61,896 nt of DNA from Chloroflexota bacterium (lineage in GTDB: Bacteria; Chloroflexota; Anaerolineae; Anaerolineales; Villigracilaceae), in contig JAADGN010000023.1 in assembly GCA_013152325.1 (NCBI GenBank), positions 1 through 61,896 of the forward strand, read 5' to 3'. The position numbers and the translations under genes are program-made. This document shows, piece by piece, positions 1 to 61,896 of this stretch; position 1 is the stretch's first letter; each line of letters begins with the position of its first letter. The notes beneath the pieces were generated by a model. The model was not told the DNA's origin, did no database searches, and saw nothing but the letters and a program-made list of their open reading frames with translations.

Positions 1-1047
1 CCCCGCCCAATCAAATATGAGCGGGAAAGCTATATAAGTCGATACTCCATAAACAACGAGCAAAAGAACATCCATTTTTGTTTTCGTAACAAGTATCAAA
101 AAAGGCATTATCCATAGTATCCACTGCGGAGAATAGATTTCAGAGAAAGCTGTAAATAATGCAATCACAATAACAGACCAACTCAATAGTTCTTCCTTTG
201 TTTTCAATTGGACAAACGGACTCAAAAACACAGGAAGAAACTGCAAGACTAAAAAAAAGCGTCCCATAAAATAACTATCAACATTCAACCCCAATGGCAA
301 GAACAATTGTCCTTGCAACAAAGCTGGCAAAGACACAAGCTCTAAACCGCGCGCCAAGTGCATCCGATAAGGCATTAAAAGTGCAGCCCAACCTCCCAAG
401 ACAAAGGTTGGCGCGATAATCACAGTACACGTGGCTACAAAAGCGACTATCGCCAACCAGTTAATTCGCTTTGTTTTTTCATGTTCATACAGCAAAAAAA
501 CTGGAAGCAAAAGTGCGGGATACCATTTTGTCATCGTCCCAATCGCTAAGACAATCGCAGCTATAAGAGTATCCCCTCGAAAGAGTAACAAAATGCTTAC
601 CAGAACCATTAATGCTGGCAAAATGTCAAATCGATTGAAGGTGAAGTAAAGCGGTGCAGGCAACAACAACAAAAAAGCCAGATTTTTATTTTCAGGAAGA
701 GAACGATATAATAGAACAACAGTACCTCCCAAAACAATCAACATAAACAAAGAAAATACCGCACTATACAACCTGACACTTACCGTCTCTATTGGTTGCA
801 GTTGCCCCAACGCTAGATAAGGGACAGCGAAAAAATAAGTTGGCACCTGAGGATACTCGCTCAAAGTATCTACATACGGTATTCCATGATCAAAAATCCA
901 AGTTGCTCGTTCAGCATAGACTGAGCGATCATAATAATCATTAATCCAGCGAATCTTACTTCCTAAATTAAACTGGAACACACTGATAGCCGATACCCAG
1001 ATCGCTAACAATACAGATACAAGTAGTAGAAAGAGTTTTTTACTCAT
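1..1047 (-). CDS. Multi-pass membrane glycosyltransferase-like protein, C-terminus cut by window edge
   Basis: An open frame of 349 codons runs on the minus strand from an ATG at 1047 off the left edge, with no stop. The translation begins MSKKLFLLLVSVLL and is mostly hydrophobic, with about nine likely membrane spans. Early on it has an acidic, aromatic stretch (INDYYDRSVYAE) and later FNRFDILPAL and TKWYPALLLP. Such loops are usual in GT-C/DUF2029-type lipid-linked sugar transferases. An in-frame TGA five codons upstream fixes the start. The ATG overlaps the stop of the acetyltransferase remnant at 1040-1042. The gene is far richer in A/T (many TTT, TTA, AAA codons) than the rest of the window, so recent acquisition is possible. 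Substrate unknown; the family call is by topology and motif style only. Confidence 0.7.
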   Translation of the reverse strand, partial: MSKKLFLLLVSVLLAIWVSAISVFQFNLGSKIRWINDYYDRSVYAERATWIFDHGIPYVDTLSEYPQVPTYFFAVPYLALGQLQPIETVSVRLYSAVFSLFMLIVLGGTVVLLYRSLPENKNLAFLLLLPAPLYFTFNRFDILPALMVLVSILLLFRGDTLIAAIVLAIGTMTKWYPALLLPVFLLYEHEKTKRINWLAIVAFVATCTVIIAPTFVLGGWAALLMPYRMHLARGLELVSLPALLQGQLFLPLGLNVDSYFMGRFFLVLQFLPVFLSPFVQLKTKEELLSWSVIVIALFTAFSEIYSPQWILWIMPFLILVTKTKMDVLLLVVYGVSTYIAFPLIFDWAG

Positions 1048-1225
1048 ATGGGCTGAAACTCAAAAAATAGAGATTGGTTTGCCAGTCTTTGAATCCGATC
1101 TCCTGATAGAGCTTGTTTGCCGCCACACGGCGCGGATTGGACGTGAGCATGACACCATTCGCGCCGTATTCTTTTGCCATACGCAGGGCTTCATGCGTCA
1201 ACCATAAGTCGTCAGTGGTTGGTTT
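1040..1225 (-). pseudogene. GNAT acetyltransferase C-terminal remnant
   Basis: On the minus strand the codons ending in the TAA at 1042-1040 read EALRMAKEYGANGVMLTSN, then PRRVAANKLYQEIGFKDWQ, then TNLYFLSFSPYE. That is the C-terminal half of a GNAT N-acetyltransferase: helix, beta strand, and the AANKLYQEIGF motif typical of the family's last conserved region. The acetyl-CoA binding loop (RxxGxG/A) and everything before it are missing. The frame stays open upstream but the sequence there (CYTHGKPTTDDLW) does not resemble the family. A TGCTATACT box (about 1234-1242, minus strand) may be a promoter left in front. I read it as a decayed fragment at an insertion or recombination boundary. Confidence 0.6.
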
Positions 1226-1318
1226 CCCGTGAGTATAGCACGACAGCGCGGCATGCTCCGCCGCCTCGCCGACTCGCTGACCCGCTGATTCGTTGATTCG
1301 CCGATTCCCTCATGGTGG

Positions 1319-1324
1319 TAAAAT
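1319..1324 (+). promoter_or_regulatory. Extended -10 box giving a probably leaderless mRNA
   Basis: TGGTAAAAT (1316-1324) is an extended -10 element lying nine bases before the ATG at 1334. Transcription would start at or next to the start codon, which agrees with the absence of a Shine-Dalgarno sequence there. Confidence 0.4.
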
Positions 1325-1333
1325 CGGTTCGCT

Positions 1334-2227
1334 ATGAACCGGCTTCTTCAGCGCAGGCGGATCCTCCTGATCGTTTCAACCACGGCAGTCCTTTTGCTGG
1401 TCTTTCTGGCGGCGGGATTGAGCGATTTGCGTTTCGCGCCCGCCCGCCCGCTGGATTTCGGAGGGGGGCAGGTGCGCTCGATCCAGGATGTGTTGGGAGA
1501 CATTGCGCGGCGGTTTTCGGCGGTCCCTTTTGGGCAGCAGTTGCTGCTGTTGGGATCGTTCGTTGCCTTGGCGGCGCTTTCGCTGGCATTCATGTCGCCG
1601 GGGCTGCGCAAGCGCCTGCTGCGGATGCTCTTCCGCATGACGTTTGTCGCCGTTGCGCTGTTGTATTTTTTCGATAATTTTTCGCCGGACGAGGGAGCCG
1701 CCCTTTCGGAAAACCTGGCCGCCCCGCTCCAGGCCCCCGCGGCCGGCGAGGGAACCGTTTTGCCGCCGCAGGTCTTCCAGCCGCCGCAGGTTCCTGCCGC
1801 GCTGACCTACGCTGTGACCTTGGCCCTGGCGCTGATCTTCGTCGCGTCGGCCTGGTGGCTGGGCCGGCTTTGGATGAGATCCCGCCGGGCTGCCGGACGT
1901 CCCCTGCAGGAATTCGCCCGCATTGCCAGGACGTCGCTGGACGATCTTTCGGCGGGGGCGCAGTGGGAGAACGTGGTCGTCCGCTGTTACCTGCAGATGG
2001 AGGCCGTCGCGCGGGAGCGGCGCGGCCTCCGGCGTCAGGATGCGATGACGCCGCGCGAGTTCGGCCGATATCTCGAAACGGCGGGCCTGCCCGCGGATCC
2101 GGTGCGGCGGCTGACGCGTCTCTTCGAGCGGGTGCGCTATGGGGCGCATGCCGCGGGACAAAATGAAGTGGACGAGGCGGTCTCCTGCCTGAATGATATC
2201 GCTGCCTGTTTCGGAGAGCGGCTGTGA
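1334..2227 (+). CDS. DUF4129 domain membrane protein
   Basis: 297 aa. Residues 10-30 form a membrane anchor, followed by further hydrophobic segments near 70-95, 98-112 and 155-175. The C-terminal 100 residues are soluble and contain YLQMEAVARERRG, TPREFGRYL and FERVRYGAH, the pattern of the DUF4129 domain. In other bacteria DUF4129 proteins sit next to MoxR ATPases, DUF58 proteins and transglutaminase-like proteins, and that neighbourhood is found here (MoxR at 2819, DUF58 at 3783). The stop overlaps the GTG start of the next gene by four bases, so translation is likely coupled. No biochemical role is established; a part in a cell-envelope maturation complex is inference from context. Confidence 0.75.
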   Translation: MNRLLQRRRILLIVSTTAVLLLVFLAAGLSDLRFAPARPLDFGGGQVRSIQDVLGDIARRFSAVPFGQQLLLLGSFVALAALSLAFMSPGLRKRLLRMLFRMTFVAVALLYFFDNFSPDEGAALSENLAAPLQAPAAGEGTVLPPQVFQPPQVPAALTYAVTLALALIFVASAWWLGRLWMRSRRAAGRPLQEFARIARTSLDDLSAGAQWENVVVRCYLQMEAVARERRGLRRQDAMTPREFGRYLETAGLPADPVRRLTRLFERVRYGAHAAGQNEVDEAVSCLNDIAACFGERL

Positions 2228-2838
2228 AGCGGCGGCAAGCGCTGTTGTTCGCGGGGCTGCTCGTCGTCGCGCTGGCGCTGGCCTTCCCCCTGCAGGACGT
2301 CGTCCGCAGCGTGGTCATCGGGCCGCTGCTCTACCTCGGCTGGATGTTCGGGGTGGTGTATCGTTCTGTGCCGCAGTTTTGGCTGTGGGCCGTTTTGCTT
2401 TTCGTGGTCTTCCTTGTGATGCTGGACCCCTTTTTGGAGGATCGACCGTCCGTGCGTCCCCGCAGGCGGCGCGCGGAGAAAGGGCGCGGGGCGGTCGAAA
2501 GCCTGGCGGATTCCGTCAAAAAAGCAAACCGGGGAATATATTCCCGCTGGCTGATCGCCAATCGCCTGGGGAAGATCATGCGCGATTGGCTGGCCTACCG
2601 CGAACGGATGGACAAACGCTGGCACGCCAACGATCTGGCGGGGATGGATGGGCAGGCCCCCGAGGCGGTCAGGCGCTATCTGGATGTCGGACTGAACGGC
2701 TCTTTTGCCGACTATCCGCGGCCGCGTTGGGCCTTCCTGCGCCGCCGCGTCCCGACGCCCCTGGATATTGACCCCAACGACGCGTTGGATTATCTCGAAT
2801 CTCACATGGAGGCTGAAAGTGGCCGTTATTCTTCCTGA
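2224..2838 (+). CDS. Hypothetical membrane protein in MoxR/DUF58 operon
   Basis: 204 aa, GTG start overlapping the previous stop (GTGA). Two or three hydrophobic segments occupy roughly residues 6-24, 32-50 and 54-72. A basic patch (RPRRRRAEKGR) follows, then a cytoplasmic region with several Trp and Arg residues ending ESHMEAESGRYSS. I recognise no domain. Its position between the DUF4129 gene and the MoxR gene, with overlaps on both sides, makes it a likely structural member of the same complex. The end of this frame contains the ribosome binding site and first seven codons of moxR. Confidence 0.7.
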   Translation: MKRRQALLFAGLLVVALALAFPLQDVVRSVVIGPLLYLGWMFGVVYRSVPQFWLWAVLLFVVFLVMLDPFLEDRPSVRPRRRRAEKGRGAVESLADSVKKANRGIYSRWLIANRLGKIMRDWLAYRERMDKRWHANDLAGMDGQAPEAVRRYLDVGLNGSFADYPRPRWAFLRRRVPTPLDIDPNDALDYLESHMEAESGRYSS

Positions 2839-3781
2839 TGTTTCTGATCTGAGCCGCAAGGTGTTGGACGAAGTCGAGCGCGCCATTGTCGGCAAGCGCG
2901 ATGTGCTGGAGATGATCATGGCCTCGATCCTGGCCGGGGGGCACGTCTTGCTCGAAGATTTTCCCGGATTGGGCAAGACGCTGATCGCGCGCAGTTTCGC
3001 CGCCGTGCTGGGACTGGACTTCAAGCGCATCCAGTTTACGCCCGACCTGCTGCCCGGCGACATTACCGGCGGCTACATCTTCAACCGCGGCGAAAACCGC
3101 TTTGACCTGCGGCGCGGTCCCGTTTTTGCGAACATCCTCCTGGCGGACGAGATCAACCGCGCCTCGCCCAAGACGCAGTCCGCTTTGCTGGAGGCCATGC
3201 AGGAAGGCCAGGTGACGCTCGAGGGCGAGACGCTGCCCCTGCCCGACCCTTTCCTGGTGCTGGCGACCCAGAACCCGATCGAGTACGAAGGCACCTTCCC
3301 GCTGCCCGAAGCCCAGCTCGACCGATTCATGCTCAAACTCTCGGTCGGCTACCCCGGCGTGGACGAGGAAAAGGAGATTCTGCACCGCCGCGGCCAGCGC
3401 CGGCAGGACGAAGTGACCCTTGCGCAGGTCGTCGACGCCGGGACATTGCGCGAGATGCGCCGCACGATCGAAGACGTCCACGTGGATGATGACCTGGAGA
3501 CCTATATCGCTGCCATCGTCCACGAAACGCGCAAAGACCGTCGCGTGGCCGTGGGGGCCAGTCCGCGCGGCTCGCTGGCCTTCCTGAAGATGGCCCGCGC
3601 CCATGCCGTTTTGCAGGGACGCGACTTTGTGCTGCCCGACGACATCAAGCGCTTTGGCGGGGCGGTGCTCAGCCACCGCATCATCTTGCAGCCCGAATAC
3701 TGGATGGCCAGCAGGGTGACCGACGACGTCATCCGGGATGTCCTCGAAAAAGTGCCGGTTCCGGTCATTGTCGAGAGGTGA
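2819..3781 (+). CDS. MoxR-family AAA+ ATPase
   Basis: 320 aa from a GTG at 2819, chosen because GGAGG (2808-2812) lies six bases before it; the frame is open further upstream but no family member begins there. Walker A is DFPGLGKT near residues 45-52, Walker B is LLADEINRA near 105-115, and ATQNPIEYEGTFPLPEAQLDRF carries sensor 1 and the arginine finger region (split here as ATQNPIEYEGT and PLPEAQLDRF). MoxR ATPases act as chaperone-like remodelers, often paired with DUF58 or VWA partners, and the DUF58 gene follows after one base. The start overlaps the upstream gene by 20 bases. Confidence 0.92.
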   Translation: MAVILPDVSDLSRKVLDEVERAIVGKRDVLEMIMASILAGGHVLLEDFPGLGKTLIARSFAAVLGLDFKRIQFTPDLLPGDITGGYIFNRGENRFDLRRGPVFANILLADEINRASPKTQSALLEAMQEGQVTLEGETLPLPDPFLVLATQNPIEYEGTFPLPEAQLDRFMLKLSVGYPGVDEEKEILHRRGQRRQDEVTLAQVVDAGTLREMRRTIEDVHVDDDLETYIAAIVHETRKDRRVAVGASPRGSLAFLKMARAHAVLQGRDFVLPDDIKRFGGAVLSHRIILQPEYWMASRVTDDVIRDVLEKVPVPVIVER

Positions 3782-3782
3782 G

Positions 3783-5066
3783 ATGCGCCGCAGTTTAGTG
3801 CTGGCTTTGCTGCTCTACGCGTTGGTCTTCGCCGGCCTGGCAAGCATGAACGGCGCTGTGCTCGCGCTGGCCGTCCCGCTGGCGCTCTACCTGCTGTCGG
3901 GGTTGTGGTTCGCGCCGCAGGATGTGCGGATACGGGTCGAGCGCACGATGAGCGCCGAGCGAGTCACGTCCGGCCAGCCGGTCACGGTCACGCTGAGGGT
4001 GACGAACGCAGGCCGCCGCCTGGAAGAACTGATGTTGGAAGATGAGATTTCCCCGGCGTTGACGATCATCGAGGGCCGCGCCCGTCATTTGTGTTCCCTG
4101 GCTGCGGGGCAGTCCATTGTCTGGACGTATACGCTCGCCGGGCCGCGCGGCAGTTTTGTTTTTCCGGGCGTGACGGCGACGGCCAGCGACCATCTTGACC
4201 TGGCGCGCCGCACGCAATACGTCGAAACCGGCGGCCAGTTGTTCGTCCTGCCGCCGTTTACCCGTCTCAAGAACGTTGCCATTCGCCCGCGTCAGACGCG
4301 CGTCTACGCCGGCAATATCCCGGCGCGCATCGGCGGCCCCGGCGTGGAGTTTTTCGGCCTGCGCGAATACCGGCCTGGCGACGCGCCGCGCTGGATCAAC
4401 TGGCGCGCCAGCGCCCGTCACCCGCGGACCTTGTTCTCGAACGAATTCGAGCAGGAGCGCGTTGCAGACGTGGGCATCATCCTGGATGGCCGTCGGCGCA
4501 CGGACGTGGCCAGCGGCGGCCATTCGCTTTTCGAATACACGGTGCTCGCGGCGGCGGCCCTGGCCGACGCGTTCATTTCGGCGGGCAATCGGGTCGGGCT
4601 GCTGCAGTATGGCCGCACCCTGCGCTGGACGTTTCCCGGTTATGGACACGTGCAGCGTGAACGCATTTTGCAGGCCCTGGCCCGCGCCGAGGTTGGCGAC
4701 AGCCCGGTCTTTGCGGATTTGGCGCGCCTGCCGTCCCAACTCTTCCCGACCAATTCGCAGTTGGTGCTGGTCTCGCCGCTGTTGAACGGCGATCTCGAAA
4801 CGCTGATCCGGCTGCGTTCACGCGGCTATCAGGTCATGGTGATCAGTCCCGACCCGGTCTCTTACGAACTGCGCGCCCTGCCGAACAACGCGCATACCCG
4901 TCTGGCCGCGCGCATCGTCCGCATGGAGCGGCGCATGCTCCTGCTGCGATTGCAGCGCGCCGGGGTGCAGGCGCTCGATTGGGATGTTTCCCTGCCGCTC
5001 GACCGTCTGGTCAAGGGCCGCCTGGGACGTCCACCCGCCTGGCGCAACGCGCTGGGGAGGCATTAA
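3783..5066 (+). CDS. DUF58 domain membrane-anchored protein
   Basis: 427 aa starting MRRSLVLALLLY, with two N-terminal membrane helices (about residues 3-20 and 22-40), a beta-rich middle segment (about 45-170), then the DUF58 signature: EFFGLREYRPGDAPRWINWR near residue 190, where the Gly-Asp and the Trp-Ser/Asn-Trp positions are conserved across the family. The later part resembles a VWA-like fold (ADVGIILDGRRRTD). The start ATG lies one base after the moxR stop; longer upstream starts fall inside moxR. Works with the MoxR ATPase in families studied elsewhere; substrate here unknown. Confidence 0.88.
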   Translation: MRRSLVLALLLYALVFAGLASMNGAVLALAVPLALYLLSGLWFAPQDVRIRVERTMSAERVTSGQPVTVTLRVTNAGRRLEELMLEDEISPALTIIEGRARHLCSLAAGQSIVWTYTLAGPRGSFVFPGVTATASDHLDLARRTQYVETGGQLFVLPPFTRLKNVAIRPRQTRVYAGNIPARIGGPGVEFFGLREYRPGDAPRWINWRASARHPRTLFSNEFEQERVADVGIILDGRRRTDVASGGHSLFEYTVLAAAALADAFISAGNRVGLLQYGRTLRWTFPGYGHVQRERILQALARAEVGDSPVFADLARLPSQLFPTNSQLVLVSPLLNGDLETLIRLRSRGYQVMVISPDPVSYELRALPNNAHTRLAARIVRMERRMLLLRLQRAGVQALDWDVSLPLDRLVKGRLGRPPAWRNALGRH

Positions 5067-5070
5067 TAAG

Positions 5071-5568
5071 ATGGCGGTATCTTTTGCATTGTTTTTCAGC
5101 TTGTGGATGGGGACGGGCGCGCTGGCCTGGGCTTATTGGGATGCCGGATATGCGCCCGCCGCCTGGGGACTGGGGGGCTTCGCGCTTCTCTGGACTTTGG
5201 GCCTGCTGCGCCGCCGGACGTGGCTTTCCGGCTTTGGGCTGGTCCTGCTCACGCTGACGGCTGTCGCCGGGCTTTATCTGGGGCTGCCTTTCGGCTGGAT
5301 GCTGGCCGGGACATTGGGCGCATTGCTGGCCTACGACCTGAGCTATTTCTCTCGCCGTCTGCGCTACGCCGCCCCCGGGGAAGATACCGCTTTTTTGCAG
5401 CGCGCCCACCTGATGCGCCTGGGTCCGTTGACGCTGCTGGGGCTGGCGCTCAGCACGCTGGCGATCCTCTGGCAGGCGAGTTTCAGTTTCGAATGGGCGG
5501 TCTTTTCCGTCTTGGCGGGTGTTTGGGGGCTGAGCCTGCTGGTCGGCTGGCTGCGGGGGAATCAGTGA
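5071..5568 (+). CDS. Hypothetical four- to five-span membrane protein
   Basis: 165 aa, start at 5071 with GGGGAGG at 5054-5060. Hydrophobic stretches fill almost the whole protein (about residues 3-20, 28-42, 48-66, 68-85, 110-127, 133-155), broken by basic loops (LLRRRTW, FSRRLRY). No recognised domain. It closes the DUF4129-MoxR-DUF58 operon, four bases after the DUF58 stop, and is probably co-transcribed. Convergent with the kinase-like gene at 5622. Confidence 0.65.
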   Translation: MAVSFALFFSLWMGTGALAWAYWDAGYAPAAWGLGGFALLWTLGLLRRRTWLSGFGLVLLTLTAVAGLYLGLPFGWMLAGTLGALLAYDLSYFSRRLRYAAPGEDTAFLQRAHLMRLGPLTLLGLALSTLAILWQASFSFEWAVFSVLAGVWGLSLLVGWLRGNQ

Positions 5569-5621
5569 GCGGTCGTCAGGGACCGCTGATCCGTTGGCGG
5601 TTGTGAGTATGGGGCGGGAAT

Positions 5622-6170
5622 TTACAGCTTCGCAAGCCATTGCCGCGTCTCGGATGGCTTTCCGAAGCGGAAGATCTCCAGGTGGGCATATTCCGGCAAA
5701 GCGAACAACTGCGGATACTCGCGCTTGCGCCGCCAGTAGGTTTTGAAGAGCCATTTGAAGAGCGACTTGTCTGACCAGAGTTTGAGATGCGGCCAGAGCC
5801 GCTCCACATTTGTTCCCCAGAGGAGTTCTCGTGTGGTGATGCGGCGGATCGTGCGCGTGAGCAACTGCCAGAAGATGACCGGCAGGGAATAATCCAGCCA
5901 AACGACGGCTTCGGCCCGCGGCCAGGTGATCGGACGGGTGCGGCTGTAGTTTCCGGCCACGGCCCACCGTTCGCCGCGCGTGGCGGCGACCACTTTGGCT
6001 TTAAATTCATCGTCCGGCGTGCCGACCCAGTTGGGCTGCCAGTACAGGGCGTCCAGCTCCACGTAATCCAAGCCCAGTTTGGCGGCCAGTCGCGCTGCCA
6101 GCGTCGATTTTCCGGAGCTGGTCGTACCGACGACGATGATGCGGCGGTAGGGGAAATTTGTGGCGTCCAT
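5622..6170 (-). CDS. P-loop nucleotide kinase-like protein (FlaR/topology-modulation type)
   Basis: 182 aa. The start at 6170 (MDATNFPYRR) is chosen over the upstream ATG at 6188 because GGAG lies five bases before it. Walker A is VVGTTSSGKST near residues 12-22; DYVELDALYWQPNW follows, then AVAGNYSRTR and VWLDYSLPVIFWQLLTRTIRR. This matches the small adenylate-kinase-like proteins annotated as FlaR or DNA topology modulation protein, whose real substrate is not settled. A TATAAT box at 6211-6206 (minus strand) is a good promoter. Monocistronic. Confidence 0.8.
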   Translation of the reverse strand: MDATNFPYRRIIVVGTTSSGKSTLAARLAAKLGLDYVELDALYWQPNWVGTPDDEFKAKVVAATRGERWAVAGNYSRTRPITWPRAEAVVWLDYSLPVIFWQLLTRTIRRITTRELLWGTNVERLWPHLKLWSDKSLFKWLFKTYWRRKREYPQLFALPEYAHLEIFRFGKPSETRQWLAKL

Positions 6171-6301
6171 ACTTCTCCAAGAATGCAAAAAAGGAAAGGC
6201 GGAAAATTATAGCAGAAATAAGTGATGAGAAACAGGCGGAATTGTGATACGATTCACCCGTTCCTCATGCCCCCTTACCCACTTCTCCCGGCGAGGTTTC
6301 C

Positions 6302-7651
6302 ATGTTCGATCTTCCTGATGACCAAATCCTGCCCCTGATGCAAGCGCACGGCTTCTGGACGTGGTCGGCGCAAGCCAAAGTCGATCCGATCCCCGTCGAG
6401 CGCGCCAAAGGCGTCTACTTCTGGGATATAGACGGCAAGCGTTACCTGGACTTTAACTCGATGACGATGTGCGTCAACGCCGGTCATGGCGATGAGCGCA
6501 TCATCGACGCCATGGTGGCGCAGGCGCGCGAATTGCCCTATGCCGGCCCGCCGATGGCGACCAAGGTGCGTGCGCTGGCAGGTAAGGTACTGTCCGAAAT
6601 CACGCCGGGCGACATCAACCATTTCCTGTTTACGCTCGGCGGCGCGGACGCCAACGAGAACGCCATAAAACTGGCCCGCGCCTATACGGGACGGCACAAA
6701 ATCCTGTCCCGTTACCGCTCCTATCACGGCGCTACGGCGGGCGCGATGGCCGTCACTGGCGACCCGCGGCGTCAGGAATGGGAACCCAACCTGATGCCCG
6801 GTGTGGTGCATTTCCTCGACCCGTACCGGTATCGCTCCACGTTTCATCGCACCAACCCCGGCATCTCCGAGGCCGATTTCGCCCGGGACTATCTCAACCA
6901 CCTGGAGGAGATCATCCAGTACGAAGGGCCGGAGACGATAGCCGCCGTCCTGATGGAATCGGTCACCGGCACGAACGGGGTCATCATCCCGCCGGAGGGA
7001 TACATGCAAGGCGTGCGCGCCTTGTGCGACAAGTACGGCATCCTGATGATCGCTGACGAGGTGATGAGCGGTTTCGGACGCACCGGCAAGTGGTTCGCGG
7101 TCGATCATTGGGACGTGGTGCCGGACATGATCACGATGGCCAAGGGATTGACCTCGGCCTACGCGCCGCTGGGCGCGGTCGGGATGCGGGACAAGATCGC
7201 CGGGTTTTTCGATGAACGCGTCTTTCGTTCGGGGCTGACGTATACTGCCCACCCGGTCTCGCTGGCGGCGGCGATTGCCAATATCCGCGTCATGCAGGAG
7301 GATCGCCTTGTCGAGCACGCGGCAGGTCTGGGTCCGGTGCTGAAGCGCATGTTGACCGATTTGGGGGAGAGTCACCCCTCGGTCGGCGACGTCCGCTCGA
7401 TCGGGCTGTTCGGCATCCTTGAACTGGTCAAAGACAGGGAGACGAAAGAGCCGATGGCCCCGTGGAATGGTTCCAGCCCCGAAATGACGGCGATGCGTAA
7501 GTATTGCCTGGATCACGGCGTCTTTTTGTATGCGCACTGGCATACGGTGCTGGTCATCCCGCCGCTGATCATCACCGAGGAACAATTGGCTGAGGGTTTT
7601 GCTGTGCTCGATGAAGCCCTGAAAATTACGGATGAGGCAGCCAAAAAATAG
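6302..7651 (+). CDS. Class III pyridoxal-phosphate aminotransferase
   Basis: 449 aa, full length for the family. GVYFWDIDGKRYLDFNS near residue 37 is the substrate-entry region, TLGGADANENAIKLAR (about 115-130) the phosphate-binding part, ADEVMSGFGRTG (about 247) carries the cofactor-contacting Asp, and AKGLTSAYAPLG contains the Schiff-base Lys at about residue 281. The overall pattern, including the late AHWHTVLVIPPL, is closest to the omega-amino acid/taurine or beta-alanine transaminase branch; exact substrate cannot be told. Single gene, upstream GCGAGG as ribosome site. Confidence 0.85.
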   Translation: MFDLPDDQILPLMQAHGFWTWSAQAKVDPIPVERAKGVYFWDIDGKRYLDFNSMTMCVNAGHGDERIIDAMVAQARELPYAGPPMATKVRALAGKVLSEITPGDINHFLFTLGGADANENAIKLARAYTGRHKILSRYRSYHGATAGAMAVTGDPRRQEWEPNLMPGVVHFLDPYRYRSTFHRTNPGISEADFARDYLNHLEEIIQYEGPETIAAVLMESVTGTNGVIIPPEGYMQGVRALCDKYGILMIADEVMSGFGRTGKWFAVDHWDVVPDMITMAKGLTSAYAPLGAVGMRDKIAGFFDERVFRSGLTYTAHPVSLAAAIANIRVMQEDRLVEHAAGLGPVLKRMLTDLGESHPSVGDVRSIGLFGILELVKDRETKEPMAPWNGSSPEMTAMRKYCLDHGVFLYAHWHTVLVIPPLIITEEQLAEGFAVLDEALKITDEAAKK

Positions 7652-7716
7652 GGTGCTTGCATAAGCATTTTGTATGAAAACCACACGTGCAACTTTTCGG
7701 ATGGTTGTGCATCTGA

Positions 7717-7722
7717 TAGAAT
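7717..7722 (+). promoter_or_regulatory. Extended -10 box upstream of groES
   Basis: TGATAGAAT (7714-7722) resembles an extended -10 element about 67 bases before the groES ATG. No CIRCE inverted repeat (TTAGCACTC-N9-GAGTGCTAA) was seen in 7652-7788, so HrcA control is not indicated. Confidence 0.35.
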
Positions 7723-7788
7723 GGCACTGTCCTTTTGAAACCTTGCTCGTGTGAGCATGCAATCTTATCCTATCAAGGAGTGAGTGAA

Positions 7789-8064
7789 ATGAGCGACAAT
7801 ACTACAATTGAACCCCTGGGCATCCGTGTGTTGGTGCGCCCGATCGAAAAAGAAGCCAAGACCTCCAGCGGCCTGCTGCTGCCGGAGACGGCCAAGGAAA
7901 AGCCGCAGATCGGCGAGGTCATCGCGGTGGGCGACGACGAGGAGATGCCGGTCAAGGTCGGCCAGAAGGTGCTCTTCCCGAAGTACACCGGCACCGACAT
8001 CAAGTTGGACGGCGTTGAGCACATTATCATGGACGCGACCGACCTGCTGGCGATTGTAAAGTAG
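7789..8064 (+). CDS. groES: Co-chaperonin GroES (Cpn10)
   Basis: 91 aa, with AAGGAG (7775-7780) before the start; the longer upstream frame is not part of the family. Conserved features: PLGIRVLVRPIE at the N-terminus, the mobile loop region KTSSGLLLPETAKEKPQIG (about residues 24-42), GQKVLFPKYTGTDIK and the C-terminal DLLAIVK. GroES caps the GroEL barrel during protein folding. No groEL follows; thioredoxin reductase is next, 63 bases downstream. Confidence 0.93.
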   Translation: MSDNTTIEPLGIRVLVRPIEKEAKTSSGLLLPETAKEKPQIGEVIAVGDDEEMPVKVGQKVLFPKYTGTDIKLDGVEHIIMDATDLLAIVK

Positions 8065-8127
8065 CCAGGAATTCGTGAAAGGGCAGCAGTTCATCTGCTG
8101 CCTTGTTGTCAAGGAAGGATTTGGACG

Positions 8128-9099
8128 ATGGAATTAAACCTGACGGGCATCACCGGCCCCTCTTCTGTACAAAGCGACAAGCCGCTGAAAGTCCTTGTCA
8201 TCGGTTCCGGCCCGGCAGGCTTTGCGGCGGCTCTCTACGCGGCGCGCGCCGAACTGGAGCCGCTCGTGCTGACCGGCATGGAACTGGGCGGTCAGGCCGC
8301 CCTGACGAACACCATCGAGAATTACCCCGGTTTTCCGGAAGGCGTCGGCGGCAGCGAACTGGGCGATTTGTTCCAGAGGCAGGCCGAACGTTTCGGCGCC
8401 CGCGTCGAATTCGACACCGCGACGAGCGTGGACCTGTCGCAGCGTCCGTTTTACGTCAAGACGGAGAGCGGCGAGTATCGGGCCGAGGCGTTGATCATTG
8501 CCACGGGCGCCAGCCCCAACCACCTGGATGTCCCCGGCGAATCCGAGTTAACCGGGAAGGGCGTCTCGTATTGTGCGACCTGCGACGGATGGTTCTTCAA
8601 GGACAAGAAGGTGGTCGTGGTCGGCGGCGGCGACAGCGCGCTGGAAGAAGCGCTATACCTGACCCGTCATGCCGCCACAGTGACGATCGTCCATCGCCGT
8701 GACGAACTGCGCGCCGGCTTGATCTTGCAGCGCCGGGCGAAGGAGAATCCCAAGATCGACTATATTTGGGACACGGTGGTGACCGGCATTGTCGGCGAGG
8801 AAAAGGTCGAAGCGGTTCGTTTGAAGAACGTGAAAACTGGCGAGGAATCAACCTTCGAGACGGATGGCGTGTTCATCTTCATTGGGCACACGCCGAACAC
8901 GCAGATATTCGAAGGTCAGTTGGAGATGGACGATCTCGGCTATCTTGTCGTGGACAGCCTGATGCAGACCAGCGTTCCCGGTGTGTACGCGGCTGGCGAG
9001 GCGGCTGATCCGCATTTCCGGCAGGTGATCACCTCGGCGGGGATGGGGGCCGGGGCTGCCATCCAGGCCGGTCGTTTTCTGGAAGCGCAAGAAGACTGA
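8128..9099 (+). CDS. trxB: Thioredoxin reductase
   Basis: 323 aa. FAD-binding [15 protein letters not shown] near residue 27, the redox pair CATC at residues 149-152, NADPH-binding [13 protein letters not shown] near 165, and the C-terminal FAD motif [11 protein letters not shown] near 287. This is the low-molecular-weight flavoprotein that passes electrons from NADPH to thioredoxin in the cytoplasm. It has about 17 extra residues before the usual start, in frame and without another start codon that fits. Closed by the hairpin at 9127-9172. No thioredoxin gene adjoins it, although two thioredoxin-like genes lie at 31,117-31,778. Confidence 0.93.
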
Positions 9100-9126
9100 C
9101 AAGCGGTGACCCTTGAACGATTCTGG

Positions 9127-9172
9127 GGAGGCTTCTGCTGCGAGTTTGTGCAGCAAAGTCTCCTTTTTTCTT
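9127..9172 (+). terminator. Intrinsic terminator after trxB
   Basis: GGAGGCTTCTGCTGC pairs imperfectly with GCAGCAAAGTCTCC across an eight-base loop and is followed by TTTTTTCTTT. Confidence 0.8.
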
Positions 9173-9364
9173 TAACGTGAGCTTCCCCGGGGCTTGTTTA
9201 CTTGCAATTTGTGGGATTTCAAGAGCAGAATCCGCAGAAAGTAACGATTATGCACTAGAAAATGTGACAAAATGAACTGTTTTGCTATAGGACAATGTAG
9301 TATATCTATAAATGGTTCGCTTATTGTGATGAGCATCGGATGTACACAATACGATACTTATTAA

Positions 9365-10330
<966 letters not shown>

Positions 10331-10343
10331 TTGCCACATGGAA

Positions 10344-10373
10344 GCCGTGCATCCGCAGGATGTGCGGCCTTTC
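10344..10373 (+). terminator. Hairpin terminator after mdh
   Basis: GCCGTGCATCC and GGATGTGCGGC pair across a three-base loop (one mismatch) and are followed by CTTTC. The T run is short. Confidence 0.6.
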
Positions 10374-10446
10374 TATCCAAAAACTAATCACCTGACGGTT
10401 TGCTCATCGTGCGCTCATCGTTTGGGGCCAAAGCCCGGAACTGGTT

Positions 10447-10515
10447 TTACAAAGCCCGCTAAAGCGGACTAAAAGCCTGTTTTCGGCCGTCTTCAGACGG
10501 CTTTCTAAAACCAAC
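10447..10515. repeat. Dispersed palindromic repeat, copy 1
   Basis: Contains GCTAAAGCGGACTAAAAG and, 20 bases later, AGCCGTCTTCAGACGGCT-like pairing (GCCGTC-TTC-GACGGC). A related copy is at 59117-59172. Sits in the gap between the mdh terminator and gltA. Confidence 0.45.
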
Positions 10516-10597
10516 CGTCGGATTTATCCATCGGCGGGGCGCAGAAGACAAAAGTGTCAGGTGGCTAGTCCAAAAATAAATTTTGGAGGAGATTCCA

Positions 10598-11896
10598 ATG
10601 ATTTTGCACGATAAGATTGATGCTCAATTACCCGAATGGCGTGACCGCGTTGTCAAACTGCTCAAGGAGCATGGCGATACCGTCGCCGGTGAAGTCACGA
10701 TCAAGCAAATTTACGGCGGCATTCGCGGCGTCAAGGCGCTGGTGACCGACATTTCCTACGTTGACCCGAACGAGGGCATCCGCTTCCGCGGCCATACGGT
10801 TCCGGAAGTGCTGAAAAAATTGCCCAAGCCCGACGGCGCTGAAATGCCTTACGTCGGCGGCCTGTATTACCTGTTGATGGTTGGCGATTACCCGACCAAG
10901 GAACAGGCGCTGGCCGTCGAGGCCGAATGGGCCAAGAACGCGGATGTCCCCAAACACGTTTTCGACACGCTCCGCACGATGCCCAAGGACACCCATCCGA
11001 TGGTGCTTTTCTCGCAGGCCGTTTTGGCCCTGCAGGGGACATCCAAATTTGCCAAGCAGTATGCTGAAGGCATCGGCAAATTCGACCTCTGGAAGCCCGC
11101 TCTCGACGATGCGGTAGCCCTGACCGGCAAGTTGGGCGTGATCGCGGCTTTCATCTATCGCCTGAAATACAAGGATGGCGTGGCGCCGAAATACGATCCC
11201 AACGTTGACTACGGCGCGAACTTTGCCCGCATGATGGGGATCGAAGCCAAAGAATATGAAGATATGGCTCGCCTGTACTTCATCCTGCACTCCGATCATG
11301 AGTCCGGCAACGTCAGCGCGCATACCATGCACCTGGTCGGCTCCACGCTTGCCGATCCCTTCCATTCCTTCTCGGCGGCGATGGACGGCCTGGCCGGCCC
11401 GCTGCACGGCTTGGCGAACCAGAACTGCCTGGCCTTCCTGATGGATGTCCAGAAGAAGTTCAACGGCGCGCCCGATGAAGATCAGATGCGCGATTTCTGC
11501 TGGGAAACCCTCAACAGCGGCAAAGTCATCCCCGGTTACGGACACGCTGTTCTCCGCGTTCCCGATCCCCGCTATACGGCGCAGTTCGAGTTTGCCAAAG
11601 CCCACTTCCCCGATGATGAACTCTTCAAGGTTGCCCTGGTGATGAACAAAGTCGTCCCGCCGGTGCTGAAAGAGCAGGGCAAAGCCAAGAATCCGTGGCC
11701 GAATGTGGACGCGATCAGCGGCACGCTGCAATATCACTACGGCATTACCGAATTCGATTTCTACACTGTGCTCTTCGGTGTTGGCCGCGCCCTGGGCGTG
11801 ACGGCCAACTACGTTTGGGCGCGCGCGCTCGGTCAGCCGATCGAACGCCCGAAATCCCTGACGACCAAGATGCTGGAAGATATCGCTGCCGGGTAA
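10598..11896 (+). CDS. gltA: Citrate synthase, eukaryotic-like type
   Basis: 432 aa from the ATG at 10598, chosen because GGAGGAG (10585-10591) lies six bases before it. Active-site region LHGLANQ has the catalytic His at about residue 270, and GYGHAVLR the second His at about 316. HGLANQ together with HLVGSTLADPFHSFSAAMDGLAGP is the pattern of mitochondrial and Geobacter-like citrate synthases; most bacterial enzymes have HGGANE. Condenses oxaloacetate and acetyl-CoA. Single gene closed by a perfect hairpin at 11917-11950. Confidence 0.93.
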   Translation: MILHDKIDAQLPEWRDRVVKLLKEHGDTVAGEVTIKQIYGGIRGVKALVTDISYVDPNEGIRFRGHTVPEVLKKLPKPDGAEMPYVGGLYYLLMVGDYPTKEQALAVEAEWAKNADVPKHVFDTLRTMPKDTHPMVLFSQAVLALQGTSKFAKQYAEGIGKFDLWKPALDDAVALTGKLGVIAAFIYRLKYKDGVAPKYDPNVDYGANFARMMGIEAKEYEDMARLYFILHSDHESGNVSAHTMHLVGSTLADPFHSFSAAMDGLAGPLHGLANQNCLAFLMDVQKKFNGAPDEDQMRDFCWETLNSGKVIPGYGHAVLRVPDPRYTAQFEFAKAHFPDDELFKVALVMNKVVPPVLKEQGKAKNPWPNVDAISGTLQYHYGITEFDFYTVLFGVGRALGVTANYVWARALGQPIERPKSLTTKMLEDIAAG

Positions 11897-11916
11897 GTTT
11901 CCGCTTCCAAAACCAG

Positions 11917-11950
11917 GCGCCAGGCATTCCCAAAATGCCTGGCGCTTTTT
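11917..11950 (+). terminator. Intrinsic terminator after gltA
   Basis: GCGCCAGGCATT and AATGCCTGGCGC form a perfect 12-bp stem with a five-base loop, followed by TTTTT. Confidence 0.92.
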
Positions 11951-12014
11951 GTTGCAGGAGGGAAGCCCTGCGAGAGGCCCGGCGGTTGTACCGTCCGGGC
12001 TGGTACAACGGGGA

Positions 12015-12110
12015 TGCCCAACAGGGGAGATGCCCAACAGTTCAACTGTTGGGCGTCTTTGTGCGCCTTGCACTGTCCGGGCGTCTTCGCGTGTCTCGAC
12101 TGTTGGGCGT
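12015..12110. repeat. Cluster of related hairpin arms between convergent genes
   Basis: GCCCAACAG-TTCAA-CTGTTGGGC (12032-12054) is a perfect hairpin followed by GTCTTT. Its arms recur nearby: GCCCAACAG at about 12017 and ACTGTTGGGCGT at about 12099. This looks like duplicated terminator sequence between gltA and the convergent methyltransferase gene. Confidence 0.5.
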
Positions 12111-12136
12111 TTTTGGACGTCAGGAGGCCGGCGCTT

Positions 12137-12904
12137 TCAGCGTTTCACGGCACGTGTGGCGATGTAGGTGGGGGTGTGTTCGCTGATGACGATATCCCGC
12201 ATGCGGTCTTCGTAAAAGCCAACGATGGAGAATCCGGCTTCTGTCTGACCGCCGATTTGATCTGTCAGCGTGTGGCCGAATTCCAGCGGTTCGCCCGCGT
12301 CGACGTAGGCCTGCAGCCGTTCTTTGGGCAGATTCTCCAGGTCGGAGTAGGGCAGCGCGTAGCGGACGACCATTTCCCCTTTTTCGGCCAGGTCGTAATC
12401 GAAGAGGTAGAAAACCGGATTCATGAACCCGGCCAGCAACGTCCCGCCGGGCCGCAGGACGCGGTAGGCCTCGCGCCAGACCGGACGCACATCCGGGACG
12501 AAGAGGTTGGATACCGGATGGAAGATGAAATCGAAGGACTCGTCCTCGAACATCGCAAGGTCGGCCATGTCGCCTTCGACGAGCGTCAGCGCCAGGTTCT
12601 CGCGTTCCGCGACCTCGCGGTCACGCGCCAACTGTTTGGGGGCGTTATCCAGCACGGTCACGTTGGCTCCGGCCGCGGCAAGGATGGGGGCCTGCTGCCC
12701 GCCGGAGCCGGCCAGACACAACACGTCCAAACCGGGGAGCGCGGGAAACCAGTCGGCGGGGACGAATTTCTGTTCGGTCAGCAGCACGCGGAAGTCCCCG
12801 CGGCGCGCGGCGGCGATGGTCTCCGGGCTGACCGGGATGGTCCACGGGTTGTTGGAATCGACCTGATTGTCCCAGGCTTTGCTGTTGTAGGAGCGGATGT
12901 CCAT
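12137..12904 (-). CDS. SAM-dependent methyltransferase (class I)
   Basis: 255 aa. The SAM-binding Rossmann motif I is [20 protein letters not shown] (about 60-79) with the usual acidic end LDNAPKQL, motif II region [18 protein letters not shown], and [26 protein letters not shown] as motif III. This architecture fits small-molecule methyltransferases; the acceptor is unknown. Its ATG lies one base after the stop of the chelatase D frame, so it is in the same operon; if the chelatase acts in a tetrapyrrole or corrin pathway, the methyltransferase might too, but that is inference. Confidence 0.85.
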
Positions 12905-12905
12905 T

Positions 12906-13871
12906 CTACTTCCGTTCTGTCACCATTTCCTGCTTTACGGTGTGGTACAGATTTTCGGCCTTGAGTTCGCTGAGCGTGTAGCAGGGGGCTTCGAGGTGAT
13001 CGGCCAGCGCTTTCGCCAGTCCTTGATCGAAGGCCGCATGTTCCATGTTGATGACGATACTGCGAATATTTTCTTTGGCGATCTGCTCGGCAAAATGGTA
13101 GGCCTCTTCCTGCGGAGGGGCGCTTCCCATCGAGACATTGCCTGCCCCGTCCGTCAGTACGATGAGCAGCGGTTCGACATCCGGGTGGGTGTATTTCTCC
13201 TGGCGCAAAATATCGGCGGCCATCAGCAGGCCGGCCGAGAGGGGCGTCTTCCCGCCGACGGGGATATCGGCCAGCGCGCGCTGGGCCAGTTGGACGGAGT
13301 TGGTGGGCGGCAGGATCAGTGTGGAGCGGTCCTTCTGGAAGACGATCAACCCGACACGGTCACGACGCTGATAGGCGTCCGTCAGCAGCGAAAGGATGGC
13401 GCCCTTGGTGGCGTTCATCCGCTCGGCGACGGCCATCGACCAGGATGCATCCACCAAAAAGAGCACCAGATTGGCGGTCTTTTTGACGCGCACCTTGCGC
13501 TGCAAGTCGCCTTTCTGGATGGCGAACGCGACGCGCTTGCGCTGTTCCGTGCGCTGTTTTTGGTAGGGTGCGGCAGCGCGAAACGTCGCGTCGAAGGCTA
13601 CATCGGTCATATTGCCGTTGGCCGGGCGGGAGCGGATATACCGTCCGTGCTTGCGCTCGGTGTGCGTGCGCGAGCGTCGTCCGGCGTGATGGCGGGATAA
13701 TTTGTCCAGGGGGGTGTTGAGGGCGCGCGGTTTGAAGGTCTCGCTGGGGTTGACTTTCTGTCCGCCCTTCCACCAGTTGGCGCTGGTGTGGGCGAAAACG
13801 TCCTGCGGACCGGTCTCTGGCTGTCCTTGTTCAGGGCCTTCCAGAACCTCTTCTTCGATCTTTAAGTTTTT
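12906..13871 (-). CDS. Chelatase subunit D part (VWA domain), reached by -1 frame change
   Basis: In the -1 frame relative to the I-type gene, codons from the A9 run (13875-13867) read [11 protein letters not shown] and continue to a TAG at 12908-12906. The region starts with an acidic/Pro-rich linker, then the Arg-rich [21 protein letters not shown], conserved in ChlD/BchD proteins, then [16 protein letters not shown] and a VWA domain with MIDAS motif DASWSM near 13460. No ATG, GTG or TTG occurs in this frame between the A9 run and ATG 13610, which already lies inside the conserved region. So it is either made as a frameshift fusion to the upstream AAA+ domain or broken by an indel. D subunits bridge the ATPase and the metal-inserting subunit. 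Confidence 0.8.
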
Positions 13872-14956
13872 TTTTCCCCGCTGCCTTCTTCGGCGGCCGT
13901 TTTTTCTTCCGTCTCGCCGGACATGGTTTGACCCTGCAACTGTTCGATGCGTTCTTGCAATTGCTCGGTGGTCATCTCGGTTTGCTGGAAGGGCGTGCGT
14001 TTGATGCGGTGGGGGAGGGCCAGTTCGGCAGCCAGGGCGATGTCATGATCGTTGATGGCTGTGCGCCCATCGAATGCGGCCTGGGCGCGGGCGGCCTTGA
14101 GTATCACCAGATCGGCGCGGTGTCCATCCACGTGGAGCGAAGTGCTCAACGCGGCGATGGAGAGCAGGTCGCGGCTGGTGTAGGTGACCTTGTTGATCAG
14201 TGTGCGGGCGCGGGCGATGCGCTGGGAGAGTTCTTTTTCTTTTGGCAGCCATTCCTCGCGAAAGGCTTCGGGGTCTTTCTCGAAGGCCAGGTTGCGTTCC
14301 ATGATGAGAACACGCTCGCGCGGCTCACGGATGCCGACGATGTCCACCGAGAGGGCGAAGCGGTCGAGCAACTGCGGGCGCAGGTCGCCCTCCTCCGGGT
14401 TCATCGTGCCGACCAGGATGAAGCGCGCCGGATGCGAGAAGGAGATCCCCTCGCGCTCGACGATGTTCATGCCCATGGCGGCCGAATCCAGCAGCACGTC
14501 CACGACGTGGTCGTCGAGCAGGTTGACCTCGTCAATGTAGAGCAGGCCGCGGTTGGCGGAGGCCAGGACGCCGGCCTCGAAGTGACGTTCGCCCTTCTGG
14601 ATGGCTTGCTCGATATCCAGCGTGCCGACGACGCGGTCTTCGGTGGCGGAAACGGGCAGGTTGACGAAGGGGATCGGACGCTCCTCGGCGGGCAGTTTCT
14701 CTCCCGAGGCGTCGCGCTCGCGGCATTCCGTGCACCAGGCGGTGGGTTCGTCAGGGTCGCATCCAAAGCGGCAATCCTTGACGACGTTGACGCGCGGCAG
14801 CAGCGCGGCCAGGGCGCGCGCGGCGGTCGATTTGGCTGTGCCGCGTTCGCCGCGGATCAACACGCCGCCGATGCGGGTGTCTACCGCGTTGAGTATCAGC
14901 GCGCGGGTCATGCGCGCTTGTCCGACAATTGCGGTGAATGGGTAGATAGCTGGCAT
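13862..14956 (-). CDS. Magnesium/cobalt chelatase-type AAA+ ATPase (ChlI/BchI domain)
   Basis: 364 aa from ATG 14956, chosen because GCGAGG stands five bases upstream; the ATG at 14974 has no ribosome site and lies in the -10 box region. Features: FTAIVGQ start, Walker A RGERGTAKST (about residue 36), the Cys-containing insertion CRFGCDPDEPTAWCTECRER, Walker B LLYIDEVNLLDDH (about 140), and VGTMNPEEGDLRPQLLDRF with sensor 1 and Arg finger. The tail ([15 protein letters not shown]) ends at a TAA immediately after nine A residues. TATAAT at 14978-14973 is the promoter box. In many bacteria this domain is fused to the VWA domain that follows here in another frame. No large BchH/CobN subunit is in the window. 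Confidence 0.9.
   Translation of the reverse strand: MPAIYPFTAIVGQARMTRALILNAVDTRIGGVLIRGERGTAKSTAARALAALLPRVNVVKDCRFGCDPDEPTAWCTECRERDASGEKLPAEERPIPFVNLPVSATEDRVVGTLDIEQAIQKGERHFEAGVLASANRGLLYIDEVNLLDDHVVDVLLDSAAMGMNIVEREGISFSHPARFILVGTMNPEEGDLRPQLLDRFALSVDIVGIREPRERVLIMERNLAFEKDPEAFREEWLPKEKELSQRIARARTLINKVTYTSRDLLSIAALSTSLHVDGHRADLVILKAARAQAAFDGRTAINDHDIALAAELALPHRIKRTPFQQTEMTTEQLQERIEQLQGQTMSGETEEKTAAEEGSGEKKT
13867..13875 (-). promoter_or_regulatory. A9 slippery run, candidate -1 programmed frameshift site
   Basis: The coding strand has GGGG followed by nine A, then CTTAA. In the zero frame the codons are GAA AAA AAA ACT TAA; the heptamer A_AAA_AAA allows a -1 slip into the VWA frame. 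A purine-rich GAAGAAGG ends about eight bases upstream and could act as the internal Shine-Dalgarno stimulator known from dnaX-like sites. Confidence 0.5.
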
Positions 14957-15003
14957 AAAATCCTCGCACCGCATTATAACCTACCCTAACTTTCATGCAA
15001 GGG

Positions 15004-15032
15004 TTGCCAAGTTATGGTTTAGCCTGTATAAT
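15004..15032 (+). promoter_or_regulatory. Promoter of the S1-domain gene
   Basis: TTGCCA (15004-15009) and TATAAT (15027-15032) are separated by 17 bp, a near-ideal sigma-70-type arrangement, about 30 bases before the start codon at 15067. Confidence 0.7.
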
Positions 15033-15066
15033 CCCACTTACAAATTTGATAACCGGAGTCACCAGA

Positions 15067-16575
15067 ATGGATCAACAAGACGCCCTGACCGGGCAGGAGG
15101 CTGTATCCGAAACAACCTCAACTGAAGCGCACGACAACAATACAGACGATATGCCCAGCATGGCTGCTTTGCTGCAGGAGGAACAATATAAAGTTGATCT
15201 GCCGCAGCGAGGCGAACTTCGTACTGGCGTGATTGCCAGCATTAGTCCAAGCCAAATTCTGGTCAGTATTGGCGCTAAATCAGAGGGGGTTATTGCAGGT
15301 CGGGCATTGGAAGATATTCCACCTGAAGAACGGAAAGCATTTCAAGTCGGCCAGGAAATCACAGCCTACGTAATCAACCCAGAAGATAAGCACGGTAATG
15401 TTATTCTTTCGTATACGCGCGCCCAGGAACAAATGGCCTGGGAAGCCGTTGAGTCGATGCTCGACAGCGATGAAGTTTTCGAGGGCACCATCAGCGGTTA
15501 CAACAAGGGCGGATTGATCGTCTCTGTGCGCGGTCTGCGCGGATTTGTCCCGGCTTCCCAGGTGAGCGCGGTGCGGCGCAGTATGGCCGTCGGCGAGACT
15601 CCCGAACAGCGGTGGGCCAAGATGAACGGCGAGCCGATAGCCGTCCGCATCATCGAGGTGGACCGTGAGCGCCGCCGCCTGATCCTTTCAGAGCGCGCTG
15701 CCAGCAACGAATCGCGCCAGTCTATCAAGGAGCGCGTGATCGACGATCTTGTCATTGGCGAAACTTACACTGGTCGCGTGACCAGCCTGGCGAACTTTGG
15801 CGCTTTTGTCAATATCAACGGCGCAGATGGCTTGGTGCATCTTTCTGAACTCTCCTGGGAACGCGTGCAACATCCCAGCGAGGCCCTCGAAGTTGGGCAG
15901 GAAGTCAAAGTTAAGGTCATCAGCATCGACAAGGAAAAAAGGCGCATTGGCCTCTCGCTGCGTCAGTTGAGCGACGATCCCTGGAAAGCTAAAATCGAAA
16001 AATTCCAGGTCGGTCAGTTGATCGAAGGTACGGTGACGCGCCTGACGAAGTTTGGCGCTTTTGCCCGTTTGGAAGGCGATATCGAGGGATTGATCCACGT
16101 TTCCGAGATCAGCGATCATCGCATCGAGCATCCCAAGGAAGTCCTTAAAGAAGGCGACGTGGTCATTTTGCGCATTATCCGCATCGATCCTGATCGCCGC
16201 CGGATCGGCTTGAGCATGCGCAAGGTTGACTCGGCTGCCTATGCCGACAAAGATATGAAGGCCTTGGCCAAGGAGTTGGCGCAGGACGAGCCTGAGTCGC
16301 CTCCCGTAGAACAACTGGAAGAACCAGTAGAAGAACAGCCAGAAGAACAGTTGGAAGAACAACCGGAAGAAGCGCCTGAAGAGATCTCCGCAGAAATTCC
16401 TGAGGAGAAAACGGAAGCGCCAGCAGAGACAGAAAAAATAGAAGAAACAGAAGAACCAGTTGGCGAGATTCCCCCCGAGGAAAAGGAAACATCCGAAGAA
16501 GCGCCCGAGGTATCAGCTGAGGCGCCTGCGGAGGAAACAGCCGCAGAGAACCCTCCCGAGGAACCGGAAGCCTGA
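15067..16575 (+). CDS. rpsA: S1 RNA-binding domain protein (ribosomal protein S1-like)
   Basis: 502 aa, start at 15067 after CCGGAG. Four S1 repeats are visible: about residues 50-115 (RTGVIASISPSQILVSIG), 138-210 (FEGTISGYNKGGLIVSV), 230-300 (YTGRVTSLANFGAFVNI) and 315-390 (IEGTVTRLTKFGAFARL). Repeats 3 and 4 have the canonical GAFV/GAFA and DGLVHLSELS/EGLIHVSEIS motifs. The last 110 residues are a low-complexity acidic tail rich in Glu and Pro (PEEQ, EEPV, EEAPE). Four-repeat S1 proteins occur in several phyla; binding mRNA at the ribosome is the expected role. Closed by the hairpin at 16583-16611. Confidence 0.85.
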   Translation: MDQQDALTGQEAVSETTSTEAHDNNTDDMPSMAALLQEEQYKVDLPQRGELRTGVIASISPSQILVSIGAKSEGVIAGRALEDIPPEERKAFQVGQEITAYVINPEDKHGNVILSYTRAQEQMAWEAVESMLDSDEVFEGTISGYNKGGLIVSVRGLRGFVPASQVSAVRRSMAVGETPEQRWAKMNGEPIAVRIIEVDRERRRLILSERAASNESRQSIKERVIDDLVIGETYTGRVTSLANFGAFVNINGADGLVHLSELSWERVQHPSEALEVGQEVKVKVISIDKEKRRIGLSLRQLSDDPWKAKIEKFQVGQLIEGTVTRLTKFGAFARLEGDIEGLIHVSEISDHRIEHPKEVLKEGDVVILRIIRIDPDRRRIGLSMRKVDSAAYADKDMKALAKELAQDEPESPPVEQLEEPVEEQPEEQLEEQPEEAPEEISAEIPEEKTEAPAETEKIEETEEPVGEIPPEEKETSEEAPEVSAEAPAEETAAENPPEEPEA

Positions 16576-16582
16576 TGAATGA

Positions 16583-16611
16583 GAGCGCACCCCATCCGGT
16601 GCGCTCTTTTT
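16583..16611 (+). terminator. Intrinsic terminator after rpsA-like gene
   Basis: GAGCGCACC and GGTGCGCTC form a 9-bp stem followed by TTTTT. Confidence 0.88.
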
Positions 16612-16626
16612 AATCTGAATTTCCCC

Positions 16627-17718
16627 ATGCCCCTGTTGGTTGATTCACACGAAGACCTGGCCTGGAATATCCTGTCCTTTGGGCGGGATTATTCGCGTTC
16701 CGCGCTCGAAACACGGCAGATGGAACGAGGGCTGCCCGTGGTTGCGTGGAACGGGAATACAATGCTTGGCTGGCCTGAATATCAGCGCGGACAGGTGGCT
16801 GTGGTCTTTTCGACGCTGTTTGTCTCGCCGCAGCACAAACGTCTCAAGCCATGGGAAACGCTCTTTTACCGTGATTTCGATGAGGCGCACCGCCTATACC
16901 GTTCGCAACTAGATGCTTACCAGCGACTGGTCGATGAGCATCCGGACAAATTCCGCTTGATCCGCTCCCGCCCGGACTTGGATGGGGTTCTGTCCCACTG
17001 GCAGGATCCGGATGTCGAAAATGGGCATCCGGTTGGCTTGGTCATCCTGATGGAGGCCGCGGAGGGAATCCGCTCGCCGGACGAATTGGACGAGTGGTGG
17101 TCGCTCGGACTGCGGATCATCGGCCCGGCCTGGGCCGGCACCCGTTATTGCGGCGGGACGCATGACCCCGGCCCGTTGACGGACGACGGCCGCGCCTTGT
17201 TGGCCGCGATGGCCGACTTCAATTTCACGCTCGATCTCAGCCACATGGACGAAGAGTCCGCGCTGCAAGCCCTGGATCTTTATCCCGGCCCGATTATTGC
17301 CAGTCACGGCAATGCCGCCGCACTGCTGCCCGATGCACCGACCAACCGTCATCTGACAGACGAGGTCATCCGCGGGTTGATCGAGCGTGATGGCGTGATC
17401 GGTGTTGTTCCCTACAATAAATTCTTGCAGGTTGGCTGGGTGCAGGGAAACGGCCGTCAGGCGGTTACCCTTGAACGGCTTGCAGCACATATTGACCATA
17501 TTTGCCAGATGGCTGGAGACGCGCGTCACGTTGGCATTGGCACCGACTTTGACGGCGGCTTTGGCCTCGAGGCCGTGCCGGAGGGGGTCGATTCGATTGC
17601 CGATTTGCAGAAATTGGCCCCCTTGTTGGCCTCGCGAGGATATTCGGAAAGCGATGTTGCCGCCATTCTTGGCGAAAATTTCCTTGGTCATCTCAGAGAG
17701 AATTTGCCATCATCATGA
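16627..17718 (+). CDS. Membrane dipeptidase-like metallohydrolase (family M19)
   Basis: 363 aa from the ATG at 16627; the longer frame runs through the upstream terminator. Zinc-site motifs of the M19/renal dipeptidase family are visible: VDSHEDLAWN at the N-terminus, LMEAAEG (about residue 143), LDLSHMDEES (about 205), IIASHGNAAAL (about 225) and GIGTDFDGGFG (about 310). Members hydrolyse dipeptides, including D-amino-acid ones. No signal peptide is seen, so it is probably cytoplasmic. ATGA overlap couples it to the next gene. Ribosome site is weak. Confidence 0.88.
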   Translation: MPLLVDSHEDLAWNILSFGRDYSRSALETRQMERGLPVVAWNGNTMLGWPEYQRGQVAVVFSTLFVSPQHKRLKPWETLFYRDFDEAHRLYRSQLDAYQRLVDEHPDKFRLIRSRPDLDGVLSHWQDPDVENGHPVGLVILMEAAEGIRSPDELDEWWSLGLRIIGPAWAGTRYCGGTHDPGPLTDDGRALLAAMADFNFTLDLSHMDEESALQALDLYPGPIIASHGNAAALLPDAPTNRHLTDEVIRGLIERDGVIGVVPYNKFLQVGWVQGNGRQAVTLERLAAHIDHICQMAGDARHVGIGTDFDGGFGLEAVPEGVDSIADLQKLAPLLASRGYSESDVAAILGENFLGHLRENLPSS

Positions 17719-18212
17719 GTATCGCAAAACCACAAGAATCTGATCCATTGCCGGAACGCCGCGCCGACGCCCAGGATGTGGTGTGGGTTTCTACGCCGCG
17801 TATTCGGTTCGGCCTGTTTGCAACGATTTTTGGCATGCTGATCTTTGTTTTGGGAGCCAAGCCGGAATGGTTTGGACTGGATCGCAGCCCGGTGGTCGGG
17901 TTTGTGCAGATTGCCGTCTTTTTGGTCGGGCTGGCGGTCATTTGTCTGGGGGGCTACATTGGCCTGGCAGCCTTGTGGGGGGCGGGGGAGCGCTCCATTG
18001 CAGCCGATATCGGCCTGCGTTTGGTCAGCACGGGATACGTCCTGGCTGTCTTTTCGGGCATGGCGGATGTCTTCGGCATGGGCACACAGCCTCTGCCGGA
18101 CGTGCCCTTCTTTGGCCCCTTGCAGGCCACTGGCGTTGAAATCGGCCAAATGTTGATCGCGGTCGGGTTTTTGCTGATGATCCCCTATCAGCGGCGGAGA
18201 CAGCAGCCCTGA
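17715..18212 (+). CDS. Hypothetical membrane protein
   Basis: 165 aa, ATG overlapping the dipeptidase stop by four bases. A polar N-terminus of about 30 residues precedes four hydrophobic segments (about 32-48, 61-83, 97-118, 138-156). No known domain recognised. Closed by the hairpin at 18229-18255. Confidence 0.65.
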   Translation: MSIAKPQESDPLPERRADAQDVVWVSTPRIRFGLFATIFGMLIFVLGAKPEWFGLDRSPVVGFVQIAVFLVGLAVICLGGYIGLAALWGAGERSIAADIGLRLVSTGYVLAVFSGMADVFGMGTQPLPDVPFFGPLQATGVEIGQMLIAVGFLLMIPYQRRRQQP

Positions 18213-18228
18213 CCTGTCTATGAGCGAA

Positions 18229-18255
18229 ACACCCCGGCGCGCCGGGGTGTTTTTC
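18229..18255 (+). terminator. Intrinsic terminator
   Basis: ACACCCCGGC and GCCGGGGTGT form a 10-bp stem with a two- to four-base loop and TTTTT. Lies between convergent genes. Confidence 0.88.
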
Positions 18256-18262
18256 GTTCTGG

Positions 18263-18676
18263 TCATGTTTCGTTCCTGACAGGCGGACGGGACAGCCATT
18301 GGGCAATTTCCAGCAGAGGCCAGAGCAGTATGGCGCTGAACTTCAGCAGGATGCGCCCCATCCAGACGGCGGCTTTTTTCAACCAGGGCGGGAAACGTGG
18401 TTTCCGGATGACGAGAAGCGCTGCCGGTAAAACGACCAGCAAGGCGAAAAATAGCAGGCTCGCCGCCGCCAATATCACGCCGCAGGAGACCAGCAAGAGC
18501 GGGAACATAAATGGAGCAAGATAGACGCCTAGGGTCGTAAACTTCCTTTTGGACGGGTCGTCCGCAGGCAGTTGCTGATTTTTTCGATAGGCATAGCCTG
18601 CACTTCCCCAGGTTGCGGCCAAATAAAAAACGATGATGATGATGGTGGATAATCCTGTCATTTGCTGGTGCGTCAC
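18263..18676 (-). CDS. Hypothetical membrane protein
   Basis: 137 aa from a GTG at 18676, chosen because GGGAGG lies four to five bases before it; the ATG at 18721 has no ribosome site. Hydrophobic segments near residues 8-25, 47-70 and 73-92, then an amphipathic basic C-terminus. No domain recognised. Confidence 0.6.
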   Translation of the reverse strand: MTHQQMTGLSTIIIIVFYLAATWGSAGYAYRKNQQLPADDPSKRKFTTLGVYLAPFMFPLLLVSCGVILAAASLLFFALLVVLPAALLVIRKPRFPPWLKKAAVWMGRILLKFSAILLWPLLEIAQWLSRPPVRNET

Positions 18677-18744
18677 GTTTCCTCCCTGTCTCAGTGGGCT
18701 TGCGTTCCAGCCCCCAGGCAAATATCCCCAACCGTAAACCGATC

Positions 18745-19179
18745 TTACTTATACCCGATTTCTGCCGTTAGCGGGATTTTGCTGCGCATGAATGTGCCGC
18801 TTCCGCGCGCGATCTCGCGGGCTTCCGAATCCGTCAAAATGGATTCGGCGATCAACAACCGCCGCGAGGTATGGACCACGCGTCCGGCGGCGACCAGCTC
18901 CCCTTCCGAGATCGGGCGGGTCAGGTACAGGTTGAACGAAACGGTCAGCACGAAGACGTCTTCGACCAGTGAGTTGGCGGCGAAGAAGGCTGCATCGTCG
19001 AGCATTTTGAAATAGACTGAGCCGTGTACGGCGTTTGCAGCGTGGAAGAAATCCGGGCGGACGCGCACGGTCACCTCGGCCTGACCCTCGCTGACCCGCA
19101 TGTTCGGGGCGTAATACGCATTGACCGGCGCTGTGGCGTACATGCGCTCCAGTTTGCGGTAGTGGTCGTGTTTGGTCAT
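18745..19179 (-). CDS. PaaI-family hotdog-fold thioesterase
   Basis: 144 aa. The hotdog helix signature is HAANAVHGSVYFKMLDDAAF (about residues 46-65), where HGS and the downstream Asp are the expected catalytic positions of PaaI-like acyl-CoA thioesterases; FNLYLTRPISEGELVAAGRV completes the fold. Nine bases downstream of the 4Fe-4S protein gene and probably in the same operon. Acyl substrate unknown. Confidence 0.85.
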   Translation of the reverse strand: MTKHDHYRKLERMYATAPVNAYYAPNMRVSEGQAEVTVRVRPDFFHAANAVHGSVYFKMLDDAAFFAANSLVEDVFVLTVSFNLYLTRPISEGELVAAGRVVHTSRRLLIAESILTDSEAREIARGSGTFMRSKIPLTAEIGYK

Positions 19180-19188
19180 GGGGTGACG

Positions 19189-20265
19189 CTACAGAACGTC
19201 GTTGAGCGGGACCCCGCGTGCCGCGGCCCGTTCCAGCCCCCATTCCTTGAGCGTTTCGGGCAGCGCCGGAATCTCCTCGTCGGGGCGGCGGATCAACCCC
19301 AGGGCTTCGCTTGGGCAGGATGGGACGCAGACGCCGCATCCGACGCAGCGCATCGCGTCGACGAGGAGTGTATCGTCTACGGAGAGCGCGTCGAATTGAC
19401 AATACTCCAGGCAGATTTCACAGACCGAGCACAATGTCTCGTCCACCTGGTTGACAAAGGCCGAGCGGGCGACGACATTGGCAATGCCCATTTCGCTCAT
19501 GCCGCGCAGGATGCCGCACGAGCAGGTACAGCAATTGCAAATGTAGTGAAGCCCCTTCTGGTTGTTGCTGACCGAATGTACCAGACCGGCATCGGCCGCT
19601 CGTTGCAGCGTGGCCAGCGCCTCTGCGCGATCCACAGCCTGGATGACGGGACTGTTGTCAAACGCGCCCGGCGTCTCGCTCAGGGTCATGCATACGTCCA
19701 CCGGATGTTCGCAGGGGTCGCCAATGAGCGCCTTCTGCTTTCGGCAGATACAATCCAGCACGCCCCAGGCCTGCGCCGCGTCAACCAGGTCCGCGGCGCT
19801 TTCGAAGGGATGTACTTCCATGTCGACGCGGATGCTCTCCCCGACCGGGATGACGCGGTGGAATTGCGGCTTGACCGCGAGCGATTTGGTAAAGGTCTGC
19901 TGGTAGTAATCTTCGAAGAGCTGGGCCAGTTCGGCGTCCAGTGAACCGATTTGCATCTCGTAAATGCCGACGACAAAGGGCATCAAGCCGTATCCCAGCC
20001 CGTTTTCCGTCCGCTCGGCGGCGATCAGGCCCCGGCGGGCCATTCCCTTGAGCAGTTTGCGCAGGGAGTTGGGGTCCGCGTCGATGCGGGCTGCGATCTG
20101 ATCGGGCGTTTCTTTGGTCAGGCGCAGTTGGGCTGCCAGGGCGGCTTCCTCGGGCGTGAACAGTTTGGCCAGCAAGCGCAGTTCGGCGCCGTCTTCCGTC
20201 GCCGGGAAACCGTTGGGCAAAGCGTCCAGCCGTTCGGCAAGTCGTTTGTATGCATCCTTTTCCAT
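19189..20265 (-). CDS. Winged-helix plus 4Fe-4S ferredoxin-domain protein
   Basis: 358 aa. Residues 1-95 look like a winged-helix DNA-binding or regulatory domain (TPDQIAARIDADPNSLRKLLKGMARRG). The middle contains CICRKQKALIGDPCEHPVDVC and CNCCTCSCGILRG. The C-terminus has two 4Fe-4S cluster motifs: CSVCEICLEYCQF and CVGCGVCVPSCPSEAL. This architecture is seen in Chloroflexota and methanogens as uncharacterised '4Fe-4S binding protein'; a redox-sensing or electron-transfer role is plausible. GAGGAG ribosome site and TATAAT at 20303-20298 (minus strand). The neighbouring palindrome at 20324-20354 overlaps the likely -35 region. Confidence 0.82.
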   Translation of the reverse strand: MEKDAYKRLAERLDALPNGFPATEDGAELRLLAKLFTPEEAALAAQLRLTKETPDQIAARIDADPNSLRKLLKGMARRGLIAAERTENGLGYGLMPFVVGIYEMQIGSLDAELAQLFEDYYQQTFTKSLAVKPQFHRVIPVGESIRVDMEVHPFESAADLVDAAQAWGVLDCICRKQKALIGDPCEHPVDVCMTLSETPGAFDNSPVIQAVDRAEALATLQRAADAGLVHSVSNNQKGLHYICNCCTCSCGILRGMSEMGIANVVARSAFVNQVDETLCSVCEICLEYCQFDALSVDDTLLVDAMRCVGCGVCVPSCPSEALGLIRRPDEEIPALPETLKEWGLERAAARGVPLNDVL

Positions 20266-20323
20266 GGCCTGTCTCCTCGTCTTGTGGTATGTACCCTATT
20301 ATACAGAAAATTTGCTTTAATAA

Positions 20324-20354
20324 GACAAGCACCTGGCATTGCCAGGTGCTTGTC
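20324..20354. promoter_or_regulatory. Perfect 14-bp inverted repeat between divergent genes
   Basis: GACAAGCACCTGGC and GCCAGGTGCTTGTC are separated by ATT. It could fold as a terminator (GCTTTT follows on the plus strand), yet no plus-strand gene ends here. It overlaps the probable -35 (TTGTCT) of the 4Fe-4S gene, so an operator is also possible. Confidence 0.5.
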
Positions 20355-20366
20355 GCTTTTGGGGTA

Positions 20367-20410
20367 TCTACACAATCTCTACACAAGTTCTTGACAGTTG
20401 CTTTACAGTG
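20367..20410 (+). promoter_or_regulatory. Four 11-bp direct repeats, candidate OmpR/PhoB-type binding site
   Basis: Four consecutive 11-mers start at 20367, 20378, 20389 and 20400: TCTACACAATC, TCTACACAAGT, TCTTGACAGTT, GCTTTACAGTG. The shared core is CT-N2-ACA-R. A TATACT box follows at 20417-20422, so the last repeat covers the -35 position, as with pho boxes. The gene for an OmpR-type regulator lies in the same operon at 24750. Confidence 0.6.
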
Positions 20411-20467
20411 CATGGCTATACTGCTACCGTGACGATAAATCCGCTACGAGCGAGAAAGGGAACTGCG

Positions 20468-20848
20468 ATGTTTGCTAAATTGAAGGAAATACCAGTTGTT
20501 TCCAAATTGATGGGGTCAAAGAAGACGCTTTGGATGTTTCTGGCTGTGGTCGTTTTGGTGGGGGCCGGCAGTTTTGAATATTACCAATGGGCCTACTTAC
20601 CGGCGCAGCAGGTGTCTGAAGAGCCGGCGCTCCAAACGGCCAAGGTGCGCCAGGGCGACTTGGTGTTGGTCGCCAGCGGGACGGGGAGCCTGGTCCCGGC
20701 TGCAGAAGCCACTTTTGGTTTTCAGAGTGGTCCGAAATTTTTGTCCAGGTGGGGGATGTCGTCGAGGCCGGTCAATTATTGGCTCAACTCGATGATACAA
20801 CGGAACAGATCAAATACGCCCAGGCCAAACGCAATTTGCTGGAGTTGA
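20468..20848 (+). CDS. MacA/HlyD-type membrane fusion protein, N-terminal fragment (frame break)
   Basis: Starts MFAKLKEIPVV after a weak ribosome site; residues 20-40 are the membrane anchor (LWMFLAVVVLVGAG), followed by [29 protein letters not shown], the N-terminal barrel and lipoyl start of HlyD-like adaptors (split as VRQGDLVLVASGTG and [10 protein letters not shown]). Near 20729 the frame goes wrong: the remaining 35 residues of this ORF are unlike the family, while the correct continuation ([17 protein letters not shown]) is in another frame. About ten bases or one base appear to be missing around GG-TCC at 20729-20732. Confidence 0.8.
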   Translation: MFAKLKEIPVVSKLMGSKKTLWMFLAVVVLVGAGSFEYYQWAYLPAQQVSEEPALQTAKVRQGDLVLVASGTGSLVPAAEATFGFQSGPKFLSRWGMSSRPVNYWLNSMIQRNRSNTPRPNAICWS

Positions 20849-21936
20849 CCTCGCCAGCTTCCGTGGCGGAGGCTGAACAAGCTGTTGCACTGGCCCAGCA
20901 GGGCTTGGGTGATGCTCGCGATCACTTGGCGTATCTGATCAGCCCGGCTGTGCTTGCCTCGGAAGAAAAGGTTGCCGAGGCAGAGCAAGCCCTCCTGGAT
21001 GCCCAGGCTGAGGCCGAAGCTAACCCTTCGGATGATGCCCAGAAGAAAGTGGCTGAAGCAGAAGCCGCGCTGGCATCTGCGCAAAGAACATTGGCAGGCA
21101 ACCAGGCTTACTATGAGACAAATTACATCCCCGATAATTTCACGGTAAAAGAAACGGATAGACAAACAAAAACAACGACAAAATACGTTTCTGCACCAAG
21201 TGAGATTGATATTGCCGAGGCTCGCGCTGCTTATGCTTTGGCCGAGGCAAAACTGTCAGAAGCCCAATACTATTTGGCTGCTCTGACCGGCGGCGATGTG
21301 CCGGAAGATGCTACTGGCAGCGGCCTGACCAAACTGGAGCAGGCACAACTTGACCTGCAAGCTGCGCAAGACAACCTTGACGCGAAACGGCTCTACGCCC
21401 CGATTTCCGGGACGGTCATCACTATCAATGCTGGCGTAGGCGATACGGTCGGCACTTCCCCGATTATCACGGTCTCAGACCTGAGCGAGCCTTACCTTGA
21501 AATCTTCCTCGACGAGACAGATTGGGACAAGATCGCGCCGGATTACGATGTGGAAGTAATTTTTGATGCACTTCCTGAGAAGGTGTTTACTGGAACGGTG
21601 ACCCAGGTAGATCCTGCGTTGTACACCGAGCAGGGGGCATCTCTCGTCCGCGGTTTGGTTCGGTTGGATGGACAGTCCATTGTTGTGGGTAGTCTGCCGG
21701 TTGGCTCGAACGCAGCGGTGGATGTGATCGGCGGTCGGGCGGAAAAGGTAATCTTGGTGCCCATCGAGGCGCTTCACGAGACCTCGCCAGGCAACTATAC
21801 GGTCTTTGTTTTGGAAGATGGCGAGCCCAAACTCCGAATCGTGGAAGTTGGCTTGAAAGACTTGTTTTATGCCGAGATCAAATCTGGCCTGAAGGTGGGC
21901 GAGCTGGTCACGACCGGCATTGTGGAGACAAAGTGA
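20731..21936 (+). CDS. MacA/HlyD-type membrane fusion protein, main part (after frame break)
   Basis: From 20731 the frame reads [20 protein letters not shown], the lipoyl motif, followed by a long coiled-coil hairpin rich in Ala, Glu and Gln (about 140 residues), the second lipoyl half [18 protein letters not shown], and beta-barrel plus membrane-proximal domains to the TGA at 21936. This is the periplasmic or extracytoplasmic adaptor of a MacAB-like ABC exporter; in a monoderm-like Chloroflexota envelope it would extend outward from the membrane. If the break is real, the gene is inactive while its partners downstream are intact, which argues for sequencing error or a recent event. Confidence 0.85.
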
Positions 21937-22672
21937 TGGCCCGCCGCACGATTATTGAGACGATCGATCTGACCAAGATTTATGGCATGGGTGATGCCCG
22001 TGTCGCGGCGTTAGACGGCGTCAGTATTCATATTGAAACCGGTGAGTTCGTCGCCATCATGGGGCCGTCTGGCTCAGGCAAGAGCACGCTGATGAATATT
22101 TTGGGATGTCTGTCCAGACCAACTGGTGGACGTTATATCCTGGATGGTGAGGATGTGAGCGACTTGGATAAAGTGCAGCTGGCGGCTATTCGCAACCGCA
22201 AGATCGGGTACATCTTCCAATCCTACAATCTTTTGCCTCGCACAACGGCTTTACAAAATGTCATGCTGCCTTTGCAATACGACCGTATTAAGGAGCGGAC
22301 TGCTGAGAAGCGCGTAGCGTTGGCGGCGAAGATGTTGAAAAAGGTTGGCTTGGCTGAACGCATTCAGCATCAACCACAAGAACTCTCTGGTGGTCAACAG
22401 CAACGAGTCGCGATTGCGCGCGCCCTGATCAATGATCCGGTGCTCATCATGGCTGATGAGCCAACCGGCAATCTGGATAGCAAATCCGGAGATGAGATCA
22501 TGAACTTGCTGCATGAATTGCATCAGCAAGGGGCGACCATTGTGATGGTTACGCACGATCCGGAGATTGCATCGTATACGCAGCGTACCATTCACCTGCG
22601 TGATGGGAAGATCGAGAAAATCGTCCATAACGGTGCTAATGAACACAAGCGTGCTGAGAAAAGGAGCGAAAA

Positions 22673-22676
<4 letters not shown>
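21936..22676 (+). CDS. MacB-type ABC transporter ATP-binding protein
   Basis: 246 aa from the ATG at 21936 (overlap TGATG with the adaptor stop). Walker [10 protein letters not shown] at about residue 45, Q-loop FQSYNLLPR, signature [15 protein letters not shown], Walker [14 protein letters not shown], and the switch His in VTHDPEI. The DEPTGNLDS sequence and the LolD/MacB length are typical of the mechanotransmission exporter class. Forms the ATPase of the exporter with the permease encoded next; the ATGA overlap at 22673 couples the two. Confidence 0.93.
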
Positions 22677-23905
<1,229 letters not shown>

Positions 23906-23999
23906 AAATTTGCAGATCAAGAACGATTTGAAAATTTGCCAATCGGGTTTTTATGCCTGATATTCAATAACATGTAAAGAATCAAACAAGGAGTTTGAA

Positions 24000-24593
24000 A
24001 TGAAAAAGACGCTTTTTGTAACCTTTATTGTTCTGGCGCTCGCACTGACTGCGTGTGGCGGGACGAGTGATGCTCAAGACGCGGCAACAACTGATCTTCA
24101 GTCTGGCGAATTATCGTTGCAGATGCAGCTCACCATAGGAACGTTCAAACTGGAAGAGACAGACCTGGCCGTTGACGCGCAGCAAGCCTCTGAGTTGTTG
24201 CCGCTTTGGCAAGTGTTGCGTGACTTGGAAGGCAGCGGCACGTCTGCTCCGGAAGAAATCGAAGCGGTGCTCAATCAGATAAATGACGCGATGACGCCTG
24301 ACCAGCTCAATGCGATTGCGGCCATGAACCTGACCCGTGAAGATATCTTCACCCTCTCACAAGAGTTGGGACTCACGAATGGGCAGCCTGACAGCAACAT
24401 GGCTGGTGGTGGCCCTGGCAGAGGCAATGGCAGTGGTATTCCTGGCGTTGGCGGTGGTGGTGGCACAGGAGCCGAGGGCCTAACCCCGGAACAGATCGCA
24501 ACAGCTCAGGCGGAGCGAGAAGCGTCCGGTGGTGGCAATCGAGCTGCCCTGGGCTTGTTAGATGCGCTGATTGATCTGCTGGAGAGCAAATAA
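24000..24593 (+). CDS. Hypothetical lipoprotein in exporter operon
   Basis: 197 aa with a clear lipoprotein signal: MKKTLFVTFIVLALALTACGG, cleavage before Cys19. The mature part is mostly helical, then a Gly-rich stretch (GGGPGRGNGSG, GVGGGGG) and LTPEQIATAQAEREASGG. AAGGAG ribosome site ten bases upstream. Lies between the permease and the two-component genes; similar sensor-associated lipoproteins are common next to MacAB systems, but I recognise no domain. Confidence 0.7.
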   Translation: MKKTLFVTFIVLALALTACGGTSDAQDAATTDLQSGELSLQMQLTIGTFKLEETDLAVDAQQASELLPLWQVLRDLEGSGTSAPEEIEAVLNQINDAMTPDQLNAIAAMNLTREDIFTLSQELGLTNGQPDSNMAGGGPGRGNGSGIPGVGGGGGTGAEGLTPEQIATAQAEREASGGGNRAALGLLDALIDLLESK

Positions 24594-24605
24594 TCATTCA
24601 GGAAG

Positions 24606-24672
24606 AAACCTCCCGCGGGTTTGTTGCAAAACAATATTTGCCGCAAAAGACAACTCGCGGGAGGTTCCAAAT
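24606..24672. terminator. Long-stem hairpin between lipoprotein gene and response regulator
   Basis: AACCTCCCGCG and CGCGGGAGGTT form an 11-bp perfect stem separated by about 40 bases that can fold further. The right arm is followed by CCAAATAATT, not a strong T run. The same CCTCCCGC sequence forms the terminator at 45603-45646. Confidence 0.5.
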
Positions 24673-24700
24673 AATTATCTGCTGTACTATGCGAGCTTTT

Positions 24701-24708
24701 GATATACT
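24701..24708 (+). promoter_or_regulatory. -10 box before response regulator
   Basis: TGATATACT (about 24700-24708) is an extended -10 element 41 bases before the ATG at 24750, giving the regulator genes a promoter of their own. Confidence 0.45.
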
Positions 24709-24749
24709 GGGAGCATCTGCTCGATGAAAGGAACTGAGAGGAACATTCC

Positions 24750-25433
24750 ATGACGAAGACGATCATGGTCGTTGATGATGAACAGCGATTGGTCTCTCTG
24801 GTCGAAACCTATCTGGCCCAGGGAGGCTTCCGTGTTGTGACGGCGACAAACGGACGTGATGCGCTCTCCCTTGCCCAACAAGAGAAGCCGGATCTCATCA
24901 TTCTCGATGTGATGATGCCAGAGATGGACGGCTACGAGTTCATGCGGAGGCATCGTCAGGAGTGCCAGACCCCCATCATTTTGCTGACTGCCAGGGTCGA
25001 AGATGACGAAAAAGTGCTCGGGCTGGAACTGGGCGCTGATGATTACGTCACAAAACCGTTTCGTCCGCGGGAGCTGCTGGCCCGCGTCCGTTCGGTTTTG
25101 CGTCGTGCCGGGCAGGTCGCGCCCCGCGCGCGCATCAAGAGAGCAGCAGATATCACGCTCGATCGCGATAGCCGCACCGTTCAGGTGGGCGACCGTTACG
25201 TAGACCTGACTCCGTCTGAGTTTGATCTGCTGGCAGCCCTGATGTCTGTGCCGGGCCGGGTCTTCTCGCGTTTGGAATTGCTTGATATCCTGCAGGGCGT
25301 GCGTTACGAAGGGTATCAGCGCACGATTGATTTGCATATCAAAAATCTACGGGCCAAGATAGAACACGACCATCGTTCCCCTCGTTACATCGAAACGGTC
25401 TATGGCGTGGGTTATCGCTTTGCCAGGGAGTAG
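24750..25433 (+). CDS. OmpR/PhoB-type response regulator
   Basis: 227 aa. Receiver domain residues 1-120 with acidic pocket DD (9-10), phosphoacceptor D53 in IILDVMMPEMDGYEF, Thr80 and K102 (DDYVTKPF). DNA-binding winged helix from about 130 with LTPSEFDLLAALMSVPGRVFSR and the C-terminal YIETVYGVGYRF. Six bases before the histidine kinase gene. Members usually bind 11-bp direct repeats; exactly such repeats lie at 20367-20410 in front of this operon. Confidence 0.94.
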   Translation: MTKTIMVVDDEQRLVSLVETYLAQGGFRVVTATNGRDALSLAQQEKPDLIILDVMMPEMDGYEFMRRHRQECQTPIILLTARVEDDEKVLGLELGADDYVTKPFRPRELLARVRSVLRRAGQVAPRARIKRAADITLDRDSRTVQVGDRYVDLTPSEFDLLAALMSVPGRVFSRLELLDILQGVRYEGYQRTIDLHIKNLRAKIEHDHRSPRYIETVYGVGYRFARE

Positions 25434-25439
25434 CCACTT

Positions 25440-26768
25440 ATGCGCTCAATAACGGCAAAATTGGTGTTGGCCTTTCTAGGGGTCAGCCTTGCCAGCATTG
25501 TGCTGATTGTGTTCTTTGCCCGTTGGTCGGCAAACGAGGAATTCAGGAAATTCTTGTCTGCCCAGGATCAGGCCAATATTGCAAGCACATTTTCTGACTA
25601 CTATCGTGAACAAGGCTCCTGGGCAGGTGTTGATGAAGTGACGTTGTCTTTCGGAAATCTGACCCAAAGTGGAAGGTATCCTTTTGCGCTGGTAGATAAT
25701 ACCGGCGAGGTCGTTTTTGCAGGGTTCGGACATACCCTTGGTGAGATCGTTTCCCAGCCAGAAATGGAACAGGGTATCCCCATAGTTGTGGACGAAAACG
25801 TCGTCGGGACATTGCTTGTGAGTGATGCCATGCCTCGTATGCGTCCAGGCGGGGATGCATTTCTTAAACGGATAGATAGCGTGCTCTTGTTCAGCGCGTT
25901 GGGCGCAGCGCTTCTTGCCCTGACGTTGGGCCTGCTTCTGTCTCGATACCTGACGCGGCCCATTCGTGAGTTGACCGCTGCCACGCGCGCCATTTCTGAG
26001 GGGAATCTAGAGCAGGTCGTTCCCGTCCGCTCGCGGGATGAATTGGGCGACCTGGCCGCCTCGTTCAACCGTATGAACGCCGACCTGGCTCGCTCACTTG
26101 ATCTGCGCCGCCAGATGGCGGCCGATATCGCGCACGAACTGCGCACGCCGATCAGCGTCATTCTCGGTCATGCTGAGGCTGTTCACGATGGCGTTCTGCC
26201 GCCATCGATGGAGAATTTTGAGATTATTCGCGAAGAAGCCGGGCGTCTCGAACATTTGGTGGAAGACCTGCGTACGCTTTCCAGAGCAGACGCGGGAGAA
26301 CTGCCCATCGAGCGTCAGCCGGTGGCCCCGCAAAAGTTGCTCGAGGATGTGCGGGCCATTCACAGTCACCGTGCTAGTCAAAAGAATATTACCGTGGACG
26401 TGCAGGCTGCTCCTGATTTGCCTGAGATATCCGTTGATTTTGGGCGCATGATCCAGGTTTTGAGCAACCTGCTGGATAACGCCTTGCGTTATACGCCCGA
26501 AGGCGGGCAGGTTATGTTATCTGCCCGGCAAGTTGGGCAGATGCTCGAAATGCGAGTTCAGGATAGCGGCCCGGGGTTGGCCGATGATGAATTGGCGCAC
26601 ATCTTTGACCGCTTTTACCGCGCGGACGCCTCCCGTCAACGAGATGAAGGAGGATCAGGCCTGGGATTGGCGATCGCGAAATCGCTCGTTGAAAAGCATG
26701 CCGGCCGCATTTGGGCTGAGAGCCGGTTGGGGCGGGGGGTAACGGTGGTGATCACGATTCCGATCTGA
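25440..26768 (+). CDS. Sensor histidine kinase (BaeS-like)
   Basis: 442 aa. Membrane helix about residues 8-27, extracytoplasmic sensor about 30-145, second helix about 147-168, HAMP domain (LTRPIRELTAATRAISEGNL), H-box with phosphoacceptor H232 in DIAHELRTPISVI, N-box LLDNALRYTPEGG, and G boxes DSGPGLADDELAHIFDRFYR and GSGLGLAI. Phosphorylates the regulator encoded upstream. The sensor domain is short and unlike known ligand domains. Confidence 0.94.
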   Translation: MRSITAKLVLAFLGVSLASIVLIVFFARWSANEEFRKFLSAQDQANIASTFSDYYREQGSWAGVDEVTLSFGNLTQSGRYPFALVDNTGEVVFAGFGHTLGEIVSQPEMEQGIPIVVDENVVGTLLVSDAMPRMRPGGDAFLKRIDSVLLFSALGAALLALTLGLLLSRYLTRPIRELTAATRAISEGNLEQVVPVRSRDELGDLAASFNRMNADLARSLDLRRQMAADIAHELRTPISVILGHAEAVHDGVLPPSMENFEIIREEAGRLEHLVEDLRTLSRADAGELPIERQPVAPQKLLEDVRAIHSHRASQKNITVDVQAAPDLPEISVDFGRMIQVLSNLLDNALRYTPEGGQVMLSARQVGQMLEMRVQDSGPGLADDELAHIFDRFYRADASRQRDEGGSGLGLAIAKSLVEKHAGRIWAESRLGRGVTVVITIPI

Positions 26769-26875
26769 ACGATTTTTCAAAGTAGTCCCTTTACGGAATG
26801 CTCTCGAGGGCCTATAACAGGAAGCCCTGCGGAGCAGGAAATTGAAGTCAGCCTTGCGACACTTGCACCTCGTTC

Positions 26876-27667
26876 CTACATCGTACCTTTATACATGCCG
26901 CCGTCCACGTTGAGCATTACGCCGGTGAGGTAGGACGCGGCGGGCGAGACCAGGAAGACGGCCGCGTTGGCAAACTCTTCCGGCTGCCCCATGCGTCCCA
27001 GCGGACTGGCGAGCGATTGTTTGGCGATCTCTTCCTCGACGGTGGTGCCGTTGCTTTCGGCGCGGAACGACATTAATTCGATGACGCGCTCGGTTTTTGT
27101 CCAGCCGGGCAGAATGGAGTTGAAGCGGATGCCGTCGCCGCCCAGCTCGAGCGCCAGCGTCTTTGTCAGGCCGACGGTGGCGGCCCGGACGCTGTTGGAG
27201 AGTATCAGGTTGGGAATGGGCTGTTTGACGGTGATCGAGGTGACCGTCAGTACGCTGGCCGCCTCGGATTGGCGCAGGTGGGGCAGCGCGGCGCGGATCA
27301 GCCGGACGTGGCTCATGAACGATAATTCGACGGCCTGCTGCCAGTCGGCCTCGTCGAACGATTCGAACGCGCCCGCCGGAGGCCCGCCCGCGTTGGTGAC
27401 GAGGATGTCCAGTCCGCCGAGGGCTTCGGCGGCTTTCCGGATGATGCGTTCCGGCATGGCGGGAACGGAGACATCGCCGGGGACGGGAATGACTGTCGAG
27501 CCGGCGGCCTCTTCAAGTTCACGCGCGGAGGCGGTGAGCTTTTCGGCGTCGCGGCTGTTGATCGCTACGCGGCAGCCTTCCATTGCCAGCCCGCGCGCGA
27601 CAGCGTATCCCAATCCGCGCGACGCGCCAGCGACAAAAGCACGTTTATCTTTGAGTTGTAAATCCAT
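26876..27667 (-). CDS. Short-chain dehydrogenase/reductase family protein, atypical active site
   Basis: 263 aa. Rossmann motif VAGASRGLGYAVARGLA (about 12-28), NAGGPPAG (about 92) and VDGGMYKG at the C-terminus. Where classical enzymes have Ser then YxxxK, this protein has VTSITVKQP and then LSNSVRAATVGLTKTLALEL, so the Tyr and Lys are replaced by Ser/Asn and Arg. Such FabG-like variants exist and may use other chemistry or be non-catalytic. Often annotated 3-oxoacyl-ACP reductase; I would not assign that reaction. Single gene. Confidence 0.82.
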   Translation of the reverse strand: MDLQLKDKRAFVAGASRGLGYAVARGLAMEGCRVAINSRDAEKLTASARELEEAAGSTVIPVPGDVSVPAMPERIIRKAAEALGGLDILVTNAGGPPAGAFESFDEADWQQAVELSFMSHVRLIRAALPHLRQSEAASVLTVTSITVKQPIPNLILSNSVRAATVGLTKTLALELGGDGIRFNSILPGWTKTERVIELMSFRAESNGTTVEEEIAKQSLASPLGRMGQPEEFANAAVFLVSPAASYLTGVMLNVDGGMYKGTM

Positions 27668-27747
27668 TTTTCTCTCCTTTTCGTGAGGGTTGCTTTACAG
27701 GGCGTCTGGTTTGGACTAAACTTGTGAAAACGAGACGGGAGGTTGTG

Positions 27748-28392
27748 ATGCAATTGGATACGGGTCAGTGGGTTGTCATTGGCGTGAGTATTGTTCTCCT
27801 GGGCTGGTATATTGGTGGGTATTATTATAATCGGCGGCAGGCGGAGAAGATTTTTGCCTGGTTGCGAGAGGGGCTGACGCCGTGGGGCGAACTGCGCGCC
27901 GGGAAGCGGTTGAGCGGCATGACGACTGGCGGGCGGGTGCGTGTCCAGAATGCTGCTGCCCCTTTCCGCCGCATCGAGGCGACCTTTACGCTGGAAGCGC
28001 GTGAGAACTTGTTTTTCTGGTTGTTCAATTTGTTACAGGGCAAACGGGACGAACTGGTTTTGGAAGTCGCTTTGCGCCAAATGCGTGTCCAGGAAATTGT
28101 GGCGGCCCGCGACGGCGACGCGGAATTGAAGCGTGTGCTGGCCGCGCCGGGGAAAAAACCTTTCCAGTTTGGGCCTGGGCCGCGGGATTTCCAAATTGCC
28201 CGCCGGGGGGCGGAGAATGACGACGGTGTACAGGAGCGGGTGAAGGCCTTTTTGGAGGTGTATGGCAAAGCGGTGTATCGTCTTTCACTGCAAAGGAACG
28301 AGCCCCAATTGAAGGTCTATGCCAAGCTGCCGTTCTTGCTGCCCAGGTCTGCCAGGGCTTTTTTTGAAGATTTGCAGCAATTGGTTGGGTAA
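27748..28392 (+). CDS. Hypothetical membrane-anchored protein
   Basis: 214 aa from ATG 27748, with GGGAGG about seven bases upstream; a GTG at 27724 is in frame but has no ribosome site. One N-terminal helix (WVVIGVSIVLLGWYIGGYYY) followed by a soluble domain of about 180 residues rich in Arg and Leu. No family recognised. Closed by the hairpin at 28477-28507. Confidence 0.65.
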   Translation: MQLDTGQWVVIGVSIVLLGWYIGGYYYNRRQAEKIFAWLREGLTPWGELRAGKRLSGMTTGGRVRVQNAAAPFRRIEATFTLEARENLFFWLFNLLQGKRDELVLEVALRQMRVQEIVAARDGDAELKRVLAAPGKKPFQFGPGPRDFQIARRGAENDDGVQERVKAFLEVYGKAVYRLSLQRNEPQLKVYAKLPFLLPRSARAFFEDLQQLVG

Positions 28393-28476
28393 GGGGATGC
28401 TTTGCGCTAACGCTCCGTGCCGCACCTGCGAGCGGGGCTTTGCAAGTCTGGGCGGGGCGGTGGTGACAAGAAATGA

Positions 28477-28507
28477 ACGTCGCGGCATTTTCTGCCGCGA
28501 CGTTTTT
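28477..28507. terminator. Intrinsic terminator between convergent genes
   Basis: ACGTCGCGGCA and TGCCGCGACGT pair perfectly (11 bp), followed by TTTT on the plus strand. Confidence 0.88.
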
Positions 28508-28524
28508 GGTTAAGCCGTCCGCGT

Positions 28525-29508
28525 TCAGGCAAAGAGCAGATCGGCGGCGCGCTTGAGCATGTCTACGCCGCGCACTTCGGTCTCGAAAAGCGGCAGGACG
28601 GCGCGTACCCGGTCGTCGAATTCGCTCTCGATTTTCTTCATGTACTCATCCTGCATGGCAACGCGGTTCTTGACGAAGTCCGGCGAGGTGTCCTTGACGC
28701 TGTTCTTGTCGATTTGCATGTTGACGACCACGCCGCCGACGGGGATGTTGAACTCGTGGAACCAGCCAATGAAGCGGGTGATGACGGCGATCGGCAGGGC
28801 TTCCGGCAGGGTGACGAAGAAGAACGAGGTCAGAGTCTTGTCGGTGAGCAGCTCTTTGGCATGCGCCATGCGTTCGCGCAGGTTGAGCAGGTATTCCATC
28901 AGGGGGTCTTTCTCTTTTTTCTTCTTGCTGTAAGAGAGTATATCTTTAAGACTCATCGCCTCTTCACGGCTTTGAACCATTTTGTTGACCCACATCGAGT
29001 ATACGCTGGACATGCCAAGCAGGCGGCGGGCGTTGGCGGTCGGCGCTGTGTCGAAAACGTAGACGTCGTATTCGTCATCGAACATCAGGTCGATCATGTT
29101 CTCGAACATGGCCGATTCTTCGAAGGATGGGTTCATGGTTGCCGATTCGACGAACTCCTCGGCCTTGGTCTTGATCTCGGCGAATTTCAGGAACCATTCG
29201 ATCTTTTCGCGGATCTCCCGTTTGGATTTCTCGATGGTGTCGTGGGTGTCGATTTCGTAAGCCCACAAATTGGGGACGCCCTCCACCTGAGTGGGTTTGC
29301 CGAAGACGTTCTGGTCGAGCAAACTGCTCAACGAGTGGACGGGATTGGTGGAGGCCAGCAGCGTTCTCTTGCCCTGCTGGGCCTCCCAGAGAGCGGCAGT
29401 CCCGGCCATGACCGTTTTGCCGACGCCGCCCTTGCCGCCGAAGAAGATGTATTTCAGGCTGGAATTCTCAGCCATGTATGCTTGCATGGATTTCTTAATC
29501 ATGGACAT
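28525..29508 (-). CDS. ArsA/GET3-like ATPase, copy B (Asn in switch I)
   Basis: 327 aa. Deviant Walker A FGGKGGVGKT (residues 23-32, with the signature Lys26), switch I STNPVHSLS (53-61) where GET3 has STDPAHNLS, so the catalytic Asp is Asn55 here, and switch II DTAPTANARRLLG (153-165), which is canonical. NPSFEESAMFENM matches the GET3 PGxxE region. No cysteine is present, so neither the zinc CxxC of GET3 nor the arsenite-binding triad of ArsA exists. GGAGG at the end of the upstream frame serves this ATG. Last gene of a six-gene operon; paralogue of the gene at 29511. Probably a dimeric client-binding ATPase; client unknown. Confidence 0.85.
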   Translation of the reverse strand: MSMIKKSMQAYMAENSSLKYIFFGGKGGVGKTVMAGTAALWEAQQGKRTLLASTNPVHSLSSLLDQNVFGKPTQVEGVPNLWAYEIDTHDTIEKSKREIREKIEWFLKFAEIKTKAEEFVESATMNPSFEESAMFENMIDLMFDDEYDVYVFDTAPTANARRLLGMSSVYSMWVNKMVQSREEAMSLKDILSYSKKKKEKDPLMEYLLNLRERMAHAKELLTDKTLTSFFFVTLPEALPIAVITRFIGWFHEFNIPVGGVVVNMQIDKNSVKDTSPDFVKNRVAMQDEYMKKIESEFDDRVRAVLPLFETEVRGVDMLKRAADLLFA

Positions 29509-29510
29509 GA

Positions 29511-30494
29511 CTATTTTCCTCCATCCTCGAACAGGGCGTTCGCAACTTTTTCGATCATCGGCAATCCGGTAATATCCCGTTCGAATTCGGGCACGTTGGT
29601 CAGCACCTCGTCGCCGAACAGTTGGTCGATTTTCTCCATATATTTCTCCTGCATTTCCATGCGGTTGCGCAGGTAATCGGGAATATCTTCTTTGGCAAGT
29701 TCCAGCGGGATGACGCGGTTGACGATATAGCCGGAGAGCGGCACGTCGAATTTCGCGAATAATCCGGCGGCCTTTTGCGTATCAAGCAGGATCATCTCCT
29801 CCGGGATGAGGACGAAATAAAAGGCCGTCTTCTCCCTGTCTGTCAGAATGCTGGATGAGGCGTTGATGCGATGTTTAATATATTGCAGCTCTTCGAGGAT
29901 CTTATCCTCGTCAGTTTCCTTGTCGCGCCGCATTACCGACGCGACCTGTTCGTACTCCGCCATTTCTTCGCGCAGACGGGTGATCTTGTCGATCCACTGA
30001 TCGTAGACGGAAGCCATGCTCAGGTAATAGAGGGCGTGTCCGAGCGGAACGAGGTCGTAGATGTAATAGTCGTAGTCGCCGCTGACGACGATGTCTACCA
30101 CCTCGTCGAAGATGGCGCTTTCCTCCATCGCTGGCTCGGCGGCTGCAGCCTGAATGTAGTTCTCGATCTCTTCGGGGACTTCTTCCAGGCCGTACATGTC
30201 GAGGATCTTCTGCCGGATTTCGTCCTGGTATTCCCTGATGCGCTGGTCGGCGTCGATTTCCTGGGCAAACAGGTTGGGCATGATCTCCACGGGCCCTTTG
30301 CCGAAAATATCTTGCTCGAAAATATCAGAGAGACTGGCTTGCGGGTCTACTGAGAACACCAATACTTTGCGGCCCTGTTTTGCCAGCCAATAGGCTGTGG
30401 CAGCGCTGAAAGTGGTCTTGCCCAGGCCGCCTTTTCCCCCGAACATGATATACCTCCGTTCGGGATTTTGTTCGAAGACTTCACGCAGAGACAT
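29511..30494 (-). CDS. ArsA/GET3-like ATPase, copy A (altered switch II)
   Basis: 327 aa, same length as its downstream paralogue. Deviant Walker A FGGKGGLGKTT (18-28), switch I SVDPQASLSD (48-57) keeping Asp50, but switch II reads YDLVPLGHALYYL (146-158) instead of DTAPTGHTLRLL. EPAMEESAIFDEVV corresponds to the GET3 PGxxE element. No cysteines. The first two bases after its stop begin the spacer to the next ATG, so the two ATPases are translated in tandem and may form a heterodimer. Not linked to arsenite genes, so an arsenite pump role is unlikely. Confidence 0.85.
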   Translation of the reverse strand: MSLREVFEQNPERRYIMFGGKGGLGKTTFSAATAYWLAKQGRKVLVFSVDPQASLSDIFEQDIFGKGPVEIMPNLFAQEIDADQRIREYQDEIRQKILDMYGLEEVPEEIENYIQAAAAEPAMEESAIFDEVVDIVVSGDYDYYIYDLVPLGHALYYLSMASVYDQWIDKITRLREEMAEYEQVASVMRRDKETDEDKILEELQYIKHRINASSSILTDREKTAFYFVLIPEEMILLDTQKAAGLFAKFDVPLSGYIVNRVIPLELAKEDIPDYLRNRMEMQEKYMEKIDQLFGDEVLTNVPEFERDITGLPMIEKVANALFEDGGK

Positions 30495-30504
30495 TGTATT
30501 TCTC

Positions 30505-30771
30505 CTATGCTAACGCGTCGGTCAGGTCTTTTTCGCGCAACATGCGCCGTTTCCAGGTGCTGATCTGCGGCACGACGTATGGCAGCAGGCGCAGACTGTA
30601 GTACGGCGGCAGGATGGGGATGCCGAGCAGGTCGCCCATCGTGATCAGGATGAAGAGGTGTTCCATGCTGCCGCGCGTCTTGAGGGCGTAGCGCGCCATG
30701 TCGTGCCCGGCCATGCCGTACAAAACGTTCTTGAAGCTGTTCAACCAATTTTTCTTCTCTTTCTCTGTCAT
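30505..30771 (-). CDS. Small hydrophobic protein of GET3-like operon, copy A
   Basis: 88 aa with AAGGAG ribosome site. A charged N-terminus (MTEKEKKNWLN) is followed by EHLFILITMGDLLGIPILPP, then YYSLRLLPYVVPQI and a basic-acidic tail WKRRMLREKDLTD. Roughly residues 36-68 are hydrophobic enough for one re-entrant or single membrane helix. Clear paralogue of the gene at 30821: both have EHLFILI, FGDLLG/MGDLLG, PILPPYY and RRxMLRE. Family unknown to me. Ten bases before the ATPase gene. A membrane anchor or client for the ATPases is inference. Confidence 0.75.
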   Translation of the reverse strand: MTEKEKKNWLNSFKNVLYGMAGHDMARYALKTRGSMEHLFILITMGDLLGIPILPPYYSLRLLPYVVPQISTWKRRMLREKDLTDALA

Positions 30772-30820
30772 GTTCGTGACTCCTTGTGGTTTTGATTTAT
30801 CCTGTAGCTGGATATGCGGT

Positions 30821-31120
30821 TCAAGTGATGTCCTGATCGCAGAGGTCTGTCATATCGCGTTCCCGCAGCATGCTGCGCCGCCAGCCGGTGATGTTGGGCA
30901 TGACATAAGGGAGCAAACGCAGTGTGTAATATGGCGGCAGGATGGGAACGCCCAGCAAGTCTCCAAATACGATCAGGATAAATAAATGCTCGAGTTGGGC
31001 GCGTTCCTTGTTCAGTTCGCGCATCATTTCGTAAATGGTCGCGCCGTAAAACATTTCGCCAATCATTTTGGCGGTCTTCTTCAGGTTTGTCAGCAGATTG
31101 GTCAGCAGTGGGTTTGTCAT
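30821..31120 (-). CDS. Small hydrophobic protein of GET3-like operon, copy B
   Basis: 99 aa; start at 31120 from the ATGA overlap with the preceding thioredoxin-like gene (longer GTG start at 31264 lies inside that gene). N-terminus amphipathic (LLTNLLTNLKKTAKMIGEMF), then EHLFILIVFGDLLGVPILPP, YYTLRLLPYVMP and a charged tail RRSMLRERDMTDLCDQ. Same plan as the 88-aa neighbour. No domain recognised. Confidence 0.75.
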   Translation of the reverse strand: MTNPLLTNLLTNLKKTAKMIGEMFYGATIYEMMRELNKERAQLEHLFILIVFGDLLGVPILPPYYTLRLLPYVMPNITGWRRSMLRERDMTDLCDQDIT

Positions 31121-31521
31121 GGGGTTATGTTGGCAAATTGCGGGACAAGCCCCGCAGTTTGCAAGATTTCGTCCAGCTGCTCGATGTCCCACCCGGCGAC
31201 TTTCCCATGCCCCAGGACGATGAAGGTCGGGTAGCGGCGGACGCCATAGCGGACCGATTTCCACAAACCTTGCAACGAACGCGGGTCGAAGATGCGGATG
31301 AGAACGGCGTCGCCGTAGCGGACTGCAATGTTCATCACAGTGTCAGACAGCCGGCGAAAATCCTCCTGCCAATCGGGAGGGTATTCTTCCAGATTGCGTT
31401 CGTAGGGAGGTTTGTCCATGTCTGCTTGCGCCATGATCATTTCACAAGAGATGCAAAATCCCCAGCCTTCGGGGACTGGTGAAATAACATCAATAACGAC
31501 TTGTGTGGCTGGCTGTATCAT
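31117..31521 (-). CDS. Thioredoxin-like protein with CxxC, GET3-like operon
   Basis: 134 aa from ATG 31521, which overlaps the upstream stop (ATGA). GWGFCISCEMIM near residue 22 is a CxxC redox motif, and RYPTFIVLGHGKVAGWD near residue 105 carries the cis-Pro of a thioredoxin fold; DAVLIRIFDPRS is the central strand. The C-terminal half is paralogous to the 86-aa protein encoded just upstream, which lacks the cysteines. Could be the reductant or sensor of the operon; substrate unknown. Confidence 0.75.
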   Translation of the reverse strand: MIQPATQVVIDVISPVPEGWGFCISCEMIMAQADMDKPPYERNLEEYPPDWQEDFRRLSDTVMNIAVRYGDAVLIRIFDPRSLQGLWKSVRYGVRRYPTFIVLGHGKVAGWDIEQLDEILQTAGLVPQFANITP

Positions 31522-31778
31522 TGCAGGTTCTCTTTCAGCGACTTTTGTAGTATTTCGTTCAGCGCGGTTTTGTCCCATCCGGTGTACTTCTCTTTGCCGT
31601 TGACGACGAAGGTCGGATATTTTCGTATCCAGTAGCGCAGCGCCTTCCATAGTCCCAGGCCTGATTGGGGGTCGATGACCCAGATTTCGATTTGCGGGCC
31701 GTACTGACGGGAGATATCCGCAATCCACTCCGAAAGACGTAAATGTTCTTCCATCATTTCTTCGGGATACCCGGCCAT
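31518..31778 (-). CDS. Thioredoxin-like protein without cysteines, first gene of GET3-like operon
   Basis: 86 aa. IEIWVIDPQSGLGLWKALRY and KYPTFVVNGKEKYTGWDKTA match the C-terminal half of the next protein (IRIFDPRSLQGLWKSVRYG and RYPTFIVLGHGKVAGWD), so it is a thioredoxin-fold paralogue without the CxxC region. Start at 31778; the ribosome site is weak. First of six minus-strand genes joined by two ATGA overlaps and short gaps. Confidence 0.72.
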   Translation of the reverse strand: MAGYPEEMMEEHLRLSEWIADISRQYGPQIEIWVIDPQSGLGLWKALRYWIRKYPTFVVNGKEKYTGWDKTALNEILQKSLKENLQ

Positions 31779-32128
31779 AATGATTTCTTGGTGTACCTTT
31801 TCGCCAATACCCGATTGGCTATACAGCGTTTCGCAGTGTTGTCACTGGTTGTAGCTGGTGGGAACAAGCGAAAGGACTTCCAGACGAATCGCTGGCATAG
31901 TGGTTGGCCTCACCGCAAAAGATCAACAGGGGAAGGATGTACGGCGCATACCGATGCACCGTACATCCTTTGGACCCTATCCGAAAAATACTTGCAGCAG
32001 CGGCTTTCCTGACCCAGACTGTCAGGACTGGGCAGTCGCGGTTGAACGGCTGACCCTTGCAGGGTGCTGGGCGAAGCCGCTGCCACGTTTTGATTCTTTA
32101 ATTTTTTCGGATAGACTCTTGGCTTTTC
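31779..32128. other. Gene-free region with strong inverted repeats between cstA and the GET3-like operon
   Basis: Holds three structures: GCCAAT-ACCCG-ATTGGC (31804-31820), a perfect 10-bp stem GGATGTACGG/CCGTACATCC (31935-31968) that may terminate cstA, and a large multi-branched element at 31977-32114 described separately. No coding frame is credible. Confidence 0.6.
31977..32114. repeat. 138-bp multi-branched inverted-repeat element
   Basis: Outer arms CTATCCGAAAAAT (31977-31989) and ATTTTTTCGGATAG (32101-32114) pair over 13 bp with one bulge. Inside, GCAGCGGCTT (31997-32006) pairs perfectly with AAGCCGCTGC (32074-32083). Within that are two hairpins, CCCAG/CTGGG (32013-32032) and ACCCT/AGGGT (32053-32065). 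It may be a structured RNA (5' leader of the minus-strand operon or 3' end of cstA) or a MITE-like element; no clear target duplication was seen. Confidence 0.55.
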
Positions 32129-33901
32129 CTACGCTTCGGCTGGCGCCTCGGAGCGGAATTTTTTATAGGATTTGTAGGCATCCCAACCAAGAATCAACGC
32201 GGCAATGATCAGGTAAACTGCGATGGCTCCGGCCAGAATATTGCCGACGACCTTGTCAATGGGCAGGCCGCCTGCGAGTACCTGGCTGAAGACCTTGATG
32301 GCGGTCAGCAGCAGGGCGTATAGTGTGGTCACGAACATGAACAGGAAGGGGAGCAGTGTCCACATGTATTTCTTGCCTTGGGACATCAGCCACAAGGTGA
32401 CCAGCAGCAGGGCCAGCGAGGCCATCAACTGGTTTGCGCCGCCGAACAAGACCCAGATGCGCACCCAGAAACCGGTCCAGATGACCAAAGCCGAGAGGAC
32501 CAACGCAACAAGTGTGCCAAAGGTCGTGTTTTTGAAGAGCGGCATTTTGTCGCCCAGGAATTCGGCCGAGGCCACGCGCATGAAGCGTACCACCAGGTAC
32601 ATGATCGTGAGTGCCATCAGGGTCAGGAAGACGGAGCCATATGGCAGACCGAAGGAGGTCGGCACGCCGACATGGGACATCATCTCGCTCAGACCGACGG
32701 CGAACACGCCGGCGTTCTTGCCGGCGGCAACCAGGCTGACGTATCCGGCGAAGCCTTTGCTTACGCCCACGCCAACGACCGCTGTCAGCAGCGCCAGAAC
32801 GGCCAGGAACATTTCCATGAACATCGCTCCGCCGCCGACGAACAGCGCGTCGGATTCTTTTTCCAATTGGCGGGCTGTGCCGGAGGATGAGACCAGGCTG
32901 TGCCAGCCGGAAACCGCGCCGCAGGCGATGGTCACGAACAGCAGCGGCCAGAGGGGGCCAATGGCGCCGACTGTCTTTTCGATGCCAGAGCAGTCGGTCG
33001 CCGCGCACAGGTCTCCGCTCCAGTTGGTGAAGGCCGGGAAATCGGCGGGGAAGGCCGGGTGCCAGATGAACAGGCCGATTGTGCCGGCCAGGATACCCAG
33101 GAAGACAATCCAGAAGGCCACGTAGTTGATTGGCTGCGCCCAGCGCCAGATTGGCAGCACTGCGCCGAAGTAACAGATGACAAGGACGATCAGGCTCCAG
33201 ACGAAGTGCGCCCGTGTGACCGAGCCGAAGACGATCTGGTCGGGGCTGCCGCTGATGGCCGCGAAGAAGTTCTGCACGGAGTCCAGTGTGCCCAGCCAAA
33301 TTCCGATAAAGGCCAGCACAACGGTGATGATGCTGGTCATGATGATGTCCATCTTCCACTTGTAGGTCATTTGTCCTGCTAGCAGACCGATGCCGATGAC
33401 GATGAACACACCCAGCGGGACTGCCGGGTTCGACATCAGGTCATAGCCGACGATCTTGCCGAATGCGCCCATGATGAGCAGCAGGTAAAAATAAATAAAT
33501 GTCAGCAAGATGGTTCGCGCCCGCGGCGAGATAAAGCGGTAACTCAACGCGCCGAAGGATTGTCCATCTTCACGCACGCCCAGAATAATGCTGGAATAAT
33601 CCTGTACCCAGCCGATGAAGAACGTGCCGAAGATGATCCACAACAGGGCTGGCAGCCAGCCCCAGCGCACCGCTACGATTGGGCCGACAATTGGTCCCAA
33701 CGCGGCGATGGACTTGAACTGGTAGCCGAAAAGAACGTTTCGGTTGGCTGGAGTGAAATCCACGCCATCCATATACATTTTGGCGGGGGTGGCTTTGTTG
33801 TCATCGGGTTGAATGACTGTCTTGTTGAGCGACTTGGCGTAAATGCCATAGCCGACTGCAATGCCAGCAAAACCAAGAAGAAGGGTTAGAACGGCATTCA
33901 T
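32129..33901 (-). CDS. cstA: Carbon starvation protein A (CstA) family transporter
   Basis: 590 aa, within the family's range, with about 16 membrane spans. Family motifs: RNVLFGYQFKSIAALGPIVGP near the N-terminus, GWVQDYSSIILGVREDGQS, SGWHSLVSSSGTARQL in the middle, and FGGANQLMASLALLLVTLWL later. CstA-type carriers take up pyruvate or peptides and are often induced on carbon limitation. GAGGAG ribosome site. Single gene, divergent from the TPR protein at 34174; the 270-bp divergent gap carries TATACT (34117-34122) for the other side. Confidence 0.93.
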   Translation of the reverse strand: MNAVLTLLLGFAGIAVGYGIYAKSLNKTVIQPDDNKATPAKMYMDGVDFTPANRNVLFGYQFKSIAALGPIVGPIVAVRWGWLPALLWIIFGTFFIGWVQDYSSIILGVREDGQSFGALSYRFISPRARTILLTFIYFYLLLIMGAFGKIVGYDLMSNPAVPLGVFIVIGIGLLAGQMTYKWKMDIIMTSIITVVLAFIGIWLGTLDSVQNFFAAISGSPDQIVFGSVTRAHFVWSLIVLVICYFGAVLPIWRWAQPINYVAFWIVFLGILAGTIGLFIWHPAFPADFPAFTNWSGDLCAATDCSGIEKTVGAIGPLWPLLFVTIACGAVSGWHSLVSSSGTARQLEKESDALFVGGGAMFMEMFLAVLALLTAVVGVGVSKGFAGYVSLVAAGKNAGVFAVGLSEMMSHVGVPTSFGLPYGSVFLTLMALTIMYLVVRFMRVASAEFLGDKMPLFKNTTFGTLVALVLSALVIWTGFWVRIWVLFGGANQLMASLALLLVTLWLMSQGKKYMWTLLPFLFMFVTTLYALLLTAIKVFSQVLAGGLPIDKVVGNILAGAIAVYLIIAALILGWDAYKSYKKFRSEAPAEA

Positions 33902-34116
33902 AATTGTTGTCTCCTCTTAAGTATGGCTTGCGATGATTGGTAGGTGACCTTTTGTTCGCATCGCTCGGACAAAGGGCACAGCAGCGTAATGCTATGAAAT
34001 ATCCGCATGATTTTCCTCGCCTCACCTCCTCTCACGTTTTTCTTTGAAAATCTCCGTATTCCAGCGATAATTCCTTGGAAAACTTGAATAACATGGACTT
34101 TCGTTTGCAAGACATG

Positions 34117-34160
34117 TATACTATTGATGCCAAACTTGATTGACGCCAAACTTGAGTGTT
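34117..34160 (+). promoter_or_regulatory. -10 box and short direct repeat before TPR gene
   Basis: TATACT at 34117-34122 is a good -10 box. GCCAAACTTGA occurs twice with a spacing of about 16 bases (about 34128 and 34144), between the box and the gene. Confidence 0.4.
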
Positions 34161-34173
34161 CTCGGAGGCCGCT

Positions 34174-34773
34174 GTGGAACCATCTGTATTACTTTTGCTG
34201 ATCGGCTTTTTCTATATCGTTGTCTTTGGCGGACTGTCTCTATTCAAACGGGAAGGACTTTCTGCCCGTTTTGCTGTTGAGGCGATCATCATTACCGTTG
34301 TTGTCAGTGCGCTGACCGCGTTGACGGGCTATCTAATTCAGCCGGTCGTGTTCTTGATCTTTGTTTACCTGGTCACAATGCGCATACGTCTCCTGGTGGA
34401 TGTTGGCAACTTTTTTGCTGAACGGGGTCAATTTGCGCGGGCAGATGGGTTGTATGCTCTGGCTTCCCGTTTATGGCCTGACGCCACCGGTCTTATTATT
34501 ATCAAGATCAACCAGGCAACCTCGCTCTTGAAACAGAACAAACTGGACGCATCCATTGCGATGCTGGAGGATGTCTTGCAACAGGCGGACAAGGGCTATA
34601 TGGGAGTTAAGCACGAGGCCGCTGTGCATTACAACCTGGGCGTTGCCTACCTGCGCAAAAATATGGACGCGCGGGCAACGATGGAGTTCAATGCTGTTCT
34701 GGATACTTGGCCTACATCTCAATATGCGCGTCACGCGACAGTGGCGCTCGAACGTCGTCGTCAGAAAAAATAA
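34174..34773 (+). CDS. Membrane-anchored TPR-like protein
   Basis: 199 aa from GTG 34174, chosen because GGAGG (34164-34168) lies five bases before it. Three hydrophobic segments at about residues 6-24, 34-55 and 58-72, then a soluble helical region with TPR-like pairs: NFFAERGQFARADGLYALA, INQATSLLKQNKLDASIAML and VHYNLGVAYLRKNMDARATM. Probably a membrane-bound scaffold. No known partner. Closed by the hairpin at 34840-34876. Confidence 0.72.
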   Translation: MEPSVLLLLIGFFYIVVFGGLSLFKREGLSARFAVEAIIITVVVSALTALTGYLIQPVVFLIFVYLVTMRIRLLVDVGNFFAERGQFARADGLYALASRLWPDATGLIIIKINQATSLLKQNKLDASIAMLEDVLQQADKGYMGVKHEAAVHYNLGVAYLRKNMDARATMEFNAVLDTWPTSQYARHATVALERRRQKK

Positions 34774-34839
34774 CCCCGTCACATCTAAAGATCGAAATCC
34801 GCAACCGGACGACGTTCACTTACCTGTAAAGCAAAAAAG

Positions 34840-34877
34840 AACGCCATTAAGCAAGAACATTGCTTGATGGCGTTTTG
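34840..34877 (+). terminator. Intrinsic terminator after TPR gene
   Basis: AACGCCATTAAGCAA and TTGCTTGATGGCGTT pair with one mismatch and a five-base loop, followed by TTGG. Confidence 0.82.
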
Positions 34878-34972
34878 GGTATACAAAATCCTTGCGGCAG
34901 GGCGGGCACCATCGCCTGACTGCATGGAAAAGTTGACCAAAGGTAGAAGCGGGAAAAGAGTTCCATCTTCAA

Positions 34973-35041
34973 GAGGAAGAGCACCTGTGAACAGGCATCT
35001 AATTTAGACAACACTGATTTCATCGAAAAGTGTTGCTCTTC
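34973..35041. ncRNA. Possible three-way-junction RNA
   Basis: Outer stem AGGAAGAGCA/TGCTCTTCCT (10 bp), an inner hairpin CCTG-TGAA-CAGG, and a second inner hairpin CAACACT/AGTGTTG (7 bp, loop of 13). All pairs are perfect. No promoter or T-run is obvious on either side, and I recognise no known RNA class, so this is a structural candidate only. Confidence 0.35.
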
Positions 35042-35091
35042 CTATGGCCTATTTTACATATAAAGCATAAATAATCAATAAAAATCGTGAA

Positions 35092-35373
35092 TTAGACGAT
35101 CTCGATCTTTTCATCTACAATCGTCATATCCGGCCAGTTGTTCTCCACCCACTTCGAAACAGTTTGCAACGCGCGCTGTACCTGCGCCTTGTCGTTGCTG
35201 ACCAGCGCACAGGCGATGACCGCATCCTGCCAGGTGTCTTGCAGATCCATCTCGGCGACGGAGACGTTGAATTCACGGTGCAGGCGCGTCAGCAGCGGTT
35301 TCAGTCGCCGCCGCTTTTCTTTCAGCGAGGCGCAGCCGGGGATGTGCAGGTGAATGGTGAGTATGCCGAGCAT
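35092..35373 (-). CDS. DUF503 (YlxP-like) protein
   Basis: 93 aa from the ATG at 35373 (MLGILTIHLHIPGCASLKEKRR), which is how family members begin; an ATG ten codons earlier lies in the HIT gene overlap zone. SLKEKRRRLKPLLTRLHREFNVSVAE is the conserved helix-strand core. DUF503 proteins are small, often beside ribosome-maturation genes; function uncertain. Ten bases after the HIT gene, probably co-transcribed. Confidence 0.85.
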   Translation of the reverse strand: MLGILTIHLHIPGCASLKEKRRRLKPLLTRLHREFNVSVAEMDLQDTWQDAVIACALVSNDKAQVQRALQTVSKWVENNWPDMTIVDEKIEIV

Positions 35374-35383
35374 GAACGTACTT

Positions 35384-35812
35384 TCAGTCTTGCAGTGCTT
35401 CACGCAGCGCTGAAGCGAGTTTTTCCGCTTCAGCCTGTTCGCAGGTCATGTCCTTCGCCAGGAAGGGGACGCCGCGTTCGGGAATATCTTTGGCGCGCGG
35501 CACCAGCCAGACGTGAAAGTGGGCAATGCCTTCGAGAAAGACGACCTGATAGACGCGCTCCGCGTCGGTCAGGGACTTGAGCGCGCCATATATTTTTTTC
35601 AGCAAAGGCCCGTAACTGGCTGCTTCGTCGGCGTTCATTTCGGCGAAATCCAGGAAGTGCCGCGCGGACTCGACGAACAGCGTCCCCAGCGGGCCTTTTT
35701 CGACTGGCGCGTGGCACACTTTCCAATGCTCGCTGGCATAGACGTAGCCGCCGGGTGGTTGGGCGGTCTGCCCGGCCTGTTTTTGGCAGAGGAAGCAGGT
35801 ATCGTCCTTCAC
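35384..35812 (-). CDS. HIT-family nucleotide-binding protein
   Basis: 142 aa. FCLCQK-like Cys pair at the N-terminus (CFLCQKQAG), the central LFVESARHFLDFAEM, and the HIT motif as HFHVWLVPR (about residue 98), where the usual HxHxHxx has Val-Trp-Leu. The third His is replaced, so activity may differ from Fhit/Hint hydrolases. Divergent from folC. Confidence 0.82.
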   Translation of the reverse strand: MKDDTCFLCQKQAGQTAQPPGGYVYASEHWKVCHAPVEKGPLGTLFVESARHFLDFAEMNADEAASYGPLLKKIYGALKSLTDAERVYQVVFLEGIAHFHVWLVPRAKDIPERGVPFLAKDMTCEQAEAEKLASALREALQD

Positions 35813-35957
35813 GCAGAGTTTCCTTTTTGTCTTAAGTGGGGCGGGAGATTGCTTTATGCTGCGCGGGCCTCGCTTCGTTCCCTTGCAAGAACGTGGGGTC
35901 GAAAGTATCCGCGCCCCGCGCGTAAAACCGCCTCTTGCAATCAGACTTGCGGCGGAT

Positions 35958-35963
35958 TACAAT
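35958..35963 (+). promoter_or_regulatory. -10 box of folC, near-leaderless
   Basis: TACAAT (35958-35963) stands seven bases before the folC ATG, with no ribosome site between. Confidence 0.4.
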
Positions 35964-35970
35964 CCATCCA

Positions 35971-36537
35971 ATGAACACTGAAACCGCTTATAACAGCGCT
36001 CTCGATTACCTCTACAGTTTCGTAGATTATAGCCTGAAACACGCCTCCGAGCTGGCCAAGGCCGAGTTCAACCTCGACCGCATGCGCGACCTGATGCATC
36101 TGCTTGGCGATCCGCAAGAGACATATCCTGTCATTCACATCGCCGGGACGAAGGGCAAAGGCTCGGTCGCCGCGCTGTGCGCGAGCGCGCTGCACGCCGC
36201 GGGCTACCGCGTGGGGCTCTACACCTCGCCGCATTTGCAGGACTTCGCCGAGCGGATGCAGGTGGACGGCGCGCCGATTCCGCACGCCGACCTGGCCGCG
36301 CTGGTCGATGAGATCAAACCCGCCGTGGCGCAGGTTCCCTACAACTTTCGAGTTGACCACCGCGCTGGCTTTCCTCCACTTTGCCCGCCAAAACGTGGAC
36401 GCGGCGGTCATCGAGGTCGGTTTGGGCGGGCGGCTGGACGCGACCAACATCGTCACGCCGCGCGTCTCGGTCATCACCTCGCTTTCGCTGGATCACACGG
36501 CTGTGCTGGGCGATACGCTGACGGATATCTCGGGTGA
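35971..36537 (+). CDS. folC: Folylpolyglutamate/dihydrofolate synthase, N-terminal part (frame break at 36343)
   Basis: Starts MNTETAYNSALDYLYSFVDY. The family's ATP-binding loop IHIAGTKGKGSVAALCASAL (about residues 58-77) and YTSPHLQDFAERMQVDG follow. The frame is right up to VPYN at 36340-36345; after that the correct continuation is in the +1 frame, and this ORF runs on with unrelated residues to 36537. One extra base (A at about 36343) or two missing bases explain it. FolC adds glutamate to folates. Confidence 0.88.
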   Translation: MNTETAYNSALDYLYSFVDYSLKHASELAKAEFNLDRMRDLMHLLGDPQETYPVIHIAGTKGKGSVAALCASALHAAGYRVGLYTSPHLQDFAERMQVDGAPIPHADLAALVDEIKPAVAQVPYNFRVDHRAGFPPLCPPKRGRGGHRGRFGRAAGRDQHRHAARLGHHLAFAGSHGCAGRYADGYLG

Positions 36538-37282
36538 GAAGGCGGGCATCATCAAGCCGGGACGCCCGGTCGTATCCGCTCCGCAGGATGATGAGGCGCT
36601 GGTCGTTTTGGAGAGGATTGCCGCCGAGCGGCGCGCCCCGTTGACCATTGTCGGCCGCGACCTGACGTTCACGTCGCTTAATCATTCTTTGGACGGTCAG
36701 CGTGTCCGGGTTTCGATGCCAGGCGATGAGCCTGTAATTTTGGGTATTCCGCTGCTCGGCTCGCATCAGGCCGAGAACGCCGCGGTGGCTTACGCCGCGC
36801 TGCAGGTCTTCCAGCGGGAGGGGCTGCTCCTCGAAACTGCGCATATCCAAAAGGGGTTTGCGCAAGCCAAATGGCCGGGACGGTTTGAAGTTGTACGCTC
36901 GAATCCGCCGCTTGTGTTAGACTCAGCCCATAACCGTTACTCGGCGGGCAAACTGCGTCAGACGCTCGACGAATACTTCCCGGAGTGGCCGGTGATTTTG
37001 ATCTTTGGCGCTTCCGAGGATAAAAATGTTGCCGACATGCTGGCTGAGTTGGCCCCGCGGTTGGAACGCGTCGTTCTGACGCAGGCGGAGCACCCCCGCG
37101 CTCTGGAACCGGAGAAACTGCTCCCGTTGGCGGAACAGGCCGGGGTCGAGGCCGAAGCGGTGACGCCTGTCGAGGCGGCGGTCGCACGGGCGTTGGAATT
37201 GGCCGGGCAGCGCGCGCTGGTCCTGTCCGCAGGGTCCATTTTTGTCACTGCGGCTGTCCGGGCTGTTTTGAATAAAAAATGA
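36344..37282 (+). CDS. folC: Folylpolyglutamate/dihydrofolate synthase, C-terminal part (after frame break)
   Basis: From 36344 the frame reads TFELTTALAFLHFARQNVDA, then AVIEVGLGGRLDATNI, SLDHTAVLGDTLTDISGEKAGI, LLGSHQAENAAVAYAALQ, LVLDSAHNRYSAGKLRQTL and the C-terminal Mur-ligase domain to 37282. Every segment matches FolC, and together with the N-terminal part the length (about 437 codons) is normal. So the gene is complete apart from a single-base frame error, either real or from sequencing. Confidence 0.9.
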   Translation, partial: TFELTTALAFLHFARQNVDAAVIEVGLGGRLDATNIVTPRVSVITSLSLDHTAVLGDTLTDISGEKAGIIKPGRPVVSAPQDDEALVVLERIAAERRAPLTIVGRDLTFTSLNHSLDGQRVRVSMPGDEPVILGIPLLGSHQAENAAVAYAALQVFQREGLLLETAHIQKGFAQAKWPGRFEVVRSNPPLVLDSAHNRYSAGKLRQTLDEYFPEWPVILIFGASEDKNVADMLAELAPRLERVVLTQAEHPRALEPEKLLPLAEQAGVEAEAVTPVEAAVARALELAGQRALVLSAGSIFVTAAVRAVLNKK

Positions 37283-37339
37283 ACGGGGTACGCGCCGGGC
37301 ATGTTGACAGCGTGCGGCGCACCTCGGCAAGGAATGAAC

Positions 37340-39817
37340 ATGAATCGTAATGACTGGTCTCTTCGAGACGACGAAGAAAATTTCAACCTGTCGCTTTCAC
37401 AGCGCACGGAAGAGTTGTATAACGTCCCCAATATGGGCGTGGACGAGGACGGACTGATCGAGGCGCTGGTGCTGCCATTGCGCGATTTGGTCATCTTCCC
37501 GCGCATGGTCTCGCCGATTTTTGTCGGGCGCGAGGCTTCGCTGTTGGCTATCCAGGATGCCCAGGCCAACAACCAGACCGTGATCGGCCTGACCCAGCGT
37601 GACGCCGACGTCGACGACCCTGAGCCTTCTGATTTCCTGTCCATTGGCGTGGAAATGGCGGTCGGACGGCTGCTCAGCATGCCGGACAGTTCCAGTTCGG
37701 CGCTGGTGCAGGGACGGCGGCGGGTCGAGGTGGTGGAGTTCGTCCAGATGGAGCCGTTCATCAAGGTGCGCGCCCGCCCGATCTATGAGCCGCTGAATGT
37801 CGAGCGCGAGACCCAGGCGCTGATGCGTTCGGTGCTCGATTTGTTCGACCGTTGCGTGAAACTGGACCGTTCTTTGCCGGAGGAGGCGCACCTGTATGCG
37901 CTCAATATTGCCGAGCCTGGCTGGCTGGCCGACATGATCACCACGGCGATTTCCATCAATGCCCAGGAGAAGCAGAAATTGCTCCTGCTGGCAGACCCCA
38001 CCGAGCGTCTTAAACAACTGAATATGCTGCTGGCGCAGGAAGTGGACGTGCTCGAGCTTGAAGACGAGATACACAGTCGCGTGCAATCCGAGGTGGACCG
38101 CACCCAGCGCGAGTTTTACCTGCGCGAGCAGATGAAGGCCATCCAGACCGAGTTGGGCGAGGGCGATATTTGGTCGCGCGATGTTGCCGAACTGCGCAAA
38201 AAGGTCGAGACGACCAAACTGCCCAAGGAAGCCCGCGATACCGCGCTCAAAGAGATCGAGCGGCTGACCCAGATGCCGCCGATGGCTCCCGAAGTGGGCA
38301 TTATCCGCACGTACATTGACTGGATCGTCTCCCTGCCCTGGAAGAAGGCCACCAAAGACAATTTGGACGTGCGCAACGCCGCCACTGTGCTGGACCGCGA
38401 CCACTACGGTTTGAAGAAGGCCAAGGAGCGCATTTTGGAATATATCGCTGTGCGCAGCCTGAAGCCCAAGAAGGAACGCCAGCCCATTTTGTGCTTTGTC
38501 GGGCCGCCAGGCACGGGCAAGACCTCGCTGGGACGTTCCATCGCTGATGCGCTGGGACGCGAATTCGTGCGCGTCTCGTTGGGCGGCGTGCGCGACGAAG
38601 CGGAGATCCGCGGTCACCGGCGGACATATATCGGCGCGCTGCCCGGCCGCATCGTCCAGACCATGAAGCGGGCCGGGACGGCCAATCCGCTTTTCATGCT
38701 GGATGAGATTGACAAACTCGGCTCCGACTTCCGCGGCGACCCGTCTTCGGCGCTGCTCGAAGTGCTCGACCCGGAGCAGAATTACGCGTTCAGCGACCAC
38801 TATCTCGAAATCCCCTTCGACCTGTCGAAGGTCATGTTCATCACGACGGCCAACACGCTTGGGCCGATCCCCTCGGCGCTGCTCGACCGGATGGAAGTGA
38901 TCGAGTTTCCCGGCTACATCGAGGAAGAGAAAGTGGTCATTGCCGAACGTTTCCTGATCCCGCGCCAGCTCGAGGAGAATGGCGTGGAGGATATTGCCCT
39001 GCGATTTGCGGCGAAGGCTTTGCTGCGCATCATCCGCGAGTACACCTACGAGGCGGGCGTCCGCAACCTGGAGCGCGAGATCGGGCGCATCTGCCGCAAA
39101 GTGGCGCGGTTGAAGGCGGAGGAAAAGCGTTACCCGACGCAGATCACGCCGCGCACGGTCGAAAAATTTCTCGGCCCGCCGCAGTATTTCCTGCCCGAAG
39201 CCGAACGTCAGGACGAGGTCGGCGTGGCGACCGGATTGGCCTGGACGTCCAGCGGCGGCGAGATCATGTCGGTGGAAGTCGCCGTCATGGAGGGCAAAGG
39301 CGGTTTGCAGATCACCGGTCGCGTCGGCGACGTGATGCAGGAATCAGCCCAGGCGGGGCTGACCTATCTCAAGTCGCGCGCGGCGCTGTTCGACATCCCG
39401 CCGGACATTTTCGACCGCATGGACATTCACATCCACCTGCCGGAGGGAGCCATCCCGAAAGACGGCCCCAGCGCGGGCATCACGCTGGCAACGGCCCTGA
39501 TCTCGGCTTTCACGGGGCATCCGGTTTTTCGGGATGTCGCCATGACCGGCGAGATCACATTGCGCGGGCGTGTACTGCCGGTTGGCGGCGTGCGCGAAAA
39601 GGTGTTGGCCGCGCATCGCGCCGGATTGAAGATGGTCGTTTTGCCGGAGAAGAACCTGAAAGACATGGTCGAAGTGCCCAAAGCCGTACGCACCGATTTG
39701 AAGATCGTGCCCGTCAAGCACATGGACGACGTGATCAAGGTCGCTATTTCCCCCGAAATGATGCTTGACCCGCCGCGGCCGCGGGAAAAAGAAGATGAAG
39801 GAAATGATGAACAGTGA
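37340..39817 (+). CDS. lon: ATP-dependent protease La (Lon)
   Basis: 825 aa. Start at 37340 (MNRNDWSLRD) because AAGGA lies six bases before it; the ATG at 37334 is too close. Substrate-binding LON domain about 35-235, Walker A GPPGTGKTSLG about 388, Walker B LFMLDEIDKLG about 452, and the protease domain with catalytic Ser in PKDGPSAG (about 711) and the Lys about 42 residues later in VLPVGGVREKVLAAHRAGL. Degrades misfolded and regulatory proteins in the cytoplasm. The upstream 57 bases have no recognisable heat-shock element. Confidence 0.96.
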   Translation: MNRNDWSLRDDEENFNLSLSQRTEELYNVPNMGVDEDGLIEALVLPLRDLVIFPRMVSPIFVGREASLLAIQDAQANNQTVIGLTQRDADVDDPEPSDFLSIGVEMAVGRLLSMPDSSSSALVQGRRRVEVVEFVQMEPFIKVRARPIYEPLNVERETQALMRSVLDLFDRCVKLDRSLPEEAHLYALNIAEPGWLADMITTAISINAQEKQKLLLLADPTERLKQLNMLLAQEVDVLELEDEIHSRVQSEVDRTQREFYLREQMKAIQTELGEGDIWSRDVAELRKKVETTKLPKEARDTALKEIERLTQMPPMAPEVGIIRTYIDWIVSLPWKKATKDNLDVRNAATVLDRDHYGLKKAKERILEYIAVRSLKPKKERQPILCFVGPPGTGKTSLGRSIADALGREFVRVSLGGVRDEAEIRGHRRTYIGALPGRIVQTMKRAGTANPLFMLDEIDKLGSDFRGDPSSALLEVLDPEQNYAFSDHYLEIPFDLSKVMFITTANTLGPIPSALLDRMEVIEFPGYIEEEKVVIAERFLIPRQLEENGVEDIALRFAAKALLRIIREYTYEAGVRNLEREIGRICRKVARLKAEEKRYPTQITPRTVEKFLGPPQYFLPEAERQDEVGVATGLAWTSSGGEIMSVEVAVMEGKGGLQITGRVGDVMQESAQAGLTYLKSRAALFDIPPDIFDRMDIHIHLPEGAIPKDGPSAGITLATALISAFTGHPVFRDVAMTGEITLRGRVLPVGGVREKVLAAHRAGLKMVVLPEKNLKDMVEVPKAVRTDLKIVPVKHMDDVIKVAISPEMMLDPPRPREKEDEGNDEQ

Positions 39818-39904
39818 GTAAAGGGAAATGAGCGGCGAGATGGTTTGTAAATTCGCAGCTCATCGCTTGGCAGCTCATTTCCAGCTTCGAAAGAGGATCA
39901 AACC

Positions 39905-40714
39905 ATGCCAAACTCACTTGAAAACAAGATCGTCCTTATTACCGGCGCATCGTCAGGATTTGGCGAGCACGCCGCGCACCTTTTCGCCCGCGAAGGCTGT
40001 AAAGTTGTACTGGCTGCCCGCCGCCTGGAGCGTTTGCAGGCCCTGGCAGAGGAGATCCAATCGGCAGGCGGCGAGGCGCTGATCGTGCCGGTGGATGTTG
40101 CCCAGCGGGCCGAGATCGAACTGATGGTGCAGACCGTGCTCGACGTGTATGGGCAGATTGATATCCTGTTCAACAACGCCGGTTTTGGCCGCCTGGACTG
40201 GTTCGAGAATCTCGATCCGGGTCGTGACATCGAAACGCAAATCGACGTCAACTTGCTGGGGCTGATCCAGGTCACGCGTGCGGTATTGCCGCACATGATT
40301 GCCCGCCGGACGGGGCATATCATCAACATGTCCTCGGTGGCTGGCTGGCTGGCCGCGCCGCTCTACAGCGTTTACGCCGCCACCAAGTTTGGCGTGCGCG
40401 GTTTTACCGAAGCCCTGCGCCGCGAGGTGCGGCACATGGGTATCCATGTTTCGGGCATCTACCCCGGCGGCGCGGCGACCGAGTTCAGTTTGCATACCGG
40501 CGACAATTCCATCAAGCGTTCCTTCAAGACCCCCGCAGGCTTGCGCATGACCGCCGAGTTCGTGGCCGAGCAGGTGGTGCGCATTGCCAAACGTCCGCGC
40601 CGCACGCTGATCATCCCCTGGTGGATGCGGCCCGTGATTTGGCTCAACAGTCATTTCCCCGCGACCGCCGACTGGTTCCAGATGCACTTCGCGAGGAAAT
40701 ACCACAACGTTTGA
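39905..40714 (+). CDS. Short-chain dehydrogenase/reductase, classical
   Basis: 269 aa. Cofactor motif TGASSGFGEHAA near residue 13, NNAGFG near 90, active-site Ser in MSSVAGW and YAATK as the catalytic Tyr-Lys pair. The C-terminus has an Arg-rich stretch and a hydrophobic segment (WWMRPVIWLNSHFP) typical of membrane-associated sub-families (similar to DltE/YqjQ-like). Substrate unknown. Twelve bases before the peptidase gene. Confidence 0.9.
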   Translation: MPNSLENKIVLITGASSGFGEHAAHLFAREGCKVVLAARRLERLQALAEEIQSAGGEALIVPVDVAQRAEIELMVQTVLDVYGQIDILFNNAGFGRLDWFENLDPGRDIETQIDVNLLGLIQVTRAVLPHMIARRTGHIINMSSVAGWLAAPLYSVYAATKFGVRGFTEALRREVRHMGIHVSGIYPGGAATEFSLHTGDNSIKRSFKTPAGLRMTAEFVAEQVVRIAKRPRRTLIIPWWMRPVIWLNSHFPATADWFQMHFARKYHNV

Positions 40715-40727
40715 ACTCTTTTTTAGG

Positions 40728-41846
40728 ATGGATGAAACGATGGCCTCTGCCCGTCTCGAAAAATTGACCGCGGCCCTGCGCGCTGCCGATATGGACGCGT
40801 TGGCGCTCAATCCCGGCCCAAGCCTGGTCTACACGACCGGACTCCATTTTCATCTCATGGAACGCCCCGTGATCGCCTTTTTCACGGTCAACGGCGACGC
40901 CGCGCTGGTGCTGCCCGGATTGGAAACCGCCAAGCTGGACGCGCTGCCTTTCGATGCGCAGGCTTTTCCCTACGGTGAAAATCCCGCCGGATGGAATACA
41001 GCCTTCCGCGATGCGGCGCAGGCGCTGGGATTGGACGGGAAACGCATCGGCGTGGAGACGCTCCACATGCGCCTGCTCGAATTCCGCTATTTGCAGGCCG
41101 CCGCGCCGCGGGCGACCTTCCCCGACGCGGGCCAGGTGGTGTCCGCGCTGCGCATCCGCAAGGACGCGGGCGAGATCGCGGCCATGCGCCGCGCCGTGGC
41201 CGTGGCGCAATCGGCGCTCCAGGCGACGCTCCCGCAAATCAAGGCCGGCGTGACGGAGCGCGAGATTGCCGCCGAGTTGGTCGTCCAGTTGCTGCGACAT
41301 GGCTCCCAGCCGGAGTTCCCCTTCCAGCCGATTGTCTCCGGCGGGCCGAATTCGGCCAATCCGCACGCTGCGCCGGGCGACCGTCCGTTGCAGCCCGGCG
41401 ACCTGCTGGTCATTGATTGGGGCGCGACCGTGGACGGCTACATCTCCGACATCACGCGCACCTTCGCCGTTGGCGAGATCGATCCCGAATATCGAAAGAT
41501 CCACGAAATCGTGCAGCGGGCCAACGCGGCCGGGCGCGCCGCGGCCAAGCCGGGCGTCCCTTGTGCGGCAGTGGACATCGCCGCGCGCAAGGTGATCGAA
41601 GAGGCCGGCTACGGCGAGTACTTCACCCATCGCACCGGTCACGGCATCGGCATGGAGGCCCACGAAACGCCCTATATGCGCGCCGACAACCAGCGCGTTT
41701 TGGAGCCGGGCATGGCCTTCACCGTCGAGCCGGGGGTTTACCTGCCGGGGCGCAACGGCGTGCGCATTGAGGACGATATGGTCATCACCGAAGACGGCGC
41801 GGTGAGCCTGACTTCGCTGCCGCGTGAATTGCAGGTTTTGGAGTAA
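40728..41846 (+). CDS. M24-family metallopeptidase (Xaa-Pro dipeptidase-like)
   Basis: 372 aa; an ATG twelve bases further (40740) is an equally good start because the first has no proper ribosome spacing. N-terminal creatinase-like domain to about 130, then the pita-bread catalytic domain with metal ligands in LLVIDWGATVDGYISDITRTF (two Asp), HRTGHGIGMEAHE (His), FTVEPGVYLPG (Glu) and RIEDDMVITEDG (Glu). Cleaves X-Pro bonds in the cytoplasm. Confidence 0.93.
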   Translation: MDETMASARLEKLTAALRAADMDALALNPGPSLVYTTGLHFHLMERPVIAFFTVNGDAALVLPGLETAKLDALPFDAQAFPYGENPAGWNTAFRDAAQALGLDGKRIGVETLHMRLLEFRYLQAAAPRATFPDAGQVVSALRIRKDAGEIAAMRRAVAVAQSALQATLPQIKAGVTEREIAAELVVQLLRHGSQPEFPFQPIVSGGPNSANPHAAPGDRPLQPGDLLVIDWGATVDGYISDITRTFAVGEIDPEYRKIHEIVQRANAAGRAAAKPGVPCAAVDIAARKVIEEAGYGEYFTHRTGHGIGMEAHETPYMRADNQRVLEPGMAFTVEPGVYLPGRNGVRIEDDMVITEDGAVSLTSLPRELQVLE

Positions 41847-41917
41847 CGCGGTTTCCTGTTCACCACTCATCATTCTGCATTCCCCGTTCTGTATTCACCA
41901 TTCACCATTCCCCTCCT

Positions 41918-42694
41918 ATGCCCCAAATCATCCCTACTGCCGAACCCTTCTTCTTCCCCGGAAAGCCTGACGCTCCGGGCTGCTTGCTCGTGCACGGATT
42001 CACCGGCGCGCCCAAAGAGATGCGCTGGATGGGCGAGTATTTGGCGGGACAGGGCTTCAGTGCGCTGGGCGTCCGTTTGGCCGGGCATGCCACTCGTCCG
42101 GAAGATATGATCCGCACGCGGTACACGGACTGGATGGACTCCGTCGAGGACGGCTATCACCTTCTCCGCGGCGCGACCGACCGCATATTCCTGGTCGGGC
42201 TTTCGATGGGCGGCATTTTGGCCTTGTTGATGTCCACGCGGCTGGACGTGGCTGGCGTGGTCGCCATGTCGACGCCCTATCAACTCGCTGACCCGCGCGT
42301 GAAGCTCGCGAAGCTGATTTCCCCGTTCTTCCGCTACCTGCCGAAGACGAAAGAGCCGCCCGGCTCCACCTGGTTTGACAAGGAAGCCTGGCGGGAGCAC
42401 GTTTCGTATCCGCAAAACCCCGTCCGCTCGATTGCCGAATTGCCGCCGCTGCTGGCAGAGATGCGCGCCGCGCTGCCCCGCGTGGAGGTGCCGGTGCTGT
42501 TGGTGCATTCCCGGAACGATACCTACGTCCCGTCGGACAGCATGCAAAACATCTACGACGCGCTCGGTACCCCCGACAAGCAGATGATGTGGGTCACGGA
42601 GAGCGGGCACGTCATCCCGCGTGAGCCTGCGAAGGAGCAGGTTTTCAAGGCTGCGGCGGATTTTATCCGGCGTGTGAGCGGCGCAGCTGCATGA
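41918..42694 (+). CDS. Carboxylesterase-like alpha/beta hydrolase (Est30 type)
   Basis: 258 aa. Oxyanion region LLVHGFTGAPKEM, nucleophile elbow GLSMGG (Ser at about 97), Asp in VHSRNDTYVP and His in ESGHVIPRE complete the triad, in the order of monoacylglycerol-lipase and Est30-like enzymes. The 70 bases upstream contain a run of ATTCACCATTC-like direct repeats. ATGA overlap (42691) couples it to the MFS gene. Confidence 0.9.
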   Translation: MPQIIPTAEPFFFPGKPDAPGCLLVHGFTGAPKEMRWMGEYLAGQGFSALGVRLAGHATRPEDMIRTRYTDWMDSVEDGYHLLRGATDRIFLVGLSMGGILALLMSTRLDVAGVVAMSTPYQLADPRVKLAKLISPFFRYLPKTKEPPGSTWFDKEAWREHVSYPQNPVRSIAELPPLLAEMRAALPRVEVPVLLVHSRNDTYVPSDSMQNIYDALGTPDKQMMWVTESGHVIPREPAKEQVFKAAADFIRRVSGAAA

Positions 42695-43827
42695 ATTCGG
42701 CCTTGCTGCTGCTTTCTGCCGCGCTCTTCACCTGGGGCATCGGCGAAGGGATGTTCATCTATTTCCAGCCGCTATATTTGCAGCAGTTGGGCGCAAATCC
42801 GCTCCTGATCGGTTCGATCCTGGGCGCGGCAGGGCTGGCGATGACCGTTGCACACATTCCGGCGGGTTACCTGTCCGATAAGGTTGGCCGCCGTCCCATG
42901 CTGCGTGCGGCCTGGCTTTTCGGACTGGTAGCGGCCTGGGTGATGGCCTCCGCACGCACATTGACCGTCTTTGTGGCCGGGCTGCTGCTCTACAGTTTTA
43001 CGGCCTTTGTCGTCTCGCCGCTGAACAGTTACGTCACCGCCGCGAGCAAAAAGTGGTCGATTGGACGCACGCTGACGACGATCTCGGCCATGTATAATTT
43101 TGGCGCGGTCATCGGCCCTTTTGTCGGCGGCTTGCTCGGCGACGCGCTGGGCTTGCGGTCGGTTTATTTGGCTGCGGCCAGCGTTTTTATCGTCTCGACC
43201 GCCGTCATTTTCTTCCTGCCGCCCCAGCCGCTGGATGGGCACGACCCCGGATCGCCGCCCGCCAAATTGCTGCTCAACGGGCGTTACCTGGGCTTTTTGG
43301 CGCTCTCCTTTTTCGTGATGTTCGCCATGTTCCTGCCGCAGCCGCTGACGCCGAACTTCCTGCAAAACGTGCGCGGCTTGTCCCTGAGCCAGATTGGTCA
43401 GCTTGGCTCGCTGGGCGGTTTCGGCAACGCCCTGCTCAGCCTGACGCTGGGGCGTTTGGAAGCCTATCTGGGCTTTGTACTGGGGCAGGTCTTTACCGGT
43501 TTGTTCGCCTTGCTCATTTGGCGCGGCGAGGGAATGTGGCTGTTTGGCCTGGCGTATTTCCTGCTGGGCGGGTATCGGGCAACGCGTCCGCTGGCGATAG
43601 CGCAGGTGCGCACGCTGGTGCACAAATCACAGATGGGATTGGCCTACGGCCTGTCCGAGACGGTCAACTCGCTGCCGGCCGTTCTCGCGCCGCCTCTGGC
43701 GGGATACCTCTACACGAGCGACCCCGCCTCGATCTACCCTTTGGGGCTGATCCTGATTATTCTGGGCGTGATCCTGACGTTGTTCTTCGTCCCACGCCGC
43801 CAGGGGAAGGCAGCCGTCAACGGCTGA
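42691..43827 (+). CDS. Major facilitator superfamily transporter
   Basis: 378 aa with eleven to twelve predicted spans. MFS motif A is AGYLSDKVGRRPML after the second helix; the second half repeats the pattern weakly. Unlike many MFS pumps it lacks a long central loop (only PPQPLDGHDPGSPPAK). Overlaps the esterase gene by four bases and is 21 bases before the metallo-hydrolase gene. Substrate not predictable. Confidence 0.88.
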   Translation: MNSALLLLSAALFTWGIGEGMFIYFQPLYLQQLGANPLLIGSILGAAGLAMTVAHIPAGYLSDKVGRRPMLRAAWLFGLVAAWVMASARTLTVFVAGLLLYSFTAFVVSPLNSYVTAASKKWSIGRTLTTISAMYNFGAVIGPFVGGLLGDALGLRSVYLAAASVFIVSTAVIFFLPPQPLDGHDPGSPPAKLLLNGRYLGFLALSFFVMFAMFLPQPLTPNFLQNVRGLSLSQIGQLGSLGGFGNALLSLTLGRLEAYLGFVLGQVFTGLFALLIWRGEGMWLFGLAYFLLGGYRATRPLAIAQVRTLVHKSQMGLAYGLSETVNSLPAVLAPPLAGYLYTSDPASIYPLGLILIILGVILTLFFVPRRQGKAAVNG

Positions 43828-43848
43828 CCTTGCCAACGGGATATTGTC

Positions 43849-44484
43849 ATGCTTGAAATCCTTTCTTTCACCCTCGGCCCTGTGACGACCAACGCCTATC
43901 TCGTGGCCGATTCTGAGACGGGCGACGCGGCGGTCATTGACCCGGCCTGGGATGGGCGCGTCATTTTGGACGCGGCCCGTCAGCGCGGCTGGCGGATAGC
44001 CAATCTGTGGTACACGCATGCCCATTTCGACCATATCGGCGGCGCGGCGGCCATAGCGGACGCGCTCGACCCGGCGCCATTGGCTGCGCTGCACCCCGCC
44101 GATTATGTGCTCTGGCGGGCGGGCGGCGGCGGACCGATGTTCGGCTTCAACATAGATCCCGGCCCCGACCCGGCGATAGGCCTTGAGCACGGACAAATTT
44201 TGCGCCTGGGCGATACCCAATTCCAGGTGCGCCACACGCCGGGGCATACGCCCGGTCATTGTGTGTTTTACTGCGCCGAGGCAAATGCTCTGTTCAGCGG
44301 CGACCTGATCTTCTATCGCAGCGTAGGCCGCACCGACCTGCCCGGCGGGAATTGGTCTGCACTGGAGCGGAGTATTCGCGAGCAGGTTTACACCCTGCCG
44401 GACGAAACGGTGATATTGTCCGGTCACGGTTCGCAGACGTCGGTGGGGGACGAGAAGCGGATGAATCCATTTATCGAGGTGTAA
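43849..44484 (+). CDS. Metallo-beta-lactamase-fold hydrolase (glyoxalase II-like)
   Basis: 211 aa. Zinc motif THAHFDHIGG (about residue 58), HTPGHTPGH (about 130), Asp in LFSGDLIFY and the last His in LSGHGSQTS. The layout is that of small glyoxalase II-like hydrolases (YcbL type); thioester or similar substrate. The TAATG junction overlaps the following gene by one base. Confidence 0.9.
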   Translation: MLEILSFTLGPVTTNAYLVADSETGDAAVIDPAWDGRVILDAARQRGWRIANLWYTHAHFDHIGGAAAIADALDPAPLAALHPADYVLWRAGGGGPMFGFNIDPGPDPAIGLEHGQILRLGDTQFQVRHTPGHTPGHCVFYCAEANALFSGDLIFYRSVGRTDLPGGNWSALERSIREQVYTLPDETVILSGHGSQTSVGDEKRMNPFIEV

Positions 44485-45557
44485 TGTTGTTTACGAAACC
44501 TTCCCAGCGTTTTGTCCTATTGTTCTTCGCGATTGCCGCATTGCTGGTGGCTATGTGGAGCGGTTTGGTGCGTTCCGGTTGGGCCTGGCCGACACTATCT
44601 CCCTGGCCGATGGCGCATGGTCCCTTGATGATCGCCGGTTTTCTGGGCACACTGATTGGCGTCGAGCGGGCGGTAGCGCTCAACAAATCCTGGTTGTATG
44701 CCGGGCCGGTGCTGAGCGCTGTGGGCGGTCTCTATTATGTTGTCGGCGGGAGCAGCATTGTCGGCCCGCTGCTGATGACGCTGGGGAGCTTTGGCCTGGT
44801 GTTGGTTTTTGGGGTGATATTGAAGCGTCATTGGGCGGACTATACCATCGTCATGGCCTTGGGCGCGGCAGCCTGGTTCGTCGGAACTTTGCTGTGGCTG
44901 TTTGGCAAGCCGATTTTCCAGATCGTGTTGTGGTGGAGCGCTTTTCTGGTGCTGACCATTGTTGGCGAACGATTGGAATTGGGACGATTGGTGCGTCCTT
45001 CCCGATGGCGGAAAATTGCCTGGCGGGCGGCGGTGGGGGTGTATTTGCTGGGAATGCTGTTGACCTTGGGCTGGCTGGACGCAGGGACGCGCCTCGTTTC
45101 GCTGGGCATGGTTTTGATGGCGGCCTGGCTTTTGCGCTATGACATATCCCGCCATACTGTCCACAAGACGGGGCTGCCGCGTTTTGTGGCAGTTTCCCTG
45201 TTGGGCGGTTATGTCTGGCTGGGGATTGGCGGCGTTATTGGCGTCTTCACGGGTGCTGTGTCCGCCGGGCCGATCTACGATGCTTTCCTGCATACGGTTT
45301 TCGTGGGGTTTGTTTTTGCCATGATTTTCGGCCATGCGGCGATCATTTTCCCGGCTGTCCTGCAACTGCCCGTGCAATACAGTGATAAATTCTATTATCC
45401 CCTCGGCTTGCTGCACTTCTCCCTGATCTTGCGTATTGCGGGCGATTTGGCTTTCCTGCGTTCCCTGCGTTTGTGGGGCAGCCTGCTCAACGCGGTTGCG
45501 ATTTTGGCTTTTCTGGGTGTCATGGGCAGGACGATATTTTTTGGCAAAAAGGAATGA
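44484..45557 (+). CDS. Polytopic membrane protein, NnrS-like
   Basis: 357 aa with about eleven to twelve spans, and motifs HGPLMIAGFLGTLIGVERAV (helix 2), VGERLELGRLV in a central loop, and FGHAAIIFPAVLQLP near the end. Conserved histidines (His48-type and FGHA) and this spacing resemble NnrS and related heme/copper-associated membrane proteins. Role not established. Closed by the hairpin at 45603-45646. Confidence 0.65.
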   Translation: MLFTKPSQRFVLLFFAIAALLVAMWSGLVRSGWAWPTLSPWPMAHGPLMIAGFLGTLIGVERAVALNKSWLYAGPVLSAVGGLYYVVGGSSIVGPLLMTLGSFGLVLVFGVILKRHWADYTIVMALGAAAWFVGTLLWLFGKPIFQIVLWWSAFLVLTIVGERLELGRLVRPSRWRKIAWRAAVGVYLLGMLLTLGWLDAGTRLVSLGMVLMAAWLLRYDISRHTVHKTGLPRFVAVSLLGGYVWLGIGGVIGVFTGAVSAGPIYDAFLHTVFVGFVFAMIFGHAAIIFPAVLQLPVQYSDKFYYPLGLLHFSLILRIAGDLAFLRSLRLWGSLLNAVAILAFLGVMGRTIFFGKKE

Positions 45558-45602
45558 AGAGCGGAGAGCGCTCGTCTCTCCGCGCGTGATGAAAAAAAAC
45601 AA

Positions 45603-45646
45603 CCTCCCGCAGGATCGAATCTGCGGGAGGTCTGCTGTTTTATTTT
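45603..45646 (+). terminator. Intrinsic terminator between convergent genes
   Basis: CCTCCCGCAG and CTGCGGGAGG form a 10-bp stem (loop GATCGAAT-like), followed by TCTGCTGTTTTATTTT. Confidence 0.85.
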
Positions 45647-45660
45647 CTGTTCCCTGATCG

Positions 45661-47187
45661 CTACTTCGCGTAATCTATCGCCCTGGTCTCGCGGATCACG
45701 GTCACCTTGATCTGACCGGGGTACTGCATGGTTTCTTCGATCTGCTTGGCGATGTCGCGCGCCAGGCGGGTGGCGGAGAGATCGTCGATGTCTTCCGGGC
45801 GGACGATGATGCGTACTTCGCGTCCGGCCTGGATGGCGTAGGCCTGATTGACGCCCTTGAAGGACATGGAGAGCTCCTCCAGCGCGCGGATGCGCTTGAT
45901 GTAGGCCTCCAGGTCTTCGCGGCGTGCGCCGGGACGCGCGCCGGAGATGGCGTCGGCCGCCTCGGCGATGACCGCCTCGACCGATTCCTGGTCCTCCTCG
46001 TGGTGGTGCGCAGCGATCGCGTTGACGACCAGCGGATGCACGCCGTAACGGCGGCAGAACTCCGCTCCCAGCATGGCGTGTGTGCCTTCCTGGTTGTGAT
46101 CCATGGCTTTGCCGATGTCGTGCAGGAAGCCGCCCTGTTTGGCGAGTTCGATATTCGCGCCCAATTCTGCGGCCAGGATGCTGGCCAGTTTTGCCACCTC
46201 GACCGCGTGGGCCAATTGGTTTTGTCCGTACGATGTGCGGAATTTTAGCCGTCCTATCATGCGGAGGATTTCAGGATGCAGCCCGCTGATACCGGCATCG
46301 AAGGCGGCCTGTTCGCCGGCCTCGGCGATGACTTTGTCCACCGCTTTGGTTTCTTCCTTGATGATCTTTTCGATATGGGCCGGGTGGATGCGCCCGTCGA
46401 TCGTCAGGCGGGTCATGGCGCGGCGGGCGATCTCGCGGCGCACCGAGTCGAAGCAGGAGATGGTCACGGCTTCGGGGGTGTCGTCCACGATCACGTCCAC
46501 GCCGGCGGCCTGCTCGAAGGCGCGGATGTTGCGTCCGTTGCGGCCCACGATGCGGCCTTTCATGTCGTCATTGGGCAGCGGCACGACCTTGGACGTCACT
46601 TCGGAGACGTGTTCCGACGCGACGCGCTGGATGGCGTCCGCGATCAGTTTTCGGGCGCGCTTTTCGCCCTCTTCCCGCGCTTCCGCTTCGATCTGGCGGA
46701 TGATGCGCGCCATGTCGCCGCGGGCTTCTTTTTCTACCTCCGCCAGCAGCAGCTCGCGGGCTTCATCCTTGGTCATTTGCGAGATCTGCTGGAGTTTTTC
46801 CATCTGCTGGGCGTGCTTCTTTTCGATTTCGTTGGCCCGGCGGTCGATGGTGCTTTGCCGCTTGCTCAAGGTCTGTTCGCGCTGCTCCAGGCGTTCGAAG
46901 CGGGTGTCGAGTTCGTTGCGGCGTTTCTGGATGCGGTTTTCTTCCTGATGGAGTTCGCTGCGCCGCTGCTTGATCTCCTTCTCGGCATCCTGGATGATCT
47001 TGAGCGCGTTGTCACGCGCCTGTATCTCGATCAGTCGTGCTTGTTCGTTGGCTCCTTTGAGAATGTCATCAGCTTTATCTTTTTGTTGTTGTTGACTGCG
47101 CTGGTTCTGGTAGCGGCTGATCAGATATCCGATCAGTACGCCCAAAACCAGGGTCAGCCCTGCGATGAAAATGACTGGTTGGTTCAT
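45661..47187 (-). CDS. rny: Ribonuclease Y
   Basis: 508 aa, start 47187 with GAGG six bases upstream. Order: N-terminal membrane helix (FIAGLTLVLGVLIGYLI), long coiled coil rich in Gln/Glu/Arg (about 30-180), KH domain with GRIVGRNGRNIRAFE (about 220), HD domain with HAVEVAKLAS, GGFLHDIGKAMDHNQEGTH and AAHHHEED. RNase Y is the membrane-tethered endonuclease that starts mRNA decay in Firmicutes and others lacking RNase E. Downstream of recX by 14 bases; same transcript likely. Confidence 0.96.
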   Translation of the reverse strand: MNQPVIFIAGLTLVLGVLIGYLISRYQNQRSQQQQKDKADDILKGANEQARLIEIQARDNALKIIQDAEKEIKQRRSELHQEENRIQKRRNELDTRFERLEQREQTLSKRQSTIDRRANEIEKKHAQQMEKLQQISQMTKDEARELLLAEVEKEARGDMARIIRQIEAEAREEGEKRARKLIADAIQRVASEHVSEVTSKVVPLPNDDMKGRIVGRNGRNIRAFEQAAGVDVIVDDTPEAVTISCFDSVRREIARRAMTRLTIDGRIHPAHIEKIIKEETKAVDKVIAEAGEQAAFDAGISGLHPEILRMIGRLKFRTSYGQNQLAHAVEVAKLASILAAELGANIELAKQGGFLHDIGKAMDHNQEGTHAMLGAEFCRRYGVHPLVVNAIAAHHHEEDQESVEAVIAEAADAISGARPGARREDLEAYIKRIRALEELSMSFKGVNQAYAIQAGREVRIIVRPEDIDDLSATRLARDIAKQIEETMQYPGQIKVTVIRETRAIDYAK

Positions 47188-47201
47188 AAGTATCCTCGTT
47201 G

Positions 47202-47846
47202 TCAAAAATGATCCCCGCCGGTTTCTTTTTGCACCTCGTCCCATAATTGTCTGAGGAGCGGGGCGATAACGGAGTATGTAAATCCACGCCGGGCAAGGAA
47301 ATCACCGAGTTTGCGGCGAAAGACTTGCCATTCTAGCTTGGCCAGCTTGCGGGCCTTTTTTTTGCCGGCTTGGTAGGCCAACTGCTCATCGTCGACGAGA
47401 TCGTCCAGCACCGGCTGAATGATCTCGTCGGTGATGCCTTTCTGACGGAGTTCCGATCTCAGCACCCGGCGGCCGCGCGGGCGGAAGGTGTTGCGGTTTT
47501 CGACCCACGCACGTGCGAAATCTTCGTCATTGGCAAAACCATTTTTTTGGAGGCGTTCCAGGGTCGCTTCGATCGCTGTTTCTGGGACCTCGTGCTTGCG
47601 CAGGTTTCGCCGTATCTCTGCCAGGGAGCGCGGGCGATAGCTCAGGAAGTTGAGCGCCCGCAGGTAGGCGGTTTCACGGCTGTCTTCGGCTTGCAGTTCG
47701 GCGATTTTCTCCTCGCTGAGTACCTGCCCAACTTGCAGCCACCCGGCCACAATTCGAGTCAGACCGAAGGCGAATTCGCCGTCCAGGAAGATGTTGACCC
47801 GTTGAGGGTTTTTCTTCTGGGCTTTTATCGCAGTAATTTTTCGCAT
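47202..47846 (-). CDS. recX: RecX regulatory protein
   Basis: 214 aa from the ATG at 47846 (MRKITAIKAQKK); an in-frame start at 47885 lies in a region with no family similarity. Three-helix repeats typical of RecX: LRALNFLSYRPRSLAEIRRNL, LERLQKNGFANDEDFARAWVENRN and LRQKGITDEIIQPVLDDL. RecX binds and restrains RecA filaments. No recA in the window; it is next to rny instead. Confidence 0.9.
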   Translation of the reverse strand: MRKITAIKAQKKNPQRVNIFLDGEFAFGLTRIVAGWLQVGQVLSEEKIAELQAEDSRETAYLRALNFLSYRPRSLAEIRRNLRKHEVPETAIEATLERLQKNGFANDEDFARAWVENRNTFRPRGRRVLRSELRQKGITDEIIQPVLDDLVDDEQLAYQAGKKKARKLAKLEWQVFRRKLGDFLARRGFTYSVIAPLLRQLWDEVQKETGGDHF

Positions 47847-48465
47847 CCTTAAAAACACACAGCCGTCGGCCTGCCTGATGGCCACGACTGTGAGGGTCTA
47901 GATTTGAATACACCTGTCCTATCGCCCCGCGGTGGGGGAGATGTCAAGATAGGTTACCGGGTGACAGAGAATGTCACCACAGGGCACCTGATGTGTATGG
48001 CAAAGTCAGTTTGTTATTCGATTTTTCCGTCCTGACTACTTCACATCACCGTCCATCGAACGCTCAAGAGATGGACTTCCCAATTAAATTCCTGTACAAC
48101 AGGATGAGGGGCGTACCCGAAATTTTCCAGAAGATCCGTTTACAAGCCGTGGCCGCACTAAGAATTTTAGGCGGCAGAGAATTGACTAAACAATCAATCC
48201 ATTTTGGATTTGGCTTATTATACATGAAAAATACCTAAATGTGCTGCATCGGCCATAACTTTTTTGCCCGCGCGGGGTAAGTAAGTGTATATGACACTCA
48301 TCTTGTGCGAGCCGTGAAAACCCCGATACTGTTTAACCTGGCAGGCGTCGCGAAAAGATATGACAAAAGGAACTATATCGGTTCAACCAGTTGTGTCATA
48401 ATGCAGGTAATGGCTGAAGGATCTTGCCATTTTTCTGATTACGAAATAGAACCTGAGGAGGTCTT
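47847..48465. other. Long gene-free region upstream of malic enzyme
   Basis: 619 bases without a convincing gene. Contains GGTGACA-GAGAA-TGTCACC (47960-47978, perfect 7-bp hairpin). TCATAATGC near 48396-48404 is a possible -10 for the malic enzyme. An 81-codon frame at 47993-48238 has no ribosome site or recognisable sequence. The middle section is more AT-rich than coding DNA nearby. Confidence 0.55.
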
Positions 48466-50724
48466 ATGAGCAAAATTACCCGCGAAGAGGCCCTGGAATA
48501 TCATCGCCTGAAAGGGAAGCCAGGGAAGATAGCGATCGTTCCGACGAAACCGATGGATACGCAACGCGATCTGGGGCTGGCCTATACCCCCGGCGTGGCC
48601 GTGCCAGTGCTGGAAATCGAGAAGGACCCCAATCTGGCCTATGAGTATACATCTAAAGGTAACCTGGTGGCCGTGCTCAGCAACGGGACGGCCATCCTTG
48701 GCCTGGGAGACCGGGGCGCGCTGGCCTCCAAGCCGGTGATGGAGGGCAAGGGGGTGCTGTTCAAGAAGTTCGCCGACGTGGACGTGTTCGATATCGAAGT
48801 CGACGCCCAGGACCCCGATGATGTGATCCGGGTGGCGGCGGCCATCGCGCCCACTTTTGGCGGCATCAACCTGGAAGACATCAAGGCCCCCGAATGTTTC
48901 TACATCGAAGAGACGCTCAAGGAAATGCTGGATATCCCCGTCTTTCACGACGACCAGCATGGCACAGCCATCATCTCTTCGGCGGCTCTGGCGAATGCCC
49001 TGGAATTGGTCGGCAAGAAGCATGAGGAGATTCGCATTGCCATCTCCGGCGCGGGGGCGGCTGCCGTCTCCTGCGCCAACCTGGCCATCAGATGGGGCGT
49101 CAAGCGCGAGAATATCATGATGGTGGACAGCCGCGGTGTGGTTTACAAAGGCCGCACGGAGCGCATGAACAAATACAAGGAACAGTTCGCGGTCGAGACC
49201 GACGCGCGCACGCTGGCCGACGCGGTGAGCGGGGCGGACGTGTTTTACGGTCTCTCGGTGGCCGACATTCTGACGCCGGAGATGGTCAAAACGATGGCCA
49301 AGGATCCGATCATCTTCGCGATGGCGAATCCGGACCCTGAGATCAAACCTGAACTGGCGCGTAAAGCCCGCCCGGACGCGATCATCGCCACCGGGCGCTC
49401 GGATTACCCGAATCAGGTCAACAACGTGCTGGGCTTCCCCTTTATCTTCCGCGGCGCGCTGGATGTACGCGCGACGGCCATTAACGACGAGATGAAACTG
49501 GCCGCTTCCAAAGCGCTGGCGGCGTTGACGAAAGAAGATGTGCCGGATAGCGTGCTGCGCGCCTATGGCCTGGAGAGTTTGAAATTCGGGCGCGAATATA
49601 TCATCCCCAAACCTTTTGACCCACGCGTGTTGTTGTGGGAAGCGCCCGCCGTGGCCCAGGCAGCCATGGAGACCGGCGTCGCCCGCAAGCAGATCGACCT
49701 GGATGAATACCGCAAACAACTGGCTTACCGGCTCGGCAAGGGCGAGCAGGTGCGTCATTTCATCATGAACAAGGCCCGTTCCAGCGGCGGCAAGAAGCGC
49801 ATCGTCTTTGCCGAAGGCGAAGAGTCGAAGATCATCCGCGCTGCGGCGCAAATCCTCGACGAGAAAATTGGCGTCCCGATTTTGATCGGCCGCCCTGACG
49901 TGATCCAGGAGGCCATCAGCCGTCTGGGACTGGAGTATAGCCCGGAAGTGGTTTACCCTGCCGGGTTTGAAAAATTGGATGCGTATGCCGACGCGTACTA
50001 TGAGCTGCGCCAGCGCAAGGGCATGACCCTGGCGATGGCCAGGAAGCGCGTGCGCGAACCAAACGTGTTTGGCCCGATAATGGTCAAGATGGGCGACGCG
50101 GATGCCTTCGTCTCCGGGTTGACACATGAATATCCGGAGGTCATTCGCCCGGCATTGGAGGTTCACCATACCGCCCCGGGGACAACCCGCGCTGCCGGCG
50201 TCTACCTGATGATCGTCGAAGACCGCGTCTACCTGTTCACGGACGCGACGGTCAATATCGACCCCTCCGCCGAAGACTTGGCCGAGATCGCTCATTTGGT
50301 GGCCGGGTTTGCCCGCCATTTGGAGATCGAACCGCGCGTGGCCTTCCTGTCGTTCTCGAACTTTGGCTCCACGCCGCACCCGCTTTCCAGGAAGGTTGCC
50401 AAGGCTGTGGCGCTGGTCAAGGAACGCTATCCGGATTTGGTCGTGGATGGCGAGATGCAGGCCGATACGGCGGTCGTGCCGGAGATCGTCGACGAGCGTT
50501 ATCCGTTCAGCGCGGTCAAGGACGCCAACGTACTGGTCTTTCCCTCGCTCGAGTCGGCCAATATCGCCTACAAGCTGTTGGCCCGCCTGGGCAAAGCCAA
50601 GGCGATTGGCCCCATCCTGCTCGGCATGGGCGCGCCTGTCCACGTGATGCAGACCGGCGACGAGGTCAACGACATTGTCCAGATCGCGGCGGTGGCCGTG
50701 ATGGACGCCATGAACCGCAAGTAA
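48466..50724 (+). CDS. maeB: NADP-dependent malic enzyme with phosphotransacetylase-like C-terminus
   Basis: 752 aa. Residues 1-430 are the malic enzyme: [64 protein letters not shown], and the Rossmann motif [15 protein letters not shown]. Residues about 430-750 resemble phosphate acetyltransferase ([46 protein letters not shown]). This is the large MaeB form, in which the PTA-like domain has a regulatory, oligomerising role. Decarboxylates malate to pyruvate with NADP+. Ribosome site GAGGAG. Closed by the hairpin at 50749-50778. Confidence 0.95.
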
Positions 50725-50748
50725 GTTTCCGGCGGGCGTCGGATTTGG

Positions 50749-50778
50749 CAGGGCAGGACTCACGTCCTGCCCTGTTTT
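50749..50778 (+). terminator. Intrinsic terminator after malic enzyme
   Basis: GGGCAGGAC and GTCCTGCCC form a 9-bp stem (loop TCAC), then TGTTTTTA. Confidence 0.9.
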
Positions 50779-50792
50779 TACAGGATGTTTGC

Positions 50793-50820
50793 TTGACTTC
50801 TTGCCCCAGCCGAATATAAT
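50793..50820 (+). promoter_or_regulatory. Promoter of the serS T-box transcript
   Basis: TTGACT (50793-50798) and TATAAT (50815-50820) with a 16-bp spacer. Transcription should start near 50827, giving a leader of about 330 bases before serS. Confidence 0.8.
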
Positions 50821-50826
50821 AGGCAC

Positions 50827-51158
50827 ATATCCAAGACGCACCCGGAGACAAGTACCTGGGCAACCGTTCAGAGAGCCGCCGGATGGTGTGAGGCGGTCGG
50901 CCAGCCAGTGAAATCCCCTCCGGTTCCCTGTAAGGGGACGTCGCCCTCGCAAGGGCGGGAATCCGCCGTAAGAGGGACGGGAGCGCCCGTTATCGCGTAG
51001 TCGAGGCTGGCCCCACCCCGGCCCTCGCCATTTTCCCTGATAATGGTGAGGGAGGTCCCGGAGGGACGGGAGGGGCCGGTGAAAGCAGGTGGCACCACGA
51101 GCGCCCCCTCGTCCTGCTATGGACTTGGGGGCGTAGCTATTTCACCTGGAGGTGCACT
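50827..51158 (+). promoter_or_regulatory. T-box riboswitch upstream of serS
   Basis: The T-box sequence AGGTGGCACCACG is at 51087-51099, matching the consensus AGGGTGGNACCGCG, and is followed by CTCGTCC as in antiterminator helices. Upstream is a 250-base GC-rich region with several stems. AGCAGG (51084) can pair with CCTGCT (51113). A stable hairpin CGCCCCC/GGGGGCG (51102-51133) follows but no T-run; CACC/GGTG (51143-51154) encloses the GGAGG ribosome site. So control is more likely at translation. The specifier codon in stem I was not located with confidence. Confidence 0.85.
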
Positions 51159-52433
51159 ATGCTCGATATCAACCTTATCCGCGAGAACCCCGACCTGGTT
51201 CGACAGGCGCTGGAAAAGCGTCGGGCCGACCCGGCGCTGGTTGAGCCGGTGCTTGCGTTGGATGCCAGGCGGCGTTCCATCCTGGGCGAGGTGGAAGCGC
51301 TCAAATCTGAGCGCAACAAGGTTTCCAAAGAAATTGGCCGCATGAAAGACGCCGCCGAACGACAGACGAAAATCGAGGCCATGCGTGCGGTCGGCGACAG
51401 GATCTCCGCCCTGGACGAAGAACTGCGCCAGGTCGAATCCGAATTGCACGGGGCGATGGCTGTACTGCCCAACCTGCCTGACCCGGCCGTGCCGTTGGGT
51501 GGCGACGAAACCGGGAACGTGGTCCTCAAAACGGTCGGCGAGCCGAAGCAGTTCGCCTTCGAACCCAGGCCGCACTGGGAGCTTGGCCCGGCGTTGGGCA
51601 TTATCGATTTTGAGCAGGGCGTCAAGATCACCGGCTCGCGCTTCTATGTGTTGAGCGGCGCGGGGGCGCGCTTGCAGCGGGCGCTGATCGCCTGGATGCT
51701 TGATTTGCATATCCGCCAGGGCTACACGGAAAAATATACGCCCTTCATCGTGAAGACGGAGACGGTTTTCGGCGCGGGCCAACTGCCCAAGTTCGCCGAT
51801 AACCTGTACAAGGACCACGAGGAAGACCTGTACATGGTTCCCACCGCCGAAGTCCCCTTGACCGGCCTGCACATGGATGAGATCCTGCCCGGCGAATCCC
51901 TGCCGCGGCGCTATACCGCCTATACGCCCTGTTTTCGTCGCGAAAAGATGAGCGCAGGGCGCGATGTGCGCGGCATCAAGCGTGGTCACCAGTTCGATAA
52001 GGTCGAGATGTACGTTTATTGCGAACCGGACGACTCGCCCGCCGAACTGGAAAGGATGATGGCTGCTGCCGAGCAGACCATTGCCGAGCTGGGGCTGACC
52101 TATCGTGTTTTGCAGCTTTGCACCGGCGATCTGGGATTTGGCGCGCGCATCACCTACGACCTCGAGGTCTGGGCACCTGGCTGCGACGAATGGTTGGAGG
52201 TCTCCTCGGTCTCGAACGTGGGCGACTTTCAGGCCCGGCGCGCCAACATCCGTTATCGACCTGCGGACGGCGGCAAGCCGCGCTTCCCTCACACCCTGAA
52301 CGGATCGGGACTCGGACTCCCCCGCACCCTGATCGCCGTTATGGAAAATTATCAGCAGGCCGACGGTTCGATCGTTGTGCCCGAGGCGCTGCGTCCCTGG
52401 ATGGGCGGGATAGACGTCATTCGCCCCGAATAA
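51159..52433 (+). CDS. serS: Seryl-tRNA synthetase
   Basis: 424 aa. N-terminal coiled-coil arm (about 25-105) that clamps the tRNA-Ser variable arm, then class II motifs: motif 1 near residue 200 ([12 protein letters not shown]), motif 2 [21 protein letters not shown], motif 3 [19 protein letters not shown]. Charges tRNA-Ser. GGAGG at 51148-51152 is the ribosome site, six bases from the ATG. Preceded by the T-box leader, so expression responds to uncharged tRNA. Confidence 0.97.
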
Positions 52434-52443
52434 GGAGCAGGAT

Positions 52444-52938
52444 ATGCCTGGTTGGCTCGAAACATCTGTGACCGTATTGACTTTGGCGGCCATGCTGGTT
52501 GGCCTGTTTGGGCTGGTCATCCCGATCTTTCCGGGGTTGGTCATCATCTGGTTGGCCGCGCTTGGCTATGGCCTCGCGCACAGCTTTACCACGCTGGGCT
52601 GGATCATGTTTGCGGTGATGACTGTCCTGATGATCATCGGCAACGTGATGGACGGTGTGCTGATGGGCGCGAAAGCGCTCGAGAGCGGCGCGTCGAAATC
52701 GGCGATCTGGATCGCCCTGGCAGCCGCTGTGGTCGGGAGTCTGCTGCTTTCCCCGCTCGGCGGGTTGCTGCTTGCGCCGCTGGCCCTGTTCCTGGCGGAG
52801 ATGGCCCGGGGGCACGACAAGCAGGAGGCGTGGACGATCACCCGCGGTCTGATGACGGGCTGGGGGTGGTCGTTCGTTTTACGGTTTATAATAGGGCTTG
52901 TGATGATCGGCCTGTGGATGATCTGGGCCTGGGTATAA
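52444..52938 (+). CDS. DUF456 membrane protein
   Basis: 164 aa, almost entirely hydrophobic, four to five spans. LVGLFGLVIPIFPGLVIIWLAALGYG at the N-terminus and LLLSPLGGLLLAPLALFLAEMA in the middle match the DUF456 pattern (Gly/Pro-rich hydrophobic repeats with PGL). Function unknown. Ten bases after serS and 28 bases before the next small membrane gene; probably one transcript with serS. Confidence 0.85.
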   Translation: MPGWLETSVTVLTLAAMLVGLFGLVIPIFPGLVIIWLAALGYGLAHSFTTLGWIMFAVMTVLMIIGNVMDGVLMGAKALESGASKSAIWIALAAAVVGSLLLSPLGGLLLAPLALFLAEMARGHDKQEAWTITRGLMTGWGWSFVLRFIIGLVMIGLWMIWAWV

Positions 52939-52966
52939 CCGTTCTCTGATTCAAAAGGAGGAAGAA

Positions 52967-53248
52967 ATGCCACCGATCGTGTATGATATTTTCGAACTGC
53001 TGGGCGTATTGGTACGTCTGGTCGGCATGCTGGTCTTTGGGCTGGGTGTCGGCTGGTTCACGCTGGAAGCCTTCCGCAAAGAGGCATGGCAATTGCAGAT
53101 CGCTGTTTTTCTGGGGTTTGTCGGATTGGCGATCGCGATGACCCGCTTTGCGACGGCCGGCGCGTTGGGCATGTTCGGCATTGGCGCCGGCGCGGCCCTG
53201 TTGTTGTGGGGGAGGAGCAAGAAAGAGGAAAAAGAGGAAGACGATTGA
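52967..53248 (+). CDS. Small two- to three-span membrane protein
   Basis: 93 aa with AAGGAGG ribosome site. Hydrophobic segments about 9-30, 40-58 and 62-78, and a charged C-terminus (RSKKEEKEEDD). No domain recognised. Last gene before the hairpin at 53280-53308. Confidence 0.7.
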   Translation: MPPIVYDIFELLGVLVRLVGMLVFGLGVGWFTLEAFRKEAWQLQIAVFLGFVGLAIAMTRFATAGALGMFGIGAGAALLLWGRSKKEEKEEDD

Positions 53249-53279
53249 CAGCCAACGTAATGCAGAAACGAAACAGGCT

Positions 53280-53308
53280 CCCGCACTTGGGAGCCTGTCT
53301 GATTCCCG
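53280..53308. terminator. Bidirectional terminator between convergent genes
   Basis: ACAGGCTCCC and GGGAGCCTGT form a 10-bp perfect stem with loop GCACTT. T content after the stem is modest on both strands. Confidence 0.75.
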
Positions 53309-53325
53309 GGCCGTGAAGGCGATGG

Positions 53326-54588
53326 TTATTTCAAACTTTCTATTGCGGTCTGGGCTGCGTCGGCAGGGGCGACTTGTTCTTGCAGCACGCTCAATACCGC
53401 CTTTTGAATGACAGGGCCGAGCGTGAGCGTCACGCTGGCGGAGGGGAGGGGTTGGGCGATGGTGCTGATTTCCTGGATGACCAGTTGCGGGCTGGTCTTT
53501 GGCCAGGCGGCCAGCGCGTTGGGACGCGGCGGCAGGTATCCGGCGGCGGCTGTCCACGCGGACAGGAAGTCGCTGTCGGACAGGAATTCGGCCAATTCAA
53601 CGGCGACCGGCTGCAGGTCCGGGTTCGATCCGGCCAGCGCCCAGATCCAGCCTGTTGCCAGGGAGCAGGATGAACCGTCCAGGCCGGGGATCGGCGCGAG
53701 GGCGGTGTCCGCTGGCGTTTCATCCAAATAACGGGCAGCCCAGGTGACGGCTGCCGTGCTGCTCTGGAGACGGTAGGCCTCCCAGATCTGCTCGTCGGTC
53801 TGGTACTGTGTGACGGCGGGGGAGACGAGTTCGCTCTGGTAGAAGGTGAGCACGTCGGTGAGAGGTTGCGCCTCGAGGGCGGGCTGCCCCTGTTCGTCGA
53901 GCAGCGCGCCGCCGGCGGTGAGATACAGGCACAGGCTGAGCGCGCTCTGCGGATCGTCGGCGGGGAAGATGAGCTGCGTTTCGAGTTCCCGGAAATTCTC
54001 CCAAGTGGGGGCGAACAGGGTGTCGGGGTCGGGGCGGTAGAGCAGGACCAGCGCGTCGGCGGCGAAGGGCAGGCCGTAGGTGGTGTTTTGGACGTGGGCC
54101 AACTGGCGGGCATAGCCGTACCAATCGGGGTCGTCGATGAGCGTGGTCAGGCCGTCGAGCGGATGCAGGATGCCTTTGAGCACCGCGGCTTCCAGGTCGG
54201 GACGCGGCAGCGCGACCAGGTCGGGGAGCGCGCCGGGGGCGGCCTGGCTGGCGGCGGTGAGCGAGTTGAGCAGGCTGGCCGTCCCCTGCGTGGATTTGAT
54301 GCGGACGACGACCGCCAGGCCGGGGCGGCGGGTTTCGAATTCGTCCAGGCGGGCTTGCAGCAGGTCCCCGGCGGGTGTGCCTGCGGCGGGGTCGAACTCC
54401 GGCGGCAGCCAGAGACGGATGGTGCGCGGTCCGGCGGGCGTTGGCGTGGGCGATGCAGCCGCGATCACGACGGACGTGGCGGTGGCCTCCGGCGTGGACG
54501 TGGAGGAGACGCCCGCCGGCGCGAGACTGCCGCATCCGGTCAGGACGATGACGAGCAGGGTACAGAGCGTGGCGCGTAATTTTGGCAT
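53326..54588 (-). CDS. Extracellular solute-binding lipoprotein (ABC type 1)
   Basis: 420 aa. Lipoprotein signal with lipobox LTGC (Cys19), then a Ser/Thr/Pro spacer (TSTPEATATS, SPTPTPAGP) usual in Chloroflexota surface lipoproteins. The mature part follows the family-1 solute-binding plan: IRLWLPPEFDPA, LLQARLDEFETRRPGLAVVV, LPDLVALPRPDLEAAV, YGLPFAADALVLLYRPD, and late ATGWIWALAGSNPDLQ. Typical cargo is a sugar or similar. No permease or ATPase gene is adjacent, so the transporter partner must lie elsewhere. Confidence 0.88.
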   Translation of the reverse strand: MPKLRATLCTLLVIVLTGCGSLAPAGVSSTSTPEATATSVVIAAASPTPTPAGPRTIRLWLPPEFDPAAGTPAGDLLQARLDEFETRRPGLAVVVRIKSTQGTASLLNSLTAASQAAPGALPDLVALPRPDLEAAVLKGILHPLDGLTTLIDDPDWYGYARQLAHVQNTTYGLPFAADALVLLYRPDPDTLFAPTWENFRELETQLIFPADDPQSALSLCLYLTAGGALLDEQGQPALEAQPLTDVLTFYQSELVSPAVTQYQTDEQIWEAYRLQSSTAAVTWAARYLDETPADTALAPIPGLDGSSCSLATGWIWALAGSNPDLQPVAVELAEFLSDSDFLSAWTAAAGYLPPRPNALAAWPKTSPQLVIQEISTIAQPLPSASVTLTLGPVIQKAVLSVLQEQVAPADAAQTAIESLK

Positions 54589-54632
54589 CGGTTTAAAAGG
54601 TTAATTGCGGGCGGCTGATGGCCGGAGCGCCT

Positions 54633-55124
54633 CTACGGCGCAGGGATCGCCGGTGCAGGGGTCGACGTGAAGGTTGCTGTCGGCGTGTTCGTGGGGGTGT
54701 TGGTCGGCGTGAAGGTTGCCGTCGGTGTGTTCGTGGGGGTGTCGGTCGGCGTGAAGGTGAACGTCGGCGGCTGGAAGGGTGTGGCCGTGTTCGTCGGCGT
54801 CCATGTCGGCGACGGCGTGAAAGTGGACGTCGGCGGCTGGAAGGGCGTTGGCGAGGGAGTCGGCGTCAGCGAGGGGGTCAGGGTGAAGGTGCCGGTGGCG
54901 GTGACGATGTCGGGCGTTTGGGACAGGGTTGGCGTCGCGGGTGTGCCCGATGTCGCTGTGGCGGTGGCAGGCGCGGGGGAGGGCGAGGCGGTCGGCGTAA
55001 CGCTTCCCGCGTCGGGGGCCAATTGCACGGCCAGCCATCCCAGGCAGTAGCAGGGCAGCGTTGCGAGGATAATCGAGGTCAGGATCAGGCGGCGGCGCGC
55101 CCGCGGGGTGACGGTCTCTTGCAT
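54633..55124 (-). CDS. Membrane-anchored Thr/Pro repeat protein
   Basis: 163 aa. A basic N-terminus and one helix ([21 protein letters not shown]) precede about 120 residues of Thr/Pro repeats ([26 protein letters not shown]). No folded domain follows, so it is probably an extracytoplasmic stalk or glycosylated surface protein. The repeats are visible in DNA as TCGGCGTGAAGG-like units at 54660-54850. 44 bases upstream of the solute-binding protein gene. Confidence 0.75.
54660..54850. repeat. Short tandem repeats in the Thr/Pro gene
   Basis: Units built from GTGTTCGTGGGGGTG and GTCGGCGTGAAGG recur (54685, 54730, 54790); CGTCGGCGGCTGGAAGGG occurs twice (about 54763 and 54829). They encode the TPTxTPT and PFQPPT repeats. 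Confidence 0.75.
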
Positions 55125-55203
55125 AATGGCTCCGGCATGATGATAACATCAGTCGCCAAGCAGGGCAAGTTTGGGCTTTGGGAAAGCCCTGGCGCAATAA
55201 CGG

Positions 55204-55209
55204 TATAAT
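55204..55209 (+). promoter_or_regulatory. -10 box six bases before the sbcC-like start codon
   Basis: TATAAT (55204-55209) directly precedes the ATG at 55216, so the mRNA would begin on or very near the start codon (leaderless). Confidence 0.5.
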
Positions 55210-55215
55210 TCAGGC

Positions 55216-57780
55216 ATGATCCCTCTCAAGCTGACGCTCTCCGGCTTTCTCTCCTATCGCGACCTGGTCGAGGTGGATTTTACCGGTTTCAGTCTGGCCT
55301 GCATCTCCGGGCACAACGGCGCGGGCAAGTCTTCGCTGCTGGACGCCATCACCTGGGCGCTCTTCGGGCAGGCGCGCAAGCGCGACGAAGCCCTGATCAA
55401 CACCCATCCCGGCGTCAAGGCCGCCGAGGTGGTCTACACCTTCGCGTATGAGGGGAACGTCTACCGCGTCCAGCGGACGATGCCGCGCGGCAAATCCAAA
55501 CTGCTTGAATTCCAGGTCCAGACCGCGGACGGCGATTGGCGTCCGCTCAGCGAGCGCACCATGAGCGGCACGCAGGCGCGCATCCAGCAGATCCTGCGCC
55601 TGGATTACGAGACCTTCGTCAACGCGGCCTTTTTCCTGCAGGGCAAGGCTGACCAGTTCACCCAGCAGAACGCCAGCAAGCGCAAGGAGGTTTTGAGCAG
55701 CATCCTCGGCCTGGAGGTTTGGGATGTCTACAAGGAACGTACCGCCGCGCGCCGCCGGGCGCTCGAACAGGAGCTGGATATCGCGGATGGGCGCATCGCC
55801 GAGATCGAGGCCGAACTGGCCGAAGAAGACGAACGCCTGGCGCGCCTGGACGAACTCGAAGCGGAACTCGGACGCCTGGCCGCGGCGCGCAAGGCCCAGG
55901 AAGCCACGCTGGACAATATGCGCCGTGTGACGGCCTCGCTGGACGAGCAGCGCAAGCTGGTGGAAAAACTGGGCGAAGCCCTGGCGCGCTCCAAGGCGAA
56001 CCAGGCCGGAATCCAGGCGCGGCTCGCCGAACGGGAGGCCGAACGCGGCCGTTATGCGGACCTGCTCTCCCGCGCCGGCGAGGTGGAGGCTGCTTACAAG
56101 TCCTGGCAATCTGCCCGCGAAGACCTGGCGCGCTGGGACGAGATCGCGGCCCAGTTCCACGAGCACGAGAAGAGGCGGCAAGACCCGCTGCGCGAGATCG
56201 AGTCTGAGCGGGCGCGGCTCGAAGAGGAACAAAAGACGCTCAGCGGTCAACAGTCGGCGGTCAGCGGTCAGCAACCCGAGATCGAAAAGCTGCGTACCGA
56301 AATCGAAGCGGCGGAAAAACTTCTGGCGGAGACAGAGGGCAAATTGGCGCAGCGTGCCGAGCTGGAAACCCGGCTGCAGGCCGCCCGCCAGGAGGGGGCT
56401 GAGCGCAAGGCCGAAAATGAGCGCCTGAAAGCCGCCATGGACGAGTTGAAGGCGCGTATCGAACGGTTGGAAGCTGCCGAGGGCGCGGATTGTCCCTTGT
56501 GCGGGCAGCCGCTCGAACCCGATGACCGCAAGTCCCTGATCGGACGCCTGAACGACGAAGGCGCCGAGATGGGGAACCGCTGGCGTGACAACAAGGCCTT
56601 TTTCGAAGAGTCGAAGCAGAAGATCAAAGACCTCGAAGCCCAATATGCCGATTTCGCCCGCTACGAAGAGGAGCGTTTGGCGCACAGCAACAAGGTCACC
56701 GCGTTGACGGCGAGCCTGGAGACGCTCGAGAAGAACGTCGAAGCGTGGGAGCAGGAGGGCGCAAAGCGTCTGGCTGTCGTGAGTGAGTTGCTCGCAAAAG
56801 AGGGTTTTGCCCCGGCGGCGCGCGCCCGTCTGGCCGAAATCGACGAGGAACTGAAAACGCTGGGCTACGACGCGGCCGCGCACGATGCGGCCCGCCGCGC
56901 CGAGAAGGAAGCCCGTCTTGCCGAGGAGGAGTATCGCACCCTCGCATCGGCCCGCGCCGCGCTCAAACCGCTGGAGGACGAGATCGCCAATCTCCAGGCG
57001 CAAATTCAGCAGCTGCAATCCGAGATCGAAGCCCAGCAGGCCGAATGCGACACGGCCGCCGCGTCCCTCGCGGCCGCCGAATCCCAGGCCCCGGATGAAA
57101 ACGCGGCCTATGCCGAATTGTTCAAGCTGCAGGAACAGGAGAACCGGCTTAACCAGGAGGTCGGCGCGGCGCGGCAGAAGGTGGCCGTGCTGGATGACCT
57201 GCGCGTTCGCAAGGCTGGCCTGGAAGCCCGGCGCGAGGAACTGGCCGCCGCGATCGGCCGTCACAAACGCCTGGAGCGCGCCTTTGGCAGGGACGGCGTC
57301 CCGGCGCTGCTGATCGAGCAGGCGCTGCCGGAGATCGAGGCCAAGGCCAATGCGCTGCTTGAGCGCCTGAGCGACGGGCAGATGTCCATCCGCTTCATCA
57401 CGCAGGCCGCGTACAAGGACAAGAAACGCGGCGACCTGAAGGAAACGCTCGACATCCAGATCAGCGACAGCGCCGGCGTCCGCGATTACGAGATGTTCTC
57501 CGGCGGCGAGGCCTTCCGCGTCAACTTTGCCATCCGCCTGGCGCTCTCGGAAGTGCTCTCCCGGCGCAAGGGCGCCCGTCTGCAAACGCTCATCATTGAC
57601 GAGGGCTTTGGCTCACAGGATGCCCGGGGACGTCAGCGCCTGATCGAGGCCATCAACCAGGTGCGCGCCGACTTCGAGAAAATCCTGGTCATCACCCATC
57701 TGGAATCGCTCAAGGACGCCTTCCCAACCCGGATCGAGGTGGAGAAGGTGGATGGGAGTTCGAGAGTGTCTGTTGTTTGA
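55216..57780 (+). CDS. sbcC: SbcC/Rad50-like AAA ATPase
   Basis: 854 aa. Walker A GHNGAGKSSLLDAI (33-46), Q-loop and FVNAAFFLQGKADQF, long antiparallel coiled coil (about 185-700) with a zinc hook CPLCGQP (Cys426 and Cys429), signature FSGGEAFRVNFAIRLAL (about 762) and Walker B LIIDEGFGSQDARG (about 795). With the SbcD/Mre11 nuclease it processes DNA ends and hairpins. It is shorter than E. coli SbcC (about 1,050 aa), like the Rad50 forms of other phyla. No sbcD gene is next to it. Confidence 0.93.
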   Translation: MIPLKLTLSGFLSYRDLVEVDFTGFSLACISGHNGAGKSSLLDAITWALFGQARKRDEALINTHPGVKAAEVVYTFAYEGNVYRVQRTMPRGKSKLLEFQVQTADGDWRPLSERTMSGTQARIQQILRLDYETFVNAAFFLQGKADQFTQQNASKRKEVLSSILGLEVWDVYKERTAARRRALEQELDIADGRIAEIEAELAEEDERLARLDELEAELGRLAAARKAQEATLDNMRRVTASLDEQRKLVEKLGEALARSKANQAGIQARLAEREAERGRYADLLSRAGEVEAAYKSWQSAREDLARWDEIAAQFHEHEKRRQDPLREIESERARLEEEQKTLSGQQSAVSGQQPEIEKLRTEIEAAEKLLAETEGKLAQRAELETRLQAARQEGAERKAENERLKAAMDELKARIERLEAAEGADCPLCGQPLEPDDRKSLIGRLNDEGAEMGNRWRDNKAFFEESKQKIKDLEAQYADFARYEEERLAHSNKVTALTASLETLEKNVEAWEQEGAKRLAVVSELLAKEGFAPAARARLAEIDEELKTLGYDAAAHDAARRAEKEARLAEEEYRTLASARAALKPLEDEIANLQAQIQQLQSEIEAQQAECDTAAASLAAAESQAPDENAAYAELFKLQEQENRLNQEVGAARQKVAVLDDLRVRKAGLEARREELAAAIGRHKRLERAFGRDGVPALLIEQALPEIEAKANALLERLSDGQMSIRFITQAAYKDKKRGDLKETLDIQISDSAGVRDYEMFSGGEAFRVNFAIRLALSEVLSRRKGARLQTLIIDEGFGSQDARGRQRLIEAINQVRADFEKILVITHLESLKDAFPTRIEVEKVDGSSRVSVV

Positions 57781-57798
57781 ACGTTCGAACGTTCAAAC
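57775..57798. promoter_or_regulatory. 24-bp perfect palindrome at the end of sbcC
   Basis: GTTTGAACGTTC followed by its exact reverse complement GAACGTTCAAAC. It covers the last codons and stop of sbcC and ends nine bases before the next ATG (57807). Could be an operator or a cruciform/recombination site. Confidence 0.5.
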
Positions 57799-57806
57799 CG
57801 AGCAAG

Positions 57807-58970
57807 ATGACAATTTTTATCGCCTCCACCCTCACCTGCCTCGCCGCCCTCGTCGTTCTCACCTGGCTGCATACCCAGTACCACCTGGATATCGTCGTCT
57901 TCCCGTCTCCGCCGCCCCAAACTGACCTGCCCCTGATCTCGATCATCGTTCCGGCGCGGAACGAAGAACGCAACATTTGCCGCTGCGTGGACGGGTTGCT
58001 CGCGCAGACCTATCCCAATTTGGAGATCATCATTTTGGACGACCGTTCGACGGACGCCACGCCCCGGATACTGGACGAACTCTCGGCGCGCGCCCCGCAG
58101 CTGCGCGTTCTCCACGGGGCGGAGCTTCCCCCGGGCTGGGCCGGAAAACCCCACGCCCTGGCCCAGGCCGCGGCCGCGGCGCGCGGCGACTGGCTGCTCT
58201 TCGTCGACGCGGATACTTTCCTCGCGCCCGAAGCTGTCGTCTCGACCTACCTGGCCGCCCGGGAGCACGGCGCGGATCTGTTCACCATCCTGACCCGGCA
58301 GGAAATGGTCACTTTCTGGGAGCGGACTGTCCTGCCGCTGGTGCTGACGGCGCTCTCGGTCGGCTTTTCGCCGCGCAAGGTCAATGATCCCGGGCGCAGG
58401 GATGCCATCGCCAATGGGCAGTTCATTCTCATCAAGCGGGATGTCTATGCAGCCATCGGCGGGCACGCGGCTGTCAGGGACTCGATTGTCGATGACAAGG
58501 ACCTGGCTGAATTGGTCAAGGGCGCGGGCTATCGTCTTGTCCTTGCGGATGGGCGTTCGGCGGCGAGTACGCGCATGTACACGTCTTTGCCGGAGATGTG
58601 GGAAGGCTGGACGAAGAATATCTACCTGGGGTTGAAAGACACGCCCAGCCTGCTCATGCTGGGTGTCTTTGGCGCTTTTCTGGCGCTGGCTGCCGCTTTG
58701 TTGCTCCCATTCTGGTTGGCTGGCGGGCTGATTTGGTGGTACGCAGGCTCTTCGTCCGTTGCGCTTGCGATCACGCTCGAGGCGCTGGCCGTGTGGGGTT
58801 ATCTGCTTTTTTGGCGCGTCCTGGCGGCGCGCGACCTGGGCGTCCCGGCCTGGTACGCGCTGACCACGCCGCTCGGTGCGGGGCTGTTTGCCGTCATGAT
58901 GCTCGTCTCGGCGTACGATGTGCTTTCGGGCAAGGGGGTCGTCTGGAAAGGCAGGCGATACCAAAAATAG
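57807..58970 (+). CDS. Family 2 glycosyltransferase, membrane-bound
   Basis: 387 aa from the ATG at 57807; the TTG at 57777 lies in the palindrome. N-terminal helix (FIASTLTCLAALVVL), GT2 domain with LISIIVPARNEERNI, ILDDRSTDAT, and the DxD motif as LFVDADTF (about residue 137), then the acceptor-site motif DDKDLAELVKGAG. Two to four helices at the C-terminus (LLLPFWLAGGLIWWYAG). Closest in form to CrtQ/hopanoid-type glycosyltransferases that act on lipid carriers. Substrate not certain. Confidence 0.88.
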   Translation: MTIFIASTLTCLAALVVLTWLHTQYHLDIVVFPSPPPQTDLPLISIIVPARNEERNICRCVDGLLAQTYPNLEIIILDDRSTDATPRILDELSARAPQLRVLHGAELPPGWAGKPHALAQAAAAARGDWLLFVDADTFLAPEAVVSTYLAAREHGADLFTILTRQEMVTFWERTVLPLVLTALSVGFSPRKVNDPGRRDAIANGQFILIKRDVYAAIGGHAAVRDSIVDDKDLAELVKGAGYRLVLADGRSAASTRMYTSLPEMWEGWTKNIYLGLKDTPSLLMLGVFGAFLALAAALLLPFWLAGGLIWWYAGSSSVALAITLEALAVWGYLLFWRVLAARDLGVPAWYALTTPLGAGLFAVMMLVSAYDVLSGKGVVWKGRRYQK

Positions 58971-59116
58971 GCGGCGGGGGCGGAGATAAGTGATGCTCGA
59001 AGCTGGGGTCCGCCCCTTTTGAGCAAAAAGGCGTGAAAATTTTTCCGATTACTTTGGAGCTAACCGCCGGACACTTTTGGGTAATTAGCCTTACTTGGAT
59101 AGTGCACAATGCCATT

Positions 59117-59172
59117 CGGCGGACTAAAGTCCTGCCTCAGGTCATAAAAGTCGGCTGAAGCCGACTCCCTAG
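59117..59172. repeat. Dispersed palindromic repeat, copy 2
   Basis: GGCGGACTAAAGTCCTG and AAAAGTCGGCTGAAGCCGACT; the second part is a perfect hairpin (GTCGGCT-GA-AGCCGAC). The core CGGACTAAA and the GGCT/AGCC hairpin match the copy at 10447-10515. Confidence 0.5.
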
Positions 59173-59351
59173 TCAGCCCGCACGATGGTTGAAAAATCAC
59201 AAGCTTGGACATCTACCGACAAACTGTCCGGTGGTTAGATTTGGAGAAATCCCTATAAAATCTCCGTGTACGCTGTGTGCCCTGTGGTGTAAGAACAAAG
59301 TTTGCCAACTGCCAACACCAGACAGGGAGACTACCTGGTTGCCCGCTATCC

Positions 59352-59386
59352 AAAAAATAAAAAGCCAGGCGCAGAGGCCTGGCTGG
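59352..59386 (-). terminator. Intrinsic terminator of the Crp/Fnr gene
   Basis: On the minus strand AGCCAGGC and GCCTGGCT pair across a six-base loop and are followed by TTTTTATTTTTT. Confidence 0.88.
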
Positions 59387-59405
59387 TTTGTGCTTCGGGA
59401 TGAGG

Positions 59406-60107
59406 CTAATTCCAGGGGCCGTGCGTCCACTCGGAGAGCGCCTCGTCGTCGACGATGCTGATGCGGCGATTCTGGACGTGGATCGCGCCGCTGCGCTCCA
59501 GTTCCCGCAGGGAGCGCGCCACCACCTCGCGCACGGTTCCCAAACGGGCTGCGATCTGCTCCTGCGTCAGGCGCGTGCCGCCCGCTCCGCTCAATGCGGT
59601 CTCCGGCAGTTGGCTGATCAGCCGCGCCAGGCGGTGCGTGACGTGGAAGAAGGCCATCTCGCTGACCCGCTCGACAAAGTGACGCAGGTTCCCGGCCAGG
59701 TTGTCGATGATCTTTTGGGCGTATGCGGGGTGCGCGGCGACCAGGTTGCGCAGCATTTGGGCTTCGATGACCCAGACCGTGCTCTCCTCCAGGGCCTCTA
59801 CGTTGACCGGATTGGTTCCCCGGTCGAAGACGGCGACCTCGTCGAAGGTGGCGCCCTCCTGCAGCACGTTCACGATGTACTGTCGTCCCTGGGGCGAAAG
59901 GCGGTACAGCTTGACGCAGCCGGTGTGGATGATGTGCAGCCCGGCGCAGGGATCGCCCTCCAAAAAGAGCGTCTCGCCGCGTTCAAACTGGCGCAACTGC
60001 ATGACCTCGGCCACAGTATGCAGCACCGCTTCTTCCAGCCCCTCGAAATAAGGGTTCTCGCGCAGCGCGTTCAATTTTTCTTCCAGGGTGACTTTTAGGC
60101 AACGCAT
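59406..60107 (-). CDS. Crp/Fnr-family transcription regulator
   Basis: 233 aa. Cyclic-nucleotide-type beta barrel about residues 20-130 (FERGETLFLEGDPCAGLHIIHTG), dimerisation helix about 130-160, and HTH with LTQEQIAARLGTVREVVARSLRELERSGAI (split: LTQEQIAARLGTVREVV and RSLRELERSGAI). Only a few cysteines (Cys3, Cys53 region) and no Fnr four-Cys cluster at the N-terminus, so oxygen sensing by an FeS cluster is unlikely. TATAAT at 60143-60138 is its promoter box. Regulon unknown. Confidence 0.92.
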   Translation of the reverse strand: MRCLKVTLEEKLNALRENPYFEGLEEAVLHTVAEVMQLRQFERGETLFLEGDPCAGLHIIHTGCVKLYRLSPQGRQYIVNVLQEGATFDEVAVFDRGTNPVNVEALEESTVWVIEAQMLRNLVAAHPAYAQKIIDNLAGNLRHFVERVSEMAFFHVTHRLARLISQLPETALSGAGGTRLTQEQIAARLGTVREVVARSLRELERSGAIHVQNRRISIVDDEALSEWTHGPWN

Positions 60108-60148
60108 GGTTTTTGACCGGTGGTGGTTATTGGGGTGATTATAGTCTA

Positions 60149-60658
60149 TTAACCGTTGAGCCGCACCTGGTCTGGCCCGCGGTCAATTTCCCAGGGATAG
60201 ACGATATACGCATCGGTAACTGCCGCGTAGTAATCCGGGCGGGTGTTGCCGAAGAGGTTGCGATGAGGGTTGAAGTGCAGCACGCAGGTTTCGGAGAAGC
60301 CGCCTGCGGCGGAGACGCGGTTCCTGACGGCGGTGATGGTGCGCCCGGAGCCCCACACATCGTCCACGATCAGGGTCTGGCGGCCGCGCAGCAAATCGTC
60401 CGCCGGGAATTGCAGGAATTCCGGCCAGGCCATCAATTTGGTCTTTTCGACCTGCATTTGCGCCGGGAAATTCACCGCCGCGGTCAGGATGTGGGTGATG
60501 CCCATCGTTTCGGCCAGCATGCCGCCGGGGACGATCCCGCCGCGTGTGATCATGACCATGGCCGTAAATTCACGCCTGAATTGCGGGAGCAGGGTATCGA
60601 TCAGGCGGTCGATCTCCTCCCAGGTCAGCACTTCGCGGCGGCGCGGCTGTGGCTGCAC
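60149..60658 (-). CDS. Phosphoribosyltransferase (xanthine/hypoxanthine type)
   Basis: 169 aa. PRPP-binding motif LIVDDVWGSGRTI (about residues 95-107), an upstream loop MITRGGIVPGGMLAE, and the C-terminal YIVYPWEIDRG, whose Trp and Glu-Ile suit a purine-base pocket as in Gpt/Hpt enzymes. Salvages a purine base to its nucleotide. Three bases from the end of the downstream-facing membrane protein gene (60662), so same transcript. Confidence 0.85.
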   Translation of the reverse strand: MQPQPRRREVLTWEEIDRLIDTLLPQFRREFTAMVMITRGGIVPGGMLAETMGITHILTAAVNFPAQMQVEKTKLMAWPEFLQFPADDLLRGRQTLIVDDVWGSGRTITAVRNRVSAAGGFSETCVLHFNPHRNLFGNTRPDYYAAVTDAYIVYPWEIDRGPDQVRLNG

Positions 60659-60661
60659 GCC

Positions 60662-61549
60662 TTACTCCAGGACTGCGGCCAGCGGCGCCGGCGCGGCGAC
60701 CTGGATCGGCTGTCCGGCGGTTCGCGCTTGTTCCGCTTCACGCGCCCACAAATACAGGCAGGTGTGATAGGCCGTGCCGGTGTAAGTGCCGACGACCGTC
60801 GCGATCATGGTGAAGGCGAGGAATATCAACACGCCCAGCCCGATGCCGACGACCAGGCCGAACGTGGTCGTTCCCAGCAGGGCTACCAGTCCGTACCCGA
60901 CGCCAAACCCCAGCGCCGCGCCGGTCAGCCCGAGGATGAATCCGATCAGGCCGGTGACGGCTTTCACGCCCACCGTGCTGACGCCGACCAGCAGCAAATT
61001 GTCACGCGTGATCTGGGTGGCGCGCGACAGCCCGTCCTTCAGGTTGATGTCTTCGATGACCATCGCCGGCAGGACGAGGAAGGCGGCCTCCGTCCAGACG
61101 GTCTCGATCAGCCTGGCCAGGAAGTTGCGGCCTCCGCTTTTGCCTTTCCCCTTGACGGCGTTCTTGATGGCGTTGACCAGGGTCGAGGCCGCGGCCAGGG
61201 TGGCGATGTCGAAAAGGTCGCGGCGCACGATGGCCCAAGCCTTGTCCATGCGGCCGTCGCCCTCGGCCAGATAGCCGTAGATGAGGTAGACGGTCATCGC
61301 CGAGAAGACGTAACTGACGATGAAGTTGACGAAGACCAGCAGCGTGCCCAGGACGAAAATGAATATTTGCCCGGCGAAGCCGCTGGTGCCAAAGGCCAGC
61401 GCGACCAGCGCGATGGGGATGATGCCGATCAGCGAGACCACCGCGCCGGCAAACAGGGCATAGATGGATGGTTTGATCAGGTCTTTATCGGCCGCGGCCA
61501 TCTGCCAGGCCTGCTTGAGAAATTGCCAACCACGAGAAAAAGATTGCAT
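60662..61549 (-). CDS. DUF6159-like polytopic membrane protein
   Basis: 295 aa with AAGGAG ribosome site. About six spans: residues 28-55, 60-82, 85-110, 195-225, 232-262, 268-285. GWQFLKQAWQMAAADKDLIK at the N-terminus and DGLSRATQITRDNLLLVGV in the middle match a family of uncharacterised bacterial membrane proteins. First gene of a pair with the phosphoribosyltransferase. Confidence 0.75.
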   Translation of the reverse strand: MQSFSRGWQFLKQAWQMAAADKDLIKPSIYALFAGAVVSLIGIIPIALVALAFGTSGFAGQIFIFVLGTLLVFVNFIVSYVFSAMTVYLIYGYLAEGDGRMDKAWAIVRRDLFDIATLAAASTLVNAIKNAVKGKGKSGGRNFLARLIETVWTEAAFLVLPAMVIEDINLKDGLSRATQITRDNLLLVGVSTVGVKAVTGLIGFILGLTGAALGFGVGYGLVALLGTTTFGLVVGIGLGVLIFLAFTMIATVVGTYTGTAYHTCLYLWAREAEQARTAGQPIQVAAPAPLAAVLE

Positions 61550-61642
61550 AAGAGAGCTCCTTTTTATTGGGTATTCGTTTATCCGAATCGGTCAGTGAAA
61601 TGCTCTCACTGCTTACTGCTCAACTCACCACTCACAACTCCA

Positions 61643-61896
61643 TTATAGCAAACTTACCGGCCCCACATCTATCCGCCAGTCTTTCAATTGTGCCAGGTGC
61701 ATGCCGAGCAGCGACTCTGGCTCCGGCCCGCGCAGCACGATCTGCCAGCGGTAATAGCCGCCCATTTTGGCGAAGAAGCAGGGCACAGGGCCGATCATCG
61801 TGGTCTGTGTACGCTGGTCAGCGACCAGCCAGGCCTCGATCTTTTTTGCCAGCGCCCGCGCCGCGCCCTCGGCTTGCGCCGCCTCGCGGTGACGGT
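61643..61896 (-). CDS. priA: Primosomal protein N' (PriA), C-terminal fragment cut by window edge
   Basis: On the minus strand the 84 visible codons end at the TAA 61645-61643 and read AARALAKKIEAWL, QTTMIGPVPCFFAKMGGYYRWQIVLRG and DWRIDVGPVSLL (segments). The GPxPxFFxxxxGxYRWQIxLRG pattern is the C-terminal domain of PriA helicase, which restarts stalled forks. The N-terminus lies beyond the right edge. A TATAAT is formed by the last codons (TGCTATAATGG on the minus strand) and may serve the membrane gene downstream. Confidence 0.88.
   Translation of the reverse strand, partial: RHREAAQAEGAARALAKKIEAWLVADQRTQTTMIGPVPCFFAKMGGYYRWQIVLRGPEPESLLGMHLAQLKDWRIDVGPVSLL

Follow-up and report, generated by a model that had tools for sequence, protein, structure and literature searches.

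A mismatched pair of GET3-like ATPases is associated with a CstA-family carrier in many bacteria

In many bacteria, a CstA-family carrier is associated with a mismatched pair of GET3-like ATPases and with small membrane proteins, CstY and a thioredoxin-like protein that in some cases is a probable selenoprotein. Here we describe this association in the window, a 61,896-nucleotide stretch of a Chloroflexota contig (JAADGN010000023.1), and in related genomes. Our data show that the genes for CstA, the ATPase pair (A1 and A2), the thioredoxin-like protein (T) and CstY belong together.

Gene order and co-occurrence of the locus

An earlier note on this DNA described six minus-strand genes at 28525-31778, joined by ATGA overlaps or short gaps, and we find them there, in a conserved order and as part of a larger, partly known locus. 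T1 and T2 overlap at ATGA, as do T2 and H1, while H1-H2, H2-A1 and A1-A2 are separated by 49, 10 and 2 nt. The three paralogue pairs proposed in that note were recovered by blastp: A1 and A2 share 36% identity over 322 aa (E 9e-65), H1 and H2 61% over 70 aa, and T1 and T2 45% over 77 aa. The note was right about these six genes but missed the obvious partner directly upstream, a 590-aa CstA family carrier (32129-33901, minus strand; PF02554 E 4.6e-119). CstA and CstY (27748-28392, plus strand) also belong to the locus. The names CstX, used here for H1 and H2, and CstY come from published clusters and were equated with H1/H2 and 27748-28392 by size, topology and position.

We examined conservation in 80 loci, retained from 106 stretches encoding an A1 relative in the genome contigs searched. 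The gene-order check suggested earlier gave a clear answer: a same-strand A2 follows A1 in 79 of the 80 loci and an H gene is present in 74, and the grouping of the six genes is therefore more than chance. Two loci are incomplete, one stopping within A1 (L042) and one holding only a 92-aa piece of A2 at a contig end (L036); in two more (L037 and L081) about 0.9 kb separates A1 from A2. Of the 44 loci in which CstY was found, 37 encode it on the opposite strand from A1, so it is often not co-transcribed. A TPR-like membrane protein (34156-34773, plus strand) is an optional neighbour with homologues in 16/80 loci, and beyond CstA, CstY, T and this protein no neighbour family (ORFs of at least 100 aa) occurs in more than 6. 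Pattern matching placed an intrinsic-terminator-like hairpin with a 12-bp stem after A2 (28476-28504, minus strand), the longest stem among 11 such sites found versus 8.6 expected in shuffles. An Rfam scan of 26000-36000 gave no match.

In the one set of 301 Chloroflexota genomes sampled, CstA, the ATPase pair, T and CstY largely co-occur. Of these genomes, 38 encode CstA and 37 the ATPase pair, with both in 35; one genome counted as having CstA without the ATPases (G189) carries a truncated A1 where a contig ends (L103). We give counts only, as Fisher tests disregard common descent and exaggerate significance. T is present in 36 genomes, including 35 of the 38 with CstA, and CstY in 32, of which 30 have CstA. 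The YbdD family (PF04328) gave no match at E ≤ 0.001 in the 301 genomes. At least T is patchy, since a T1 match is absent from all eight other genomes of the same genus.

Features of the encoded proteins

A1 (29511-30494, minus strand) and A2 (28525-29508, minus strand) are each 327 aa long and lack cysteine. Their assignment as GET3/ArsA-type ATPases, made earlier, holds: both carry the P-loop GKGGxGKT and score above curated cut-offs (A1, PF02374 E 4.7e-74 and TIGR00345 E 5.1e-71; A2, PF02374 E 6.6e-70). The catalytic switch-I Asp is not found in every subunit. Switch I reads SVDPQAS in A1 and STNPVHS in A2, an Asp-to-Asn change, and switch II reads DLVPLGH and DTAPTAN. Across the alignment, Asp occupies this position in 81/81 A1 rows and Asn in 78/78 A2 rows; DLVP occurs in 81/81 A1 rows and DTAP in all 77 A2 rows with letters there. 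Another view of the split comes from 38 alignment columns that are conserved inside each group yet differ between the groups. The D/N split extends to a divergent clade (L098-L101) and to 12 A1 and 12 A2 sequences from second-phylum loci, about half of which repeat loci among the 80. The two ATPases are thus strictly complementary, A1 having the catalytic Asp without DTAP and A2 having DTAP and always Asn. This complementarity, present in every sequence with a letter there, much strengthens the earlier idea of an asymmetric heterodimer. A natural Asp/Asn split in a Get3-like pair would allow the ATP cycle to be dissected in a one-site heterodimer.

The solved chains closest to A1 are 3ug6 (221 bits) and 3zq6 (207 bits), which we take to be archaeal Get3 proteins. 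A1 keeps the helical stretch, with only small gaps in its alignment to 3ug6. The Get3 dimer interface has a Zn-binding CxxC; where 3ug6 has its Cys pair, the cysteine-free A1 has Pro and Leu, and A2 likewise has no Cys. Plasmid-borne relatives of A2 (2022 records) are all below 60% identity, and 14 of the 15 matches listed are annotated as ArsA, at 29-31%. We rejected anti-phage defence, as the PADLOC match covers only the P-loop stretches of A1/A2 against PDC-M28B (best E 4.1e-8, 42 residues).

H1 (30821-31120, minus strand; start corrected to 31120) is a 99-aa CstX-like protein with a hydropathy maximum of 1.98 in a 19-residue window. H2 (30505-30771, minus strand), the second CstX-like protein, has 88 aa and is very conserved (EHLFILITMGDLLG.PILPPYYSLRLLPYV). 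Two family assignments were examined. H1 (E 2.8e-10) and H2 reach 40.1 and 33.6 bits against cory-CC-star (NF041419), under its cut-off of 80, and lack a CC terminus; the family name implies a CC-stop. An assignment of CstX to YbdD/KCU-star is not supported either: there is no match to PF04328 or NF033934, no detectable homology to YbdD (2.3 bits; hhalign probability 0.3%) and no CC/CU terminus. The AF2 model of CstX is weak (pTM 0.46) and had no PDB match.

T1 (31518-31898, minus strand) is very probably a selenoprotein of 126 aa. An in-frame TGA (31842-31844, minus strand) stands in for the first Cys of the conserved CxxCE motif, giving Sec19 in U-x-H-C-E. The gene reported at 31778 is indeed present, but its start, if TGA encodes Sec, moves to 31898, the standard call being 40 codons late; Sec-type T genes are mis-started by standard ORF calling. 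The same genome has tRNA-Sec (70.5 bits, gathering score 47) and SelB (340.9 bits, cut-off 242.25), although SelB is non-discriminating, being over the cut-off in 4 of 5 added genomes in which T is Cys-type or not found. A SECIS-like candidate hairpin 3' of the TGA (31803-31819, minus strand; GCCAAU-CGGGU-AUUGGC), read by eye, can form but is not the predicted MFE fold (z -0.60). For 4 of 6 Rokubacterial T genes, the MFE fold is a GGC-loop hairpin located 19 nt past the TGA.

T2 (31117-31521, minus strand) is the 134-aa Cys paralogue (C-x-x-C-E). T1 shares the TGA at the first Cys position with 21 T genes from a second phylum. These data indicate that T carries an interchangeable Sec/Cys centre, and the UxxC/CxxC motif agrees with the redox link proposed earlier. 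A thioredoxin fold is weakly supported for T by the best PDB profile (E 0.0086, weak), the CxxC and a YP-x-F pattern. No NCBIfam 20.0 model matched above cut-off in the seven T proteins scanned, so that T is an apparent selenoprotein family without a name there in these members.

The predicted model of CstY (AF2 pLDDT 93) has a hydrophobic N-terminal helix followed by an alpha/beta domain with the fold of the CCDC47 cytosolic domain. Foldseek matched it to 7tm3_4 (E 3.3e-9) and 6w6l_7 (E 3.3e-5), both CCDC47, with the next best match at E 0.036. CCDC47 was not identified by sequence (Pfam, PDB profiles and hhalign were not significant), and the fold alone supports the link. PF07946 scores 15.2 bits against the window CstY (E 0.012), under the 27.7-bit cut-off, and at E ≤ 1 it matches 2/43 CstY members and 0/10 others. 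Elsewhere, Pfam CCDC47 gave a single weak match in 60 related genomes, at 17.1 bits in an 827-aa frame and confined to profile positions 233-324, and none in 14 control genomes.

A possible assembly role and its alternatives

CstA carriers occur widely, and their requirement for accessory factors, which are YbdD in E. coli and the present gene set elsewhere, calls for an explanation. We infer a role for A1/A2, CstX, CstY and T in acting on CstA. Tentatively, we propose that the locus may encode a dedicated, ATP-driven, redox-linked accessory machine that assembles or activates the carrier, a reading we consider quite possible, if short of probable. A1 and A2 would form a Get3-type heterodimer that binds ATP in both subunits. 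In yeast Get3, D57N traps the protein with ATP and abolishes hydrolysis (PMC12506534); because A2 carries this Asn, hydrolysis would occur at the A1 site only. The ATP-state dimer would hold both small hydrophobic CstX proteins, and hydrolysis would release them onto CstA at the membrane. The CCDC47-like, membrane-anchored CstY could serve as a docking platform or intramembrane chaperone. T would maintain the redox state of a CstA-side thiol, the best candidate being Cys327, which is Cys in 57/57 aligned copies over 450 aa (56 loci and the window) and in E. coli CstA; phmmer found no PDB relative of CstA. The outcome would be a CstA-CstX carrier that is assembled and switchable and corresponds to CstA-YbdD of E. 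coli. To our knowledge, descriptions of E. coli CstA pair it only with YbdD and with no such ATPases, which counts against an assembly machine. The often divergent CstY strand, the weak CstX model, the non-homology of CstX and YbdD and the patchiness of T count against it as well.

As Castillo and Saier proposed, A1/A2 may instead couple ATP hydrolysis to CstA transport, making a secondary carrier ATP-driven in the way that ArsA does with ArsB, with CstX as a linker and T and CstY as regulators. An ATPase bound to a permease is the classic ArsA-ArsB arrangement, which would favour powering over assembly. Asymmetric ABC transporters likewise have one hydrolytic and one degenerate site, as the A1/A2 pair appears to. 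The near one-to-one occurrence of the ATPases and CstA, their fixed cluster and the published co-evolution of CstA, CstX and ArsA trees (PMC2963123) fit this explanation, but A1 scores Get3-type chains over E. coli-type ArsA (221 vs 113 bits), ArsA-type ligand-binding cysteines are absent and CstY is predicted to fold like a factor for membrane-protein assembly. We regard energised transport as possible but somewhat doubtful. Much less probable is metalloid or thiol-stress handling, with T acting like ArsD, a thioredoxin-fold metallochaperone, and the ATPases driving export. The layout of ATPase, thioredoxin-like protein and permease parallels ars operons, and 2/7 T proteins scanned have weak ArsE/MTH895-type matches. 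However, metalloid-binding cysteines are missing from the window ATPases, and 58/81 A1 and 61/78 A2 rows have no Cys at all. The earlier view that this is not arsenic chemistry is reinforced by our finding no ars family among the neighbours examined (Pfam of the two flanking genes and neighbour clustering in the 80 loci). Carbon-starvation-gene operons are also described without an arsenic-resistance gene (Castillo and Saier, PMC2963123), and we consider this explanation very improbable.

A role in membrane-protein targeting or maturation, as first suggested, is possible and gains strength from the predicted CstY fold. GET3 and CCDC47 are eukaryotic membrane-protein biogenesis factors (PMC9630114, PMC12506534), and the A1 helical stretch would suit an insertion pathway of the GET/PAT kind that serves many clients, among them CstA. 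A pathway this general would not be expected to hinge on a single transporter gene, yet the genes occur in only about 12% of the 301 genomes and track CstA, making it improbable. The likeness of CstY to CCDC47 might itself have arisen by convergence, CstY then being a small alpha/beta domain anchored in the membrane and functionally unconnected to the PAT complex. The insignificant sequence similarity and the lack of a C-terminal coiled coil would agree with convergence; against it, the two CCDC47 chains are the sole matches below E 1e-3 among 350,542 PDB chains (TM-score 0.72, normalised by model), and the weak Pfam match names the same family. On balance we find convergence rather unlikely. 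According to a 2022 Nature paper, prokaryotes lack PAT components (PMC9630114). It is conceivable, though we would not call it probable, that CstY is a prokaryotic relative of CCDC47, that it and the GET3-like heterodimer form a selenoprotein-redox-gated assembly machine for one multipass carrier, and that CCDC47 descended from CstY. If so, the GET and PAT factors of eukaryotes would have a common functional setting in prokaryotes. With a bacterial CCDC47-fold family linked to GET3-like ATPases, the origin of the PAT machinery would become testable in simple organisms.

Relation to known systems

A1 and A2 share whole-length homology and the P-loop KGGxGKT with GET3/TRC40/ArsA (TIGR00345, PF02374; 3ug6, 3zq6), and between them they carry the switch motifs of that family. 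Unlike those proteins, they form a two-gene pair with the Asp/Asn split, have neither the CxxC nor the ArsA cysteines, and cluster with CstA. Mycobacterial BagA/BagB (6bs3) likewise comprise two distinct GET3-like ATPases, which appear as chains of a single entry; they are distant matches only, NF053622/NF053621 falling far below cut-off. CstY shares a predicted N-terminal hydrophobic helix and alpha/beta domain with CCDC47 of the PAT complex in the multipass translocon (7tm3_4, 6w6l_7), but has 214 rather than 483 aa.

In E. coli, CstA likewise depends on a small partner to reach full uptake: pyruvate uptake falls to 20% of wild type without ybdD and 13% without cstA (PMC5847655). YbdD ends in Cys-Cys and is similar to the selenoprotein family KCU-star (E 1.6e-19, 70 bits, under the cut-off of 85), so CstA-type carriers seem recurrently paired with Sec/Cys-bearing small partners. 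The YbdD/KCU-star (DUF466) family carries CC or CU, whereas CstX has no CC terminus and Sec here lies in a separate thioredoxin-like protein.

The earlier note knew of no described system of this composition, a statement overturned by the clusters of CstA, CstX (~90 aa), CstY (~210 aa) and single-domain ArsA that Castillo and Saier described in 2010 (PMC2963123). Their account has CstA beside a ~330 aa single-domain ArsA and a ~90 aa one-TMS CstX, a ~210 aa one-TMS CstY in five archaea, no arsR and, in two organisms each, a pair of CstX and a pair of adjacent ArsA genes; in our locus, too, CstA lies beside a ~330 aa ArsA and a ~90 aa hydrophobic protein. The cst clusters as presented in sections 3.1, 3.2 and 4 of that paper include no thioredoxin-like or selenoprotein subunit, no Asp/Asn pair split and no link to CCDC47. 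New here are the probable Sec of T1, the Asp/Asn complementarity of the ATPases, the predicted CCDC47 fold of CstY and the co-occurrence in 301 Chloroflexota genomes.

Gene content of the CstA locus

The window carries six minus-strand genes (28525-31778) joined by ATGA overlaps or short gaps, as the earlier note stated, and its grouping of them into three paralogue pairs was borne out: the thioredoxin-like T1 and T2, the small hydrophobic H1 and H2, and the GET3/ArsA-like ATPases A1 and A2. The carrier gene cstA (32129-33901) lies immediately upstream of the set, and 3' of A2 is a hairpin resembling a terminator, its stem 12 bp long. Convergent to A2, a plus-strand gene (27748-28392) encodes a 214-aa protein whose N-terminal helix is hydrophobic; this product matches CstY.

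The same note knew of no described system with this composition. Part of it, the grouping of CstA, CstX, CstY and ArsA, was described by Castillo and Saier (2010; PMC2963123). Of their 26 CstA-ArsA associations, 24 include CstX (~90 aa, one TMS); CstY (~210 aa, one TMS) is reported for five archaea. They name Thermococcus kodakarensis as one archaeon that has the cluster. In size, topology and position, H1 and H2 correspond to CstX and the 27748-28392 product to CstY. Among the literature matches listed for CstA together with ArsA, only this paper concerns their association.

A contig scan returned 106 stretches encoding an A1 relative. Record titles, all of MAGs and possibly erroneous as taxonomic labels, name Chloroflexi, Acidobacteria, Rokubacteria, Gemmatimonadetes, Actinobacteria, Bacteroidetes, Poribacteria and Delta-, Beta- and Alphaproteobacteria. 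In the best 80 of the 106, which we retained, A2 follows A1 in 79 loci, and we found an H gene in at least 74, CstA in at least 62, CstY in at least 44, T in at least 33 and a membrane protein with TPR-like repeats in at least 16; these counts are lower bounds because many contigs stop within the locus. CstY and A1 lie on opposite strands in 37 of 44 loci, so CstY is linked, yet often not co-transcribed. The TPR-like protein, labelled by eye, is found in the window at 34156-34773 (+) and at L028:10013-10603. Downstream of A2, a third CstX gene occurs in L062 (10035-10289), L064 (9976-10233), L077 and the same-family genomes L107, L108 and L110. Four Chloroflexota loci, L098-L101, hold a divergent form of the entire locus; the A2 profile matches them at E values of about 1e-92 to 1e-105. 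They carry T variants whose Cys spacing is changed, and three of the four have an additional, likewise divergent CstX.

We also counted these genes across one sample of 301 Chloroflexota genomes, which partly overlaps the 80 loci; the counts are raw and ignore shared ancestry. CstA was present in 38 genomes, the ATPase pair in 37 (E<=1e-50), T in 36 (two weakly, G073 and G333) and CstY in 32, and the YbdD family in 0 of 301 at E<=0.001. CstA occurred together with the ATPases in 35 genomes, with T in 35 and with CstY in 30; CstY and the ATPases occurred together in 31. Exceptions to a strict unit are six ATPase genomes that lack CstY and one (G338) with CstY and no ATPases. Three CstA genomes lack the ATPases at the cut-off used. 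One of them, G189, holds T, CstA, two CstX genes and an A1 cut by the contig end. In G143 and G221, CstA stands alone, with no ATPase, CstX or T within the fetched 9-9.5 kb (L102 and L104), and apparently belongs to a different CstA type.

The ATPase pair

Both A1 and A2 are full-length members of PF02374/TIGR00345. In a PDB search with A1 as the only query, the closest solved chains were 3ug6 (221 bits) and 3zq6 (207 bits), which we take to be archaeal Get3, followed by ArsA1 (5zme, 186 bits) and E. coli-type ArsA (1f48, 113 bits).

The switch-I position is D in 81/81 A1 rows and N in 78/78 A2 rows; switch II reads DLVP in 81/81 A1 rows and DTAP in all 77 A2 rows having letters there. Thirty-eight columns are conserved inside each group and differ between the groups. 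The divergent clade L098-L101 retains D and N, with DMPPFGH and DTAAVAN, and in the second phylum, that of the Rokubacteria-labelled genomes, 12 of 12 A1 and 12 of 12 A2 proteins with readable motifs agree, up to six of each being already counted elsewhere. Yeast Get3 D57N is reported to bind ATP and not hydrolyse it (excerpts of PMC12506534). The Asn of A2 falls at the D57N position, as judged from the DPAH-type alignment of A1 and the A1/A2 alignment, which argues that the pair most likely combines one hydrolytic and one ATP-holding site. We infer that A1 and A2 form a heterodimer.

TGA and cysteine forms of the thioredoxin-like protein

ORF calling had misplaced the start of T1. When its TGA is read as selenocysteine, T1 comprises 126 aa and U19 takes the first Cys position of C-x-x-C-E. 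If U is counted as C, the two Cys and the Glu do not vary across 34 aligned T rows (L069, which lacks the region, was left out). TGA occupies the first Cys position in 7 of the 35 T rows from the 80 loci and the window, namely window T1 and six Rokubacteria-labelled contigs. Within the Chloroflexota sampled, window T1 is the only TGA-bearing T, and 0 of 8 other genomes of the window's genus gave a T1 match.

Of 95 genomes of the second phylum, 22 yielded T, with 26 rows in total; 21 of these rows contain exactly one TGA, and the other five, three of them partial, contain none. Fetching the loci of all 21 TGA rows gave 20 stretches with 24 T rows, six stretches being the Rokubacteria-labelled contigs already counted. 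U at the first position, the second Cys and the Glu are all retained in 20 of the 24. L145:4728 (-) has U and Arg at the second Cys, with no further locus gene within the fetched 8.5 kb, and is possibly decaying. L147 pairs an all-Cys copy with a Sec copy, the arrangement also seen in the window. L149 has one row reading CQHCH (two Cys, no Glu) and one C-terminal piece. Tandem T pairs laid out like T1/T2 are both Sec in L137 and L139 and one Cys, one Sec in L147.

SelB and tRNA-Sec both exceed the cut-off in the window genome. In the six Rokubacterial TGA genomes SelB does so in five and tRNA-Sec in four, misses that may reflect incompleteness. SelB likewise exceeds the cut-off in 4 of 5 comparison genomes with a Cys-type T or none found, and therefore permits but does not prove selenocysteine. 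The SECIS evidence is suggestive only: the folding z-score of the window stretch is -0.60, and a GGC-loop hairpin 19 nt 3' of the TGA is the predicted MFE fold in four of the six Rokubacterial genes. NCBIfam gave no match over cut-off for T1 and six other T proteins. Excerpts of a 2026 review (PMC13188914) list many UxxC families, and neither CstA nor ArsA occurs in its main text; the literature matches listed contain no description of a T selenoprotein alongside CstA, ArsA or carbon starvation.

CstY and the role of the locus

The AF2 model of CstY was good (pLDDT 93, pTM 0.87, 43 sequences). Against 350,542 PDB chains, Foldseek returned two matches below E 1e-3, both CCDC47: 7tm3_4 (E 3.3e-9, TM-score 0.72 on query, rmsd 5.5) and 6w6l_7 (E 3.3e-5, TM-score 0.52, rmsd 7.0). 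The third match was at E 0.036. Sequence comparison gives the link no significant support: Pfam CCDC47 reached E 0.012 on the window protein, E<=1 in 2 of 43 members and in 0 of 10 others; two profiles matched no CCDC47 chain up to E 10; and hhalign against a fragment gave a probability of 0.2%, no better than the T control. The evidence is therefore one of fold, taken from a predicted model. Convergence could also account for such a resemblance; we consider it less likely than not, and a question apart from the role of the locus. The literature matches listed include no prokaryotic CCDC47 homologue, nor do the excerpted texts of PMC7505659 and PMC11186639.

We tentatively favor a role in assembly and switching of CstA-CstX. 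A1/A2 would serve as the loader, Get3-type and driven by ATP, with CstY providing the membrane platform. Direct energising of transport is nearly as likely, and Castillo and Saier (PMC2963123) propose that CstA is energised by ArsA via CstX. A general insertion pathway, metalloid handling and other roles share what likelihood is left.

In E. coli, pyruvate is taken up by CstA with the 65-aa YbdD, according to excerpts of PMC5847655. The last two residues of YbdD (NC_000913 632182-632379) are Cys-Cys, and its similarity to the KCU-star selenoprotein family scores 70 bits, below the cut-off of 85; this likeness suggests that a Sec/Cys element recurs next to CstA carriers. The locus CstA has one Cys that is conserved in every one of 57 aligned copies; E. 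coli CstA has it too. We infer a common theme, in which CstA carriers are accompanied by a small partner protein and by a redox element based on Cys or Sec.
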